From positions 1 through 64,000 of the forward strand of contig NZ_CBVI010000063.1 in assembly GCF_000513195.1 (NCBI RefSeq): a stretch of DNA of 64,000 bases. Direction: 5' to 3'. This stretch comes from Bacteroides timonensis. GTDB lineage: Bacteria; Bacteroidota; Bacteroidia; Bacteroidales; Bacteroidaceae. The translations under genes were made by a program, and so were the position numbers. Positions 1 to 64,000 of this stretch are shown piece after piece; positions within the stretch are counted from its first letter, which is position 1; each line of letters opens with the position of its first letter. The notes beneath the pieces are model-generated. The model was given only the letters and a program-made list of their open reading frames with translations. It did not search any database and was not told the DNA's origin.

Positions 1-365
1 ATGTGCAGGTCGTTGCAACGCCAGAACACTTCATCGGCATCGTTCATCTCGACGTTCTCCAGGTCGATGTCGTTCATCTCGCGGAACATCTTGGGGGCGT
101 CGATGCGGGTATCTTTCATCTTCAGGTGGTCGGAATACCACAGGGCCGAGCGTCCGCCCACGTCGAAGAAGCAGCGGTCGATGGTGAAGCCATGCACGTG
201 CCAGAAGGGGTAATTGCCCTCGAAGCGGCAGTTGGTGGCGATGATATTGCTGCATTCCTTGATGGCGGATTCTCCGGCACGGATGATTACGTTTTCCAGT
301 TGCAGGTCGTGTGTTCCAAACAGCGGACGTTCGCCGCCAAATTCTTTGTCTTTTATCAGTTCCAT
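1..365 (-). CDS. DUF3737 family protein, 5' part only
   Basis: The first 121 codons run off the left edge on the minus strand. The ATG is at 365. The translation begins MELIKDKEFGGERPLFGTHD and continues with GESAIKEC, YPFWHVHGF, RSALWYSDH and APKMFREM. This is the regular pattern of short right-handed repeats (a parallel beta-helix-like protein) seen in DUF3737 proteins. The biochemical role of that family is not established, and no signal peptide is visible, so it is probably cytoplasmic. It lies 14 bases downstream of the lipoprotein gene on the same strand and is probably cotranscribed with it. The family call rests on recognised motif spacing and has not been checked by a search. Confidence 0.75.
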   Translation of the reverse strand, partial: MELIKDKEFGGERPLFGTHDLQLENVIIRAGESAIKECSNIIATNCRFEGNYPFWHVHGFTIDRCFFDVGGRSALWYSDHLKMKDTRIDAPKMFREMNDIDLENVEMNDADEVFWRCNDLH

Positions 366-378
366 TGTTATCTATTTA

Positions 379-876
379 TTATTGTATTTCAAAAGTCACG
401 CTCACATTCCCCGCCCCGAGGGCTGCGGCAAGTCCCGAAGCATCGCTCATCCGCCCCAAGCGTGTATAGTTATAAGAGGTGCTGAACGTTTCGTAGAACA
501 GCACCAGGCACGACGAGCCGTAGAGCATCAAGTCGCCCGCCCCGATGGTTCCCGGATGGACGGATGCCGTGGGCAGGCTGCCGGACAAGTAATAGTATTT
601 CTCGTTGCCGTTCAGTTCGGACATGTTCACGGTCATGGGCAGCAGTGCCTTGAAAGCCGTTGCCGCCGCATTGTTCTCTAAAGCGACGCTGAACGAGGCA
701 GTGCCGACTGTTATCTTCAGATGATTGCTCATGGTAGGGTTGTTATTATCATTATTATTATTGTCATCAGGCGTTTCCGGCTGCCCTGCCTCCACTATCG
801 GCTCGTCCGTACCACATGATACGGAACTCACCGAAAGGGACATCATTATAAAAAGGATTGAAAGTAAACGTTTCAT
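379..876 (-). CDS. lipoprotein with a cyclophilin-like domain
   Basis: A 165-residue protein starting at ATG 876. A lipoprotein signal ends at SVSSVSC (Cys21), followed by an Asn/Asp-rich linker and a compact domain from about residue 50. That domain has the pattern of the small bacterial cyclophilin-like fold (TM1367 type): ALENNAAATAFKALLP near its start and GAGDLMLYGSSCLVLFYE in its second half. Members of this family are often lipoproteins; peptidyl-prolyl isomerase activity is not proven for them. It probably sits in the periplasm or outer membrane. It has its own -7 element at 905-912 and an upstream 34-bp element that is shared with the DUF418 gene. It is followed closely by the DUF3737 gene. 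Confidence 0.75.
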   Translation of the reverse strand: MKRLLSILFIMMSLSVSSVSCGTDEPIVEAGQPETPDDNNNNDNNNPTMSNHLKITVGTASFSVALENNAAATAFKALLPMTVNMSELNGNEKYYYLSGSLPTASVHPGTIGAGDLMLYGSSCLVLFYETFSTSYNYTRLGRMSDASGLAAALGAGNVSVTFEIQ

Positions 877-904
877 CAGTTATCTGTATTTCATTTCTAC
901 ACCG

Positions 905-912
905 CAAAGATA
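905..912 (-). promoter_or_regulatory. -7 promoter element of the cyclophilin-like lipoprotein gene
   Basis: Read on the minus strand this is TATCTTTG, a perfect match to the Bacteroides TAnnTTTG -7 consensus, 28 bases upstream of the ATG at 876. No clear -33 TTG is seen at the usual distance. Confidence 0.6.
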
Positions 913-934
913 CGGCAGAAAAAGTATCGGCTTT

Positions 935-968
935 GTAGATAAATTACAGACATATTAACCCGAATTAC
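935..968 (-). promoter_or_regulatory. 34-bp shared promoter element, copy 1
   Basis: This stretch matches 3684-3717 at 32 of 34 bases; it starts GTAGATAAATTACAGA on the plus strand. It starts 23 bases upstream of the lipoprotein -7 element and overlaps the last codons of the MATE gene. The second copy has exactly the same spacing to a -7-like element upstream of DUF418. An operator or activator site used by both promoters is the likely reading (inference). Confidence 0.5.
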
Positions 969-2392
969 TGAAGTTTGCCCAGCTTCAACCATTTCCCCCT
1001 CCAGAGGCGGAACAGGAAGATGCTTCCACGGAAACAAAGCTCGATGCACATAGCAATCCACACCCCTTGCAGTCCTATCATCGGGGCAAGCCATGCGGCA
1101 AGCGTGAGGCGCACCGCCCAAATGCTGCCCAAGTTCATTGCACTGGGTATCAACGTATCGCCTGCCCCCACAAACACGCCGTAGCCCACGATGGAAGCGG
1201 CAAACATAGGTTCGGCAAAGGCTTCGATGCGCAACGCCATCACGCCCAGCGACAAAACTTCGGCATCGGGCGTCATCAACCCCATCATCCACGGAGCTGC
1301 CACGTACATCACCACGCCCATCACCCCCATCACCACCATGCCCAGTAACACTGTGATATGGGCGAAGCGTTTCGTCAGTTCCCGCCGTCCGGCACCGATG
1401 CTCTGCCCCACCAGCGTGGTGGCGGCATCGGCAATGCCATAACCGGGCATGTAGCAGAGACTTTCGGCAGTAATGGCAAAGGAATTGGCGGCAATCGCCA
1501 ACACGCCCAAGGGTGCTACGATGACGGTGGTCATAATCTGTGCGCCACATAATATAATGTGTTCGGCACCCATCGGCAGACTGATGCGGAGTGCCCTTTT
1601 CAGGCAGTCGGCCTTGGGCAGAAAGTTGCCGTGTTCCTTCGTCAACTTTAAGTCGGGAGAACGGAAACAGAGAAACCACATCATGAGTACCGCTGTCACT
1701 ACCTCGGCAAGTCCCGTACCTAGTGCCGCACCCACTACACCCAGTCCGGCACCCGGCAGGGAGAGTGTGAAGTCGAGGCATTGCCACTCACGGGAGGGGA
1801 AGATGAGGAAGAGATTGAATACCACGTCCAGCACACACATCAGTACGTTCAGCAGGCTGGGCACAAACATATTACCGCTGCATCGCAGCATGCTGCCGCC
1901 CAAGAAACTAAGTTGGAGAGCCGGAAGGGACACGGCGAATATCAGAAAGTAGAGCGAAGCATCGTGCGCAATGGAAGTATCGCCTCCCAGCCACATGGGC
2001 AGCACGCCACTAATGCCACACCCCACGGCAAGCAGCAGGAAGCTGAACAGCAGTGTCGCCACAATAGATTGGCGCAGCACCGTCCTTGCCCTCTTCCGGT
2101 CTCCGGCACCGATGCTGTGCGCCACCTGTACGTAGAAGCCCGTGGCAACCGAGGTGCAGACACCCCAGAACAGCCAAGTGGTGGTGGATACCAGTCCGAT
2201 GGAAGCGGAAGCGTTGGCTCCCAGGCTGCCCACCATCGAAGCGTCAATATACTGCATGACGATGGAGGACACCTGCGCCATAATGGCAGGCATACTTAGT
2301 TGAGCGGTCAAGCGCAACTGCTGTTTCAGTGTCATAGGTTGTCCGTCACGAATGAGGGACAGGAAGGTATTGCTTTGTTTCTCCAGATTCAT
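965..2392 (-). CDS. MATE family multidrug/sodium-coupled efflux transporter
   Basis: A 475-residue inner-membrane protein with about 12 hydrophobic segments in two similar halves, the usual length of MATE exporters. Typical motifs are the N-terminal PAIMAQVSSIVMQYIDASMVG and, in the second half, LRISLPMGAEH and VAPLGVLAIAANSFAITAES. Family members export cationic drugs or metabolites in exchange for Na+ or H+; the substrate cannot be read from the sequence. The ATG at 2392 abuts the stop codon of the DUF418 gene, so the two are translationally linked in one operon. The stop codon lies inside the 34-bp shared promoter element of the next gene, which leaves no room for a separate terminator. 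Confidence 0.9.
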   Translation of the reverse strand: MNLEKQSNTFLSLIRDGQPMTLKQQLRLTAQLSMPAIMAQVSSIVMQYIDASMVGSLGANASASIGLVSTTTWLFWGVCTSVATGFYVQVAHSIGAGDRKRARTVLRQSIVATLLFSFLLLAVGCGISGVLPMWLGGDTSIAHDASLYFLIFAVSLPALQLSFLGGSMLRCSGNMFVPSLLNVLMCVLDVVFNLFLIFPSREWQCLDFTLSLPGAGLGVVGAALGTGLAEVVTAVLMMWFLCFRSPDLKLTKEHGNFLPKADCLKRALRISLPMGAEHIILCGAQIMTTVIVAPLGVLAIAANSFAITAESLCYMPGYGIADAATTLVGQSIGAGRRELTKRFAHITVLLGMVVMGVMGVVMYVAAPWMMGLMTPDAEVLSLGVMALRIEAFAEPMFAASIVGYGVFVGAGDTLIPSAMNLGSIWAVRLTLAAWLAPMIGLQGVWIAMCIELCFRGSIFLFRLWRGKWLKLGKLQ

Positions 2393-3628
2393 CTACTTTA
2401 GAAGTTTGAGCCACTTGCCGTAGGTCAGCATCCGCCAAATCCATTCCAGCGGACCGAACAGGCAGTAACGCAGCCACAGGTGGCTGAAAGCTATTTCAGC
2501 GGCATATACGCCGGTGGCTATCAGCAGCACATGGACTAGCCCCATATCTGCCCCCAGTCCCCAGCCGATGCCATAGAAAATGAACATTCCCCAAAGGGAC
2601 TGCCCGATGTAGTTGGTAAGAGCCATGCGCCCCGGAGTGGCGAGCAAACGGAAAACGCCGTATTCCTTATTCCGAGAATAGCAGAGAGCAAAGCCTGCCG
2701 CATATGCCATACCCATGGGAAAGACGCTGAAGGTATAAAATAAGGTATGTACTGCCAATCCGCAAGGATGTGCATTGAGCGCACTCCACGCATACAGCAG
2801 CGAAGTGGGTAGACCGATGAAAAAGCCCCAACGGGTGACTTGTTTCAGCAGTTGGCGGTTCTCGTCCAGACGGGCATATAAACGATTCTTACCGATATAG
2901 AAGCCTATCAAGAATAATCCCATCACCTTGAATATACGGTTGCCATCGATGAATTCCTGTATCCGGACCAGCGCACCTTGTATAAGGAAATGAAAGACCT
3001 CTTTATAACTTTCCGCATCACGCAGCCAATAAGCAAAATTATCGTCCGTAATGCCGTAACGGGCGCAGTAATATTGCTGTGCTCGTACCACGGAGGCAGA
3101 AGGATAGATGCCCGTCGCTTCAATGAAAGCATCAATTCCTATTGGCAACAACAAAAAGATGGTAGCAGATGCAAGCAACCCTCTGCTGGAAACATTGCGG
3201 AACAGTGGCAGAAACAGCCCAAGCAAGGCGTAAAGCATCAGTATGTCTCCACTCCATACAAACATCAGGTGCACGAAGCCTATCAGCAGCAACATCATCA
3301 TCCGTCGGTAGAAAATCAGGAAACCGTTGATATGCTTCTGCATGGCATTCGAGATGATGATGGAAAATCCTATGCCAAACAGCAAAGAGAATAAAGTATA
3401 GAATTTACCATCAATAAATACGTATTGCAGATAGCGAACGATACGGTCTATGCCTCCCGTCGCCATTCCGGCGGCAATATCGGGGTGCAAGAAGGTGTAT
3501 AGAGAAAATTCGGGTAAGTTCGCCAGGCAAATGCCGAATAATGCCAGTCCGCGTAAGGCATCCAAAACGATGTGCCTTTCCTTTCCACGGACGGGAGCGG
3601 CACTTTCTGTGTGTATAAGATTTTCCAA
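2393..3628 (-). CDS. DUF418 family membrane protein
   Basis: An integral membrane protein of the DUF418 family. It opens with ERHIVLDALRGLALFGICLANL, the family hallmark, has 8 or more hydrophobic segments, and ends with the DUF418 C-terminal block (GRMALTNYIGQSLWGMFIFYG and FGPLEWIWRML). Function is unknown; it may be a transporter or acyltransferase-like membrane protein. The longest open frame begins with TTG at 3676, but the probable -7 element (3654-3661) lies inside that extension. I therefore place the start at TTG 3628, giving 411 residues; no in-frame ATG is available before the conserved block. It is directly upstream of the MATE gene with no gap. Confidence 0.8.
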   Translation of the reverse strand: MENLIHTESAAPVRGKERHIVLDALRGLALFGICLANLPEFSLYTFLHPDIAAGMATGGIDRIVRYLQYVFIDGKFYTLFSLLFGIGFSIIISNAMQKHINGFLIFYRRMMMLLLIGFVHLMFVWSGDILMLYALLGLFLPLFRNVSSRGLLASATIFLLLPIGIDAFIEATGIYPSASVVRAQQYYCARYGITDDNFAYWLRDAESYKEVFHFLIQGALVRIQEFIDGNRIFKVMGLFLIGFYIGKNRLYARLDENRQLLKQVTRWGFFIGLPTSLLYAWSALNAHPCGLAVHTLFYTFSVFPMGMAYAAGFALCYSRNKEYGVFRLLATPGRMALTNYIGQSLWGMFIFYGIGWGLGADMGLVHVLLIATGVYAAEIAFSHLWLRYCLFGPLEWIWRMLTYGKWLKLLK

Positions 3629-3653
3629 TATTCTATGTTCTATTTTTCCGATG

Positions 3654-3661
3654 CAAAGATC
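3654..3661 (-). promoter_or_regulatory. -7-like element upstream of DUF418-MATE
   Basis: The minus strand reads GATCTTTG, which misses only the first T of TAnnTTTG. The match is supported by position: the 34-bp shared element starts 23 bases upstream, exactly as at the lipoprotein promoter. Confidence 0.4.
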
Positions 3662-3683
3662 ATGCGAATAAAGCAATGTGCAG

Positions 3684-3717
3684 GTAGATAAATTACAGAT
3701 ATATCAACCCGAATTAC
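3684..3717 (-). promoter_or_regulatory. 34-bp shared promoter element, copy 2
   Basis: Second copy of the element at 935-968 (32/34 identical), upstream of the DUF418-MATE operon. A separate 13-mer (CGGCAGAAAAAGT) from the copy 1 promoter also recurs nearby at 3764-3776. Confidence 0.5.
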
Positions 3718-3840
3718 AGAATTTCACCAATAACCTCTTATTCCTTATATATTAGGATACAATCGGCAGAAAAAGTGGCTTTCAGTAATTGAGGTTATTA
3801 AATCCGTAAACGGGGTATCTCTGCATCTACCAAATCTCCG

Positions 3841-3848
3841 TAATTTTG
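3841..3848 (+). promoter_or_regulatory. -7 promoter element of the alpha/beta hydrolase gene
   Basis: TAATTTTG fits TAnnTTTG and ends 25 bases before the ATG at 3874. No matching -33 TTG was found. Confidence 0.5.
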
Positions 3849-3873
3849 CACTCAAACAAGAACAGAACTTAAT

Positions 3874-4983
3874 ATGAGGACATTATTAATGACAGCAGCT
3901 TTCGTCGTAGCAGGTGCTACGGGCATGATGGCACAAAGCACTAAGATTATGGATAATAAAATTGTGAAACAAGAACTGCAACTCACGCAGGAATGGGACA
4001 AGACGTTTCCACAAAGTGAGAAAGTGAATCACCGCAAGGTTACGTTCGTCAATCGTTATGGCATTACGTTGGCGGCAGACCTTTACGAACCGAAGACTTA
4101 CAACGGTAAACTCGCTGCCATTGCTGTGAGCGGTCCGTTCGGTGCGGTAAAGGAACAAGCCAGTGGACTCTATGCACAGACCATGGCAGAACATGGTTTT
4201 CTCACCATCGCCTTCGATCCCTCGTTCACTGGTGAGAGCGGCGGCACGCCACGCCGTACTGCATCTCCGGACATCAATACAGAAGATTTCATGGCAGCTG
4301 TCGATTTCCTTGGACTTCAGCCAAACGTTGATGCTGAGAAGATAGGTATTATCGGCATTTGCGGATGGGGCGGCATTGCAATTAACGCTGCAAGCATTGA
4401 TACCCGTATCAAGGCAACAGTTGCAAGTACCATGTATGATATGACTCGCGTAGGCGGTAACGGATACTTCGACGCAGACAACAATGAAAAGGCTCGTCAT
4501 GCCGCACGTGAAGCGTGGGCTGCCCAGCGTACCCTCACTGCACAAAAGGGTGAAGCGACTCCTGGCGGCGCACTCCCTGAACAGGCTCCGGAAGGTGCGC
4601 CACAGTTCCTGATTGACTATGTCGCCTACTACAAGACTCCCCGTGGATATCATCCTCGCAGCGGAAACTCAAACGACGGATGGCATACCTTTGGGACGCA
4701 GGCTTATATGAATACTCGTTTCCTCCATTACTCTAATGAGATCCGTTCGGCTGTCTTGGTGATGCACGGCGAGAAGGCTCATTCCCTCTACTTCGGCAAG
4801 GATGCTTATAAGTATATGGTAGAAGGCCGTCCTGAGGCTGGCATCAAGCCCAATCCATGTCCTGAGAACAAGGAACTGCTCATTATCCCCGGTGCGAGCC
4901 ATTGCGATCTCTATGATGGTGGTGAGAAAAAGTGCATTCCTTGGAATAAGCTGATCGATTTCTTTACAAAGAATTTAATGTAA
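3874..4983 (+). CDS. secreted alpha/beta hydrolase (dienelactone-hydrolase/YcjY-like)
   Basis: A 369-residue protein with a Sec signal peptide (MRTLLMTAAFVVAGATGMMAQ). The nucleophile elbow is GICGWGG with Cys163 in the Ser/Cys position, as in dienelactone-hydrolase-type enzymes. The acidic region is around LVMHGEKAHS and the catalytic His is in GASHCDLYD. The block RIKATVASTMYDMTRV is typical of a subgroup common in Bacteroidetes. It is probably a periplasmic esterase or hydrolase of unknown substrate. It stands alone on the plus strand, divergent from DUF418-MATE. A decayed AraC-like regulator fragment follows on the opposite strand, hinting that it once had a dedicated regulator. Confidence 0.85.
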   Translation: MRTLLMTAAFVVAGATGMMAQSTKIMDNKIVKQELQLTQEWDKTFPQSEKVNHRKVTFVNRYGITLAADLYEPKTYNGKLAAIAVSGPFGAVKEQASGLYAQTMAEHGFLTIAFDPSFTGESGGTPRRTASPDINTEDFMAAVDFLGLQPNVDAEKIGIIGICGWGGIAINAASIDTRIKATVASTMYDMTRVGGNGYFDADNNEKARHAAREAWAAQRTLTAQKGEATPGGALPEQAPEGAPQFLIDYVAYYKTPRGYHPRSGNSNDGWHTFGTQAYMNTRFLHYSNEIRSAVLVMHGEKAHSLYFGKDAYKYMVEGRPEAGIKPNPCPENKELLIIPGASHCDLYDGGEKKCIPWNKLIDFFTKNLM

Positions 4984-5000
4984 TTCTTCCTTCCGGCCAT

Positions 5001-5172
5001 TTTATCACGGGTGGACAAGCGTCTATTCTTCGGAAGTCCTCAAGGATATATTTTTCCAGCTAGTGGTCGAAGCGAGAAATCAGTTCCTGGTTCAAGTCGG
5101 TGCGCAGATAGAACTGCCACCGATAGAATCGGGAGTATATTTAAATGAAGCGTCTGAGGAAGTTCATAGCTC
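5001..5172 (-). pseudogene. decayed AraC-type regulator fragment
   Basis: Minus-strand reading gives MNFLRRFI, stop, then FYRWQFYLRTDLNQELISRF, then a second stop and LEKYILEDFRRIDACPPVIKW. The last part resembles the segment just before the helix-turn-helix of Bacteroides AraC regulators, and the frame is lost right where the DNA-binding helices should begin. Two in-frame stops and the missing ends mark it as a remnant. Identification is tentative. Confidence 0.35.
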
Positions 5173-5192
5173 AACTGAAATTAATAATGGTT

Positions 5193-8100
5193 TTATCTTT
5201 GTACAATTCTCTTATTTTGTTCATTGTACTTTGAAGGAGGAATGCCAAACTGTTCAGTAAAATGTTTCCTGAATGTATTCGGATCATTGAATCCCACCAT
5301 TTCCGATATCTCCAAAATAGAGTATTTATGCTCCGTAATAAGTGAAGCCGCTTTACTCATCCTTACACTGCGAATCACTTTACTAATAGATAGTTCACTT
5401 CTCTCCTTAATCTTTCTGAACAAGGTCGGCTGTGACATATTCAATTGAGTGGCAAGCGTCTGCACATTAAAGTGTTCATTAGTCAGATTGGCTTCTATGA
5501 TATTAATTACCTTCTGCATAAAATCATCCCCTTCGGTTTCCTGCGCTGTTTGTTTCAGCATCAACGATTTGGTATAAATCCGTTTCAGATGTTTTCTACG
5601 CAAAATTAGATTTTCAACTTTAGCTTTCAGGATTAAAGGATTAAAAGGTTTCATCATATAGTCATCCACTCCAAGCTGGGTTCCCTTGATAATATCAGTA
5701 TCTTCCGCTTTCGCCGTCAACATTAAAAGGGGGATATGCGCCGTCTCGACTTGTTCTCGGATTTCCTTGCAGCAAGTAAAGCCATCTTTTATCGGCATCA
5801 TAATGTCGGAAATAATCAAATCCGGTAGATGCAAGGTAGCCAGTTTCACACCTTCTTCCCCATCATCAGCCTCTAATACATTATATTCACTTCGAAAGAG
5901 GCTCACAATATACTGACGAATATCGAAATTATCCTCCACAACCAATAAGGTAGCCTTATACCTTGCGGTAACTTTGTCTTCTTTAGTCATCTGTTCCGGT
6001 TCGGAAGTTCCTTTCTCCAAATTCGTTTCATCGCTCGCAAGCTCATATACAGTTTCTTCGTAATTATCATCTGCGAAATGTGCTTTTCCTTTCGGAAAGT
6101 TCAAACTAAAAATGCTTCCTTTGCCCAACTCACTCTGCAAATCTACCGTACCATGGTGCATATCCATCGTATTTTTCACAATATGCAGTCCAATACCTAC
6201 TTTGGTAGAAAAGGAAGGAGCAGTCGCTCCGGTAACAAACGAATCGAACACCCGATATTGCAGTTCATCTGGAATTCCCCTACCTGTATCAGAAACAACA
6301 ATCCGGCAATACTCTTTTTCATCCACCGTATTCTCGACCAGAGAGAGAGTGATTTTACCTCCCGCTTCCGTATATTTAAAGGCATTCGACAGCAAATTGC
6401 GCACAGCAGAAGCCACTTTCTCCACATCCACCCATAGAGGAATAGACCGATTCGGTAAATCAATGACGAAATCAATCTTCCTTGATGCAGCCATTTGCCG
6501 GAAAGTATCTGCCGCTTCTTTCAATAAAGCTACAATATTAACTTCGGAAAGACATAATTTCATCATCCCCGCCTCAATCTTCTGCACGCTCAACAGGTCA
6601 TCCACCAAACGATGAAGCGAATTACCATTTTCATACATCAATGACAAAGCCTTATAGTCGGGATCGTCCTTTTTTTTCCGATGCAATAACTCCTGTAACG
6701 GAGAAAGCACCAATGTCAACGGAGTCCGCAACTCATGAGCCACACAGGTAAAGAAGTTCTCTCTTTCTTCCCGAATCTGTTTTTCTTTTTCGCATTCTAT
6801 ATGGGATATATGCAGTTCATGCTTTAGAAGTAATTCGCGTTTAGCCCTCCGTTGTTCCCGGCGGACACGATAAATGCCATAACCGGTTATCAAAATAAGA
6901 ACCATACACACCCCTAAACGGAACCAGATCGTTTGACTCCAGTGAGGTTGGATGCTGATTGCCAACATATCTACAATATTATTCGAGCTATCAGCATAAA
7001 CACTCTTTACCTCAAACACATAATTACCTGCGGGCAAATTAGTGTAAGAAGCCTTTTCTCCTCCATTGCACACCACCCATTCATTCTGATAAGGCAGCAA
7101 ACGATAATTATATTTCTGATTTTCTTCTGAATAGAGAAGATTGCTAAAAGACAGCGAGAAGTCACGATTAGCATAAGCCAGCACAATCTTATCCGTATAA
7201 GGAAGTCCTTTCTCCAATAGTACCTGCCCATTCACCTTTTCTCCGATTGCCACGAGCTTATTGTTCACCTCCAAGTCCAGCAACAGGTTTTTCTTTATCC
7301 TTGGCACAGTTTCTACCGCTTCCGGATTAAAATAAGTCAAAGCATAGTTATTTCCGAAGAACAAAGTTTTCCCGATATGCAATACAGAACGGTTACTACC
7401 CGAGATATAGTAATTATAAAACAAATCCAAATGACGGCTATAACGGGAAATACCCGAGTTAGTACCTAACCATACATATCCTTTTTCATCTTCCGCAATG
7501 CAAGTGACAAAGTTACTGCACATTCCGTCATGAGTCGTGTAGAAATGCTGGATCGAATCCCCACTTTCGGATAAGACTCCCAGTCCGTCCGTATAACCGA
7601 CATAGAGTTGTCCGTCCCCGGAAGCCAATAAAGCACGGACATACCGGGCTCCGATCCCTGCCTTAACTTCATAATCTCCCTTCACCTCTACTTTTTGGGT
7701 ACGGGTATCTACACTCAATTGATATAATCCGTCAGGAGTACCCAGCCAAAGCTCTCCATTTATGCCTTCGGCTATAGCACGTATCGAACATTTCTCCAAC
7801 AAATTGTCACTTACTGTAAGAACCGGAGAGAAATTCGTTGTTTCTCGGTCAAACAGCAACAACCCATTGCGTGTCCCCACCCAAAAACGATGCTTACTAT
7901 CAATGAACAGTTGCCATACATAAGTAGAATATTTCAGGTTATTATTCTTTCTGTATTCAGGAGGCAAATTATAATCCACGAATTTCCCGGAGGAAGACTG
8001 ATAACAAGTGATGGACGCATCCGAATTGCCGAACCATAAATTGCCGTCTTCATCCTTCATGGCACAAAGCGCCGCTTTTCCCTCTGCTACAGGCATCCTT

Positions 8101-9299
8101 TTCGCTACAAAATCCAAATTCCCTGTCTGTTCAAACGGCAAGGTACTGCGCATGATTGTCCCGTTGAATGTGGCCAACCAGACATACCCTTCATCATCGG
8201 ACACAATATCGCAGATTTCATTGATCTCCCCCTGCGAGAATCTCTCATAAAATTGCTTTCTAAGGTCGAGAACTATGACTCCTCCGCCATGCGTCCCGAA
8301 ATAAACCAATCCGCGAGAATCATAATAGACAGCAAGCATGCGGGATTCAAAATTATAAAGATAGGCAAGTTGATTGTTGATTTCAGTAGTTGTTTCCCCA
8401 CTCTTCTTATCTACAGAGAGCACTGTATACCCGTTCCATGTAGCCGCCATATATTCATCCCCCACAGCCGTAATAGCATATACATCGTTATGTGACAAGT
8501 CCGGTTTTTCTTTCGGACTATTGTTCGTAAAGGAATCTAAAGTATGGCTCTGTAAATGATAACGCAACACCCCTCCCCCAATCGTTGCCATCCACAAATA
8601 ATCTTTATCGCACACCAACGAAGAAATCTGATAGGAATCAGTCCGACTGGCATACAGCTTCACGGTTGTTTCCAACTTTCCCGACGGCACGTCAAATATA
8701 AGCAGGCTGCTTTTCTTGGTTATCAGGAAGAGTTTTTTCTTGTCCGGCGAGCTACAAATCTTAGTAATCACTTCCTGTTCATCCGTCAATGCGAACTCTT
8801 TCAAAACTTCCAAGGAGAACAGCCGTTCTTTATTCTTAGGATTCTTACTGAGAACCCGTTTCAACAGATGCAGTTTATTCTTTGAGATTGACCAATACGT
8901 CGAATCATTCAGGAGCACTAGCCCTTTTGTATTATAATACCGTTTATCCCTAAAATTACCAGTCTCTACAAAACATTCCCGATAACGGTCAAAACAGTGC
9001 AAATTACTGTTCGTTATAAAAAGAAGTAATCCGTCCGACGTGTCATACATATACTCAATAGTCATATTGTACTTGTCCGAAGTAAAGCTACGTATATTCT
9101 TCCCGTCATACCGACTTAACCCGTCTCCCGTTCCAAACCATATAAACCCGTCTTTATCCTTAAAGATGGAATAAACAGAATTACCGGCAAGACCGTTCTG
9201 CATATTCATCTTTTTATAGTTCTTTTCCAAAGATGCATGAAGCATGATAGGGAAAAGAAGAAATAGCATCAATAAGAATATTTGTTTTGCCTTGCTCAT
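5193..9299 (-). CDS. hybrid two-component system regulator (HTCS), PUL activator
   Basis: A 1368-residue one-protein two-component system. In order: signal peptide; periplasmic sensor of two beta-propellers (repeats such as DGFIWFGTGDGLSRYD and GYVWLGTNSGISRY) and a Y_Y_Y domain to about 775; a membrane segment at about 795-815; HisKA with phospho-acceptor His855 (VAHELRTPL); HATPase (DTGRGIPDE); receiver with Asp1165 (ISDIMMPIKDG); and an AraC-type HTH at the C-terminus (GFNDPNTFRKHF). Such proteins bind an oligosaccharide in the periplasm and activate the adjacent PUL. The longest frame starts at TTG 9326; ATG 9299 directly precedes the signal peptide and is chosen. It is divergent from the sulfatase-SusCD operon, its likely target. 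Confidence 0.95.
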   Translation of the reverse strand: MSKAKQIFLLMLFLLFPIMLHASLEKNYKKMNMQNGLAGNSVYSIFKDKDGFIWFGTGDGLSRYDGKNIRSFTSDKYNMTIEYMYDTSDGLLLFITNSNLHCFDRYRECFVETGNFRDKRYYNTKGLVLLNDSTYWSISKNKLHLLKRVLSKNPKNKERLFSLEVLKEFALTDEQEVITKICSSPDKKKLFLITKKSSLLIFDVPSGKLETTVKLYASRTDSYQISSLVCDKDYLWMATIGGGVLRYHLQSHTLDSFTNNSPKEKPDLSHNDVYAITAVGDEYMAATWNGYTVLSVDKKSGETTTEINNQLAYLYNFESRMLAVYYDSRGLVYFGTHGGGVIVLDLRKQFYERFSQGEINEICDIVSDDEGYVWLATFNGTIMRSTLPFEQTGNLDFVAKRMPVAEGKAALCAMKDEDGNLWFGNSDASITCYQSSSGKFVDYNLPPEYRKNNNLKYSTYVWQLFIDSKHRFWVGTRNGLLLFDRETTNFSPVLTVSDNLLEKCSIRAIAEGINGELWLGTPDGLYQLSVDTRTQKVEVKGDYEVKAGIGARYVRALLASGDGQLYVGYTDGLGVLSESGDSIQHFYTTHDGMCSNFVTCIAEDEKGYVWLGTNSGISRYSRHLDLFYNYYISGSNRSVLHIGKTLFFGNNYALTYFNPEAVETVPRIKKNLLLDLEVNNKLVAIGEKVNGQVLLEKGLPYTDKIVLAYANRDFSLSFSNLLYSEENQKYNYRLLPYQNEWVVCNGGEKASYTNLPAGNYVFEVKSVYADSSNNIVDMLAISIQPHWSQTIWFRLGVCMVLILITGYGIYRVRREQRRAKRELLLKHELHISHIECEKEKQIREERENFFTCVAHELRTPLTLVLSPLQELLHRKKKDDPDYKALSLMYENGNSLHRLVDDLLSVQKIEAGMMKLCLSEVNIVALLKEAADTFRQMAASRKIDFVIDLPNRSIPLWVDVEKVASAVRNLLSNAFKYTEAGGKITLSLVENTVDEKEYCRIVVSDTGRGIPDELQYRVFDSFVTGATAPSFSTKVGIGLHIVKNTMDMHHGTVDLQSELGKGSIFSLNFPKGKAHFADDNYEETVYELASDETNLEKGTSEPEQMTKEDKVTARYKATLLVVEDNFDIRQYIVSLFRSEYNVLEADDGEEGVKLATLHLPDLIISDIMMPIKDGFTCCKEIREQVETAHIPLLMLTAKAEDTDIIKGTQLGVDDYMMKPFNPLILKAKVENLILRRKHLKRIYTKSLMLKQTAQETEGDDFMQKVINIIEANLTNEHFNVQTLATQLNMSQPTLFRKIKERSELSISKVIRSVRMSKAASLITEHKYSILEISEMVGFNDPNTFRKHFTEQFGIPPSKYNEQNKRIVQR

Positions 9300-9363
9300 T
9301 GGATTTAGATTAGAATTTATGTACAAAGAAATAAAAATTAAGTCTAAAGCACTAGAAAAAGCT

Positions 9364-9416
9364 CAATTAATTGTAATTTGAATGAAATACTAGGTCTAAA
9401 TGAATAGAATACTCAT
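9364..9416 (+). repeat. 53-bp direct repeat, copy 1
   Basis: It matches 10197-10249 at 45 of 53 positions without gaps and in the same orientation. It lies 65 bases upstream of the HTCS start; the second copy lies just upstream of the sulfatase promoter. The pair may be binding sites for the HTCS (inference). Confidence 0.6.
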
Positions 9417-9420
9417 ATAT

Positions 9421-9476
9421 ACCGAAGACGGTGAGGGCACCCTCGTTCAAGCGGATTTGCAATCCGCTTGTTTTTT
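9421..9476 (+). terminator. three consecutive hairpins, REP-like, ending in a T-run
   Basis: Three adjacent stem-loops are visible: ACCG-AAGA-CGGT, GAGGG-CA-CCCTC, and a perfect 10-bp stem CAAGCGGATT (9448-9457) with AATCCGCTTG (9461-9470) around a TGC loop, followed by six Ts. The last one has the form of an intrinsic terminator, but no plus-strand gene ends nearby. The sequence resembles REP elements linked to REP-associated transposases in Bacteroidetes (from memory, unchecked). Confidence 0.5.
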
Positions 9477-9704
9477 ATTTGGAATGACGCTTAAGGAAAG
9501 AAGATAAACATAAAGAAAAGTTTTTTCTGCATTGTTACGACTTTTCTCTATATCACTTCTTATCCGGCAGTTATTCCCCTCCGTCAATTCCTTGCTTTGC
9601 CATGCATTTTCGTATTATTCTTAATGCTTCCTAAAGGCATCTTTATGGTCTCAGAACTAATCATTTAGATCTTCCTTATGGCAGGCAACTATCGTTTCCA
9701 GCAG
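9477..9704. other. intergenic DNA, nothing recognised
   Basis: AT-rich spacer between the REP-like hairpins and the first tandem array. No coding frame, RNA or promoter could be supported. Confidence 0.4.
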
Positions 9705-9799
9705 GAGAAACCGCCGTTCCCATTAAGAGAAACCAGCGTTCCCATTAAGGGAAACGCGAGTTCCCATAAGGGGAAACTGCCGTTCCCTGCAGCGGAAAC
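9705..9799. repeat. 22-bp tandem array 1 (about 4.4 units)
   Basis: The AAAC of each unit starts at 9708, 9730, 9752, 9774 and 9796, an exact 22-bp period. The unit is roughly GAAACYGCCGTTCCCATTAA plus two bases. Several units pair internally (GGGAAAC with GTTCCC), so each could form a small hairpin. There are no unique spacers, so this is not CRISPR. Confidence 0.8.
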
Positions 9800-9833
9800 G
9801 GATCTAAATATAGGAGGGTTGCGGCTGAAAAAA

Positions 9834-9910
9834 GGGCTACACCATTTGCCCGAAAGGGTGTAACCATGTGCCCCAAATGGTGTAGCCATGTGCTTGAAAG
9901 GGTGTAGCCC
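9834..9910. repeat. 22-bp tandem array 2 (3.5 units)
   Basis: Units start at 9834, 9856, 9878 and 9900, again an exact 22-bp period, with consensus GGGTGTARCCATGTGCCC plus GAAA. The array begins with GGGCTACACC and ends with its exact reverse complement GGTGTAGCCC. Its sequence is unrelated to array 1 although the period is the same. Confidence 0.8.
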
Positions 9911-10196
9911 TACCGGATAAAAGGTTATTTTGCCCGAAATATGAGCGTAAGTTTCCTCTGAAAAAGGTTTTATCCGCTACTTTCCGGTATATCCCGTTCG
10001 TTTTCGAAAAGTCTATTTGACTGAGAATTCACCTTAAACAGACTTTTTGAATCTTTTATAAGAATATTACCATGCAATATCCTTCTCTTTTTCCACATAC
10101 GCTTTCTATTTGCATTTTCCCAATAAGGATTCCTTGCGTTCTTTTTCATCAAGCACATACGGACGAGCAATCTGCACCTAAAGAAGAAAAAGGTGC
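9911..10196. other. intergenic DNA, nothing recognised
   Basis: A minus-strand frame of 79 codons exists here but it starts with TTG, has no signal, domain or ribosome-binding context, and is Lys/Arg/Asn-rich without pattern. It is not called as a gene. Confidence 0.4.
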
Positions 10197-10249
10197 CAAT
10201 TAATCGCAATTTGAATGAGACACTAGGTATAAATGAATGAAATGCTCAT
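10197..10249 (+). promoter_or_regulatory. 53-bp direct repeat, copy 2; candidate PUL operator
   Basis: It matches 9364-9416 (45/53). It ends 22 bases before the -7 element of the sulfatase operon, where an activator such as the neighbouring HTCS would bind. Confidence 0.5.
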
Positions 10250-10271
10250 GTTCTGAATCCCATTCTCTCTC

Positions 10272-10279
10272 TAATTTTG
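10272..10279 (+). promoter_or_regulatory. -7 promoter element of the sulfatase-SusCD operon
   Basis: TAATTTTG fits TAnnTTTG and lies 62 bases before the sulfatase ATG. A good -33 element is missing, as expected for a promoter that depends on an activator. Confidence 0.5.
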
Positions 10280-10341
10280 TAACGATTGCCAGAGCAATGT
10301 ACAACAAACCTGAAGATAAAAGAATAAATTAAAAGCATATT

Positions 10342-11799
10342 ATGAAAAAACATGTAAGGAACACCTTTTTACTATTGCCGATAGCGGCTAGTCTCCCTAT
10401 TCAGGCACAAGAAAAAAATGAATCCCCCAATCTCGTATTTATTATGGCAGACCAATGGAGAGGTGACGCTTTAGGTTGCATCGGTAAGGAACCTGTACAA
10501 ACTCCCCATTTAGACCGACTCGCATCCGAAGGAGTACTTTTCACCAACGCCATCAGTTGCTACCCCGTTTCGTCACCGGCGCGGGGAATCTTGATGACAG
10601 GCATGTATCCCATGAACAATAAGGTAATAGGGAACTGCAACTCGGAGACTGCCCCCTACGGAGTAGAACTGCCGGAAACAGCCCGTTGTTGGAGCGACGT
10701 GCTGAAAGATAAAGACTACCGCACAGGGTACATCGGTAAGTGGCATCTCGACTCCCCGCAGCAACCATTTGTAGACACCTACAACAATCGTGGGAAAGTG
10801 GCATGGAATGAGTGGTGTCCGCCCGAACGCCGTCACGGTTTCGACTTTTGGGTAGCTTACGGCACTTACGACAACCATCTCAATCCGATGTATTGGGAAG
10901 CGTCTGCTCCGCGTGACGGTTTCTTCTATCCGAAGAAATGGGGACCGGAGTATGAAGTAGACCGTGCCATCGAATTTCTGTCCAAGCAGGAAGAGAGCAA
11001 ATCCCCCTTCGCATTGGTCATATCCATGAATCCCCCGCATACCGGTTATGACTTGGTACCTGATAAATATAAAGAGATGTATAAGGATCTCGATGTAGAA
11101 AGCTTGTGCAAAAACCGTCCGGATATTCCGGCTAAAGGGACGGAAATGGGTGACTATTTCCGCAATAATATCTGCGATTATTATGCCTGCATGACTGGAG
11201 TGGATGAGAATGTAGGACGCCTTATTGATGAACTGAAACGTCTGAACCTATTCGACAATACCATCGTAGTTTTTACATCCGATCATGGAATATGTATGGG
11301 AGCGCATCAGTCTGCAGGAAAAGATATTTATTACGAAGAATCCATGAAGATTCCCATGATCATTTCTTGGCCCCGACAAATCAAGCCACGTGTAGATAAG
11401 CACACGATGATTGCTTTCGGAGATATGTATTCCACCTTATTATCTATGATGGGATTCTTCAAGGAGATTCCACAGGAGGTACAGACTTTCAATTTTGCTA
11501 ATTCTATCCTTTCGGGAAAAACGGATAAAAAGACCGTGCAGCCTTATTATCATGTGCAACCAAGTAATCCGTCTACCGGTTATCGTGGCCTGCGTACATC
11601 AAGATATACCTTTGTCGTACGCGCAAAAGACGGAATAATCGATCAGACAGTACTGTTCGACCGGAACAAAGATCCGTATGAAATGAACAACATAGCAGCA
11701 GAGCAACCGAAACTAGTCCGTTCTTTGCACAAGCAACTCAAAGAGTGGCTGACACAAACGAACGATCCGTTTGCCGCTTACCTTTCGAATGAACCATAA
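10342..11799 (+). CDS. S1-family sulfatase, Ser-type, secreted
   Basis: A 485-residue sulfatase with a signal peptide ending near IQAQ. The catalytic signature is S77-S-P-A-R81 followed by GILMTG. The residue converted to formylglycine is therefore Ser77, which requires an anaerobic sulfatase-maturating radical-SAM enzyme encoded elsewhere. Metal and substrate motifs are ADQWRGD near the N-terminus, GKWHLD, and TSDHGICMGAH. It should remove sulfate esters from a host or dietary glycan in the periplasm. It is the first gene after the operon promoter and faces the HTCS. A strong hairpin separates it from SusC. The S1 subfamily, and so the position of the sulfate removed, cannot be assigned by eye. 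Confidence 0.93.
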   Translation: MKKHVRNTFLLLPIAASLPIQAQEKNESPNLVFIMADQWRGDALGCIGKEPVQTPHLDRLASEGVLFTNAISCYPVSSPARGILMTGMYPMNNKVIGNCNSETAPYGVELPETARCWSDVLKDKDYRTGYIGKWHLDSPQQPFVDTYNNRGKVAWNEWCPPERRHGFDFWVAYGTYDNHLNPMYWEASAPRDGFFYPKKWGPEYEVDRAIEFLSKQEESKSPFALVISMNPPHTGYDLVPDKYKEMYKDLDVESLCKNRPDIPAKGTEMGDYFRNNICDYYACMTGVDENVGRLIDELKRLNLFDNTIVVFTSDHGICMGAHQSAGKDIYYEESMKIPMIISWPRQIKPRVDKHTMIAFGDMYSTLLSMMGFFKEIPQEVQTFNFANSILSGKTDKKTVQPYYHVQPSNPSTGYRGLRTSRYTFVVRAKDGIIDQTVLFDRNKDPYEMNNIAAEQPKLVRSLHKQLKEWLTQTNDPFAAYLSNEP

Positions 11800-11866
11800 A
11801 ACGATTCGATACAGTCATGAGCCGACAGTTTTCAATAATTATATAAATATTTCTCACTTAACACAC

Positions 11867-11902
11867 TCGGGCAGATAGTCCCCATCTATGCTATCTGCCC
11901 GA
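11867..11902 (+). other. 12-bp perfect stem-loop between sulfatase and SusC
   Basis: TCGGGCAGATAG (11867-11878) pairs perfectly with CTATCTGCCCGA (11891-11902) around a 12-base loop. It is followed by six As and, nine bases later, by a CTTTTT run, so it is not a classical terminator. It may stabilise mRNA ends or attenuate transcription between the sulfatase and the transport genes. Confidence 0.6.
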
Positions 11903-11951
11903 AAAAAGAACCTTTTTACTAAAACTATATTAATTCACAAAAAACAATTAC

Positions 11952-14900
11952 ATGAAAAGAAAAAGCAAAATTCGAGCAGGATGGCTTAGCTTCTTTGTAT
12001 TGTCATTTATCTTTATTTTTTGTAATTCTATGTCGGCAATCGCACAGAATGGTATAAAAATCACAGGTAAAGTATTTGACAATACACAGTTGGAAGTCAT
12101 CGGTGCAAACGTGCTGGTCAAAGGCACTTCGACCGGTAGCATCACCAATGTTAATGGCGAATACACAATTACAGTGCCTGACGAAAAAGCCGTACTGGTG
12201 TTCTCTTTTATCGGATATCAGAAACAGGAAGTTGTCGTAGGCAAGAACCGGGTAATCAACGTAACGTTGGAAGACGATTCCCAGTCATTGGATGAGGTAG
12301 TCGTGGTTGCATACGGCACGCAATCCAAAGCCACGCTGACAGGAGCCTTGTCCAGCATTGACACAAAAGAGCTGATAAAGGCTCCTGTAGCAAGTATCAG
12401 TAATGTTTTGGCAGGTGCTATGCCGGGTGTATCTACCGTGCAGACCAGTGGTCAGCCGGGAGCGGATGCAGCCGCTATTTATGTACGTGGCAGCGGTTCT
12501 TTAACCGGAAGCGCTTCCTCGCCTCTTGTACTGGTAGATGGCGTAGAACGTGACTTTTCACAGATTGATCCGAATGAGATTGAAAGTCTGTCCATCTTGA
12601 AAGATGCCTCTGCCACAGCAGTATTCGGAGTGCGTGGAGCTAACGGCGTAGTTCTGGTTACCACACGCCGCGGAAAAAGTGGCAAACCGTCTATCAATGT
12701 AAGTACCATTACCGGTGTGCAGCAACCATTGTCCTACGTTGAACAGACAGGAAGTTATGAATTTGCCCGTTATTGGAATATGAAACAGCAAAATGACCAG
12801 GTAACAGACCGGAAAACGTATTTTACGCGAGAGGCAATAGAGGCCTACCGCACAGGTTCAGACCCGATCATGTACCCTAATACCAAATGGGGAGATTACA
12901 TGTATAACGATTTCTTCATACAGTCCAAGAACAATATCAATATATCCGGAGGTAATGACGTGGTCAAATACTTCGTGTCTTTAAGTTATCTTTATCAGAA
13001 TGGTATTTTGAAACAGTTCAATGCACTACCTTATGATAACAATTTCAAGTACAACCGTTATAACTATCGTGCCAACTTGGACTTCAAACTGACCAAGACT
13101 ACCACTATGAAGCTGAATATCGGCGGTAACGTGGGACAGAAACAGGAACCGAGAGCTTCCAGTGACAATCCGTGGGTGTACACCCAGATATGGGCGCTGC
13201 CTTTCTCCGGTCCCGGCATAGTCAGCGGGGTACGCACGCAAGTGCCGGGAGCATTGACACCGGTGGGAGTAAACCGTGACGGATTAAGTATTTACTGGGG
13301 ACAAGGATATAACCAAGAATACCAGACCACCCTGAATACGGATGTGGACATCACACAGAAGCTGGATATGCTGACTAAAGGACTCTCTGTCTCAGTGAAA
13401 GGTTCTTATGACAACCTGTTCAAACTGAATAAATACCGCGTCGGAGGAACAGTGGAATCTCAAACGGCATATTACAAATCATTCAAGGATGATTCTACCA
13501 AACCGCAGACAGATCCGGATTATGACAAAACAATCATCTACGTACCGAGTGGGAGTGTTTCCCCGCTTGTTTACTCTGAAGCTTATAACAGAGACCGCAA
13601 CTGGTATATCGAAGGTAGAATCAATTATGACCGGACATTCAACAATGACCACAAAGTCACCGCTCTGTTTCTTTATAACCAGTCGCGCAATTATTATCCG
13701 AAAAAATCAGATGGGACAAATGCTGCCTATCAATATATGCCGCGGGGATATGTGGGTTTTGTAGGACGTGTTACCTACGGATACAAATCCAAATACCTGA
13801 TAGATGTCAATGCCGGATATAACGGTTCCGAGAACTTTGCTCCCGGTAAAAACCGATACGGTTTATTCCCGTCAGCTTCCATCGGATGGGTAATGTCGGA
13901 AGAAGCTTTTATGAAAAAGCTAAGTATGATTGATTACTTGAAATGGAGAGTTTCCTGGGGACGCGTAGGTAGCGACACCGGAACAAGCACCCGTTTCATG
14001 TATATGCCGGGAGTCTGGACACAAAGCAACGGTTACAGTTTCGGAGTATCCAACCCGACCAACAGTCAGACATACTTGCTCGGAACTTCGGGTAATATGG
14101 ATGTTACCTGGGAGACAGCCGACAAGCAGAACTATGGTATCGACCTGAAAATGCTTCAAAACAAGTTGTCGTTCAGTTTCGACTACTTTGTGGAGAAACG
14201 TACAGGCATCCTGATCTCACCGAATTCTACTCCTTCCATTATCGCTACCGGACTCCCGAATCTGAATCTGGGTAAAGTGGACAACAAAGGATATGAGATT
14301 TCGTTGGGATGGGATCAGACATTAGGAAACGGACTCCGTTATTACGCGAATGCCAATATGTCTTTCGCCCGCAACAAGATTATATATATGGACGAAGTGC
14401 CTAACGAGTATGATTATATGAACCAGACCGGAGGCTCTACCGAACGCCCGACCAATGTATATCAATTTGTCAGACTGTATCAATACAGTGATTTCACTAA
14501 AAACAGCAATGGCGACTTGGTGCTTAATCCTTCACTTCCGAAACCGTCCGTCACCGTTTATCCCGGAGATGCCATGTATGCAGACTTGAATGGCGACAAC
14601 ACGGTGGATGGCAGTGACCGGAAGGTAACCGGCTATCCGGAACGTCCGGAATACACATTCGGATTCAATGCCGGACTCGACTACAAAGGATTCAACTTCA
14701 GTATGCAATGGAGCGGAGCGGCACACGTGAACAAGATGCTTCAGATTGAATACCGGATTCCTTTCACCAATGCGGGCAAACGTGGTTTGCTAGACTACTT
14801 CTATAAGAAAGGATGGACGGAAGAAAACCAGTTAGGAGCGGAATATCCCCGTGCGGCAGAGACTTCCGAAACTTGGAACTCGGAGAACTCTACGCTTTGG

Positions 14901-15131
14901 CTGAAAGATGCTTCTTATATCCGCTTAAAGACATTAACTATCGGGTACACCTTTACCAAGAAGCGTTTCTTAAAGGCTATCGGTGCAAGTTCTCTCGGTC
15001 TCTCACTTAATGGATATAACTTATTAACGTTCTCTCCTCTCGATATTCTCGACCCGGAAAGTTTGGGAAACAATATCGGTGCATACCCGCTTGTCAAAGT
15101 GTATAGCGTAGGAGTCAATCTTAATTTCTAA
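11952..15131 (+). CDS. SusC-like TonB-dependent outer-membrane transporter 1
   Basis: A 1059-residue SusC-family protein. In order: signal peptide ending near AIAQ; carboxypeptidase-D-like N-terminal domain (ITGKVFDNTQLEVIGANVLV); TonB box (LDEVVVVAYGTQ); plug domain (LVLVDGVERDFSQIDPNEIE and ANGVVLVTTRRGKSG); and a 22-strand-type beta-barrel ending in VNLNF with a C-terminal Phe. It imports oligosaccharides in complex with the SusD-like lipid-anchored lid encoded 13 bases downstream, driven by TonB/ExbBD. It is the full-length member of the two SusC proteins in this operon. Confidence 0.96.
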   Translation: MKRKSKIRAGWLSFFVLSFIFIFCNSMSAIAQNGIKITGKVFDNTQLEVIGANVLVKGTSTGSITNVNGEYTITVPDEKAVLVFSFIGYQKQEVVVGKNRVINVTLEDDSQSLDEVVVVAYGTQSKATLTGALSSIDTKELIKAPVASISNVLAGAMPGVSTVQTSGQPGADAAAIYVRGSGSLTGSASSPLVLVDGVERDFSQIDPNEIESLSILKDASATAVFGVRGANGVVLVTTRRGKSGKPSINVSTITGVQQPLSYVEQTGSYEFARYWNMKQQNDQVTDRKTYFTREAIEAYRTGSDPIMYPNTKWGDYMYNDFFIQSKNNINISGGNDVVKYFVSLSYLYQNGILKQFNALPYDNNFKYNRYNYRANLDFKLTKTTTMKLNIGGNVGQKQEPRASSDNPWVYTQIWALPFSGPGIVSGVRTQVPGALTPVGVNRDGLSIYWGQGYNQEYQTTLNTDVDITQKLDMLTKGLSVSVKGSYDNLFKLNKYRVGGTVESQTAYYKSFKDDSTKPQTDPDYDKTIIYVPSGSVSPLVYSEAYNRDRNWYIEGRINYDRTFNNDHKVTALFLYNQSRNYYPKKSDGTNAAYQYMPRGYVGFVGRVTYGYKSKYLIDVNAGYNGSENFAPGKNRYGLFPSASIGWVMSEEAFMKKLSMIDYLKWRVSWGRVGSDTGTSTRFMYMPGVWTQSNGYSFGVSNPTNSQTYLLGTSGNMDVTWETADKQNYGIDLKMLQNKLSFSFDYFVEKRTGILISPNSTPSIIATGLPNLNLGKVDNKGYEISLGWDQTLGNGLRYYANANMSFARNKIIYMDEVPNEYDYMNQTGGSTERPTNVYQFVRLYQYSDFTKNSNGDLVLNPSLPKPSVTVYPGDAMYADLNGDNTVDGSDRKVTGYPERPEYTFGFNAGLDYKGFNFSMQWSGAAHVNKMLQIEYRIPFTNAGKRGLLDYFYKKGWTEENQLGAEYPRAAETSETWNSENSTLWLKDASYIRLKTLTIGYTFTKKRFLKAIGASSLGLSLNGYNLLTFSPLDILDPESLGNNIGAYPLVKVYSVGVNLNF

Positions 15132-15144
15132 TGATTAAAATAAA

Positions 15145-16896
15145 ATGAAGAATATAATCAAACTATTATCAATCTGTTTCGTCTGCAGCATGTATTCTTG
15201 CTCGGACTTGACATTTGGAGATAAATTCCTGGGAAGCCAGCCCGAAAGTTCGGGTGCGGTGCTCGACTCCATGTTCAACTCCAAAGTCAATGCAGATAAA
15301 GTCCTGTCAAGTGCCTATGCTTATCTGCCATACGGACTACCGACAGCCGCGGCGCCCTATAACAAAATGGGAGTAAACATACTGGAGGCAATCACTGATT
15401 TATATCAAAGTTGCCGAAATAATGCGCAAGACGGTCCCGTCAATCTATATTATAATGGGCTACTTAGCGCAAACAACACACTAAGAAACTGCGAAGCCTA
15501 CCGATATGGTTCCGAAACGCAGTATAACGCTATCCGTTATGCATGGATCTATATTGAAAACGCAGCTAGAATACCGGATATCAGCGAAGCCGAACGTAGT
15601 CAACGTATCGCTGAAGCTAAGATGGTGATAGCCTTGAGTTATGCGGAAATGCTTCGCTATGTAGGTGGTGTTCCCTGGATAGACCATTCTATCGATCCTA
15701 ACGAAGACATGACATTCCCACGTCTCACCTTTGCAGAAACCGTGAGTAAGATTGTCGGTCTGTTGGACGAAGCTATTCCTTACTTGAAATGGAAGCAAGA
15801 CGAAGTGGACGACGGACGTATGACGAAAGCCGGAGCAATGGGTTTAAAACTCAGAGTGTTGCTGTTTGCCGCCAGTCCTACCTTCAATTCGGATACAAAA
15901 TGGCATAGTCAGGCTGATGAATACACTTGCTACGGCAACTTCAGCAACCAGCGTTGGGAAGAAGCCATGAAAGCAGGAAAAGCTTTCTTTGACGAATTGG
16001 GAAGACAAAGGATCTATGGCCTCACACAGCCGACAGAAGATACACACCGGGCACATCGTCTGGCTTACCGTTCGGGATATTATGACAGAGGAGGTACGGA
16101 AGTGCTGATTTCCACCCGACGCGGTTATGATGTCAGCATTCACCAGCAGTTCTTTGATCAACGTTTATATTCAGGTCCAACCTTGAACTACGTGAATATG
16201 TTTCCATGGAGTGACGGAAGCGACTTCCCTGCCAACTTTGACTGGGAGCATCCGTCCAAGCAACCGTTCTTCGAGAATGGAGAACCTACCCGTGACCCGC
16301 GTCTATATGAAAATGTAGCCGTACCGGGAGACAATTACTTCAACGATACGCAAGCACCTATATATACCAATCACCAAAACTATCGTGCGGAAGGTACAGG
16401 TTTCTTAATGATGAAGTTCATCTTGCAGTCTGCCAGCGACCGCAACGAGCGTCCTGTTCAATGGCCTTATCTGCGCCTGCCGGAAGTGATGTTGAGCTAT
16501 GCGGAAGCAATCAATGAATTTGAAGGGCCACGCAACGCGGTGACTTACGTCAACCAAGTGCGCAATCGCGTCGGACTGTCCGATCTGCCTTCAACCATCG
16601 ACAAAACAACATTGCGGGAAGCTATCTTGCGCGAACGTACGTTAGAGTTCGGTTTTGAAGAAGTACATTGGTTCGACCTTGTCAGATGGGGACGCAAAGA
16701 TGACTTCCAGAAAAAGCTGTATGGCTTATATTCCAAAGGAAATCAAGTGAACAACCCTACCTCTTTCACCTTCTCAACGTATGAACTGGCCGCCCGTTAT
16801 TGGGTGAACAGCTGGGATAGTAAATGGTATCTGGCTCCTATCCCTCAATCGGAAATCAACAAGGAATATGGAATGACACAAAACCCCGGTTGGTAA
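15145..16896 (+). CDS. SusD/RagB-like glycan-binding lipoprotein 1
   Basis: A 583-residue lipoprotein (lipobox SMYSC, Cys19) with the SusD/RagB pattern: TPR-like helices in the first half (AEAKMVIALSYAEMLRYVGGVPW) and the C-terminal RagB block (LRLPEVMLSYAEAINE, FEEVHWFDLVRWG, YLAPIPQSEI, NPGW). It forms the lid on the partner SusC just upstream and helps capture glycan at the surface. The 13-base gap shows cotranscription. Confidence 0.96.
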   Translation: MKNIIKLLSICFVCSMYSCSDLTFGDKFLGSQPESSGAVLDSMFNSKVNADKVLSSAYAYLPYGLPTAAAPYNKMGVNILEAITDLYQSCRNNAQDGPVNLYYNGLLSANNTLRNCEAYRYGSETQYNAIRYAWIYIENAARIPDISEAERSQRIAEAKMVIALSYAEMLRYVGGVPWIDHSIDPNEDMTFPRLTFAETVSKIVGLLDEAIPYLKWKQDEVDDGRMTKAGAMGLKLRVLLFAASPTFNSDTKWHSQADEYTCYGNFSNQRWEEAMKAGKAFFDELGRQRIYGLTQPTEDTHRAHRLAYRSGYYDRGGTEVLISTRRGYDVSIHQQFFDQRLYSGPTLNYVNMFPWSDGSDFPANFDWEHPSKQPFFENGEPTRDPRLYENVAVPGDNYFNDTQAPIYTNHQNYRAEGTGFLMMKFILQSASDRNERPVQWPYLRLPEVMLSYAEAINEFEGPRNAVTYVNQVRNRVGLSDLPSTIDKTTLREAILRERTLEFGFEEVHWFDLVRWGRKDDFQKKLYGLYSKGNQVNNPTSFTFSTYELAARYWVNSWDSKWYLAPIPQSEINKEYGMTQNPGW

Positions 16897-16928
16897 TCTT
16901 ACATAATAAACTAAGTTAAACATATCTT

Positions 16929-19724
16929 ATGAAGAAATATATAATCATAGCATTAATCGGTGGCTTCACAGTTCCTGCGCTTGCACAGGAGCCTGTAAAA
17001 GCTAGTCGGCCGGACACGATGCAGTTGGGCTACCAGATGGAGATGCCCGTCAGCAAGATTGCCGGCTCCGCTAGAGGTATCAGCAGCAAAGTGCTCGATA
17101 AAGCCCCGGAGATAGACATCGCCAAAGCATTATATGGCAAGATAGCCGGATTAAATGTATATCAGGGAAATGGTTCAAGTGCCGAAAACATCCCTTCATT
17201 GAGTATTCATGGAAACGCGCCCCTCATCTTGGTAGACGGCTTTCCACGCAGCTTATCGGATATTACTTCTTCCGAAATCGAATCTATCCGGATATTGAAA
17301 GATGCCGTTGCGTCCGCTCTTTATGGAGTAAGAGGAGGAAACGGGGTTATATTGGTGACCACCAAGCACGGTCACGACGACAAGTTGAAAGTAACCGCCA
17401 ACTATCAATACGGTATCAGCACCCAGTTCCGTAAGCCGGAGTTTGCCGATGCGTACACGTATGCCAACAGTCTGAATGAAGCGCTGAAACTTGACGGACT
17501 GGATACCCGTTACAACGCCAACGAGCTGGATGCTTTCAGAAACAACACGTATCCTTATGAATATCCGAACGTAGATTGGTGGAATGAGGTGTACAACAAA
17601 ACATCCGACAATCACCGCCTGAACTTGACATTTGATGGTGGCAGCAACCGTTTCCGCTATTATGCGGTAGTCGACTATATGCACGACAAGGCATTCTTTA
17701 ACGACGACCAGTCGGACGGACGTTACAGTACCAAACCATCGGACGTCCGTTTGAATATCCGCACGAATATTGATGTGGATTTGACTTCGAGCACGTTCTT
17801 TAAGGTCGGTGTTCTCGGAAAATTACAGGAGACTAACGATGCTTATTATCTTCGCAGCACCGACAACCGGACAAATGCACTCTCCAACGTTATTTACAAT
17901 ACTCCTTCCGCTGCATTCCCCATCCGTCATGCAGACGGTACGTACGGCGGGAACAGCATTTACGGAGCAAATAATCCGGTAGCATTGCTCGAAAGCACCG
18001 GTAGTCTTCGGACTACCTACGGAACTCTGCTTGCTAATGCTACGTTAAAGCAAGAGTTGGATGTGTTATTGAAAGGACTGTCGGCTGAAGTGTCCGTTGC
18101 CTTCGATAACGTCGGCTCCATGTTCGATGTAGCCCAGAAACAATATAAGTATATGGATACGCAAGCTTCCATACTTAACGACGGAACGCTGGTCACTACC
18201 CCTGTCACTTATAGCAAGGATTCTGAAATCCTCAGTCACGCTCAGCCGTTCAATTCCCTCTATATGCGTTCCAATATACAAGCAAGAATCAACTACTTGC
18301 TGCAAAGCGGTGCGCACGATTTGAATACCTCTTTGATTTATGACCAGCAGTCTTATACTGCCGACGGGAGAAATAACGGAGCTAAACGTCAGTCCGGTCT
18401 GTTGTATGCCACTTATACATATAACAACCGCTACACCTTGAACGGAGTGCTCAACTATTCCGGTACAGCCTATCTCCCGGAAGGAGACCGTTTTCATCTG
18501 TATCCGGCCGTATCCGCAGGATGGGTTGCCTCTAACGAAAACTTCTTAAAGGATGTAGAAAGCATCAATCTGCTGAAACTTTATGCTTCGTATGGTATTT
18601 CCGGATGGGACGGTAATATGCAGCATGAACTTTATCGCCAGTCTTACGGCAATACCAACGGAAGCGGAGGAACTTATTACTTCACCAACAATGCCAGCGA
18701 TTATTACGGCTTGGCAGAAGGAGCACTCCCCGTTGAGAACCTGACGATTGAACAATCGAAGAAACTTAGTTACGGTATGGAACTGAACGCATTCAAAAAC
18801 CGTCTTTCTTTCTATCTGGAAGGATTCTATGAGAGAAGAAGCGACATTCTGATCAACGGATCATCTTCCGTTTCCAGTATTATCGGTATAAGCGTCAACA
18901 AGATCAATGCCGGTGTTCAGGATTATAAAGGCTTTGATGCTTCCATTACATGGAATGACAGGATCGGCAAGGACTTCAGCTATAGCATTGGTGCTAACAC
19001 ATCGTATGTAAACAGTGAAGTCATCAACGACGGACAAGAATATCAACAGTATGATTACCTCTATACCAAAGGCAACAGAGTCGGTCAGCAATATGGGCTG
19101 GAAGTCATCGGGTTCTTCAATGACCAACGTGAGATAAACAACAGCCCGGTGCAGACATTCTCAACGGTACGTCCGGGAGACATCAAGTATAAAGACCAGA
19201 ATGGCGATAACAAGATTGACGCACAGGACAAGGTCAGAATGTTCGGCTCTACCGTGCCGAAATTCTACTTCGGAATCAACTTGAGCGCTTCTTACAAGAA
19301 CTTTGAAATCTCTGCGGATCTTCAGGGAATGACCGGTGTAACCACCAGTCTGCTGAATTCACCGCTGTATAAGCCATTGGTTAACAACGGTAATATTTCA
19401 CAAACGTTTCTCGACAACGAAACAGCATGGACACCGGAGAATGCCGGTCGTGCTACCATGCCCCGCTTGACTACATTGGCTAATGCCAACAACTATCAGG
19501 CTAACTCGTTGTGGTATCGTGACGGTTCTTTCATCAAATTGAGAAATTTATACCTTAGTTATACTTTCTCCAGAAAGATAATTCGCTTTGCGGATATGAA
19601 ACTCTACCTGCAAGGCAGCAACCTGTTCTCTTTGGACAATATCGGCTTTGCCGACCCTGAACAACTGGGAGCCGTGTATCCTTCCGCACGCTCTTACTGG
19701 ATGGGAGTTAAGTTCAACTTTTAA
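16929..19724 (+). CDS. SusC-like TonB-dependent transporter 2, short form
   Basis: A 931-residue SusC homologue with plug (PLILVDGFPRSLSDITSSEI and RGGNGVILVTTKHG) and barrel ending in VKFNF. It lacks the carboxypeptidase-D-like N-terminal domain of its neighbour: the plug begins about 60 residues after a signal peptide ending near PALAQ. No canonical TonB box is obvious in the short linker; a weak candidate is TMQLGYQMEMPV. It pairs with the SusD homologue 8 bases downstream. Two SusCD pairs in one operon suggest either two products of different size or two stages of the same glycan. Confidence 0.94.
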   Translation: MKKYIIIALIGGFTVPALAQEPVKASRPDTMQLGYQMEMPVSKIAGSARGISSKVLDKAPEIDIAKALYGKIAGLNVYQGNGSSAENIPSLSIHGNAPLILVDGFPRSLSDITSSEIESIRILKDAVASALYGVRGGNGVILVTTKHGHDDKLKVTANYQYGISTQFRKPEFADAYTYANSLNEALKLDGLDTRYNANELDAFRNNTYPYEYPNVDWWNEVYNKTSDNHRLNLTFDGGSNRFRYYAVVDYMHDKAFFNDDQSDGRYSTKPSDVRLNIRTNIDVDLTSSTFFKVGVLGKLQETNDAYYLRSTDNRTNALSNVIYNTPSAAFPIRHADGTYGGNSIYGANNPVALLESTGSLRTTYGTLLANATLKQELDVLLKGLSAEVSVAFDNVGSMFDVAQKQYKYMDTQASILNDGTLVTTPVTYSKDSEILSHAQPFNSLYMRSNIQARINYLLQSGAHDLNTSLIYDQQSYTADGRNNGAKRQSGLLYATYTYNNRYTLNGVLNYSGTAYLPEGDRFHLYPAVSAGWVASNENFLKDVESINLLKLYASYGISGWDGNMQHELYRQSYGNTNGSGGTYYFTNNASDYYGLAEGALPVENLTIEQSKKLSYGMELNAFKNRLSFYLEGFYERRSDILINGSSSVSSIIGISVNKINAGVQDYKGFDASITWNDRIGKDFSYSIGANTSYVNSEVINDGQEYQQYDYLYTKGNRVGQQYGLEVIGFFNDQREINNSPVQTFSTVRPGDIKYKDQNGDNKIDAQDKVRMFGSTVPKFYFGINLSASYKNFEISADLQGMTGVTTSLLNSPLYKPLVNNGNISQTFLDNETAWTPENAGRATMPRLTTLANANNYQANSLWYRDGSFIKLRNLYLSYTFSRKIIRFADMKLYLQGSNLFSLDNIGFADPEQLGAVYPSARSYWMGVKFNF

Positions 19725-19732
19725 CCTGAAAT

Positions 19733-21430
19733 ATGAATAGATATATGAAAATTAAACATTGCATATTAGCATATAGTGCCATCGTCCTGCTTGCATCGTG
19801 CAACTATCTGGATTATGATGAAACTAGCGGTCTGAATACCCAAGAAGATATTTACAGATATTTCGACAAGACCAAACAAATGCTCACTCATGTATACACA
19901 TACATGCCGCAGGATTTGGGAACCATTGAGGGAGCCATGAGAGACTGCGCCAGTGATGACGCAGAATACGGAGCTACCGGAGGCAACATACAAGATATGA
20001 CCAACGGTAACTGGTCGGCTCTCCAAACCCGTGACGACCAATGGAAACTATACGAGGGCATCCGTGCAGCCAACGAATTCCTGCAATCGCTGCAGAACGT
20101 AGACTTGTCACGTTATGAATATGACCCGAACTATGCCAATTGGACAAAGCAACTCGCCTTCTTCTCTTACGAAGCAAGGGTGCTACGGGCACACTACTTT
20201 TTTGAGCTGGCACGCCGGTATGGAGACATCGCCATGCCGCTGACCATGTTGACAACGGATGAAGCGAACGCTATCGGGAAAACATCTTTCGATGATGTAA
20301 TCAGTTTCATTGTTTCCGAATGCAGCGACGCAGCGCAACATCTGCCGGATACTTACGTCGGACAACCGAGCAACGAAACGGGGCGCATCACCAAAGGTTT
20401 TGCCATGGCGGTTAAATCGAAAGCATTATTATATGCGGCAAGCAAGCTCCACAATCCGTCCAACAGCACGGATAAGTGGGAAGCCTCTGCCAAAGCGGCT
20501 TATGACATCATCAAGTTAAACCTCTATCAACTTGACCCGAATGAGAAGGTAAACGATACTTCTTCTCCGGAAGTGGTGCTGTTCCGCATGAATGGGAACA
20601 ATACAGCATTCGAACTGAATAACTTCCCTATCCGCTTCACAGAAGGAAGACGGACAACACCTGCCACTGCGACTTTTCCGTCACAGAACTTGGTAGATGC
20701 TTTCCAAACCGTCAACGGATATCCCGTCACTTTGGGTGATAACGGTTGGGAGTGTGAAGATCCGGCTTTCAATCCTCAACAGCCATACGCCAACCGCGAT
20801 CCCCGCTTCTATCGCACTTTACTTGCCAACGGCAGCGAGTTCAAAGAATCAGAGATAGCTGTATATAGAGGTGGAAGCGACTATGCTTCTATATCAGAAG
20901 GCGGTTCGCCAACCGGCTACTTCCTGCGTAAATACATTCAGGAAAGCACCAGCTTCGAGCCGGACAAGGAAGTAAGCAACAAACATCATTGGATTATCTA
21001 CCGCTATGCGGAAACATTGCTGACCTATGCGGAATCTATGGTGATGGCATTCAACAGTCCACAGTATACGAGCAGCGAACTTCCCCAATCAGCAGAATGG
21101 GCACTCAATGAAGTCAGAAGAAACGCCGGAATGCCCGCCGTATCTATCACGAATAAAGAGGAATTTATCCAAGCATTGCAGAATGAGTGGCGTGTCGAGT
21201 TCGCTTTCGAAGACCATCGTTTCTGGGATGTACGCAGATGGGAAATAGCCGAAGAGACTCAAAAAGAGCTTTACGGAGTAAATATTGAAAGAGCAACAGA
21301 CGGCACGCTGAACTTTAAAAAAGTACTTTATAAAAGCCGGAAATGGAACCAGCGCATGTATCTCTACCCCATCCCGCAAAGTGAACTGTTCAAGAACACG
21401 AATTTGAATCCGCAGAATACCGGTTGGTGA
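19733..21430 (+). CDS. SusD/RagB-like glycan-binding lipoprotein 2
   Basis: A 565-residue lipoprotein (LLASC, Cys23 from the first ATG; a second ATG at codon 5 is possible). The SusD pattern is clear: YFFELARRYGDIAMPLTM, the RagB C-terminal block with YRYAETLLTYAESM, FEDHRFWDVRRWE, and a final YLYPIPQSEL with NTGW. It partners the short SusC directly upstream. It is distinct in sequence from SusD 1, so the two pairs did not arise by a recent duplication. Confidence 0.96.
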   Translation: MNRYMKIKHCILAYSAIVLLASCNYLDYDETSGLNTQEDIYRYFDKTKQMLTHVYTYMPQDLGTIEGAMRDCASDDAEYGATGGNIQDMTNGNWSALQTRDDQWKLYEGIRAANEFLQSLQNVDLSRYEYDPNYANWTKQLAFFSYEARVLRAHYFFELARRYGDIAMPLTMLTTDEANAIGKTSFDDVISFIVSECSDAAQHLPDTYVGQPSNETGRITKGFAMAVKSKALLYAASKLHNPSNSTDKWEASAKAAYDIIKLNLYQLDPNEKVNDTSSPEVVLFRMNGNNTAFELNNFPIRFTEGRRTTPATATFPSQNLVDAFQTVNGYPVTLGDNGWECEDPAFNPQQPYANRDPRFYRTLLANGSEFKESEIAVYRGGSDYASISEGGSPTGYFLRKYIQESTSFEPDKEVSNKHHWIIYRYAETLLTYAESMVMAFNSPQYTSSELPQSAEWALNEVRRNAGMPAVSITNKEEFIQALQNEWRVEFAFEDHRFWDVRRWEIAEETQKELYGVNIERATDGTLNFKKVLYKSRKWNQRMYLYPIPQSELFKNTNLNPQNTGW

Positions 21431-21474
21431 TCTGCCCTTAACTCATATCATTAATAGCAAAAAGAATACATAAT

Positions 21475-22965
21475 ATGAAAAAGCTATCATTTTATACACT
21501 ACTGTTCTGCTTAGCGGCAGTATGTACATTCAGCCTGAATTCATGCCAAGAGTTCAATATAGACTCTCAAAGTGAATTACCTCCTACTATAGATATTGAT
21601 GCGCAAGCAGAATATGAAGTACTGGCAGAATCGCCCAATACGATTGTCTTCAACATCAGTTCCAATACTCCCTGGAAAATAGAGAGCAACCAAAACTGGT
21701 GTGTCCCTACTCCGGCAATGAGCGCCGCCAGTTCTCTTGTCGCAGAAGTCAGCGTCCACATTGAAGAGTATGCAGAAGAAAGCGGCGACCGCACAGCTAC
21801 CTTGACCATCACCGCCGACGGAGTGGAAGGAAGCAAAATGATCACAATCACACAAGCTGCCAAAGGCGCATTGTATGTGACCAACTTTGCAGAGCCCTTC
21901 CCGAGTGCAGGCGGAGAAGCCGAATTCTCCATCACAGCCAATAAGGCATGGAAGATTATCAATACGGAAGGATGGCTGACACTTGATGTTGAAGAAGGGA
22001 CAGGAACAGGAGAGAAAGTAATGATAAAAGCAACGGCCTTGCCCAATACGGGTTTAAAACGTTCTGCAACATTAACAATCGTATCCAACGGAAAAGAAAA
22101 GGAAATAGCAGTCACACAGAATGGCATCACACTGGAATTTGGAGAAACTACGCCAGAAGACCTGACATTTGACGGAGGAAAGGATAAGGAAAGCAAAGTT
22201 TATCAAGTCATTTCAAACATTGATTATGAAACTGCATCGGATGCGGAATGGCTGAAGATAGAAAAAAATGAGGAAGGTAATGTAGTGGCTACCAGCCAAT
22301 CGGAAATCTACTTTACCACCCGCAAGGCTGTGATAACTTTAACTCCTAAAGACAAGACCTTAGGTATAGACCCTGTCACGATGGAAGTTGAACAAGCAGG
22401 CGGAGCCTATGTATTGGACGCTAAAGAAGAAAATGTAACTGTGGATGAGACAACCGGAGCCATTACTTTTACCGAAAACACCGGAACTGCCAATTGCCGA
22501 TATTATATCAATAAAGGACGTAAATTAGCAATCCATGAATGGCATTTCTCTGCTCTGACGGTAGATGGCAACCGATGCTTGAACATGAATTGCGTAGCTC
22601 CTCCAAAACCGAGCTGGAACTTCTGGTTAGGCGTAGGAGCCAATCCGTGGATTTTCAAATACCGTGGCGGCAAACTGAATGAGAATACAGCTTGCAATCC
22701 GTTCGAAATGAATAACCTAAGGGCTTTGAAAGTAGAGCACAATTATGTTGACCCCAATGACAGAACAACAGCCAACATTCAAGTATTCATCAAACTCGAA
22801 GGAGAAACGGAATGGACCAATATTATCACGACTCCGACTTATGAGAATTTGTTTGAAACTGCAGCTTCAGCCGGAAATGTTCCTTACTTTGGCTTTATAG
22901 GCGGAAGTGCCGGTAAGAAAGGTACAGTAACTATCAGTTCATACGAAGTCACCAACATTGAATAA
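21475..22965 (+). CDS. surface glycan-binding lipoprotein with BACON domains (SGBP 1)
   Basis: A 496-residue lipoprotein (lipobox LNSC, Cys24). Two clear BACON domains at about 40-125 and 130-215 (each with a WKI strand, a W.. motif and a closing ITQ or VTQ), and a more diverged third at about 216-305. The C-terminal region (about 310-496) is a beta-rich, laminin-G-like module with exposed Trp residues (PKPSWNFWLGVGANPW) that may be the glycan-binding site. BACON domains act as spacers from the membrane. Its place after the SusCD pairs is the usual place for the SusE/F-like surface binding proteins of a PUL. Confidence 0.85.
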   Translation: MKKLSFYTLLFCLAAVCTFSLNSCQEFNIDSQSELPPTIDIDAQAEYEVLAESPNTIVFNISSNTPWKIESNQNWCVPTPAMSAASSLVAEVSVHIEEYAEESGDRTATLTITADGVEGSKMITITQAAKGALYVTNFAEPFPSAGGEAEFSITANKAWKIINTEGWLTLDVEEGTGTGEKVMIKATALPNTGLKRSATLTIVSNGKEKEIAVTQNGITLEFGETTPEDLTFDGGKDKESKVYQVISNIDYETASDAEWLKIEKNEEGNVVATSQSEIYFTTRKAVITLTPKDKTLGIDPVTMEVEQAGGAYVLDAKEENVTVDETTGAITFTENTGTANCRYYINKGRKLAIHEWHFSALTVDGNRCLNMNCVAPPKPSWNFWLGVGANPWIFKYRGGKLNENTACNPFEMNNLRALKVEHNYVDPNDRTTANIQVFIKLEGETEWTNIITTPTYENLFETAASAGNVPYFGFIGGSAGKKGTVTISSYEVTNIE

Positions 22966-22983
22966 TACTGAAAAGAGAATTTT

Positions 22984-24447
22984 ATGAAACGGACTATAAA
23001 TATTAGAATCAATCGGCGTACCTGTATAGGTACGCTGATTATCCTGCTTTCAATGTTTGCCCAGTCCTGCCGGGACAACGAGGCAATGAAATGGGTGGAT
23101 TTGCGCTATAAAGCTGATGACAGCTATACGATTACTGCAGATGGTACGCAAACAGTGAATATTCAGGTAAAGTCCACTGACCCGTGGATTGTTTACAGCA
23201 ACCATAGCGACTGGTGTACCATTTCACCGGACAAAGGCGAAGCCAGTGAACTCTATGATGTACAAATCACCTATAAGCCCAACACCGCATTGGATGACCG
23301 CACGGATACAATCACTATCAAAAGCGATTATTGGATTGGCAAAGAAGTAGCCGTAATCCAAAAAGGAATTGCTTACATGGCGTTGGAAGGCGACCAGGAT
23401 TTCTTCCTGACGAAAGAAGATAACAGTACGAGAACATTTCAGGTAAAATCCAACCAGAAATGGAGCGCATCCGTTACCGAAGGCAGCGGATGGCTCTCTA
23501 TCGCATCCGGTGAAAGCGGTGAGTCGGACGGAGAAGTCACCGTAAAATGTACAGTGAACAAGGGTGAGAAACGATATGGCAAAGTAGTCGTATACGACCG
23601 GCATGGCATAGCCACCGCCGAGGTAGCGTGTACTCAAGACGGCGTGCAACTTGATCCGGAAAACACTTCGATTCGTACCGGCCATACAGCCCACGAAATC
23701 ACCTTGCCGGTTGTTTCCAACACTGAATGGACAGTTACCAAAGATGACGCAGATGCAGAATGGTATTCATTCGAGCAAACAGAATTTGAAGGCACACAGA
23801 ACCTGGTTATCCGACTTAATGCCAACACAGGATCTTCTGTTTTGAAAGCATCATTCACTCTGTCTACCAAGGTAGTGGAAGGTATTACTCCGGTCACTCG
23901 TACCATCACGCTGAAGCAAGCGAACGAAGCGATTGCCGTACGGCATGAGTTCGATGACCCGAATAACTGGGGCATCAACAACGGAACCGGCATGGCAAAC
24001 GGAGACCTTACTTGTACCGCCGCACGCGTGACACGCGGCAGCTTTGCTCCGGGATACTACTCATTCCGTATCAAATCGATGACCGATGATGCACAATCTA
24101 CCTTATTCTTCACCTATGGCTCCAATGAAATCAGATGGCATCTGAATATGAGTACAGGAAAGACCAATTACAGTACTTCACCTTGGACACCTATCATTGA
24201 AAGAAACAAGGCATTCGACAAGAGTTTGAAATCATATACATTAGGCCTTAATCTCACAAAGAGCGAGACAGCCGGTCTGATGAAAATAGAGTGGTACTTG
24301 GACGGTGTACTCATGGACAGCCATGACAATGGCAACGGAGTATCATTCAATTATGCAGATGCGTTCATCTATCTTGGCGCGAGTGCCGGAACCGTGGTAT
24401 ATGACTGGTGGGAATACACCGCCCCAATCGACTGGGGAGATGAATAA
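22984..24447 (+). CDS. surface glycan-binding lipoprotein with BACON domains (SGBP 2)
   Basis: A 487-residue lipoprotein (MFAQSC, Cys29). Three BACON-type repeats fill residues 40-310: PWIVYSNHSDWCTISP with ITIKSDY; WSASVTEGSGWLSIASG with ACTQDG; and WTVTKDDADAEWYSFEQ with TLKQA. The C-terminal module (315-487) looks like a concanavalin/laminin-G-like beta-sandwich (EFDDPNNWGINN, MKIEWYLDGVLMDSH). The overall layout matches SGBP 1 upstream with low identity. It is probably a second surface receptor. The gap to SGBP 1 is 18 bases and to the GH18 gene also 18 bases. Confidence 0.83.
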   Translation: MKRTINIRINRRTCIGTLIILLSMFAQSCRDNEAMKWVDLRYKADDSYTITADGTQTVNIQVKSTDPWIVYSNHSDWCTISPDKGEASELYDVQITYKPNTALDDRTDTITIKSDYWIGKEVAVIQKGIAYMALEGDQDFFLTKEDNSTRTFQVKSNQKWSASVTEGSGWLSIASGESGESDGEVTVKCTVNKGEKRYGKVVVYDRHGIATAEVACTQDGVQLDPENTSIRTGHTAHEITLPVVSNTEWTVTKDDADAEWYSFEQTEFEGTQNLVIRLNANTGSSVLKASFTLSTKVVEGITPVTRTITLKQANEAIAVRHEFDDPNNWGINNGTGMANGDLTCTAARVTRGSFAPGYYSFRIKSMTDDAQSTLFFTYGSNEIRWHLNMSTGKTNYSTSPWTPIIERNKAFDKSLKSYTLGLNLTKSETAGLMKIEWYLDGVLMDSHDNGNGVSFNYADAFIYLGASAGTVVYDWWEYTAPIDWGDE

Positions 24448-24465
24448 CAACAAATAACTAAAAAA

Positions 24466-25749
24466 ATGAAAATGAAAACATTATTTATATTATTTACTCT
24501 AATGGCCACTTTCTGCATGGGGTGCGACGACAACAGCAATGACGCAACTCCCGGGAAGCCGGAAGCCAAAATCGAGCAATTCACATTGCAATGTGGAGGC
24601 ACTTATTATCGAGGAAGTATCAATGAAACCTCCAAAGTAATCAGTATCAGTGGCATAACCAGCCGAACGGCAATCACCGGGGTTAAATATCTATTATCAG
24701 GGGGAGCTACCATCTCCCCCAACCCACAGGACATAAAACGTTGGGAAATGGAACAGAAATTTACGGTGACAAGCAGTGATAACCAAATAGCGGAATATAC
24801 TCTTTTACTGCCGGAACTGCAAAACGAGCCGGAACCATCATCAAAAGTAGTTATCGGCTATCTGCCTGCCAACGACTGGGAATATAATGACCAATTCGAT
24901 AATATACATTGGGAATATCTAACACATATCAATGTCAGTTTTGCATTAGCGAAATCCGACGGTACATTGAATACAGACAGAGTGGCCACCAACATCAGGC
25001 AGATTCGTGACAAAGCACACGCGGAAGGTGTAAAAGTTTTGATTTCTATTGCTAAAAATACCGCAGGTGAATTTACAACAGCTATCAGTAACGAAACTTC
25101 CCGAAGCGCACTGATAGCCAATATTATACAGTTCACCCGAACAAACCAGCTCGATGGATTCGATATTGACTACGAAGAGTACACAAACTGGAATGCTAAT
25201 TTTCCGTCACTCCTTGCTTTCATCCAGGCATTGCACGCAGCTAAAGACGAGAATATGCTGATGACTTGCGCAGTAGGCAGCCGATGGCTGACATATACTG
25301 AGGAATGGCAGCAGTATTTCGACTATATCAACTTAATGAGTTATGATAACGGAAGTTTTACCACGACCCCCGTACAACACTCTTCTTTTGATGATTTTGT
25401 TGCAGATTTAGCTTATTGGCTGAATACGAATCTGACTCCCAAAGAAAAAATTGTAGGAGGACTTCCTTTTTATGGTTATTCTTGGGATGAAACCGTTCCC
25501 AAAGATGAAGTAAGAGCCGTCCGCTATCATGGAATTCTCGAATATTTCGGAAAAACGGCAGAAGTAGCCGACAGTGATGTACAAAGCAAGACTTTCTACA
25601 ATGGTAGAGTCACCATTCGGAAGAAATGCCAATATGTAATGCATGAAGGTTTCGGTGGTGTCATGATCTGGCAATTGTTCCAAGATGCACACGAAGAAGA
25701 CTGGAAGCTGATTAATGTAGTGGGTGAAGTGATGTCTCAGCAAAAATAA
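24466..25749 (+). CDS. GH18 lipoprotein, probable endo-beta-N-acetylglucosaminidase
   Basis: A 427-residue lipoprotein (FCMGC, Cys20). After a small N-terminal beta-domain (about 35-115), a GH18 barrel runs from VVIGYLPANDW. The catalytic motif D230-G-F-D-I-D-Y-E237 matches DGxDxDxE, so Glu237 is the acid/base in substrate-assisted catalysis. YINLMSYD and GVMIWQLFQD are other GH18 landmarks. GH18 enzymes cut beta-1,4-GlcNAc linkages: chitinases, or endo-enzymes that release N-glycans. In a SusCD locus with surface lipoproteins, an N-glycan endo-enzyme at the cell surface is more likely than a chitinase (inference). Last gene of the operon, followed by a terminator. Confidence 0.9.
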   Translation: MKMKTLFILFTLMATFCMGCDDNSNDATPGKPEAKIEQFTLQCGGTYYRGSINETSKVISISGITSRTAITGVKYLLSGGATISPNPQDIKRWEMEQKFTVTSSDNQIAEYTLLLPELQNEPEPSSKVVIGYLPANDWEYNDQFDNIHWEYLTHINVSFALAKSDGTLNTDRVATNIRQIRDKAHAEGVKVLISIAKNTAGEFTTAISNETSRSALIANIIQFTRTNQLDGFDIDYEEYTNWNANFPSLLAFIQALHAAKDENMLMTCAVGSRWLTYTEEWQQYFDYINLMSYDNGSFTTTPVQHSSFDDFVADLAYWLNTNLTPKEKIVGGLPFYGYSWDETVPKDEVRAVRYHGILEYFGKTAEVADSDVQSKTFYNGRVTIRKKCQYVMHEGFGGVMIWQLFQDAHEEDWKLINVVGEVMSQQK

Positions 25750-25844
25750 GAGAAGGACATTGTAGCTCCATGAGAAGGCATTCTCAATAATTAAAGAAAA
25801 GAATATGACCTTATAGAGGCAAGAAATAGATAAATTTGGAATTT

Positions 25845-25874
25845 AAAGGGAGGTCCTCTTATCACCTCCTTTTT
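25845..25874 (+). terminator. intrinsic terminator of the PUL operon
   Basis: AAAGGGAGGT (25845-25854) pairs with ACCTCCTTTT with one G-T pair, and the 3' arm runs into Ts. It lies about 95 bases after the GH18 stop codon. Confidence 0.7.
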
Positions 25875-26192
25875 AAACAATAAAGTAAGCTAAATTTATA
25901 GGTTAAAGGTATCTTCCCATATGAGATGATATTCTTTTCTTGAAAGCACGAGCTAAAAACAGCCCGAAAATCCCGAAAGATAGCCATGCCCTAAACCTTT
26001 CCTTTGGTAGTGAATGACAATGAAATAGAGATATAATGGGATATAACAATGAAACATAGAAAGTTCCTTTTTTGTAAAAGTAACTTTTTCGAGACAGGTT
26101 TAGGATAAGAAATCCCCAAACATCCTCTAATCATCTTATAAATATAAAACGTTTAGGGATGTTGGGGAACAGCATTAACAGAGTTTCTTATA
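25875..26192. other. intergenic DNA with an inverted repeat
   Basis: No gene is supported. An inverted repeat TCCCCAAACATCC (26113-26125) and GGATGTTGGGGA (26157-26168), with one bulged base, lies just beyond the aquaporin stop and could end its transcript. A short minus-strand frame ending near 25916 (AWLSFGIFGLF and nearby residues) has no start codon and was not identified. Confidence 0.4.
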
Positions 26193-26870
26193 TTATTTTC
26201 TTATTTCCCTTTGGGGAGCAGCCAGTATTTTCCAGACGATGGCAGATAGTGCAGCTCCTACGCATGGAGCAGCAATAAAGAGCCATAGCTGTGCTAAGGC
26301 TTCACTGCCTGCAAACAGAGCAGGTCCGATACTGCGTGCCGGATTGACAGAGGTTCCGGTTATAGGAATACAAACGATGTGGACTAAAACCAATGTGAGG
26401 CCAATGGCTAGCCCGGCAAACTTAGGTGCCGAATTTTCATTGGCTGTTGTACCTAGTACTACTAATACGAAAATAAAAGTAAATACCGCTTCCGCAATAA
26501 AAGCGGGGACGAGTGCAGCTTCTCCGAAACTGTTTGCACCGGTGCCTGTTATGCCTAGTCCTGATGTTATGGCATAAAGGATGGCCGAACCGGCTATGGC
26601 ACCTATTACTTGCGACACCATGTAACCAATTGCTTCACCGGTTTTCATACGTCCGGAAAGCCATACTCCAAGTGTGATGGCTGGATTGATGTGGCAGCCC
26701 GATATGCCTCCGATGGTATATGCCATTGCTACGACCGATAGGCCGAATGCAAAGGCAATGGTTAGCACGCCGGCAACTGAAGTTGCCCCTCCATTAAGAA
26801 CAGCTGCTCCGCAGCCCATCAGAACAAGCACCATTGTTCCAAGTGCTTCTGCTAAAAATTTCTTGTTCAT
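26193..26870 (-). CDS. aqpZ: aquaporin Z-type water channel
   Basis: A 225-residue MIP-family channel with six membrane segments and both NPA boxes (N62-P-A in CHINPAIT; N176-P-A-R179 in SVNPARS). The aromatic/arginine filter residues align with E. coli AqpZ: Phe42, His164, Thr173 and Arg179. This marks it as a water-selective aquaporin, not a glycerol facilitator. It sits in the inner membrane and permits rapid water flow under osmotic change. It is a single-gene unit on the minus strand; the remnant of a response regulator lies upstream. Confidence 0.93.
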   Translation of the reverse strand: MNKKFLAEALGTMVLVLMGCGAAVLNGGATSVAGVLTIAFAFGLSVVAMAYTIGGISGCHINPAITLGVWLSGRMKTGEAIGYMVSQVIGAIAGSAILYAITSGLGITGTGANSFGEAALVPAFIAEAVFTFIFVLVVLGTTANENSAPKFAGLAIGLTLVLVHIVCIPITGTSVNPARSIGPALFAGSEALAQLWLFIAAPCVGAALSAIVWKILAAPQREIRK

Positions 26871-26939
26871 AACTTTTTTTATTTATGGAAATAGTAAATT
26901 CTTATTCAAAACTGTATTTTCATTCTTCTCATACGCAAA

Positions 26940-27203
26940 CTAAACTCCCGTTTTATGAAGCATCTCAATCAAGGCATTCTTCTCCAGTGGTTTAGGCAGG
27001 AATCCGTTAAAACCTCTGGACAGCACTTTTTCCTTATCGTCATTATAGGCAAAGGCTGTAACGGCTATAATAGGAACATTTGATTCGAGCTGCCTGATTG
27101 CATCATCTGTTATTAATAGTAGTTTGTTAAGATTTACTTTGCTGATGTACCTCCCGTTTGCACAGATTTTATTACTTAAGATAAGTATCAGTAAAGAAAT
27201 CTA
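26940..27203 (-). pseudogene. C-terminal remnant of a response-regulator receiver domain
   Basis: The minus-strand frame ending at stop TAG 26940 encodes VPIIAVTAFAYNDDKEKVLS, then RGFNGFLPKPLEKNALIEML. This is the end of a receiver domain: the beta-4/T-A motif and the K-P dipeptide of beta-5. The phospho-acceptor Asp and the first half are absent. The upstream 40 codons stay open but are not recognisable and contain no start. It is probably the tail of a hybrid kinase of the type encoded next door, lost by deletion. Confidence 0.7.
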
Positions 27204-27468
27204 GAATATTCTCGTACAAAAATAGACAATATCCCTTTCTTTATTCAATTTTTATGATGAATAAAAGGGCAAGGTTCCAAATAGGTATATTTTTTACCCG
27301 AATGGATATACCCGCCGAGCAACCAATTCGCTAATTTCGCTAATATTATATTTAATATTAAAACCTTCTGCTAAAAAGAACGGATACAATGCTTTGAAGA
27401 AGAGAGGTAACAAGTATGGATAAACTCTTATAAATAAAGGTGACACCCAACAAACAACAACAATAAAT

Positions 27469-30189
27469 ATGAAGAAAGTACTGTATATCATTTTGTTATG
27501 GCTTGGAATGACCGGGAACTTATATGCACAAGATAAAGAGGAAATAGATTATATATTGGTTTTGAATTCTATTAATTTTAACGAGGTCAAGACACGTCTG
27601 CTCTTCGAAACTATTCGGGATGAGTTTACTTCAGACCACGTTAAAGTAGTCAGTGAAAGCTTGGGCTTAAAACTGGCTGTTAAGGAAGAAGCTCTTGCCG
27701 TGCCGTCTCTGCAGTCTTTGGAGGAAGCTGATGCCAAGCTCCATTATTTACGGGAAAAGTATGAACACAAACGGAAACCGCTGGTTTTACTGTTTATAGG
27801 TGATCCGGGCTGGTTGTTGTGCAAACCTTTATTTGAGGATATCTGGAAAGATGTACCGACTGTCATCTGTATGGCACGTGACCGTATGGCTCCTGACATA
27901 AGTGTGATGTTGGACAAAAACGAAATGCACCTGAAATCGGAATTAAGACCCACTAAAGAAGTCCTGAAACCTTATAATGCAGTAGCGCTTAAACAGCCGG
28001 TATTCATAAGAGAAACGGTATCGCTGATGCGTAAGTTGATGCCTGATATGGATAAAATAGCTTTTGTTTCCGACCAACGTTATATCAGCCTTTTCACACG
28101 TATTGAACTGAAAGATACATTGGGTATATATTTCCCTGATATAAAGCTCCAGGAGTTGACCAGCCCTCAGTTGAACACGCAAGATCTTCTGGACACGCTT
28201 TCAACAGAAAAGAAACATACCGGGCTGATTTATTACTCTTGGTTTGTACCAATGCGCAAAAGTATTGATACCTATCTGGATGACAACATACAAACCATAG
28301 TTTCTGCTTTTTCCAAGGCTCCGGTCTTCACATTAACGGATTTGAATCCGGAAACAGGCAGTTTTGCCGGAGGGCATTATATTAATGTGAAATCTCTGGC
28401 AGAAACCTGTATTGATGTACTATATCGTATCCTGAATGGGGAACAGCCTCGTGATATGCCCCTTATGATGGGAGGAAAACCTAAGACGATACTGAATTAT
28501 ACGCACCTCTCGCACTATGATATTCCGGTAGAGTTGTTCCCTTCAGAGGCGGTTTACGTACAAGCGCCTCCAAGTTTCTGGGAAAAAAATAAGTGGACTA
28601 TTATTATGCTGATAGTCATATTCTCATTGATAGCCATCATCATTATGATGCGAATGTGTGCCTATGCTCTCAAACAACGCTCACGTGAGCGGAAAATCAA
28701 GACGTTGAAAGATAATAAGGTTTTTCTGGAGAATCTGTTCAGTAACCTGTCAGTGGCGGTTGCGGTGCGGGATATACAAGATGGGTTACGATTCCTTTTT
28801 TGGAATAAAGAGGCCGAACATATATTCGGGGTCAGCCGGAAAGAGGTAATGGAAAACATGGATGTGGCCTTGTCTTCCAGTGAGATGATGCTGACCATGA
28901 ATCGGAACGATCTGGAAATACTTGAAAAAGACAAGCGGTTTTCCGGCTTATGCCGGTTCAATGCTCCGGATGGTAACGCACTTTTCCTTTATGTAAACAA
29001 ACGTATCATTTCACACCCGGATGGAAGAAGATGGTTGCTTATGACCGCCTGGGACATGACGGAACAACAACAGAATGTCGAAAAGCTGGCAGAATTGAAC
29101 AAGCGCCTGCAAACGGTCATGGAGGTTTCGCAGATGAGCCTCTGGACGTATGACATCAAGAAAGATATACTTACTTATGATGGTATCTCAGGAATCATGC
29201 CTACAGGTAATCAATGCAAATTGAAAAACTTTTTGGACCTGATTTCTCCTGAAATGAGAGATTGTGTCAGCAGAAATGTTTTCAGATTCTTGAAAGGGGA
29301 TGTACCTTCACTTCACGAGGAATTTACTTTGTACAAAAGCTTTAGCCGGACATTGGATACTCCTGTCTGGATATGTAGCCATTCAACGGTATTGAAATAT
29401 GACGCTGAAGGAAATCCTGCAATAATAGTTGGTGCTAATAAAGATATCAGTGCGCAGAAGGAGCTGGAAGAGACTCTCCTTCAGGCAAAAAGGTCGGCTG
29501 AAGAAGCGAATAGGCTGAAAGATGTATTTTTGGCGAACATGAGTCACGAAATCCGTACACCGCTCAACTCCATTGTCGGTTTTTCCAGTCTGCTGGCTGA
29601 AACGGAGGATTCTGACGAACAAGCCGAGTATTCGGGAATCATCCAGAACAATACGGAGTTATTACTCCAGTTGATTAATGACATATTGGATCTTTCTAAA
29701 ATTGAAGCGGGAACAATGGAGTTCGTCTATAAGGATGCGGATATATATGCCCTGTTTTCAGAACTCGAAAAGACAACCCGCTGGCGTGTGAAGGAGTCTG
29801 CCGTGGAAATTATCTTTGAAGACTCTCCCCAAGGAGTGATGCTGAGGATTGACCCGAACAGGTTCATGCAGGTGGTCAATAATTTTATGACAAATGCCAT
29901 AAAGTTCACCCACTATGGCAGTATCCGTTTTGGATATAGGCAGCAGGAAAACGGTGACTGGTATTTTTATCTGACGGATACAGGTGAAGGAATACCTGCC
30001 GAGAAAGTAAAGGCAGTCTTTGACCGTTTTGTAAAGTTGGATGCTTTCAAACAAGGAACGGGACTGGGACTTTCCATCTGTAAGAGTATAATAGATCGCT
30101 TTGGCGGAGATATCGGAGCCGATTCGCAGCTTGGCGTAGGTTCAACCTTCTGGTTTACCCTACCTGATAAAAGAATGGCAATAGATTGA
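27469..30189 (+). CDS. sensor histidine kinase 1 with ABC-substrate-binding-like sensor and two PAS domains
   Basis: A 906-residue membrane kinase. Signal peptide (to YAQ), a periplasmic region of about 320 residues resembling ABC-type substrate-binding proteins (opening DYILVLNSINFNEVK; GGHYINVKSLAETCIDVL), membrane helix at about 375-398, two PAS domains (about 420-660; each closing WDMTEQQ and NKDISAQ), HisKA with His693 (NMSHEIRTPLNS), and HATPase (DTGEGIP, GTGLGLSICKSI). There is no receiver and no output domain, so it must phosphorylate a separate regulator. Its sensor resembles that of kinase 4 at 45.4 kb. The next kinase gene follows 23 bases downstream. Confidence 0.92.
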   Translation: MKKVLYIILLWLGMTGNLYAQDKEEIDYILVLNSINFNEVKTRLLFETIRDEFTSDHVKVVSESLGLKLAVKEEALAVPSLQSLEEADAKLHYLREKYEHKRKPLVLLFIGDPGWLLCKPLFEDIWKDVPTVICMARDRMAPDISVMLDKNEMHLKSELRPTKEVLKPYNAVALKQPVFIRETVSLMRKLMPDMDKIAFVSDQRYISLFTRIELKDTLGIYFPDIKLQELTSPQLNTQDLLDTLSTEKKHTGLIYYSWFVPMRKSIDTYLDDNIQTIVSAFSKAPVFTLTDLNPETGSFAGGHYINVKSLAETCIDVLYRILNGEQPRDMPLMMGGKPKTILNYTHLSHYDIPVELFPSEAVYVQAPPSFWEKNKWTIIMLIVIFSLIAIIIMMRMCAYALKQRSRERKIKTLKDNKVFLENLFSNLSVAVAVRDIQDGLRFLFWNKEAEHIFGVSRKEVMENMDVALSSSEMMLTMNRNDLEILEKDKRFSGLCRFNAPDGNALFLYVNKRIISHPDGRRWLLMTAWDMTEQQQNVEKLAELNKRLQTVMEVSQMSLWTYDIKKDILTYDGISGIMPTGNQCKLKNFLDLISPEMRDCVSRNVFRFLKGDVPSLHEEFTLYKSFSRTLDTPVWICSHSTVLKYDAEGNPAIIVGANKDISAQKELEETLLQAKRSAEEANRLKDVFLANMSHEIRTPLNSIVGFSSLLAETEDSDEQAEYSGIIQNNTELLLQLINDILDLSKIEAGTMEFVYKDADIYALFSELEKTTRWRVKESAVEIIFEDSPQGVMLRIDPNRFMQVVNNFMTNAIKFTHYGSIRFGYRQQENGDWYFYLTDTGEGIPAEKVKAVFDRFVKLDAFKQGTGLGLSICKSIIDRFGGDIGADSQLGVGSTFWFTLPDKRMAID

Positions 30190-30212
30190 TTGAACAGGTA
30201 AAATTACGAGTT

Positions 30213-32177
30213 ATGTATAAGATAGTAAAGAGTCGTTTTTGGTTCCTTTTGTTTGTAATGTTGTGTGAAGTTGTATGGATAGGGGCAGTGCAAAGTGCCC
30301 CTTCCAGACAGCTGGTTATCAAAGGCGACCGGGCTTTTCCGCCTTATGAGTTCATCAATGACCAAGGAGAGCCGGATGGTTTTAATGTCGAACTGATCCA
30401 TGCTGTCATGAAAAGAGTGGGTATGCCCTATACGCTTTCTCTGGAGTATTGGCCACAAGTGGTAGAGGAGTTTCAGACTGGGAAAGTGGATGTTATAACA
30501 GGAATCATGTACTCTAACCGTCGGGCGGAAATATTCAAATTCGGAGCAATCCATACCTTTGTTTATCAGGATGTAGTATTTCGCAAAGGGCGTGCCCCTA
30601 TTACCGGGTTGGAAGATTTGGAAGGACTGGAAATTATAGTACAGGACGGAGCCATTACTCAGGAGATATTGGAGGATATGGCGATTAAGGCACATATCAT
30701 TGTTGTACCGGACTTATATGCAGGGCTTCGCATGTTGTCCGAAGGAAAACATGACGTAGCTTTGTGCAACGAAGAAATGGGATTGAGCATCATAAAAAAA
30801 TTAGAACTGGACAATCTGGAAATGTCAGAACTTGACTTACCTCCCGACGAGTATTGTTTTGCAGGGAAAAGCGATTCGTTATTGACAGTCATAGACAAGG
30901 CTTTTTATAAGTTGCAGCGTGAAGGCGAGTATGACCGGATTTTCAACAAGTGGTTCAGCACTCCTATTCACAAAGTTCCCTATTGGATTTACATCACATT
31001 GGGTATATTGGTTATAGTGGTTGCCATCGGTTATCTGTTTATAATCTTGTTGCGCAGGCAGGTAAGGAAAGCAAATAACGAAGTGAATGAGTATGTACGG
31101 AAGATGCGTTACGTATTTAACCATAGCAACATTTTGATATGGGAGTTCGATGTTGTCACCCAAATGCTGCGACTGGACTTTGGCGACGAGAGCCTGCAAG
31201 AGATTATATCCGTAGAGGAACTACTTCAGGAGCGGATTATCCCATCCCAACGGGAAGAAGTCCGCTTGTTTATGAAGCGTCTGGCCGATAGGCAGGAAGA
31301 AGATTTCACCTTACAATGGGAAATGCTTCCACAGAAGAATAGTGAAAATAAGGATGCACGCTATGCCATCATCAACGGGATGCCGATGCGGGATGCCAAT
31401 GGAAAGATTATAGCTTACTCCGGCGTAAGGCGTGATGTGACAGACCTTATCTGTACACAGAACCGGCTGGAGCACGAAACGCAGCGCGCTTTGCAAGCCG
31501 ATAAGTTGAAATCGGCTTTTTTGGCCAATATGAGCCATGAGATACGTACTCCGCTGAATGCGATTGTCGGCTTTTCCGGATTGCTGCAAGAAACTGACGA
31601 CCCGCAGGAACGGAAAGAATATTCGCAGATTATCAATACAAACAATGAGCTGCTGCTTAATCTGATTAACGATATATTGGATCTCTCGCGTATAGAATCC
31701 GGCGAGGTAACACTGTATAATGAACATTTTAACCTGGCTTGCTACTTCGAGAAGTTATCTGCCTCCTTACAGCAACGGTGTGTGAATCCTGATGTGGAGT
31801 TTATTGTAGACAAACCGTATGCAGAGTGTAATGTCTATCTGGATCGTAGCCGTTTGGCACAGATATGTACCAATTTTACTACCAACTCCATCAAGCATAC
31901 TCAAAAAGGCAGCATTAAAATAGGCTATTTATATAAAGACGGCGGCATTTGGATTTATACGGAAGATACCGGCAATGGTATACCGGCAGATAAGCAATAT
32001 CTTGTCTTTCAACGGTTCGAAAAACTAAACCCTTTCGTACAAGGTACAGGATTAGGATTATCTATTTGCAAGGCGATTGTAGATGCTTGTGGCGGTAAAA
32101 TTGGATTTACCTCCAAAGAAGGAGAAGGTTCCAGATTTTGGGCATGGCTGCCATGTGAAGCCGAGATTGTTTGCTAA
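30213..32177 (+). CDS. sensor histidine kinase 2 with BvgS-type periplasmic binding domain
   Basis: A 654-residue kinase. After a signal segment comes an SBP_bac_3 (Venus-flytrap) domain at about 35-258 (FPPYEFINDQGEPDGFNVEL, GKVDVITGIMYSNRRAE), as in BvgS/EvgS sensors and amino-acid-binding proteins. Then a membrane helix (about 262-285), a PAS domain, HisKA with His442 (NMSHEIRTPLNA) and HATPase (GTGLGLSICKAI). It lacks the receiver and Hpt domains of real BvgS proteins. The longest frame begins with TTG 30186; ATG 30213 sits directly before the signal peptide and is chosen. It is probably cotranscribed with kinases 1 and 3. Confidence 0.92.
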   Translation: MYKIVKSRFWFLLFVMLCEVVWIGAVQSAPSRQLVIKGDRAFPPYEFINDQGEPDGFNVELIHAVMKRVGMPYTLSLEYWPQVVEEFQTGKVDVITGIMYSNRRAEIFKFGAIHTFVYQDVVFRKGRAPITGLEDLEGLEIIVQDGAITQEILEDMAIKAHIIVVPDLYAGLRMLSEGKHDVALCNEEMGLSIIKKLELDNLEMSELDLPPDEYCFAGKSDSLLTVIDKAFYKLQREGEYDRIFNKWFSTPIHKVPYWIYITLGILVIVVAIGYLFIILLRRQVRKANNEVNEYVRKMRYVFNHSNILIWEFDVVTQMLRLDFGDESLQEIISVEELLQERIIPSQREEVRLFMKRLADRQEEDFTLQWEMLPQKNSENKDARYAIINGMPMRDANGKIIAYSGVRRDVTDLICTQNRLEHETQRALQADKLKSAFLANMSHEIRTPLNAIVGFSGLLQETDDPQERKEYSQIINTNNELLLNLINDILDLSRIESGEVTLYNEHFNLACYFEKLSASLQQRCVNPDVEFIVDKPYAECNVYLDRSRLAQICTNFTTNSIKHTQKGSIKIGYLYKDGGIWIYTEDTGNGIPADKQYLVFQRFEKLNPFVQGTGLGLSICKAIVDACGGKIGFTSKEGEGSRFWAWLPCEAEIVC

Positions 32178-32179
32178 AG

Positions 32180-34357
32180 ATGAATTGTAAGATGAAGCAT
32201 AAAAGAGTATATATCTTATTTCTGATAGGGTGGACGATGAGCCTTTCCCTGCAAGCACAGAATAACCCTTTCAAGATAGATGATAAGCTATATGCGGACT
32301 ATCAACGCTGCAACAAAGTATTGAAAGAGAAGGTTGTTCTTGCCATGGCCGACTCCCTGTTTCACAAAGCAGCCCGGAAAGGGGATGTGAAAGCGCAGTG
32401 TTTGGCGTGGCATGTCAAATGCGACCACTATTATTATATAGAGGATATACCCTCTCTTCAGAAAGCGATAAAGGATGCACGGAAGTTTATAGAGAAAACG
32501 CCCTTTCATCAGTACTTGTTCAGTACCTGGATGAGGTTGATAAGTTATTACGAACGGCAAAGATGGTATGGCAGAGCATTGGAAGAGGTGCAAGCCATGC
32601 AAGGGGAAGCCATCCGCTTGAACAACGGGTATGGCATCTCATCAAGCTACAAGCACATGGCAAATATCTATTCCTTCCAGAAGAATTATGCAAAGAGTTT
32701 GGAATTGCATAAAAAGGCATTGGAATATGCAATCTCAAATAAAGAAACCAATAGCCTGAGTAGTATCTATCAGAATATAGGAGCCATTTATAGCAGATAC
32801 CCGGAGCGGAAGCCAAGATTGGATTCTGCTTTAGTTTATTTTCAGAAAGCGTTGGAAACAGCATTGAATGGAATGCAGAAAATAGGAATTTATGCCCGCA
32901 TGGCTTCCGCTGAACTGGATGCAGATCACCCGGATGCTGCATGGCCTTATTTGCAAGAAGTAGCATTCCTACGGAAAAAATATCCGCTATATGGAGCAAC
33001 AAGCGATACATATTTTATCACTTTGTCCAATTATTACCGGAGAAAGGAAGATTTGGACAAGGCTATTTTATTCAGCGATTCCATAACCAGTAAGATAGTA
33101 CAAGCCCATCTGAAAAGGTTGATTTATCAAAGCTTGGGGGATTATAAGCAAGCTTATGAGTGGTACGACACTTATATCGGCTTAAGAGATTCCACTCGTA
33201 CAGAAGAAACAGACCGATTGTTAGCTGATCTGGCCTCCCGTTTCGATAACGAGCGGTTAAATGCGGAAAAGAGCCGCTTGGAATTGCAGAATTCCGAGAT
33301 GCGCATTGCCCAAATGACCAGCGAACGCCGCTTGCTGGAAATAGGTTGGGAACGTGACACGCTGATTCTGAGAGCTACCCGTCTGGAGTTGAACAATAAA
33401 AAACTGGCATTGCAGCAAAAGGAGGAAGAAGTAGCGCATAACCAAGTAGAAGCACTCCGGCAATCGGAACGTGCGGAAAGCACCATCCGACAAAATCATT
33501 TGAAGAATATCATCCTGGGCATAGTGGTGCTATTTTTATTCCTGGTCATTCTTTTTCTCTGGCATTACATCATACACAGAAGAAAAACGGAGATGATTGT
33601 CCGGAAAGAAAGAGATATTGCCTTACAAGCTCAAAGTGAAGCTGAACAGGCACGTCAGGAAGCCGTAAACGCCAACCAACTGAAATCTCTCTTTCTGCAG
33701 AACATGAGCCATGAGATTCGTACACCTCTCAATGCAATAATAGGCTTTACCGAGGTGCTCAACAGCGATGAAGAATTGGTGGACTTCGAACCCGAAGAGC
33801 GTAAGGAAATGTTAGGGTTGATTGAAACTAACACCGAGCTGCTTACCACCCTGATTAATGATATTTTGGACTTGTCTAAATTGGAAAGCAATACCTATGT
33901 ATTAAATCCAACTCCCGTCGGTGTGAGCGAACTTTGTCATTCGGTTATAGCCAGCATGGCTCACCGCGTACCGTCCGGAGTGGATTTGCGTCTGGAAGAA
34001 CCCGATGCAGCCCATCAGATGGTATTGAATACGGATGCGGCACGCTTGCAACAAGTGCTGAATAACTTTCTGACTAATGCCTGCAAATACACCGAGCATG
34101 GAAGCATCACTTTGGCCTATCTCATGGTGGGTAACGCTATTGAGTTTTCGGTAGCTGATACCGGAAGTGGCATTCCGGCTGACAAGGCAGAAAGTATTTT
34201 TGAGCGTTTTGAGAAGTTGGACAATTTCAAGCAAGGAACGGGTCTGGGCCTGAATATTTGTCGCCGCATTGCCGGTTTGGTAGGCGGACGTGTGTATGTG
34301 GATACATCCTATACAGATGGTGCACGCTTTGTTTTTCTGCATCCGATTCTTCCGTAA
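32180..34357 (+). CDS. sensor histidine kinase 3 with TPR sensor region
   Basis: A 725-residue kinase. Signal peptide (to LQAQ), tetratricopeptide repeats at about 60-330 (GISSSYKHMANIYSFQKNYA and related units), a long coiled coil (about 340-435), membrane helix at about 443-465, HisKA with His511 (NMSHEIRTPLNA), and HATPase (DTGSGIPADK, GTGLGLNICRRI). Periplasmic TPRs feeding into a membrane kinase are common in Bacteroidetes; the ligand is unknown. No receiver. ATG 32180 is two bases after the stop of kinase 2; a second ATG at 32192 is equally possible. An upstream TTG frame overlaps kinase 2 and is discounted. Confidence 0.9.
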   Translation: MNCKMKHKRVYILFLIGWTMSLSLQAQNNPFKIDDKLYADYQRCNKVLKEKVVLAMADSLFHKAARKGDVKAQCLAWHVKCDHYYYIEDIPSLQKAIKDARKFIEKTPFHQYLFSTWMRLISYYERQRWYGRALEEVQAMQGEAIRLNNGYGISSSYKHMANIYSFQKNYAKSLELHKKALEYAISNKETNSLSSIYQNIGAIYSRYPERKPRLDSALVYFQKALETALNGMQKIGIYARMASAELDADHPDAAWPYLQEVAFLRKKYPLYGATSDTYFITLSNYYRRKEDLDKAILFSDSITSKIVQAHLKRLIYQSLGDYKQAYEWYDTYIGLRDSTRTEETDRLLADLASRFDNERLNAEKSRLELQNSEMRIAQMTSERRLLEIGWERDTLILRATRLELNNKKLALQQKEEEVAHNQVEALRQSERAESTIRQNHLKNIILGIVVLFLFLVILFLWHYIIHRRKTEMIVRKERDIALQAQSEAEQARQEAVNANQLKSLFLQNMSHEIRTPLNAIIGFTEVLNSDEELVDFEPEERKEMLGLIETNTELLTTLINDILDLSKLESNTYVLNPTPVGVSELCHSVIASMAHRVPSGVDLRLEEPDAAHQMVLNTDAARLQQVLNNFLTNACKYTEHGSITLAYLMVGNAIEFSVADTGSGIPADKAESIFERFEKLDNFKQGTGLGLNICRRIAGLVGGRVYVDTSYTDGARFVFLHPILP

Positions 34358-34370
34358 AATAGAAAAAGCG

Positions 34371-34378
34371 TATTTTTG
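34371..34378 (+). promoter_or_regulatory. -7 promoter element of the EamA transporter gene
   Basis: TATTTTTG fits TAnnTTTG and ends 25 bases before ATG 34404, the same spacing as at the hydrolase gene. It starts 13 bases after the kinase 3 stop, so the exporter has its own promoter. Confidence 0.55.
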
Positions 34379-34403
34379 CAGGATTTTTTTAGAAACAAAC
34401 AAT

Positions 34404-35333
34404 ATGCAATACTTAGGTGAAATAATATCGTTGGTCGTAGCCTTCTCGTGGACTATCACCGCATTATGCTCGGAGGTAGCGAGTAAGAGATTGGGGGCTT
34501 TGCAACTAAATGTTTTCAGAATGTTGCTATCCATGCTATTATTGTCTGTTACACTATGGATATTTACCGGTAACCCGCTCCCCATGTATGCAGATGCGAA
34601 AACGTGGCTGTGGCTCATTCTATCCGGGGTGGTGGGTTATGTGTTGGGCGATTACTGCCTGTTTAATTCCTATATACTGATAGGCTCCCGCTTCGGCCAG
34701 CTCTTTATGACGCTCGCCCCCATCGCTGCGGCCATTTCCAGTTGGTTCATTCTGGGTGAAAGACTTTCCTCTCAGGCGATAGCAGGAATGGTAGTCACCG
34801 TAACAGGTATCGGAATCTCTGTACTCAACAAAGGGGCTACCCACAAAGTCAGTTTGAAACTCCCCTTAAAAGGGGTGTTGTTTGGTATAGGTGCCGGTGT
34901 AGGGCAAGGTGTAGGACTGGTTTTGAGTAAGGTAGGCATGAATTATTATGCCAATTCCATCCCTGACGGTATGGATAGTGTTACCAACCTGCTCCCGTTT
35001 GCTTCTACTTTTATCCGCGCCATTGCCGGGTTGGTCGGATTTGTGGCGGTAATGGCCGTGAGAAAAGAATTCTATACTATGAAGTTAGCTATGAAAGACC
35101 GAAAAGGTGTCAATACTGCCATTGGTGCTACGCTGACGGGACCTTTCATTGGAGTGTCTTTGTCACTGATGGCTGTACAATATACCGAAGCAGGAATTGC
35201 TTCTACACTGATGGCATTGACTCCGATATTTATTCTTTGGCCGGCTTATGTACTGTTCAAACAACGGGTAACTGTTAAAGAAATCATTGGTGCTGTCATT
35301 AGTGTTGTCGGAGTTTCATTGTTTTTCTTATAA
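34404..35333 (+). CDS. EamA/DMT-superfamily transporter
   Basis: A 309-residue inner-membrane protein with ten predicted helices in two EamA halves (first: LGEIISLVVAFSWTITALCS; second: GATLTGPFIGVSLSLMAVQY and ending VVGVSLFFL). DMT-family proteins export amino acids, nucleosides or metabolites; the substrate is not readable here. The open frame extends upstream into the kinase 3 gene, but ATG 34404 gives the standard family N-terminus and follows a well-placed -7 element. Confidence 0.88.
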   Translation: MQYLGEIISLVVAFSWTITALCSEVASKRLGALQLNVFRMLLSMLLLSVTLWIFTGNPLPMYADAKTWLWLILSGVVGYVLGDYCLFNSYILIGSRFGQLFMTLAPIAAAISSWFILGERLSSQAIAGMVVTVTGIGISVLNKGATHKVSLKLPLKGVLFGIGAGVGQGVGLVLSKVGMNYYANSIPDGMDSVTNLLPFASTFIRAIAGLVGFVAVMAVRKEFYTMKLAMKDRKGVNTAIGATLTGPFIGVSLSLMAVQYTEAGIASTLMALTPIFILWPAYVLFKQRVTVKEIIGAVISVVGVSLFFL

Positions 35334-35450
35334 TGTATGTTTTATGCCAGACCATAGTCCCCCCTACTCCATATTCATGGATACGTTTTGTATCTGTCAT
35401 TGTAAAATTAGCCCGACTCACTCTTATGCGTACTTTTTTTACCCCAATAT

Positions 35451-35492
35451 GTACATTTCATGAAAATCTTATCGTTTACCTTTGAAATGTAC
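35451..35492 (+). promoter_or_regulatory. inverted repeat overlapping a -7 element upstream of the AraC gene
   Basis: GTACATTTCA (35451-35460) is the exact reverse complement of TGAAATGTAC (35483-35492). The second arm overlaps the TACCTTTG -7 element at 35477-35484. This looks like an operator for autoregulation (inference). Confidence 0.5.
35477..35484 (+). promoter_or_regulatory. -7 promoter element, distal, AraC gene
   Basis: TACCTTTG, perfect match to TAnnTTTG, 72 bases before the AraC ATG and inside the inverted repeat. Confidence 0.5.
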
Positions 35493-35535
35493 TTTTAATC
35501 AAGAAATTATTTTTAATAAAATGGAATAAAGGAAG

Positions 35536-35543
35536 TATCTTTG
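35536..35543 (+). promoter_or_regulatory. -7 promoter element, proximal, AraC gene
   Basis: TATCTTTG, perfect match to TAnnTTTG, 13 bases before the ATG at 35557. If used, the leader would be very short, or translation would begin at the ATG at codon 5. Confidence 0.4.
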
Positions 35544-35556
35544 ATTTAATATTAGT

Positions 35557-36471
35557 ATGAAGAGTATGACCTGTAAAAAAAATATTGTGGAGTTATGCAC
35601 ACGCAAGCAAGAAGATTGTATCTACTTTACTCCGTTTTCCCCTGTCGGCTTTGAAGACATATATCTTTCGGGACCTGGCTCCCAGTTTGTACATAATACA
35701 AACGATAATTATATGTTGTTTGTATTATCCGGGGAGATAAAAATGACATTCGGGCAGTTCCAAAATAAGATATTCAAAGAGGGTGATATGTTTTTTCTTC
35801 CCCGGAATATGAGTTTCTTGGGCACAGTGGTTACCTCGTCCCATGTAGCCTTATTAAAATATAATGGCATAAAGTTTGAATGTATGGAGGATCGGATACG
35901 CTTGCTCGTGAAGAAAAAAGCGGAAGGCAATTATTCGTGGGACAAGGTGGCTATTAAGCCTGAATTAAGGCAGTGTGTAGAAGAACTTATTCATTATAGA
36001 AAACATGGTTTATCCTGTAGTCATATCTATGTTGTGAAATCACAGGAAATATATCTGATTTTCAAACATTTTTATACTGATGATGAACGTATACAAGTTT
36101 TCTACCCTTTCATCGGTCAAGACCCGAACTTCTCCGAATTGGTGATAAGCAATTATATGCATGCCAAGACAGCTGAGGAACTTGCTGCACGTTTGGGATA
36201 TGGTATCAAAACGTTCCGTGAGTTATTTAAGGAGAACTTTGGAGAGACTCCATATAAATGGATGCAGGAGAAAATGGCTCAACAGCTCAAGGGGAGGTTG
36301 ATGAAGAAGGAAATTCCGTTTAAACAGATTATGTTAGAGTTCAGGTTTAGTACCACTACCCATTTCATAACATTCTGTCGTAGACATTTTGGGGGAACTC
36401 CAACGGAGATACGTAATGGAAAAGTCGGTGACAAACAACCGTTAACGCCCAAGAACGAAAGAGAAATGTAA
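35557..36471 (+). CDS. AraC-family transcriptional regulator
   Basis: A 304-residue regulator. The N-terminal half is a cupin-like sensing domain (MLFVLSGEIKMTFGQFQNKI, EGDMFFLPRNM). The C-terminal third has two helix-turn-helix units: AEELAARLGYGIKTFRELFK and IMLEFRFSTTTHFITFCRRH, followed by GGTPTEIR. It probably binds DNA as a dimer in response to a small molecule. Two tandem -7 elements and a 10-bp inverted repeat precede it, suggesting autoregulation. It is transcribed towards the TPR/HTH gene with no good terminator in the 120-base gap. Confidence 0.88.
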   Translation: MKSMTCKKNIVELCTRKQEDCIYFTPFSPVGFEDIYLSGPGSQFVHNTNDNYMLFVLSGEIKMTFGQFQNKIFKEGDMFFLPRNMSFLGTVVTSSHVALLKYNGIKFECMEDRIRLLVKKKAEGNYSWDKVAIKPELRQCVEELIHYRKHGLSCSHIYVVKSQEIYLIFKHFYTDDERIQVFYPFIGQDPNFSELVISNYMHAKTAEELAARLGYGIKTFRELFKENFGETPYKWMQEKMAQQLKGRLMKKEIPFKQIMLEFRFSTTTHFITFCRRHFGGTPTEIRNGKVGDKQPLTPKNEREM

Positions 36472-36592
36472 TCAAATTGGATATTTCCATAGACGGTATG
36501 TCTGAATATAAGAGGAATGGTTCGCAATAAGTACCTGTCCTACGACACATCAATAATGCAGAAATGGGATATTGAGAACTTGATGATTATGT

Positions 36593-38554
36593 CTATGCAT
36601 CTGCTAATGCCTTGATGAAGTCATCCAGCGAGTCATCCTTCTCCAGTCCCAGCTTCTGGCGCAGGCGATACCGGGCCATGTTGACGCTGCGGTGGGCAAT
36701 ACCCATAATCTGTTCTATCTGGAAGGAATCCTGTCCCAATACTATCAGCATACAGAGCAATTCCTCCTTACGTCCGATGTTCGGTGCTTTCGCCCTTAAT
36801 ACCGGAAGGAATGAAGGATAAAACTGTTCAAACCGTTGGCGGAACTTCGGTTCGCCTTTCTCGTGCAACAACTGCGGAGTGACGGCCTCCACTTCTTTAC
36901 GCCCGTCCTTGTCTGCAAGCAATCCGGACAATTGCTGTTCCATGTCGTTTTTTTGCTCCTTGGCATTCTGCAAGTCATCAAGGAGGGCAGACAGGCGCTG
37001 TTCCATGAGTTGCTGTTTCATCCGGTAAAGCCTTCTCTTATAGAAGAACATGATTACAAGCAATGTGATTGTACCTATGAAGGCGAAAAGGTAAAGCCGG
37101 ATGTGCAATCGGTTATTGTCCAACTCCATTTGAATCAGACGCAATTGTTGTTCTTTCTTCTCTGTCCTGAATTTCACGATGGATTCGTACATTTTGGAAT
37201 GGGCATCCTCATCGTGAATGAATTTGCATTCCTCCACCAAATCAAGGGTGTAGCGTTCCACATTGGGCATATCGTGTTTGCTTATGTAGTGCTTGAGCAC
37301 AAGGTCGTAGTCTATTCCTATGCGGACGGGCGAATCGAAGCCGTGGAGCAGATGATACATGCTGTCGAGCATGGCTTCGGCTTTCTGTTCCCGGTGCTGT
37401 TTGAGATATCCGATGGTAAGTTGGTAACAGGCTTTCGCGCGGTTGGCAGGAGTCGCTTGTCCGGCTGCCCGTTGCAGCCTTTCCATCCCCAGTTGCAAGG
37501 AGTCACCCGTACAACGTTCTACCATCAAAGCCCCCATCAGGCAGTCCACATCCACCTGTCCACTGTTGTAAGGCAGATTCCGGCAGCGGTCTTCCGCCTT
37601 TTGCCAGTAATAGACTGCCGAGTCGGGATGTTCCGTTTTCTGCATCACTCTGCCTTTCAGCAGGAGAGACTGGGCAGAAACCATCGGATTGTCTTCTCCC
37701 CGCTCCGCATTTTTCAGGATAGCCAGTGTAGCACAGCTATCTGCATAATCCGGGATATTCCAATAGAGATAAAGCTCCGTCAGCGAGTTGCAGGCATTGG
37801 CTTCCCCCAGCAAGTCCCCCTTCTTCCGGGCTTCGTCCACACTTTGCTGAAAGAGATCTATTGCCTCTTCCAATCTTCCGGTACGTTTGTACAGCGTGCC
37901 CAGCAACGAGGTCAGCCATTGTACTCCCGAGGCGTTTTCACAGAGTTCGGCCTGTGCCATTGCCTGTTTGCACCAGTCGATGACCTGTTCTTGCTTGCCC
38001 GGATTGCTGAAAAACACGGCGGCGGCATAAGCATAATCACGGAAAAGCCTTTCGGGTGTGGAACGGTAAAGCGGCAAATCCAGTGCCTTTTCCATTATTT
38101 TCTCACTTTCGTCTATCCGGTCGGTACGTGAAAGCGAGTAGGCCAGCAACGAATAAAGGTCGCGTTTGCAATACTTGCGGACAAGTGCTGTAGAAGAGTC
38201 CTGCAAACTGCTGAAGTATTCCACGCAGGCTTCGGGGGCTCCCTTGCTTTGATAAGTGTTCATCAATTGCAGCATGGCCTCTGTCACGATGGGTTGCAGG
38301 CTGTCTTGAACGTTGTGTTGCTCTGAGTCGAATGTCAGGCAGGCTTTGAAGGCTTTGATAGCCTCGTCATACTGCCGGTCACGCTGCAAGGAACGGGCAT
38401 GAGCATATTGTGCCTTGCAATGTTCCACTAAAGAATCGGCATGGGTAGTCTGTAAAGAGGAAGGTCGGACCTGCCTGTTACAAGAAGAGAGAATGCAAGC
38501 GGTGCCGAGTGGCAAACATAACAGAGCGAGGATGTATAGAATCTGCCTTATCAT
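36593..38554 (-). CDS. membrane-anchored TPR protein with C-terminal HTH
   Basis: A 653-residue protein. The N-terminus carries a lipobox-like LSSC (Cys25). TPR-type helical repeats fill about 40-470 (AIDLFQQSVDEARKKGDLLG and similar). One membrane helix follows at about 487-508 (LFAFIGTITLLVIMFFYKR), then a coiled coil and a C-terminal domain (about 575-650) whose end, IEQIMGIAHRSVNMARYRLR, has the shape of a LuxR/sigma-region-4 recognition helix. This family is frequent in Bacteroides. It is probably a one-component regulator with a periplasmic TPR sensor and a cytoplasmic DNA-binding tail. DNA binding is inferred. Confidence 0.8.
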   Translation of the reverse strand: MIRQILYILALLCLPLGTACILSSCNRQVRPSSLQTTHADSLVEHCKAQYAHARSLQRDRQYDEAIKAFKACLTFDSEQHNVQDSLQPIVTEAMLQLMNTYQSKGAPEACVEYFSSLQDSSTALVRKYCKRDLYSLLAYSLSRTDRIDESEKIMEKALDLPLYRSTPERLFRDYAYAAAVFFSNPGKQEQVIDWCKQAMAQAELCENASGVQWLTSLLGTLYKRTGRLEEAIDLFQQSVDEARKKGDLLGEANACNSLTELYLYWNIPDYADSCATLAILKNAERGEDNPMVSAQSLLLKGRVMQKTEHPDSAVYYWQKAEDRCRNLPYNSGQVDVDCLMGALMVERCTGDSLQLGMERLQRAAGQATPANRAKACYQLTIGYLKQHREQKAEAMLDSMYHLLHGFDSPVRIGIDYDLVLKHYISKHDMPNVERYTLDLVEECKFIHDEDAHSKMYESIVKFRTEKKEQQLRLIQMELDNNRLHIRLYLFAFIGTITLLVIMFFYKRRLYRMKQQLMEQRLSALLDDLQNAKEQKNDMEQQLSGLLADKDGRKEVEAVTPQLLHEKGEPKFRQRFEQFYPSFLPVLRAKAPNIGRKEELLCMLIVLGQDSFQIEQIMGIAHRSVNMARYRLRQKLGLEKDDSLDDFIKALADA

Positions 38555-38606
38555 AATATTATCAAGATGTCTGATGTTAAATTATCTCCCCTTAAGAGTG
38601 CGGCGG

Positions 38607-38634
38607 CAAATTTAACTATTAAATTCCATGCAAA
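38607..38634 (-). promoter_or_regulatory. -33/-7 promoter of the TPR/HTH gene
   Basis: On the minus strand TAAATTTG (38607-38614) fits TAnnTTTG, and TTTG (38631-38634) lies 16 bases upstream, a slightly short spacing. It is about 53 bases from the ATG. Confidence 0.45.
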
Positions 38635-38654
38635 AAGGATCTGAGAATATTTTT

Positions 38655-38723
38655 AATGATTATCCGTAATTTTACTATTAAATGATAATTTATCAGCCTG
38701 TGGTATTTATGCGGATAATCATT
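38655..38723. repeat. perfect 12-bp inverted repeat
   Basis: AATGATTATCCG (38655-38666) and CGGATAATCATT (38712-38723) are exact reverse complements with a 45-base spacer. It lies upstream of the TPR/HTH promoter, in the otherwise empty 445-base gap before the VanX-like gene. No coding frame could be supported in the gap. Confidence 0.6.
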
Positions 38724-39000
38724 CTGCTTTTTCTAAATAAGTCCCCAATATATATCCTTTTAGACGGCTTTGCAGCATGCGCGTTCAATTTATCCGCATC
38801 GGTTTTTGCAAAGGGAAAAGGCGGAAACAAGGAGAAAAGAAGGGACAAAATGAAATATCCCTTGTCTTTCTCCATTTGTAACTTTTTGATTTATAAGATG
38901 TATTGAAATGTAGATTGTTTTGTAGACAAGTCCTTTTTTGCGATGTCAGGAGCTATTCGTAGCTTTCGATCACAAAACAAGCAATATCAAGAAAATATTT

Positions 39001-39708
39001 ATGGAAATATCTCGGAAAGTCAGGTTCGCATTAGCGTCAGTTTTACTATGTTTGTCTTTCATCAGTTGCAGTTTCAACTCCCCGGCAGCGGCAGAAAAAG
39101 AAACCGCCATTGAGTCGCGTATGAGGGAGATGGGATTGGTAGACATTGCAGAAGTCGATTCCGCCATAGCCGTACACTTGGTTTATGCCACTCCTTATAA
39201 CTTCATGGGATGCCGGTTATATAACGGGCTGAACAAGGCTTTCATGCTGCCCGAACTGGCAAAGAAACTCTCGCATGCACGTAAATTATTGAAGTCCATC
39301 CGCCCGGACCTGAACTTCATCGTATATGATGCCGCACGTCCCCTCAGCATTCAGCACGATATGTGGAACATGGTGAAAGACACCGATATGCGTGACTTCG
39401 TGGCCGACCCTACCGTGGGACAGGGAATGCACAACTACGGAGCTGCGGTGGACCTTACGCTGATGGACTGCACGGGGCATCCGCTACCGATGGGGTCGGA
39501 GTATGACTATTTCGGCGATGAAGCCCGTACCAATATCGAACAGCAGCTTCTGGAAGAGGGGCGCATCACGAAACGAGAGTTGGAGAACCGCTTGTTACTG
39601 CGCCGGGTCATGACGGAGGTCGGACTGTTGGTTTTCGAATCGGAATGGTGGCATTTCAACCTGATGACACCCGAAGAGGCACGCCAAAAGCTGAAACCGG
39701 TGGAATGA
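39001..39708 (+). CDS. D-alanyl-D-alanine dipeptidase (VanX-like) lipoprotein
   Basis: A 235-residue lipoprotein (SFISC, Cys23) of peptidase family M15D. Zinc ligands are in GMH144NYGAAVD151 and EWWH218, with Glu215 as the catalytic base. DAARP is the conserved Arg loop. Housekeeping VanX-like enzymes cleave D-Ala-D-Ala from peptidoglycan turnover; no vanA/vanH genes are nearby, so vancomycin resistance is not implied. The open frame extends to TTG 38938, but ATG 39001 directly precedes the lipoprotein signal and is chosen. The beta-barrel gene follows after 65 bases. Confidence 0.92.
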   Translation: MEISRKVRFALASVLLCLSFISCSFNSPAAAEKETAIESRMREMGLVDIAEVDSAIAVHLVYATPYNFMGCRLYNGLNKAFMLPELAKKLSHARKLLKSIRPDLNFIVYDAARPLSIQHDMWNMVKDTDMRDFVADPTVGQGMHNYGAAVDLTLMDCTGHPLPMGSEYDYFGDEARTNIEQQLLEEGRITKRELENRLLLRRVMTEVGLLVFESEWWHFNLMTPEEARQKLKPVE

Positions 39709-39773
39709 CAGATACTGATAAAAACAGGAGTAAGATTCTCTAATATTCATTATAACTAAAAACAATTCAAAAC

Positions 39774-40421
39774 ATGAAGACAATCAAATCGTTAATGGTT
39801 GCAGCGTTGATAACGCTTGGAACCGCCGGTGCGTTTGCACAAAGTTCGGATATGTTCACTTACGGTGTGAACAATGTGTATGTACAATACAATGATGTAA
39901 AGCTTAAAGGCAATATCGACTCCTCTTTAGGCGGGTTCTCCGTAGGCTACAACCGTATGTTCGGCCTCACCGAAAAAGCTCCCCTCTATGTGGAAGTAGG
40001 CGGTGCATTCGAGTATGCAAACGTGGAAGAAACCCTCGAAGTAGCAGGTGTAAAACTGGGTGATACGGAAATGAACCTCTACACCTTCAAGGTGCCTTTG
40101 AGCATCGGATACCAGTTTGCCATCGGCCAGTCAGGATTTTCCGTGGCTCCGTATGCAGGATTCGACTTGCTCTACCACTTCAAGGGAGAGATAAAAGACA
40201 ATCAGAGCGGCGAGACACTGGACATCTTCAAGGATTCGGATGATAGCAACATCGATGACAGCAACCGCTTTCAGGCAGGCTGGCATGCGGGTATCAACCT
40301 TGCCTACAAGCATGTTTTTGCAGGCGTAACCTACGGAGAAACCTTCAATGGAATGACGAAGATAGAAGGCAGCAAGTCCAAACTTGGCACCACTTCCGTT
40401 TCCATCGGTTACAGATTCTAA
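39774..40421 (+). CDS. outer-membrane beta-barrel protein (porin-family type)
   Basis: A 215-residue protein with a signal peptide ending in GAFAQ and alternating beta-strands throughout (SIGYQFAIGQSGFSVAPYAGF, GVTYGETFNGM). It ends with a Phe in SVSIGYRF, the outer-membrane insertion signature. It fits the small OMP_b-brl family of about eight strands. Function is unknown; such proteins are structural or involved in adhesion. Confidence 0.85.
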   Translation: MKTIKSLMVAALITLGTAGAFAQSSDMFTYGVNNVYVQYNDVKLKGNIDSSLGGFSVGYNRMFGLTEKAPLYVEVGGAFEYANVEETLEVAGVKLGDTEMNLYTFKVPLSIGYQFAIGQSGFSVAPYAGFDLLYHFKGEIKDNQSGETLDIFKDSDDSNIDDSNRFQAGWHAGINLAYKHVFAGVTYGETFNGMTKIEGSKSKLGTTSVSIGYRF

Positions 40422-40449
40422 AAAAAAGAACAAATATCTCAAAAACATT

Positions 40450-40584
40450 ATGCTGGTGGCGATAGCCGTATTGGGTATGACCACATTGTTCTTTAATGCA
40501 ATGATTTCCGGCTTTTTACCCGAACCTCTGCCCAGAGAGGGATGGACTGTTAAAGTCCGTCCCTTTCCTATTCCTGCCAATTGA
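40450..40584 (+). CDS. possible 44-residue membrane peptide
   Basis: ATG 40450 opens a frame with a hydrophobic N-terminal segment (MLVAIAVLGMTTLFFNAMIS) and a Pro-rich tail. It starts 28 bases after the beta-barrel stop. A longer version of the frame begins with TTG inside the barrel gene. No family is recognised, and the 3' part overlaps a strong hairpin, so this may instead be untranslated trailer. Confidence 0.25.
   Translation: MLVAIAVLGMTTLFFNAMISGFLPEPLPREGWTVKVRPFPIPAN
40538..40564 (+). terminator. strong hairpin after the beta-barrel gene
   Basis: AGGGATGGACT (40538-40548) pairs with AGTCCGTCCCT (40554-40564) through 11 pairs, one of them G-T. Only a weak pyrimidine run follows, so termination is plausible but unproven. 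Confidence 0.45.
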
Positions 40585-40713
40585 GATAGATGTTTCAATT
40601 ATTTGAATATAGAAATGTTCAGCCGGCTTCTTTCTTTTTTAATATTTGCAATCCTTGCCTTAATACATATATTTTTTGCCCGAATGTGAATATTCTATCC
40701 GCTATTGATTCCC

Positions 40714-40721
40714 TACCTTCG
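40714..40721 (+). promoter_or_regulatory. -7-like element of the mechanosensitive channel gene
   Basis: TACCTTCG has one mismatch to TAnnTTTG and lies 62 bases before the ATG at 40784. Confidence 0.3.
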
Positions 40722-40783
40722 TACACTAAAAATAATATACCTCAAGGCTGGCTTGCAGGCGTATACACATTTATCACACGAAT

Positions 40784-43354
40784 ATGAAGAAAATAGGAAT
40801 ATTATTCCTTCTGTTTCTTTGGATAGTTCTGCCTATGCAGGCTGTTTTGAAGGAGAAGGATCTTGCTCGCACCCTGGGAGTGCTGAAAGCAGAGTTGGAA
40901 CGTACCTATGAAGAACAAAAGGTAAATATTCTGCGGTACGAGCAGATGAATCAGGCACAGCACGCCCAGTTGATACAATTCATGCAGCGGAGCGACCAGA
41001 TAGCGCTTATGCTCTACTCGCAGAAGACGGACTTCACCTTCGACCTCGCTTATGCTTGTCAGGAAGCCACAGAACAATACAAGACACTTCGCGCCACTAA
41101 TCTGCCTTACGATAAAATTAAAAGCCGCATTATGGAAGAGGTGGCACGTTACAACGGATTGATAAAATCGTTGGAAGAACTGCCTCCTGCCGTTGGCAAG
41201 AAAGAACAACCTCCCCACCCTGCCCATGCGGTAGATAGTCTGTTGCTTGCCATTCCCGATAGTTTGCGTCGGCAGGCTCAGGCGCAGAAAGAAGATGTAC
41301 ATCCTTTCCTGCTGGATGACCAGCAGAAGGCTGACCGCGAATTGTGCCTCACGTATGCCCGGACCATCCGCGACAATCTTATACATTTGCAAAATGCTAT
41401 TCTGAAGGACAGTGAACATTACAACCAGGTATCCCAGAAATTGAAGGAACTGAACGATTACGCCATGACACGTTACGAAGCTCTGCAACAAAATATCTTT
41501 GTAAACGGTGGCAACAACTATATCACTATGATTCGTAAAATCCGCACCAACTATCTGCTGGCAAAGAAGGATGTAAGCGACAAATATCTGCCTCTGAAGT
41601 CCGGAGCTTCGGGAGCTTCCGAATGGCGCGGGCCGATTGTGTTCAGTGTCTCCATCTTCACCCTGTTCTATATCTTCATCGCCACCTTGCTGAGCAACAT
41701 CATCCTGCGTTGGCTATTACCCAAACGACTGCGCTCCTCAGAGGCATTCAAGGCTAAACGTCCTTTGCTGATGCTGACAGTCGGCGTAGCTATCTTTGCA
41801 ATATCTGTTATGATAGCAAAGGTTTCCGTGAAGCAGAATTTCGTCTTGATGGCTTGCGGACTGCTGATAAATTTCGCGTGGTTGCTGGCGGCTATCCTGC
41901 TTTCACTGCTGGTCCGTCTGAAAGGGCGGCAACTCAAAGGCGGGTTGAGGGTTTATGCCCCTTTCCTATGGATGGCATTTTTGGTGATTGCCTTCCGTAT
42001 CATACTGATACCTAATAATGTGGTCAATCTGATTTATCCTCCGGTACTGTTGATGTTCACTTTGTGGCAATATATAGTGCTGAAGCGACGCAAGACACAG
42101 CTGCCCAACAGCGATATGGTTTACTCCGGCGTTTCATTGGCTGTGATGATTGCCGCCAGTGTGGTATCGTGGTGCGGTTACGTATTGTTGGCCGTCCAGA
42201 TTATGATCTGGTGGATATTCCAGTTGGCAGCCATACAGACCATTACTTGTTGTTACGATTTGATGAAGATGTTCGAAGCGCATTACATGGTAAAGCAAAT
42301 ACTCGCCGTTCATGGCACGGCCGCCCGGAGCAAAGGGAGGCTGTATTGGCAAAACTCACTGCATGGAGGTGAATTCATCCATAAGACATGGCTCTATGAT
42401 TTCATCAACCGGGCAATGATGCCCATACTCGCCGTTCTTTCCGTCCTGGCAAGCATCTATTGGGCTGCCGGCGTATTCGATATGACAGCCGTCTGCCGCG
42501 AAATTTTCTTCTATAATTTCGTCGATCAGAAAGGTGTCATTCAGCTTTCTCTCTTCAAGATCAGTTTGGTTACCGCTTGCTGGTTCTTTTTCCGGTATCT
42601 GAATTATGCGGCCGGAGCCTTCTACAAATTCTATAAGCGTAAGCAGACCAGAGAACAAAATTACAATCTGACGTTGGCACGTAATGTAATCGCCATTTCT
42701 GTGTGGGGAATTTATTTTATCTTCGCATTGGTATTGCTGCAAGTCCCCAAGAGCGGCATCTCATTGGTAACGGCAGGCCTGGCAACGGGTCTTGGTTTCG
42801 CCATGAAAGACTTGCTGGAGAACTTCTTCTATGGCATCTCACTGATGACCGGACGTGTCCGCGTAGGCGACTACATCGAATGTGACGGCATCTTGGGCAA
42901 AGTGGAGAGCATCACTTACCAAAGTACGCAAGTCGTTACCTGGGACGGCAGCATCATTGCCTTCCTGAATACTTCGCTTTTCAACAAGAATTTCAAGAAT
43001 CTCACCCGTAATCATAGCTACGAGCTGGTAAAGGTACCGATTGGCGTGGCTTATGGAACTAAGGTAGAAGAAGTTCGTCGCTTGCTCATAGCTGCCATCG
43101 AACCGCTGACGGGTGTCAATGCAGAGGGAAAGCAGATTGTCAGTACCCGGCAAGGCGTCAAGGTAGTAATCAGTGATTTTGGAGACAATAGTGTTAATTT
43201 ACTGATAACTTTCTGGGTATTGGTGGAAGAGAAAGTTGGTTTTGTCAGCCGTGTAAATGAGGTGATTTACAATACACTGAATGAGAATCATATTGAAATA
43301 CCGTTCCCACAACAGGACATCTATATCCGGAAAGTGACAGAAACACCCCGGTAA
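40784..43354 (+). CDS. large MscS-family mechanosensitive channel
   Basis: An 856-residue membrane protein. Signal peptide, a coiled-coil-rich periplasmic region (to about 270), then about 11 membrane helices. The C-terminal MscS core is at about 660-850: the pore helix region is LVTAGLATGLGFAMKDLLEN, followed by the beta-domain RVGDYIECDGILGKVESI. The layout resembles E. coli MscK/MscM-type long channels. It should release solutes on hypo-osmotic shock, which fits with the aquaporin elsewhere in the window only loosely. Single-gene unit. Confidence 0.92.
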   Translation: MKKIGILFLLFLWIVLPMQAVLKEKDLARTLGVLKAELERTYEEQKVNILRYEQMNQAQHAQLIQFMQRSDQIALMLYSQKTDFTFDLAYACQEATEQYKTLRATNLPYDKIKSRIMEEVARYNGLIKSLEELPPAVGKKEQPPHPAHAVDSLLLAIPDSLRRQAQAQKEDVHPFLLDDQQKADRELCLTYARTIRDNLIHLQNAILKDSEHYNQVSQKLKELNDYAMTRYEALQQNIFVNGGNNYITMIRKIRTNYLLAKKDVSDKYLPLKSGASGASEWRGPIVFSVSIFTLFYIFIATLLSNIILRWLLPKRLRSSEAFKAKRPLLMLTVGVAIFAISVMIAKVSVKQNFVLMACGLLINFAWLLAAILLSLLVRLKGRQLKGGLRVYAPFLWMAFLVIAFRIILIPNNVVNLIYPPVLLMFTLWQYIVLKRRKTQLPNSDMVYSGVSLAVMIAASVVSWCGYVLLAVQIMIWWIFQLAAIQTITCCYDLMKMFEAHYMVKQILAVHGTAARSKGRLYWQNSLHGGEFIHKTWLYDFINRAMMPILAVLSVLASIYWAAGVFDMTAVCREIFFYNFVDQKGVIQLSLFKISLVTACWFFFRYLNYAAGAFYKFYKRKQTREQNYNLTLARNVIAISVWGIYFIFALVLLQVPKSGISLVTAGLATGLGFAMKDLLENFFYGISLMTGRVRVGDYIECDGILGKVESITYQSTQVVTWDGSIIAFLNTSLFNKNFKNLTRNHSYELVKVPIGVAYGTKVEEVRRLLIAAIEPLTGVNAEGKQIVSTRQGVKVVISDFGDNSVNLLITFWVLVEEKVGFVSRVNEVIYNTLNENHIEIPFPQQDIYIRKVTETPR

Positions 43355-43385
43355 TGGATTGCAATAGCAAATAAATCAAGCCTAA

Positions 43386-43799
43386 ATGATAAAAATGCCA
43401 CCCAAGAAAACAGATTTCGGTTATCTGCGTAACCTGAACCGTCTTAGGCCCGAGATGCACCTTGCTTTGCATATGGCTGTACTTACCATTATTGATAAAT
43501 ATGGGACAGGAGTACTGCATCTGGAACCTCATATCGATATTTACCTGCTTGATATTGAGACAGAACGGATTGAGTTGCAGAACAGCGCCCCCGGAAAAAT
43601 GGCGAAATATCGGACAGCCCGTTATTCCACAGACAGACAGTTCAGGTGCATGATACATGTTGTTTATATGTTCAATGCCTGTATGCCTTCTGAAGAATCG
43701 GATGCATTTATCATCGAACTCAAGGAATTCTTAAAAGAGCGGTTGAATATACGCTGCCGATACCGGAAATGCAAGAAACCCATAGAAGAAAAGAAATAA
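43386..43799 (+). CDS. conserved-looking protein of unknown function
   Basis: A 137-residue soluble protein beginning 31 bases after the channel gene on the same strand. It has no signal peptide or membrane segment. Features are LEPHIDIYLLDIETERIELQ, a helical acidic segment (EESDAFIIELKEFLKERL) and a basic Cys-containing tail (CRYRKCKKPIEEKK). I do not recognise the family. A second ATG at codon 4 is possible. The frame is well bounded and compositionally normal, so it is probably real. Confidence 0.6.
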   Translation: MIKMPPKKTDFGYLRNLNRLRPEMHLALHMAVLTIIDKYGTGVLHLEPHIDIYLLDIETERIELQNSAPGKMAKYRTARYSTDRQFRCMIHVVYMFNACMPSEESDAFIIELKEFLKERLNIRCRYRKCKKPIEEKK

Positions 43800-43831
43800 T
43801 AAAATAGTACAAACCGCCTCTCCCTCAAAAA

Positions 43832-43924
43832 GGCAGCTACCAAGTCGATGTCAAGGTAGCTACCTCGACCACCACTTGGTAGCTACCTCGACACCCTAAA
43901 GGTAGCTACCTCGGCAAGGCCAAG
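43832..43924. repeat. 23-bp tandem array with palindromic core (4 units)
   Basis: GGYAGCTACC starts at 43832, 43855, 43878 and 43901, an exact 23-bp period. The core GGTAGCTACC is self-complementary and is followed by TCGAC or TCGGC in units 2-4. The array lies between two convergent genes. It is the same kind of element as the 22-bp arrays near 9.7-9.9 kb but unrelated in sequence. Confidence 0.85.
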
Positions 43925-44026
43925 TCAGCACCCCCTCTACAGATGCCTGTAGCGGTCTTTCGGGACAGCGGGCGATGATGAGCAAAATAGTAAACAAGGC
44001 GGCAACATAGGGAGGAGAAGATTCCA

Positions 44027-45328
44027 TCATGAATCGCGACCCTGAATGTTGCGATATTGCTGCATAACGTCGTTTCTTATTTCCGTTTCCTCCTTTGTCA
44101 ATGCGAACCCCATATATTTGCAGGTGTGGTCGTTACGCAGGATGCAAATGCACATTCGTTTATAAGTAGGAATCTCACGGAACTCCGGAATATCAATGTC
44201 ATCCAAGTAATCCATCATGACCGGCTTTTTGGCCGTCTTATAGTTTGTATTGTCGGCCACGCGTATCGGGATATTGCGCTCTCTTAGTTTCTGTATCACC
44301 TCTTCGCTAAGGCAGCCTCCTTTGTTCTTCCAGAACCTGATACTGGTCTCCAGCTTTTTCTCATACTTCCGGCGGATCCGTTCCGGCAAAGTGGACAGCA
44401 GGAATTCCATGAACGACTTCCAGGTATATCCTTCGGGAAGGGTGATTTTTTGTCTCCCCATGGCCTGCGTGTTTCCGTAGATTCCACTGAAGTTCACTCC
44501 GTTCACTCTCCCAATCATCCGCCCCCACATAGCGGGGTCAATGACTTTGTATAGTGAAAGGCTCTCTATGGCCTCGCTGATGAAAGGACTTGCCACACGC
44601 TGGCGGTCAAGGCTTACGCCTGCCTGATAGTAGAGGTCGTACAAGCGGTTGTAATCCCATCCGAATTTTCCGTTTGCTACCCAGATGTCCGTAGTTTTCC
44701 AGTCGTAAATCGGATAGAAGTTATAAACGTCCTCATCAATCATCGTACTCCATTCATAATCCTTATAATGTCTGTTTGCACCCCTGTAGATGGTACGCCA
44801 TCGGTTATAACTCTCTTGGGTGCGTATGCCTACCAAGCAGCATGTGCGTGTCGCCTGCTTTTGCTTGTGCAGCCAACGCGAGAATTCTGTCTGGAAATCA
44901 TAATCCCACATCCGGCTGTTGTAGAAAGAAAAGTCATGCAGGGTCATCGCATCCTTCGGCATCGGACGCACCCAAGCCTCTTTCTTGCCCTCATCCCATG
45001 GACGCCAATAGTTCTGATACATTGATGTACAAGTGGTTACCCTGAAAGGTACGCATATCCTATATACATCAAGGATATCGCGGTTCTCGTTGAACGTACG
45101 TTCCACATAGTCTATTGTCATGCTGTATTGTATTTCGTAATCCATGTGAAACACGCCTAACCGAATCGGCAGATTATGCTTGCGGATATAGTCAATGCAC
45201 AAGTTCAATAGCACGCCACTGTCTTTCCCGCCGGAAAAAGATATATAGATATGGTCAAATTCACGGAAGATAAATTCCAACCTCTTTTGCACTAATTCAT
45301 AAACATTCTCTTCTCTTTGAGTACCCAT
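44027..45328 (-). CDS. IbrA-like PP-loop (PAPS-reductase family) protein
   Basis: A 433-residue protein with the adenylating PP-loop SFSGGKDSG near residue 30 and the PAPS-reductase-like fold in the first half. The long C-terminal part (YNRWRTIYRG, NGVNFSGIYG, RICICILRNDHTCKYMG-like block near the end) matches the DUF3440/IbrA group. In enterobacteria IbrA works with the ParB-like IbrB as a regulator; in other bacteria the pair travels on mobile elements. No ibrB is visible on either side here. The actual reaction is unknown; sulfur or nucleotide modification is possible. Confidence 0.82.
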   Translation of the reverse strand: MGTQREENVYELVQKRLEFIFREFDHIYISFSGGKDSGVLLNLCIDYIRKHNLPIRLGVFHMDYEIQYSMTIDYVERTFNENRDILDVYRICVPFRVTTCTSMYQNYWRPWDEGKKEAWVRPMPKDAMTLHDFSFYNSRMWDYDFQTEFSRWLHKQKQATRTCCLVGIRTQESYNRWRTIYRGANRHYKDYEWSTMIDEDVYNFYPIYDWKTTDIWVANGKFGWDYNRLYDLYYQAGVSLDRQRVASPFISEAIESLSLYKVIDPAMWGRMIGRVNGVNFSGIYGNTQAMGRQKITLPEGYTWKSFMEFLLSTLPERIRRKYEKKLETSIRFWKNKGGCLSEEVIQKLRERNIPIRVADNTNYKTAKKPVMMDYLDDIDIPEFREIPTYKRMCICILRNDHTCKYMGFALTKEETEIRNDVMQQYRNIQGRDS

Positions 45329-45399
45329 AACCGTTTTCTATTATTCAATTAAATCATTCAGATGTGGGGCTATCCTGACATGAATACACATGTATTGGT

Positions 45400-47436
45400 C
45401 TATTTCATGGGATGTGTGAAAATCAGCCGTGCACCATTATTATAATCGGGATCCACCCAAATATCGCCACCCAGATGGCGTATTACCATTCTGCAAATAG
45501 TCAGCCCGAGCCCCGTCCCTTGTACGAAATCATCAACTTTCGTAAAGCGTTCAAAAATGCGTTCGTGCATACCCTGGGGAATACCACATCCGGTATCGGT
45601 TACGGAGAAAACCAGCATGCCATGCTCATCATCCTTCTCAACAGACAGTGTCACCCGTCCACCTTCGGAAGTGAACTTGAACGAGTTATACAATAGATTT
45701 TTCAAGATCTGTTGTAACCTTTGTGAGTCGGTATATACCATGCAGCTATCATATTCCGACTCAAACGAAACCATCAGCTGTTGTGCCGCAGGAGCCAGTC
45801 TCAAGGAATCCACAACCCCGCGGCCAAGTGCTATCACATCACAATCCTCCATATAAAAAGAAGGATGTTCCGACTCCAGACGGGCAACATCCAATACATC
45901 ATCAACCAGACGTAACAGTGCGTCTGAATTCTTACGGATAATATTAACAAATTCTTGCTGTTCCTTATCTTCACCCGCATACATATCGACCAATACGCAT
46001 GAAAAACCAACAATTGCATTTAATGGCGTGCGTATCTCGTGACTCATGTTTGCAACAAATGCACTTTTCATCTGGTTTGCATCCTCTGCCCGTTTTCTCG
46101 CCTCTTCCGCATTGTCTTTTGCGATACGCAACTCTGCCTCGGACTGCCGTAGTTTTGACTCGGAGGCTTGTAATAAGTGTTTGTCTTCCATCAGTTGACG
46201 GTTACTCTCCAGTAAATTGTTTTTCAGCTTCTTTGTCTTTATATAAAATGAAAATGAAACAATAGTGCCTAACAGCAAGGATATGACGACAAACAACAAT
46301 ATTTTCAACTCTATTGAATAGACTTCAAAGAAGCTTAGGGGACGATTTAAGAAATCCGAATGTTCCGGAAGTTCATTTGCACTAACTTTAAGCTCCTCCA
46401 ATTTATTGTAATCGAAGAGATAATGCATCGGCAATACATAATACTCCGGTTTTACCTGATGTCCGGAGTGTATTATCTCATACGCTTTTTTCCCGACACG
46501 TCCTGCCAAGTCATCGTATAAAGGAACATAGCCGCCGACAGACCAATAGCCAATACTACTGGATGTAAGGCTGAAAGCCGGAACTGAGGGAACGACATGG
46601 GTAAACGCATAAACGGAATTATTAATATAAGCCATGTCATTGCTGTCAATGCGCCAGATGCCTACCAGGATGGCCGTGTTGGCAGGTATTTCCTTTAGGG
46701 TATCTACCGCTTGGTCAAGGGACAACTTGCGCCCGTCAATCATAGTAACTTCCAGTTCGGGAGATGCCTGCATATAATCATTGACCAATGCCCACTGGAT
46801 AAGTCCGTTATAGGTATTGTCTGATAGAAAAGCTATATGATTGGTTTGGGGGTATAGACGTTTGATTAATTCTACCGTTTTGTCCATATCATATTGGTAT
46901 GCATAGCAAGCTGCCACATTGGTACGCCTGCGCATCCTGTCAATCAAATCTATACTGTGTGGAGAAAAAGTTTTTAGGTCAATAGAGTCATTTGGAGGCA
47001 GCATGACTCCATGTCGTGAAGCGCGTGAACATATCACAGGCAAGTCCGTATGGTCTTTGGTTTCATATTCCTTACTCAGATAGGCAGTCCATGCCTCTCC
47101 GCCTAAAAGTAACATCAGTTTTGCTTGTGGATGTTTGCAGCGGATTTCATACAGCCGTTGGGGCCAGTAGAACATACCTTTCAGATTGAATACGTTCATA
47201 TTTTCAACTACAACCGGCAATGTTCCTCCTAAGTTATTATAGGTTTCTATAAAATTGTTGATCCCGTCGTATATATATTTGGTATCTGACGTATAAGATG
47301 TTACAATCAGAATTTCTCCATCGACCGGATTACTTGTCCTTTCTGAAGATGAAGATGCTTTCAGTGTGTTTGAATAACAAAAAACTAAGAGTGCTACAAG
47401 CAATAATAGCCTAAGTTCTTTGGCATGTTTTTCCAT
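45400..47436 (-). CDS. sensor histidine kinase 4 with ABC-substrate-binding-like sensor
   Basis: A 678-residue kinase. Signal peptide, a periplasmic ABC-substrate-binding-like domain at about 40-330 (EILIVTSYTSDTKYIYDGIN, GYWSVGGYVPLYDDLAGRVG), membrane helix at about 372-394, coiled coil, HisKA with His466 (NMSHEIRTPLNA), and HATPase (DTGCGIP, GTGLGLTICRMV). There is no PAS, receiver or output domain. The sensor resembles that of kinase 1, but the PAS domains are absent. The longest frame starts at TTG 47448; ATG 47436 precedes the signal peptide and has a -7 element 26 bases upstream, so it is chosen. Confidence 0.92.
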   Translation of the reverse strand: MEKHAKELRLLLLVALLVFCYSNTLKASSSSERTSNPVDGEILIVTSYTSDTKYIYDGINNFIETYNNLGGTLPVVVENMNVFNLKGMFYWPQRLYEIRCKHPQAKLMLLLGGEAWTAYLSKEYETKDHTDLPVICSRASRHGVMLPPNDSIDLKTFSPHSIDLIDRMRRRTNVAACYAYQYDMDKTVELIKRLYPQTNHIAFLSDNTYNGLIQWALVNDYMQASPELEVTMIDGRKLSLDQAVDTLKEIPANTAILVGIWRIDSNDMAYINNSVYAFTHVVPSVPAFSLTSSSIGYWSVGGYVPLYDDLAGRVGKKAYEIIHSGHQVKPEYYVLPMHYLFDYNKLEELKVSANELPEHSDFLNRPLSFFEVYSIELKILLFVVISLLLGTIVSFSFYIKTKKLKNNLLESNRQLMEDKHLLQASESKLRQSEAELRIAKDNAEEARKRAEDANQMKSAFVANMSHEIRTPLNAIVGFSCVLVDMYAGEDKEQQEFVNIIRKNSDALLRLVDDVLDVARLESEHPSFYMEDCDVIALGRGVVDSLRLAPAAQQLMVSFESEYDSCMVYTDSQRLQQILKNLLYNSFKFTSEGGRVTLSVEKDDEHGMLVFSVTDTGCGIPQGMHERIFERFTKVDDFVQGTGLGLTICRMVIRHLGGDIWVDPDYNNGARLIFTHPMK

Positions 47437-47461
47437 TAAAATATGCAATTATATTGTCATG

Positions 47462-47469
47462 CAAATATA
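47462..47469 (-). promoter_or_regulatory. -7 promoter element of sensor kinase 4
   Basis: On the minus strand TATATTTG fits TAnnTTTG, 26 bases upstream of ATG 47436. Confidence 0.55.
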
Positions 47470-47510
47470 AGTCTTTTTTCGGTTATAAATATTATTTGTG
47501 AACAAAATGA

Positions 47511-47548
47511 GTGGGGGCTATTGGATGAACACATCCATTGGCCCCCAC
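47511..47548 (-). terminator. intrinsic terminator of the small secreted-protein gene
   Basis: GTGGGGGC (47511-47518) pairs with GCCCCCAC (47541-47548), with an inner TGGATG/CATCCA stem. On the minus strand a T-rich stretch follows. It lies 16 bases beyond the stop of the gene at 47565. Confidence 0.7.
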
Positions 47549-47564
47549 CCATCTTTAGCCTTGA

Positions 47565-47837
47565 TTAAAAATCATCCTTGTCATCAAAGCAATATCCGGC
47601 CACACAAAAGCCATCCCGCAGCAGGAATGATAAAGTCCTTCCGGATACTCTTGCCTCAATGACTTTCTCACCTTGCCGGATGCCTGGTACATCATTTATT
47701 TCTTTGTACCGTTTTTTAAGGTCTATCTCGGAAAGCCCACGACTCTTCGGGATGAGGGTACATGTTGGTAATGGCTGGCTCATAAATGTCAAAGCCAACA
47801 AGGCTGATAAATTTCCGGCCAACAGTTGTTGTTTCAT
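47565..47837 (-). CDS. small secreted or lipoprotein-like protein, unknown function
   Basis: A 90-residue frame from ATG 47837: a hydrophobic N-terminal segment (LLAGNLSALLALTFMS), then PTCTLIPKSRGLSEIDLKKR and a short beta-rich body ending FCVAGYCFDDKDDF. Cys32 could be a lipidated or disulfide residue. A GTG at 47900 would extend it by 21 residues without a signal-like start. A perfect -7 element upstream (47938-47945) and a strong terminator downstream support a real transcript on this strand. The family is not recognised. Confidence 0.55.
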   Translation of the reverse strand: MKQQLLAGNLSALLALTFMSQPLPTCTLIPKSRGLSEIDLKKRYKEINDVPGIRQGEKVIEARVSGRTLSFLLRDGFCVAGYCFDDKDDF

Positions 47838-47937
47838 GTTAAAAGTGTTTGTTTGCTCGATGTTCCGAAGCTTGTTGCTAATGACAGAAGCGCAGAACAC
47901 CTCTTTCCGTTTTACTGACTGCCAAGTCTGAATTCCT

Positions 47938-47945
47938 CAAAGTTA
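47938..47945 (-). promoter_or_regulatory. -7 promoter element of the small secreted-protein gene
   Basis: On the minus strand TAACTTTG fits TAnnTTTG. It is 101 bases from ATG 47837, or 38 bases from the alternative GTG. Confidence 0.45.
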
Positions 47946-47965
47946 TATCTAATTGTTTCAGATAC

Positions 47966-47973
47966 TATCTTTG
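47966..47973 (+). promoter_or_regulatory. orphan plus-strand -7 element
   Basis: TATCTTTG, a perfect TAnnTTTG match, back-to-back with the minus-strand element at 47938-47945. It is flanked by GTTTCA/TGAAAC/GTTTCA half-sites (47955, 47972, 47982). No plus-strand gene starts before HU at 48340. A 9-bp stem-loop at 48029-48053 lies downstream. Otherwise the gap up to 48295 holds nothing recognisable. Confidence 0.35.
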
Positions 47974-48295
47974 AAACGGTTGTTTCAGAATTGACTGTTT
48001 TGTACAACTTGTAGATAACGCTTCCATTCGGACAACCCTCTTTTGGTTGTTCGATAATAAAAACATTGTATCAGGTCAATAGTTGGTACAATTCGGGTAA
48101 ATCTTGTACCTAAACGGGTATAATTTTTATTATAGGAAATTGCATCTCTACCACAGTAAAATAAGATATCTATTACGTATAGCATACTTAGCGGATGCTC
48201 TAACGGACATTCTAACAATAAAAGAGTATTTGCGGGAAATAAAAGTGTTTGTAAAATAGTTGTCCTGTTATCGGATTAATTTGCGGTTTTATTAT

Positions 48296-48303
48296 TACCT
48301 TTG
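48296..48303 (+). promoter_or_regulatory. -7 promoter element of the HU gene
   Basis: TACCTTTG, perfect match to TAnnTTTG, 36 bases before the ATG at 48340. Confidence 0.6.
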
Positions 48304-48339
48304 TCTTCTAATTAACTAGAAACTAATAATATATAACCT

Positions 48340-48612
48340 ATGACAAAAGCGGATGTTATAAAAGAAATAGTCCAGAAAACGGGTATCGACCAAGAGGCGG
48401 TATCACAAGTTGTGGAAGCGATGATGAGTTCCATAAAGGAAGCAATGGCTGGTGGTGATGAAGTGTTCCTGCGTGGTTTCGGCAGTTTTATCATCAAACG
48501 TCGTGCGGAGAAAATGGGTAGAAATATATCTCAAAATACAAGTATGATCATTCCTGCCCATAATATTCCTGCTTTTAAACCGGCTGAATCTTTTGTGAAA
48601 ATGATAAAATAG
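48340..48612 (+). CDS. HU/IHF-family DNA-binding protein
   Basis: A 90-residue nucleoid protein of standard HU length. It starts MTKADVIKEIVQKTGI, with the HU signature GDEVFLRGFGSFIIKRRAEK and a DNA-binding arm containing RNISQNTSMIIPAHNIPAFKP; the conserved arm Pro is present. It bends and compacts DNA as a dimer. Single-gene unit with its own promoter. The DNA downstream is noncoding up to the small minus-strand gene. Confidence 0.95.
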   Translation: MTKADVIKEIVQKTGIDQEAVSQVVEAMMSSIKEAMAGGDEVFLRGFGSFIIKRRAEKMGRNISQNTSMIIPAHNIPAFKPAESFVKMIK

Positions 48613-48733
48613 CTTTGTTTGTTAATAGCTTTAATAATTAGTAAGAATGCACCTCTGAGTCCGAACTTTTTAAGTGGAGATTCAGGGGTTACTTATGTTT
48701 CCGCTAATAGACGCTTCACCTTAACGGTTATAA

Positions 48734-48916
48734 TCAATATTTAGTAAGATTATACTTTTCTCTAAGAAGAGTCTGTTCTTCTGCTGTCAATGAATTGAAA
48801 TAACCCTTCCATCCTGGGCAAAAATTAATGTGCCAGCGCCAGAAACGTCCGGGCAACGACCTCGGCTTCTTTTCATACTTGGCTCTTAATGAGCAATTTT
48901 TACACTTCTGTTCCAT
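48734..48916 (-). CDS. small conserved Cys-containing protein
   Basis: A 60-residue protein from ATG 48916: MEQKCKNCSLRAKYEKKPRS, then a Trp-rich centre (RFWRWHINFCPGWKGYFNSL) and LREKYNLTKY. CxxC plus a later Cys and a His suggest metal binding. Short proteins with this layout are common in Bacteroides (from memory); no function is known. A well-formed promoter lies 86 bases upstream, which supports it as a real gene. Confidence 0.7.
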   Translation of the reverse strand: MEQKCKNCSLRAKYEKKPRSLPGRFWRWHINFCPGWKGYFNSLTAEEQTLLREKYNLTKY

Positions 48917-49001
48917 AATAATGCATATTGGTTATATTTTTATTGCAGGATGTACTCATATTAAAATTGCTTGACGGTATGATTCATCCTGCCATCTTGG
49001 A

Positions 49002-49035
49002 CAAAGATAGGTCTTTGGGGGATACGGTTTGCAAA
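49002..49035 (-). promoter_or_regulatory. -33/-7 promoter of the small Cys-containing protein
   Basis: On the minus strand TTTG (49032-49035), 22 bases, then TATCTTTG (49002-49009), a full match to the Bacteroides housekeeping promoter form. Confidence 0.6.
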
Positions 49036-49573
49036 TAATGGCTCTTTTTTTAGAAGCTTTTCTACTTTAACTGCTTACATCTTCGATGCCTATATTTACA
49101 ATCAGTTGGATAATATTGTACATATTGATGAGCTGCAATTTATTAGTACTTATTTTACCTAAATAGATACCTTCCAATATCAGCTAATCGCTATTTTTGC
49201 ATTAGCTAAGACTGGTTAGTTCAAAAGTCTACAGATATGGTGGAATCATCTGCTATTGAGGGTATAGAGGCCCTTCTGTAAACTTGAGATTTTTCAGTTG
49301 GAAACGTCAGAATAAGAAGATAGTTTGTGACACGTTGATATTGCATTTAGCTTTACGATGCAGTGGCATTTTTATCTTCTGTATAATTTATTGAACAATA
49401 ATCATAGTTAAGTAAGAGGCATTATAAGAAAGTAGAAATTATTGTTTAGTTAATAAATGGGGGAGTCCTAACCTCCATATATAAGATGGGTTAGTTGTGA
49501 AGCTTATCCACTTGATAAAGCAAATAAATAAAAAGTTTATTCTATTTATAGAGGCTTTTTTAATGTGCTGGTC
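49036..49573. other. AT-rich intergenic DNA, no gene recognised
   Basis: All six frames are short and broken. No tRNA, known riboswitch or terminator could be supported. It is the left half of a 1.1-kb gap whose right half carries duplicated hairpins and an inverted repeat. Confidence 0.4.
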
Positions 49574-49604
49574 GGAAGGATGAACTGTGACAGTCCGTCC
49601 TTTC
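49574..49604 (+). repeat. duplicated hairpin element, copy 1
   Basis: A 14-position stem around loop TGA: GGAAGGATGAACTG with CAGTCCGTCCTTTC, with one A-C mismatch and two G-T pairs. It is closely similar to the hairpin at 49783-49814. Confidence 0.6.
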
Positions 49605-49625
49605 GGAATTTTAAAGGTTTGATAA

Positions 49626-49744
49626 TATAAAAACTCTATCTATATATAGGAAAAATGAGTCTGTGATCTCTTAGATTTGTATTCATATTTTATTGTTCTA
49701 TCGTTTTGTGGTGTTATTTCTTATTTTTAGATAGAGTTCTTATA
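49626..49744. repeat. 17-bp inverted repeat with 85-base spacer
   Basis: The left arm TATAAAAACTCTATCTA (49626-49642) matches the reverse complement of the right arm (49728-49744) at 16 of 17 bases. It lies between the two duplicated hairpins, upstream of the second HTCS. Confidence 0.65.
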
Positions 49745-49782
49745 CTGTGTGAAGTAGTTTCTCCTCAATGTATGAGGATAAA

Positions 49783-49814
49783 GAAAGGGACGGACTGTGA
49801 TAGCCCGTTCCTTC
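49783..49814 (+). repeat. duplicated hairpin element, copy 2
   Basis: GAAAGGGACGGACT pairs with AGCCCGTTCCTTC around GTGAT. It keeps the same A-C mismatch position and the GGACTGTGA-type loop region as copy 1. Confidence 0.6.
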
Positions 49815-49923
49815 TTACAATAATAAGAATAGTGTAGTCAGTCATATTAGCTTTAGGCATTTATCCTACAATAAATTAGGATAAGCTTCGTGCCAAAAGC
49901 TGGGAAGAAAGGTGGAATATTTA

Positions 49924-49954
49924 TTGTTATTTTGCGTTAAAAATATTATTTTTG
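49924..49954 (+). promoter_or_regulatory. -33/-7 promoter of the second HTCS
   Basis: TTG (49924-49926), 20-base spacer, TATTTTTG (49947-49954), 57 bases before the ATG. This is a good constitutive-type Bacteroides promoter. Confidence 0.6.
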
Positions 49955-50011
49955 TAAATTAACTTAATTAGCGATATATAATATCACTAAACCAAATATC
50001 CTTATTTCTAT

Positions 50012-53000
50012 ATGAAAAAGATTATATATTTTTTAGGACTGCTGTTTCCTCTATTCTGCCATGCCCAGATTTACAAGTATATCGGAGTAGAGGAAGGCCT
50101 GAGCCACCGACGTGTATATGCCATAAGTAAGGATTCTAAAGGATATATGTGGTTTCTTACTCATAGTGGCATAGACCGCTATGACGGGAAGAATATCAAA
50201 ACCTATCATTTGATGGATGGGAATGAAGAGTTGAGTTCACTGATCAATCTGAATTGGCTGCATTTGGACAATGAAGGTCGGTTGTGGGAAACCGGACGCA
50301 AAGGTCGCGTATATTGTTATGATATAAGAAGTGATATGTTTCGTCTGTTGTATAAGATTCCAGAAGAAAACACTTCTGTACCCATACTTGTCACTCATAG
50401 TTTCATTGACTTGAATGAGGTTATATGGTTATGCAATGACCGTTACATTTATCTGTACGACACCAATTCCCGAACTGTAGAAAGATTGGAAAACCGTTTG
50501 AATGAAAGTATAAAAGGCATTATACAGATAGCCCCCGACCGTTATTTTATAGGTACCGAGAAAGGGGTACACCATGCTCGATTGAGAAATCGGGAAATGA
50601 CCCTCCTCCCCTGCGACAAACTCGACAACCTGAATATAGAGGTTAATAGCATGTATTTCGATAAAGTCTTACGTAAACTGTTCATTGGCACTTTCCAACA
50701 AGGAATATATATCTACGATATGAATACAAAAACCACTTTACGGGGAGCTCCGGGAATGGAAGAAATAAGTATTCTCCGTATATGTCCTTTTGAAGAAAAC
50801 TCATTGTTGCTGGCTACGGAAGGTGCAGGTGTTTTCTGCATGAACAAGATTACTTATAAAGCTATCCCTTTTATTGTTTCCGGTCATAAGGATTATGCAG
50901 GTTTAAAAAGCAACACGGTTCCTGATATTTACATTGACCATGAAAAGCGTATCTGGATGGCAGATTTTCCTTTTGGTGTTACTTTATGTGACCGTCGTTA
51001 CAGCAATTATAATTGGATGCGGAATATAGAAGATAATCCGCAATCCTTAGTGAACAATAAAGTGAATGTCATTATGGAAGACAGCCAAGAGGACCTGTGG
51101 TATGGAACCGGAGATGGGATCAGCTTATATTCCCGGCATACAGGAAAATGGCATACTTTTTTCTCTCCTATAACAAACCCTGCTGCTTACAAAAAGGATC
51201 AGATTTTTATAGCCTTATGTGAGGTGAAACCAGGCATCATCTGGGCGGCAGGATATGGTTCGGATATTCTACAGATAGACAAGCATAATCTATCTGTAAA
51301 ATTATTGGATATTTCTGAAATGGAGTCAGACAAAGTACGCCCGGACAAATATATCTGCGAGATTATTAAAGACTCAAAAGGCAATATCTGGTCGGGCGGT
51401 TATTACAATCTGAAATGTTTTGATAGTACACTGCAGAATGTCAGGCTATATAGGGGATTGAATTTTATCACGGCATTGGCAGAGAAGGATGCACGACATA
51501 TATGGGTAGGTACGGCAGTTGGCGTTTTCTTGCTGGACAAGCAGACCGGAAATTTCAAGGGACTTGAGCTACCTGTAAAAGCCAATTATGTCAATGCATT
51601 GAATCAAGATGCTGATGGCAAACTGTATATTGCCACTAATGGTTCCGGATTGTTGGTTTATGATAGTAAGGAAAACAAATTTAGCCATTACGATACAGCA
51701 AACAGTTCTTTGATATCAAATAATGTCTACAGCGTATTATTCAGCATGAATGACATTGTAATGATGAGTACCGAAAAAGGGCTTAGCGCCTTTATTCCCT
51801 CTAAACAGATATTTCACAACTGGACAAAAGACCAAGGACTTATGCCTAGTAATTTCAATCCGCAAGCAGGTGTTATAAGGAAGAACGGGAACTTGGTCTT
51901 CGGCAGTTCTAACGGAGCTGTGGAATTTAATCGAAAGATTAATATTCCGGAACGAAAAACGTCCCGTATGGTATTCCACGACTTAAGGATTCTTTATCAG
52001 AGTGTGAATCCCTCCACGGAGGAATCACCGCTTACCAATGATATAGACAGTATAAAGGTCTTGAGGCTAAAAAGTTCTCAGAACACGTTCTCGCTGGGTA
52101 TATCTTCTATTAATTACGATTATCCCTCCAACATTCTTTATTCATGGAAGTTGGAAGGTTTTTATGATGAGTGGAGCCAGCCTGACCGTCAAGGCATTAT
52201 TAGTTTTACCAATCTATATTCCGGTGACTATAAGTTGCGCGTCCGGGCGATTTCTAACGAAGACAGTGGATTGATACTCGAAGAACGTTCCATAGATATT
52301 ATAATAGAAAAGCCGATATGGTTAAGCTGGTGGGCAGTCGGACTATATATACTGCTGTTCATATCCGGATGTGCAATAATCATGCATTTCTTGTCTTTAA
52401 AGAAACAGCGTAAGTTGTCTGAAGAAAAAGTACGTTTCTTTATCAATACGGCACATGATTTACGGACTCCTATCACACTGATCAAAGCTCCGCTGGAAGA
52501 TATTGATTCCAAGGAATCATTAAGCCGGGACGCAAAACTGAACTTGCAAACGGCACTGAGAAATACTAATTCACTTTTCCGGATGACTACTAATCTCATC
52601 AACTTGGAAAGGATAAACATGTATGCTTCCGAGCTTTATGTAGCGGAATATGATTTAGATGCATTCATGGCAGAAACAATTGAGGCTTTCCGTGCCTATG
52701 CGGCTGTGAAAGAAGTGGAACTGCGGTATAAACGGAATCTCAAAGATCTGCATGTATGGTTTGACCGGGATAAAATGGACTCTATCTTGAAGAATCTTAT
52801 ATCAAATGCCATCAAATACACCCATGCCGGAGGAAGTGTCACTGTTTCGGTTGGGGAAACCATTCAGTCATGGACTGTAGAGGTGAGTGATACGGGTATT
52901 GGTATTCCGGGGAATGAGCAGCATAAATTGTTCCGTTACTTCTTCAGGGCTACTAATGCTGTCAATTCAAAACTTGTAGGAAGTGGCATCGGATTGATGC

Positions 53001-54004
53001 TGGTAAAAAAACTGGTAAATATGCATCAGGGATATATTAACTGGGAAAGTACGGAAGGAGTGGGCACTACGGTGCGGATAGGCTTCCCAAAAGGTAAAAG
53101 GCATCTCAAAAATGCAAACTTCGTTTCAAATGAAATTGGATCCAATATAGGTGCTGTTTCCGGTCAAGAAGAAACGTTCCCTCTTCCTGAGGAAGAAATG
53201 CTTCGAACCGACGAAGACCGTTACCGGTTACTGATAGTGGAAGATAATGATGAGTTGCGCCATTACTTGAAACGTACTCTCTCTGATCTTTATCAGGTGC
53301 AGACTTGCATCAATGGGAAAGAAGCATTATATATAATCAAAATTTATCAACCACACCTCATCTTATCTGATGTAATGATGCCGGAGATGGGAGGCAATGA
53401 ACTGTGTTCGGCCATTAAAAGTGATATAGAAACTTCACACATTCCCGTACTATTACTTACCGCACTGAATGACGAAAAGAATATTCTGAAAGGACTTCAA
53501 ACAGGGGCTGACGAATATATTACCAAACCTTTTAATCTGGAAATCCTGCGTACAATTATTGCTAACACACTGGCTGCCCGTGCTACTCTCAGAGCAAAAT
53601 ACGGGAGTCTTAGTGAGTTGGAAAAGGATGAATCCTTTGTGGAAATGACAGGTGAATTGGGCCCTCTGGATTGGAAGTTCATCAAAGAGGTCAATGCGGA
53701 TATTGAGAAGAACTTGCAGGAGACGGAATATAATATAAATACATTAAGTGCCTCTTTATGTATGAGCCGTACCAGTTTTTATAATAAGATTAAAGCGCTA
53801 ACAGGGCAGGCCCCTTCGGAATATGTCCGTCTGATACGTCTTAAACACGCGGCACGCATGTTAAAAGATGGAGTCTACAATATAACCGAAGTGGCCGAAC
53901 GGACGGGATTCAACGACCCGAAATATTTCCGCGAGGTATTCAAGAAATACTACAAGGTTGCTCCAAGTCAATATGCCAGTGGAGAGTCGTCGGATACAGT
54001 GTAA
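50012..54004 (+). CDS. hybrid two-component system regulator (HTCS) 2
   Basis: A 1330-residue HTCS. Signal peptide (to CHAQ), two seven-bladed propeller sensor domains (GYMWFLTHSGIDRYDGKNIK; ARHIWVGTAVGVFLLD), Y_Y_Y domain, membrane helix at about 773-796, HisKA with His815 in the variant motif AHDLRTPITL (Asp in place of the usual Glu), HATPase (DTGIGIP, GSGIGLMLV), receiver with Asp1120 (LSDVMMPEMGG) and C-terminal AraC HTH (GFNDPKYFREVF). HTCS normally regulate an adjacent PUL, but the genes immediately downstream are dead permeases; the GH109-GH31-GH2 group lies 1.7 kb away on the other strand and is its best local candidate target (inference). Confidence 0.95.
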   Translation: MKKIIYFLGLLFPLFCHAQIYKYIGVEEGLSHRRVYAISKDSKGYMWFLTHSGIDRYDGKNIKTYHLMDGNEELSSLINLNWLHLDNEGRLWETGRKGRVYCYDIRSDMFRLLYKIPEENTSVPILVTHSFIDLNEVIWLCNDRYIYLYDTNSRTVERLENRLNESIKGIIQIAPDRYFIGTEKGVHHARLRNREMTLLPCDKLDNLNIEVNSMYFDKVLRKLFIGTFQQGIYIYDMNTKTTLRGAPGMEEISILRICPFEENSLLLATEGAGVFCMNKITYKAIPFIVSGHKDYAGLKSNTVPDIYIDHEKRIWMADFPFGVTLCDRRYSNYNWMRNIEDNPQSLVNNKVNVIMEDSQEDLWYGTGDGISLYSRHTGKWHTFFSPITNPAAYKKDQIFIALCEVKPGIIWAAGYGSDILQIDKHNLSVKLLDISEMESDKVRPDKYICEIIKDSKGNIWSGGYYNLKCFDSTLQNVRLYRGLNFITALAEKDARHIWVGTAVGVFLLDKQTGNFKGLELPVKANYVNALNQDADGKLYIATNGSGLLVYDSKENKFSHYDTANSSLISNNVYSVLFSMNDIVMMSTEKGLSAFIPSKQIFHNWTKDQGLMPSNFNPQAGVIRKNGNLVFGSSNGAVEFNRKINIPERKTSRMVFHDLRILYQSVNPSTEESPLTNDIDSIKVLRLKSSQNTFSLGISSINYDYPSNILYSWKLEGFYDEWSQPDRQGIISFTNLYSGDYKLRVRAISNEDSGLILEERSIDIIIEKPIWLSWWAVGLYILLFISGCAIIMHFLSLKKQRKLSEEKVRFFINTAHDLRTPITLIKAPLEDIDSKESLSRDAKLNLQTALRNTNSLFRMTTNLINLERINMYASELYVAEYDLDAFMAETIEAFRAYAAVKEVELRYKRNLKDLHVWFDRDKMDSILKNLISNAIKYTHAGGSVTVSVGETIQSWTVEVSDTGIGIPGNEQHKLFRYFFRATNAVNSKLVGSGIGLMLVKKLVNMHQGYINWESTEGVGTTVRIGFPKGKRHLKNANFVSNEIGSNIGAVSGQEETFPLPEEEMLRTDEDRYRLLIVEDNDELRHYLKRTLSDLYQVQTCINGKEALYIIKIYQPHLILSDVMMPEMGGNELCSAIKSDIETSHIPVLLLTALNDEKNILKGLQTGADEYITKPFNLEILRTIIANTLAARATLRAKYGSLSELEKDESFVEMTGELGPLDWKFIKEVNADIEKNLQETEYNINTLSASLCMSRTSFYNKIKALTGQAPSEYVRLIRLKHAARMLKDGVYNITEVAERTGFNDPKYFREVFKKYYKVAPSQYASGESSDTV

Positions 54005-54146
54005 GATTAGGCTTTGCTATTTATTCCTTACAGAAACTTCTACCTGGCTAGTTTAATATGTGGGTAAGTAGTTTTTATATAAATCCGCCTAAGGAAAGAA
54101 ATCTTAAGGAAAAACAGGTTATAGTAAAAAGGACTTCAGTAATTGT

Positions 54147-54635
54147 ATGCCGAAGTCCATCGTCATCGATACACATCCGCTGAACAATCCGTGGCTGAAT
54201 TACTCCGTATATCTGTGCAACACATTTGCACCGGGGGTATTGATGCTGCTTATATTTATCGGTTTATTCCATCGGTGTGGAAATAAAAGACCGTACCATA
54301 CGCGAATGGCTTCGCAAGGGGATGGGTGTACTGATGATAGGTACATTGCCTACCCTGCGTCTGGGAGTGAGTTTTGCATCCTTATGGGGAGTGCTTTCAT
54401 TCTCTATGTGCGGATTATCATTCCCTGCGATGGCAATGCATCCGGTTCTGCAAGGATTAGCCAATCTGTTCCCGCTGCGTCACTATTTCCTGATCTATGT
54501 AATCAGGCCCTGAACGGTTATCCGATGATTTATTCGTGGATAAACTATGTGGCGTTACTTATTTTTATGATGCTTCCTTTCTTTGTCGTACACCGGCTCA
54601 AAGAAGCGTTGATTTATTATAAATACGTGCCCTAA
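54147..54635 (+). pseudogene. ABC-2 type permease remnant 1
   Basis: Fragments of an ABC-2 exporter permease lie in changing frames: IDTHPLNNPWLNYSVYLCNT and GVLMLLIFI in one frame, EIKDRTIREWLRKG and LIGTLPTLRLG-like to FPLRHYFLIYV in the next, then ALNGYPMIYSWINYVALL to YYKYVP back in the first. The N-terminal half of the protein is missing, about 50 residues are deleted after REWLR, and two frameshifts remain. The end overlaps the next remnant as TAATG, as in the intact operon pairs of this family. Confidence 0.8.
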
Positions 54636-55598
54636 TGAAACATCTGACGTTCAAACAGAAAGTAGTACAAGGTATCCACGACCTATTCTATATCTGGATA
54701 CGGGAATTCCGCACGACCTTTCGCGATCAGGGTGTGCTCATCTTCTTTGTGCTTGTCCCGTTGGTGTATCCATTGATTTACGCTTTCATTTATACCAATG
54801 AAACCATACGGGAAGTACCCGCTGTGGTAGTGGATATGAATGCAGACATCAAAATGCAACGTGCCGGTAATACCACCAACCGCCAGGATGAGATTACCGC
54901 CTATCCGATAAGATATGAAGATGTTACCTTATTCAACCCTGCAAACGGTTTTGCGGCTTTCCTGATACCTGCGGTATTGATACTGATTATTCAGTAAACC
55001 TTACTACTGGGTATCGGACTTTCTGCCGGAACAGCCCGCGAACAGAATCGTTTCAAAGATTTGGTTCCTATCAACCGCCACTACAACGGCACATTACGTA
55101 TCGTACTGGGTAAAGGTTTAAGTTACTTCATGGTGTATGCACTTGTATCCGTATACGTGCTCTGTGTAGTGCCACGTCTGTTCAGTCTCATCCAGAGAGC
55201 TCAACCGGGTGTACTGACCCTCTTTATGTTGCCTTATCTGGCAGCATGTATTTTCTTTGCCATGACAGCTTCGATTGCCATACGCAACCGTGAAACCTGC
55301 ATGTTAATATTCGTCTTCACATCCGTGCCTTTATTGTTTCTTTCAGGTGTTTCCTGGCCGGGAGCCGCCATGCCGGATTTCTGGAGATACTTCTCTTATA
55401 TCTTCCCGTCCACTTTCGGCATCAATGGCTACGTACGCATCAATAGCATAGGAGCTACACTCAATAGTCTTTGAATACCGTGCATTATGGATACAGGCAG
55501 GCATCTACTTCCTGACTACTTGCTGGGTATATCGCTGGCAGATTATCCAGAGCAGGAAGCATGTGATTGAGAAATATAAAGAGTACAAGAATAAATAA
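54635..55598 (+). pseudogene. ABC-2 type permease remnant 2
   Basis: It starts intact (ATG 54635, REFRTTFRDQGVLIFFVLVP). The large extracytoplasmic domain is missing: VPAVVVD runs straight into MNADIKMQRAGNTTNRQDEI. A nonsense codon TAA at 54995-54997 interrupts LILIIQ and TLLLGIGLSAGTAREQNRF. A frameshift near 55470 separates IGATLNS from FEYRALWIQAGIYFLTTCW, which runs to stop 55596-55598. Family members pair with HlyD and TolC proteins to form an export system; none of those is here. The remaining sequence is well conserved, so the loss looks recent. Confidence 0.85.
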
Positions 55599-55650
55599 CA
55601 CGTTGTAGCGTTTCATAGAATAAATGTTTAGCACAAAAGATTCCCTTTAC

Positions 55651-55699
55651 GAACTATAAAAAAGCAGCAGGCATATCGCCTGCTGTTTTTTTATAGTTC
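55651..55699. terminator. bidirectional terminator
   Basis: A very long stem: GAACTATAAAAAAGCAGCAGGC (arm 55651-55672, written in part) pairs with 55678-55699, giving a GC core CAGCAGGC/GCCTGCTG flanked by A and T runs on both sides. It ends the GH109 transcript from the right and insulates it from the permease remnants on the left. Confidence 0.85.
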
Positions 55700-55711
55700 G
55701 GTATGCTGTTA

Positions 55712-57253
55712 TTACTTTTCAGCCCACTCCTTCGCTCCCTGCTCCTTCAGTTTAGCGGTAAACGCCTTCGCCTTTTCCATTGAAGCGGCTTCCTCTTCCG
55801 GACTTGCATAAGCATGCTTGTAGCCTTTCACCACATTCCATTCACCACGGGTGAAATCGGGGAATGCCACAGCTGCACAACCGTTGTCCATGGAAAGTTC
55901 TCCCAATTCTGCAAGGCAGCACCACTCAGCAAGGTCGTATACATCCATATCCAAAGGAAGACCGTTCTGCAGGCAATATACCAGACGGCTGTCCATCACG
56001 AAGTCCATGCCTCCATGACCGCCTACTTCCTTGGCCATTTCACCGTACTTCTTCAAGATGGGATGCTGGTACTTCTCTACAAGCGCTTCCATCTCTGCTT
56101 CCGGCAGGAAACCGTGTGAATTCAAGTCATCTACCTTGGGTTGAACGCCCGATGCACTCAACTGGTCAGCGTCAAGCGCATATCCTTCCACCGGATATTT
56201 ATTAGCGAATCCCTTGGTACCCGTAAGCTGATACAGACGGTTATAAGGTTGAGCGGTCATTACATTGTGCTGGATCTCAATCACTTTTCCATTAGCAGTA
56301 CGCAATAAAGTAGTGGTGTGGTCACCGTTACGGAAGTTGTTGCAAGTTGAATCAGTACGTTCCTCTACCAATGCCTTGCCAACTACGGACTTCGTATCCA
56401 TAGCTACCAATGTAATCAGACGGTCTCCGCGATGGATATCAAGTGCCTGTGCCACAGGGCCAAGACCGTGAGTGGCATATACATCACCGCGATGCTTCAT
56501 GTTATAGTCCAAACGCCAGCCCAGCTTGTCATCCTCACCTTTCTTCCAATAATAGTCCCAAAAAGGCTCCAAGTTGTGGATGTAAGCGCCCTGAGCACGG
56601 ATAACCTCACCGAAAACTCCTTGCTGAGCCATATTCAAGGTATTCATCTCAAACCAGTCATAACAGCAGTTCTCCAAGATGAAGCAATGCTTGCGGGTAG
56701 ATTCACTCAAGTTAATCAAGTCCCAGCATTCCTGCAGGTTCATGGCCGAAGGAACTTCTATCGCCACATGCTTGCCATTCTCCAAAGCACACTTGGCAAC
56801 GGGAAAATGATGAAGCCAGTCGGCAGCAATATAAACCAAGTCTATATCATCACGTTTGCAAAGTTCCTCGTAACCTGTAGCACCGGAATAAACGGCAGCC
56901 TTGGGCATAGAAGCCTTCTCCAGAATCTTCTGGCATCCCTCCGCACGTGACGGTTCATAATCACAGAGGGCAACCACCTGCGTGCCGGGAATATAAGTGA
57001 AACGCGCTACCGCACCCGGTCCGCGCATACCCAAGCCTACAAAGCCCACACGCACTACTTCCATTTTCGGAGTAGCCAGTCCCAATACACTTTTCTGTCC
57101 GGCAGGACGTTCAGGAGTCCGCACGACAATCGTACCGTTTTTCCACTCCCACTGTGTGCCTTTTTCCGTTGTCTGCACAGTAGTGGCGGTTTGTGTTGAA
57201 CATGCGCCAAAAGCGAAGCATACACCCAACACCAAGAGTCCAATTTTCTTCAT
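55712..57253 (-). CDS. GH109-type NAD-dependent alpha-N-acetylgalactosaminidase lipoprotein
   Basis: A 513-residue lipoprotein (FGACS, Cys18). A Rossmann domain begins VVRVGFVGLGMRGPGAVARF, with the Gfo/Idh/MocA pattern continuing through AADWLHHFPVAKCALENGKH and VAIEVPSA. The C-terminal part has GGHGGMDFVMDSRLVYCLQN, DMDVYDLAEWCCLAELGE and FPDFTRGEWN, which fit GH109. That family uses bound NAD+ in a redox-elimination mechanism to remove alpha-GalNAc, for example from blood group A or mucin O-glycans. A related inositol/sugar dehydrogenase is the alternative. Transcribed after the GH31 gene with a 101-base gap that holds a weak promoter. Confidence 0.82.
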   Translation of the reverse strand: MKKIGLLVLGVCFAFGACSTQTATTVQTTEKGTQWEWKNGTIVVRTPERPAGQKSVLGLATPKMEVVRVGFVGLGMRGPGAVARFTYIPGTQVVALCDYEPSRAEGCQKILEKASMPKAAVYSGATGYEELCKRDDIDLVYIAADWLHHFPVAKCALENGKHVAIEVPSAMNLQECWDLINLSESTRKHCFILENCCYDWFEMNTLNMAQQGVFGEVIRAQGAYIHNLEPFWDYYWKKGEDDKLGWRLDYNMKHRGDVYATHGLGPVAQALDIHRGDRLITLVAMDTKSVVGKALVEERTDSTCNNFRNGDHTTTLLRTANGKVIEIQHNVMTAQPYNRLYQLTGTKGFANKYPVEGYALDADQLSASGVQPKVDDLNSHGFLPEAEMEALVEKYQHPILKKYGEMAKEVGGHGGMDFVMDSRLVYCLQNGLPLDMDVYDLAEWCCLAELGELSMDNGCAAVAFPDFTRGEWNVVKGYKHAYASPEEEAASMEKAKAFTAKLKEQGAKEWAEK

Positions 57254-57306
57254 TGTTTTGCTAATTTAAAATTAAAATTAATTATAGTGTGTACCCATTT
57301 ACTCCG

Positions 57307-57314
57307 TAAAGGTA
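57307..57314 (-). promoter_or_regulatory. -7-like element of the GH109 gene
   Basis: On the minus strand TACCTTTA has one mismatch to TAnnTTTG. A 7-bp inverted repeat CTCCGTA (57302-57308) with TACGGAG (57328-57334) overlaps it and may be an operator. Confidence 0.35.
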
Positions 57315-57354
57315 CACAAGCCATATATACGGAGCGAATAAACGGCTTTATTTT

Positions 57355-60300
57355 TTAGAACTTATGTACACCTAACAATTTATCCACCAAGAAGCCGTCG
57401 GTCACTTTCAGATCAAATTTCACGTTCCACCTGGCTTTAAGCCTGATGACAAACAGGTCGCTGTCACCTTCAAGCGCTTCACGTTCTCCAATATTCACAA
57501 ACGTAGGATACAAAGACTTGACGCCATTGGTATGGAGTCTGTCATTTGTCAGGTTCTCCATCCCCTCTATGCCCAAGGGATGTACACCAACAAACTCATA
57601 ATCAGCCGGATTGTAAGGCAAAGCAAAGCTGATCGCATTTACAGAACGCAGTCCCGTACCTTTCACCAATACCTCGACGACCTCATCTTTGACATAAGTA
57701 CGCTTAGGCGTGCTGACGCTGATGCTCCCTTCTGCCTTTTCACTCCTGATGCCATCGGCTCCACCCTCAAGTTGTGTTGCTACCACCGAAATGTCGTAAG
57801 CATCTATCAGTCCGTTGCGATTCAGGTCTCCGTTGCTAATGTACCCTTCAAAATCGGCATCTCCCCGGCGCAGACCAGTATAGTTCGTGTAAGAAGTCAG
57901 GTCATTTTCATCGACCAACTTATCGTTGTTGATATCACCCGGCAGATAGATTTCTGTTTCCGGAACTCTGAATACATAAATCTCTTGCCCCGAACCATAG
58001 TTGCCTACAGCTTCGGTAATGCTCATCTTGATATAACGGGCTGTAGATGCCTGAGCAAACTTGAATATCTTCACTTCGTTATCGCGCTTCCAGTCGAATG
58101 CTCCCGCTTCAACCCAGTTCTCCTTGTCCATGCTACAGTAAACCGTCCCCTTCAAGATAGTTCCATTACCGGCATTCTCACGTGGCAGATAATGGAATTT
58201 TTCTACTTGACAGATAGATTTCAAATCCATTATCAAATCGAACGGTACAGCTTTTTCATTGTATTGGGTATGCCACAATTCTCCTTCTTCAAAGTCGAAC
58301 AGGCGACGGAGTGAACGGCCCTGATTGGCGGCAGTCGTCTCACCCACGATTCCATGTATGGCGAATTCCAGAGGGTCTTTCTTGGTTTTAGCACTGAATG
58401 CAGCCCAGTCAGACTGTCCTTCTTTGTTCACCGCACGTATCTTGAAATCGTAAGCAGTTTCTACATTCAGCCCCTCGAACAATAGTTCCGTATCCTTGAT
58501 AGTACTATAGTTCATGCCATCAAACTCTATTTCATAATAGTCGGCATTGTCCACCTTATTCCAAGTAGGCTTCAAAGTATAAGCAGTTATATTCTCTTCA
58601 GTAACCTGCGCTTTCGGGGCAAGCAACAGACCGGAAGTCACTCTATAATTATCGACCGGAGCAAAAACAAAACCACTTATCTTCAAAGTAATCCGATTGG
58701 CTGTGATGTCGGTAGCCGCCAACTTGACAAGCATTTGGGGATTCTTCATAATCACCTCTTTCTCGAACTCGCCGCCTTTGGTGGCAAACTTGTTCAAGTT
58801 AGGCTTGGCATCATAGAAATAGACATTCTCTTTCCGGAGAAACTCATCCATGCCGCTTGCTTCCACAAGCTTCACTTTGTTCTTTCCAACGGTTGCCTGA
58901 ACTTTTCCCGGTTTCTCGGTTACGTTGATTCTGAATTCGGTTACTTTCTCTTTGACAAAACCGTTGAAGTCGCCTTGCGTCGGATGAACAGAGACTGTAA
59001 CATCTCCTTTCTCACCGACAACAGATTCAATCAGGGTACTTACACCCTTGCCCGAACGGTATTCTTCCGTCGTTCCGTCATCATCATATTCGGTAAATGC
59101 ACTCTGTCCGTATGGATAGAGCTCGTATATACGCAGATTCTTGGCTGTTTCGTTGACGTTGTTATTGGGGGACGTCATGGGGATAATGGCTCCGTTCTTC
59201 ACGAATACGGGTAATTTCCAAAGCGGTGCCGCATAGTTGTTGATGATGCGTCCACCCTGATAGATTTCACCGGAAAAATAATCCACCCACTCACCGGCAG
59301 GCAGATAGATACCGTTACGAATATCATTTCCGCGTTCGTCTGCCCGGGTTGCCTGATAAACAGGAGCCACAAGGAAATACGGGCCATAAAGGAACTGATA
59401 CTGCGTAGACTTACCGAATGTATAAGCATCGGGATATTCGAGGAACATAGCACGCATCATAGGCAGCCCATCCACAGATTTCCTGGCAATGCTGTAGGTG
59501 TATGGCATGATTTCCGACTTCAACTTCAGATACCAGCGGTTGATGGAAGTGGCCGGTTCACCAAGAGCATGGGGATATTTCTCGTTGGCACCCCACCCGT
59601 CCATATTCAACTGCATAGGCGTAAAGGCCTTCCACTGGAAATCACGAGTGTTCACCACCGGATTCTTCCCTCCGAAAATACCGTCCATATCCGAACAAAT
59701 ATTGGGATTTCCCGACAACCCCGAACCTATATAAGTAGGGATGTGGAAACGGATATATTCCCATGCCCCTCCCGTCTGGTCGCCCGACCAGATGCCGGCA
59801 TAGCGCTGCGTGCCAGCCCAACCATCCAAAGAGATGATGAAAGGGCGGGCATCATTGCCATAGTATGTCATGATTTTCGCCACGTCCGTGATGCCGTTCA
59901 GTCCGAAAGAATATCCGGCACCTACCCAAGCAACATCCGTTTTCAGGACACGCACACCCGCATCGCGCACTTCCTTGACGATATCACGTTGCAACAAAGC
60001 ACTGATACCCTCTTTGGGATGCAAATCCGACTGTGTCCACAGCCCTATTTCCACTCCGTTCTTATGGGCATAGTCCGTCAGTTCCTTCAGGTTGCAGATA
60101 TTGCCATCCAGCGTCTCCGTCTGGCCGTAGCCGGCTCCATAACCATCGTTGGGCAATAACCAGCCCAAAGGCATATCGTGATTTCTGTAACGGTCTATCA
60201 CCGCACGCGCCGAGAACTGGTAATTGTTCTTTTCACCGTTCAGCGACTCTCTGATGCCGCCATTGTCCTTCTGGCTCTCCTTATAGCGTTTATCATCCTC

Positions 60301-61221
60301 AAACAAGATGCCGCTCTCATCTTCTTTCCAATAGTCACGGTTATAGGCATTCAGATGCCCCTGATAGAAACCGAATTTCGGCATCAATACTGGATTACCC
60401 GTCAGTTGATAGTAATCATTCAGCAAAGGTACGGCACCTTCATTTACCATGACGAAGATATCTAGATAATCGGTCTGGTGGAATAGTTTCACAATGCCTT
60501 TTTCCTCATGCCCGAAGTCATAGACCCCTCTCTTGAAAGTATGCCACAAGATTCCGTAACCGTTCGTTGACCAATAAAATGGATTAGGAGAGGCCACACC
60601 GCCATCCGTCCAGCTATTCTGGTTTTCGATAGAGATGGACTTGCCCTTGTGCGAGAAGCGGCCGTTCTGCACACCTCCGCCGTAGAAATATTCATCCGGC
60701 GTTTCCTTCAGGGTTAAAGAGACTCTGTCCTCCTGGAACTCGGCAGGTTGCAGAGTTTCAAGAACTCTCTTTCCTGTCTTAAGATTCACAACACTCATCA
60801 AACCAGTATTGTTATCGATGCTTATTTCAATGGCCTTTGTAGAAATCTTTGTCCGGTCTTTCTTGCTGTCTATAGCAATATTACCGACTTGTCTACGCGG
60901 AGACTGAACAAGTATCTCGGCCGGTGGCATTGCCTCAGGGTTTCTGATTATTCCACCTCCATTGTCTTGGAATGCTCTGAATATATTCTCACCGAAGAAA
61001 TCCAAAGACATTCTCTCATCATTGGCAAATACCACTTCAACAGTGGTAGGATTGATTGCCTGGACCGATTTAACAACACCAATCTGATTATGGACACCTA
61101 CAGTATTATAGGCAGGGTTCTCTGCATACATCTCTGACATAGAGAAAGAGAGGGAGAGAACGCTAACCCACAACACCCTTTTACTCAGAAATGCGCTTAC
61201 ACTATTAGATTTCATATTCAT
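57355..61221 (-). CDS. multimodular GH31 glycosidase with FN3, F5/8C, dockerin-like and cohesin-like modules
   Basis: A 1288-residue secreted enzyme. After a signal peptide comes an N-terminal beta-domain and a GH31 barrel (about 200-700) with nucleophile Asp429 (VLKTDVAWVGAGYSFG) and acid/base Asp481 (WSGDQTGG). The WVGAGYSFGLNG context resembles the GH31 group that acts on alpha-GalNAc rather than alpha-glucosidases (recalled, unchecked). Then FN3 (about 865-945), F5/8C/CBM32 (about 955-1085), a dockerin-like pair of calcium loops (DINNDKLVDEND and DLNRNGLIDAYD, about 1090-1150), and a cohesin-like beta-domain (about 1160-1288). It lies 21 bases after the GH2 gene and is cotranscribed with it. 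Confidence 0.88.
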   Translation of the reverse strand: MNMKSNSVSAFLSKRVLWVSVLSLSFSMSEMYAENPAYNTVGVHNQIGVVKSVQAINPTTVEVVFANDERMSLDFFGENIFRAFQDNGGGIIRNPEAMPPAEILVQSPRRQVGNIAIDSKKDRTKISTKAIEISIDNNTGLMSVVNLKTGKRVLETLQPAEFQEDRVSLTLKETPDEYFYGGGVQNGRFSHKGKSISIENQNSWTDGGVASPNPFYWSTNGYGILWHTFKRGVYDFGHEEKGIVKLFHQTDYLDIFVMVNEGAVPLLNDYYQLTGNPVLMPKFGFYQGHLNAYNRDYWKEDESGILFEDDKRYKESQKDNGGIRESLNGEKNNYQFSARAVIDRYRNHDMPLGWLLPNDGYGAGYGQTETLDGNICNLKELTDYAHKNGVEIGLWTQSDLHPKEGISALLQRDIVKEVRDAGVRVLKTDVAWVGAGYSFGLNGITDVAKIMTYYGNDARPFIISLDGWAGTQRYAGIWSGDQTGGAWEYIRFHIPTYIGSGLSGNPNICSDMDGIFGGKNPVVNTRDFQWKAFTPMQLNMDGWGANEKYPHALGEPATSINRWYLKLKSEIMPYTYSIARKSVDGLPMMRAMFLEYPDAYTFGKSTQYQFLYGPYFLVAPVYQATRADERGNDIRNGIYLPAGEWVDYFSGEIYQGGRIINNYAAPLWKLPVFVKNGAIIPMTSPNNNVNETAKNLRIYELYPYGQSAFTEYDDDGTTEEYRSGKGVSTLIESVVGEKGDVTVSVHPTQGDFNGFVKEKVTEFRINVTEKPGKVQATVGKNKVKLVEASGMDEFLRKENVYFYDAKPNLNKFATKGGEFEKEVIMKNPQMLVKLAATDITANRITLKISGFVFAPVDNYRVTSGLLLAPKAQVTEENITAYTLKPTWNKVDNADYYEIEFDGMNYSTIKDTELLFEGLNVETAYDFKIRAVNKEGQSDWAAFSAKTKKDPLEFAIHGIVGETTAANQGRSLRRLFDFEEGELWHTQYNEKAVPFDLIMDLKSICQVEKFHYLPRENAGNGTILKGTVYCSMDKENWVEAGAFDWKRDNEVKIFKFAQASTARYIKMSITEAVGNYGSGQEIYVFRVPETEIYLPGDINNDKLVDENDLTSYTNYTGLRRGDADFEGYISNGDLNRNGLIDAYDISVVATQLEGGADGIRSEKAEGSISVSTPKRTYVKDEVVEVLVKGTGLRSVNAISFALPYNPADYEFVGVHPLGIEGMENLTNDRLHTNGVKSLYPTFVNIGEREALEGDSDLFVIRLKARWNVKFDLKVTDGFLVDKLLGVHKF

Positions 61222-61242
61222 ATATTGGATATTAATTATTTA

Positions 61243-64000
<2,758 letters not shown>

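Follow-up and report, generated by a model that had tools for sequence, protein, structure and literature searches.

The window, which is the whole stretch of 64,000 nucleotides analysed from contig NZ_CBVI010000063.1 of Bacteroides timonensis, holds on its minus strand a gene for a glycoside hydrolase of family 31 (GH31) that ends in a dockerin and a cohesin and shares an operon with genes for GH2 and GH109 homologues. The limits of its open reading frame (ORF) agree exactly with the 57355-61221 (minus strand) given in the earlier note. The following features were assigned:

55712..57253, minus: GH109 homologue, context (ORF, Pfam)
57355..61221, minus: homologue of GH31 alpha-N-acetylgalactosaminidases ending in a dockerin and a cohesin, 1288 aa, ATG start (ORF list, Pfam, homology)
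61123..61221, minus: N-terminal signal peptide, about residues 1-33, without lipobox (sequence read directly, cleavage site placed by eye)
60517..61011, minus: GH31 N-terminal mutarotase-like domain, residues 71-235 (Pfam)
59470..60234, minus: GH31 TIM barrel, about residues 330-584, including D429 and D481 (Pfam, best stretch 454-577, and alignment)
59182..59469, minus: GH31 C-terminal domain, residues 585-680 (Pfam)
58921..59136, minus: DUF5110, residues 696-767 (Pfam)
58402..58617, minus: fn3, residues 869-940 (Pfam)
57991..58314, minus: F5/8 type C domain, residues 970-1077 (Pfam)
57769..57942, minus: dockerin, residues 1094-1151 (Pfam Dockerin_1, model)
57901..57936, minus: calcium loop 1, residues 1096-1107 (no ligand varies among 49 proteins)
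57793..57828, minus: calcium loop 2, residues 1132-1143 (conserved ligand sites, two of them alternating between D and N)
57733..57765, minus: linker, residues 1153-1163, differing between relatives in both sequence and length (alignment)
57358..57732, minus: cohesin domain, residues 1164-1288 (AlphaFold2 model, fold search, profiles)
57616..57636, minus: conserved cohesin strand 3, residues 1196-1202 (conservation; face assigned after PMC5429695 and PMC8063739)
57496..57546, minus: conserved cohesin strands 5 and 6, residues 1226-1242 (conservation)
61243..63999, minus: GH2 beta-galactosidase homologue with F5/8C domain, context, truncated at the edge of the window, full length 1376 aa in the genome (ORF, Pfam)

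In the homology search residues 45-951 aligned to 6m76 with an E of 4.5e-277. In chain 7f7r the position of D429 is occupied by N; D481 is presumably the acid/base residue. The entries 6m76, 7f7q and 7f7r are of EfNag31A from Enterococcus faecalis, which is named as an LPXTG wall protein and whose solved chain (963 residues) reaches no further than the fn3-matching region. Homology across the whole catalytic part together with conserved catalytic aspartates agrees with a probable membership in GH31_18. At the level of sequence the enzyme is a homologue of alpha-N-acetylgalactosaminidases of the EfNag31A type rather than a generic GH31, and by analogy with these homologues it probably removes core GalNAc. 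This activity is known for BT3169 and Amuc_1008 (PMC11992087, PMC11790493); BT3169-GH31 of B. thetaiotaomicron, which was assigned to the periplasm by its authors, and BACACC_01242 of B. caccae were described as GH31 enzymes removing core GalNAc (PMC11992087), and both presumably belong to the same GH31 subfamily as the window enzyme.

For 40 listed loci of GH31 relatives, flanks were covered up to 6 kb from the C-terminal match and hence up to about 2.7 kb upstream of GH31. Among the matches listed, GH2 relatives were found in six loci (L059, L068, L073, L079, L082, L087), above 45 percent identity in L068, L082 and L087 only, and GH109 relatives in none (0/40), so that within this reach GH31 has no fixed close neighbour.

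Dockerin_1 was matched at residues 1094-1151 (E 6.8e-6; 26.6 bits, cut-off 22.9) as well as in all 39 members of alignment A3. The dockerin-type calcium loops which the earlier note had read behind the catalytic, FN3 and F5/8C modules were thus confirmed by Pfam above its cut-off, both loops being complete, and as in type I dockerins two F-hand loops with full sets of ligands were found. Conservation was studied in a full-length alignment of the window protein and 51 relatives from 58 loci (L034-L091), reduced to 49 rows by leaving out near-identical ones. In these, all five ligands of loop 1 are invariant and loop 2 shows nothing but D/N exchange at two of five ligand sites, for which reason the loops are more than a chance motif. 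The AlphaFold2 model also contains the loop-flanking helices 1 and 3 (H21-30 and H57-64). Only the barrel is better conserved than the dockerin, whose mean pairwise identity is 0.725, against 0.477 and 0.486 for F5/8C and fn3. Near-identical residues at the recognition positions 10 and 11 of the repeats (PMC8063739), as they accompany dual binding, are absent, the first repeat having E-N and the second A-Y; dual binding is not universal, and single-interface dockerins are known (PMC5429695).

The last domain was not called by Pfam Cohesin, a profile matched by 30 of the 39 members of A3 at E <= 0.01 (best 1.8e-9). Its likeness to a cohesin, proposed in the earlier note together with a structure prediction of residues 1085-1288, was upheld by that prediction, which gave a cohesin fold and not an unrelated one: the AlphaFold2 model matched 2vo8 of C. 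perfringens (Foldseek E 1.2e-5), 6kgc_A (VIA Z 11.5, rmsd 2.0 A, 119 aligned residues) and CipA 1aoh_A (VIA Z 11.0). All fold matches listed fall on the cohesin part, and the match over 119 residues agrees with the nine-strand jelly-roll of cohesins. According to the model, the last domain is a true cohesin fold. Dockerins are bound by the cohesin face 8-3-6-5 in solved complexes (PMC5429695, PMC8063739). Of these strands, 3, 5 and 6 reach a conservation of 0.81-0.87, compared with 0.36-0.63 for strands 1, 2, 4, 7, 8 and 9, strand 8 of the usual binding face being poorly conserved (0.51). The conserved face might also, in place of dockerin binding, hold a mucin peptide or glycan and so dock the substrate, which would suit the observation that BT3169 and Amuc_1008 are active on mucin but do not act on the Tn antigen, a small substrate (PMC11992087, PMC11790493). 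However, the need for a peptide may reside in the catalytic part, and in the last domain Pfam showed no match to a carbohydrate-binding family, so that we give substrate docking hardly any credence.

The dockerin-cohesin pair is a near-obligate partner of this GH31 catalytic domain across Bacteroidota. It stands behind GH31 in at least 38 named relatives, including Pedobacter, Elizabethkingia and Akkermansia (L092 and L093 of the 40 listed loci, weak and partial, were left out), and, with matches compared by eye, it occurs in 124/124 genomes of the family sample that have this catalytic domain. In 121 of these 124 the catalytic match and the pair lie on one contig, in G582, G597 and G675 on separate ones. 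Of 139 genomes in the module search of this sample, 12 were excluded for weak or partial matches, including G619 (a 139-aa frame matching residues 100-204) and G428 (a remnant). Three others, G524, G537 and G579, have strong module matches lacking a catalytic match, in frames of just 776, 715 and 170 aa, respectively. Across 295 genomes of the order both modules accompany nine of 11 catalytic matches. In G922 the GH31 stops right after F5/8C and has neither module; in G844 the catalytic match is distant and the contig ends early. G922, living without the pair, would fit a passive remnant that entered together with the gene from a lineage whose complexes function, and that no longer has a role. 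Against this stand the 72.5 percent mean identity of the dockerin, above that of every other ancillary domain, its hardly varying calcium ligands and the retention of the pair from Pedobacter to Akkermansia, which render a remnant highly improbable.

As proposed in the earlier note, other dockerin and cohesin modules were searched for genome-wide, namely in the own genome (99.93 percent complete) and in 15 named genomes (own plus 16 of the 38 named loci queried, L063 being left out; one genome carries two GH31 copies). Neither a second full-length dockerin match nor a second clear match to a profile of the window cohesin was found in the own genome or the 15 named genomes, other dockerin matches at E <= 0.01 being partial. 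The own genome yielded 13 further dockerin matches at E <= 1, all partial and 12 of them with E 0.02 to 0.58; a further weak match lies at C91 (E 0.28), and in G994 two weak partial dockerin matches cover 39 of 57 positions. Two candidates were rejected from their translations, a dockerin match in C12 sitting in a SusC/TonB-type receptor and a weak cohesin match in C16 sitting in an RpoC-like protein. At the sensitivity of these profiles the own genome thus shows one cohesin and no scaffoldin with several, and one full-length dockerin match rather than several dockerin enzymes.

These results bear on the recruitment of other enzymes or surface proteins into a small complex resembling a cellulosome or mucinolysome. 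Cohesins and dockerins of different C. perfringens glycosidases bind pairwise (PMC12997984), the window GH31 shares its operon with GH2 and GH109, and partners too divergent for detection are possible, because Pfam Cohesin misses the window domain itself; the weak partial dockerin matches could be of this kind. Nevertheless, no second full-length dockerin or clear cohesin appeared in the own and the 15 named genomes, the best extra matches of the own genome are the SusC-type receptor and RpoC, and Pfam lists neither module in the adjoining GH2 and GH109. Recruitment therefore appears very unlikely, and since the search of the genome turned up no further pair of this kind, self-clasping rather than a large complex is probable.

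AlphaFold2 gave a pTM of 0.83 for the window pair (residues 1085-1288, linker of about 10 residues) and of 0.80 for the Akkermansia pair, in which a disordered linker of about 35 residues has pLDDT values mostly of 46-54. Simple bookkeeping, in which domain sizes and errors were assumed, puts the values expected for a randomly placed dockerin at about 0.62 and 0.57, respectively. Both scores imply a defined placing of the dockerin against the cohesin, pTM being an indirect measure of an interface. Covariation failed as independent proof of the contact: 16 inter-domain couplings stood against 14.8 expected, they were not enriched on the presumed cohesin face (0.23 vs 0.27), and the strongest inter-domain pair, V62-E138 in segment numbering, ranked 43 of 2912 after tree correction.

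On balance, the evidence moderately favours a GH31 dockerin that binds the cohesin of its own chain as a self-complementary C-terminal clasp. The calcium-loaded dockerin would bind the cohesin of the same polypeptide within its last 204 residues, probably inside one chain and through the usual cohesin face, and the two would make one compact C-terminal body behind F5/8C. The clasp may make the end of the enzyme, which is probably periplasmic, stiffer and better protected and hold the ancillary domains in a fixed placing relative to the catalytic barrel, which would strip core GalNAc off mucin glycopeptides. The site of the enzyme and the benefit of the clasp to it are what we infer. For the clasp speaks that the modules are kept or lost together (124/124 family genomes, G922 without both), against it that the GH31 of G922 persists without the pair.

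Homotypic assembly, in which the dockerin of one GH31 chain sits in the cohesin of another, yielding either a swapped dimer or an enzyme chain, predicts an equal lack of other partners, obligate pairing and the same model scores, and in a monomer model an intra-chain contact is indistinguishable from an equal contact between two chains. Yet the model sets the modules in a defined placing inside one chain despite the linker of about 10 residues, a free partner usually loses against one that is tethered, and to our knowledge no oligomer is known for the GH31 subfamily of the window enzyme. A published AlphaFold3 pairing was run on separate modules (PMC12997984) and would suit homotypic assembly as well, which on the whole we consider rather unlikely. 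Of the three outcomes imagined in the earlier note, self-locking is best supported (by the pTM of both pairs, the single pair per genome and the joint retention or loss of the modules), homotypic polymerisation or dimerisation is less likely and recruitment of neighbours finds no visible partner.

Findings in C. perfringens bear on the clasp from both sides. Its GH31 cohesin was predicted by AlphaFold3 to bind the GH31 dockerin, which speaks for the clasp, but also a GH2 dockerin and hence need not be self-only there (PMC12997984). An ELISA by Adams 2008, described in PMC12997984, reportedly showed no binding of this cohesin to dockerin proteins, which counts against the clasp; a weak, micromolar affinity, such as would suit a clasp, could account for that negative outcome.

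Both modules in one chain are less exceptional than the earlier note had held, as the GH31-dockerin-cohesin architecture is already known: a GH31 with one dockerin and one cohesin, as in the window, is in print for C. perfringens and A. muciniphila (PMC12997984), and a GH31 dockerin-cohesin protein for Paenibacillus guangzhouensis (PMC11557425). The A. muciniphila GH31 has the Pfam domain order of the window protein (L066, 67 percent identical over nearly the whole protein), differs by about 28 extra residues in its disordered linker, stems from another phylum and is presumably the GH31_18 member Amuc_1008 (PMC11790493). The words dockerin and cohesin are absent from PMC11790493 and from the main text of PMC11992087, and passages of PMC5590126 hold nothing on an intramolecular dockerin-cohesin pair. 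C. perfringens possesses five cohesin and five dockerin proteins, some binding pairwise (PMC12997984), whereas one protein was found in the own genome. In P. guangzhouensis, monovalent adaptors with one dockerin-cohesin pair each, often behind a glycosidase including GH31, number 28 and occur beside surface scaffoldins (PMC11557425), unlike the single protein here. As far as open-licence PMC text shows, it is new that the pair is a near-obligate companion of this GH31 throughout Bacteroidota and that no partner for it was detected, and we see about even chances that an assembly device was turned into a permanent intra-chain calcium clasp, near-obligate in one mucin-enzyme subfamily across Bacteroidota and Akkermansia. 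If true, one of the most familiar protein pairs would here serve in an unusual way. A 2026 survey found dockerins and cohesins together in 78 Bacteroidetes genomes, called this surprising and left it open (PMC12997984); our results suggest that part of these genomes may owe both modules to a single self-pairing GH31, and co-occurrence of dockerin and cohesin alone is therefore not proof of a cellulosome.

57355-61221, minus strand: GH31 open reading frame, 1288 aa, ATG start

The open reading frame was found exactly where an earlier note had placed it, and Pfam assigns to its product the mutarotase-like domain, TIM barrel and C-terminal domain of GH31 together with DUF5110, fn3, F5/8C and Dockerin_1. 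The nearest solved proteins are the GH31 alpha-N-acetylgalactosaminidase entries 6m76, 7f7q and 7f7r, known as EfNag31A (residues 45-951 aligned, E 4.5e-277); D429 is an aspartate where chain 7f7r has N. At its N-terminus the protein has a signal peptide that lacks a lipobox, and a rough regular-expression check detected a lipobox-like motif in one of 52 full-length proteins. For the relatives BT3169 and Amuc_1008, the periplasm is the location given by the authors (PMC11992087, PMC11790493).

The dockerin and cohesin modules, which with their linker form the C-terminal unit (residues 1085-1288), are real. The Dockerin_1 match exceeds the Pfam cut-off and recurs in all 39 members of an alignment of the window unit with 38 relatives from named genomes, and the calcium ligands are near-constant across 49 proteins. 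The last domain received no Pfam call in the window protein; 30 of the 39 aligned members matched Pfam Cohesin at E <= 0.01. An AlphaFold2 model of the unit reached a mean pLDDT of 88.7, with the cohesin part above 90 in each block of ten, and its top Foldseek matches were the C. perfringens cohesins 2vo8 (E 1.2e-5) and 2jh2 (E 2.4e-5). VIA aligned it to 6kgc_A (Z 11.5, rmsd 2.0, 119 aligned) and CipA 1aoh_A (Z 11.0), with integrin entries ranking lower (Z about 8). The fold check thus bore out the cohesin-like nature claimed for this domain, with cohesins on top and no unrelated fold. The architecture is already known: C. perfringens ATCC 13124 and A. muciniphila are each reported to have a GH31 enzyme bearing a single dockerin and a single cohesin (PMC12997984), and P. 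guangzhouensis to have 28 dockerin-cohesin proteins (PMC11557425). PMC12997984 also notes, and leaves open, the occurrence of both modules in 78 Bacteroidetes genomes.

The unit was matched in 139 of 399 family genomes (127 strong), nine of 295 order genomes and four of 296 phylum genomes, one of these four being a 49-residue match with stops. At least 40 loci matched in named genomes, many of them metagenome bins, and 38 of the listed 40 have the whole unit; carriers include Pedobacter, Elizabethkingia, Gelidibacter, Flavisolibacter, Parabacteroides, Segatella, Hoylesella and Akkermansia muciniphila. Among the matches listed, GH31 sequence precedes the unit in 38/38 whole-unit loci, although for L061 and L090 the contig starts within the gene. 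L056, L080, L086 and L087 have the gene broken into two frames, and in L075 it opens only at residue 427 (pseudogenes or sequencing errors). Conversely, the catalytic barrel matched 124 of 399 family genomes (E <= 1e-60), all within the 127, and lay on one contig with the unit in 121, as judged by eye; in the order sample, nine of 11 barrel matches also have the unit. The match in G844 is only distantly homologous and lies where its contig ends. The GH31 of genome G922 (L099:2498-5803, 1102 aa), of the same kind, ends directly after F5/8C, and both modules are absent from the fetched stretch, a natural form without the pair. Contig ends apart, no GH31 with one module alone was seen in the family and order samples, and therefore the two seem to be gained and lost as a single unit; they are usual for this GH31 subfamily in Bacteroidota. 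In G428, a 42-residue open frame (L101:5664-5789) matching the cohesin end (60 percent identity over 38 residues) is probably the remnant of a lost gene. The Akkermansia GH31 (L066) and the window protein share 67 percent identity, and many Bacteroidota members are no closer to the latter, suggesting that the gene passed between phyla.

Mean pairwise identity was 0.80 in the barrel, 0.725 in the dockerin and 0.653 in the GH31 C-terminal domain, followed by fn3 (0.486), F5/8C (0.477), cohesin (0.468) and linker (0.274). Inside the cohesin, conservation is highest in strands 3, 5 and 6 (0.81, 0.83, 0.87) but not in strand 8 (0.51), and strands 3, 5, 6 and 8 differ from the others at p 0.007 with positions treated as independent; 8-3-6-5 is the dockerin-binding face in known complexes (PMC5429695, PMC8063739). 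At recognition positions 10 and 11, so designated in PMC8063739, the window dockerin has E-N in repeat 1 and A-Y in repeat 2, so its halves are not equivalent, which would make a single binding mode more likely than a dual one.

Most likely, dockerin and cohesin face each other. The pTM was 0.83 for the window unit and 0.80 for the Akkermansia unit despite a linker of ~35 residues (pLDDT mostly 46-54), where random dockerin placing is estimated to give about 0.62 and 0.57; the observed values require the dockerin to be placed to within some 2 to 4 A on average, an estimate derived from pTM with assumed domain sizes and not a PAE. Covariation between the modules gave no added support for contact. 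The best reading, somewhat favoured overall, is a calcium clasp in cis. Contact between two GH31 chains would look identical because the models are monomers; it ranks next, at roughly one chance in five. For the C. perfringens GH31, PMC12997984 cites an ELISA without binding and gives AlphaFold3 predictions in which its cohesin binds the GH31 dockerin and a GH2 dockerin.

Recruitment of neighbouring enzymes is unlikely. Profile searches of the own genome and of 15 named genomes found no full-length dockerin match and no clear cohesin match outside GH31 (one extra cohesin-profile hit, E 0.06; the Pfam Cohesin profile was applied to the own genome only), negatives that hold at the sensitivity of these profiles, which strongly divergent partners would escape. 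Extra dockerin matches at E <= 0.01 were partial, two in G994 spanning 39/57 positions. The best extra own-genome hits, a SusC-type receptor and an RpoC-like protein, were rejected as partners. Of the outcomes proposed earlier, locking within itself is preferred, polymerising comes second and recruiting neighbours is the least probable. B. faecalis (G986, L058) has two equally scoring GH31 copies ~81 kb apart on contig C1 (at around 263 and 344 kb), by duplication or assembly effect. In other genomes of the family (L102, L103, L104), dockerins on Big_2, CotH and leucine-rich-repeat proteins adjoin stretches that are cohesin-like by eye, without a Pfam name.

The GH31 gene lies among same-strand genes extending beyond the window:

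L098 (contig C63, 61000-76000) and window 55712-63999, minus strand: operon span
Minus strand, in transcription order: SusC, SusD, aminotransferase-fold, epimerase-fold, APH-fold kinase, MFS transporter, GH2, GH31, GH109

The aminotransferase-fold and epimerase-fold genes resemble the threonine pair KBL/TDH, which would be consistent with consumption of the threonine in mucin peptides. By gene families, the kinase, MFS, GH2 and GH109 set is like that of PUL BT4240-50, a locus for handling mucin O-glycopeptides and GalNAc (PMC11992087), and the former two genes are additional to it.
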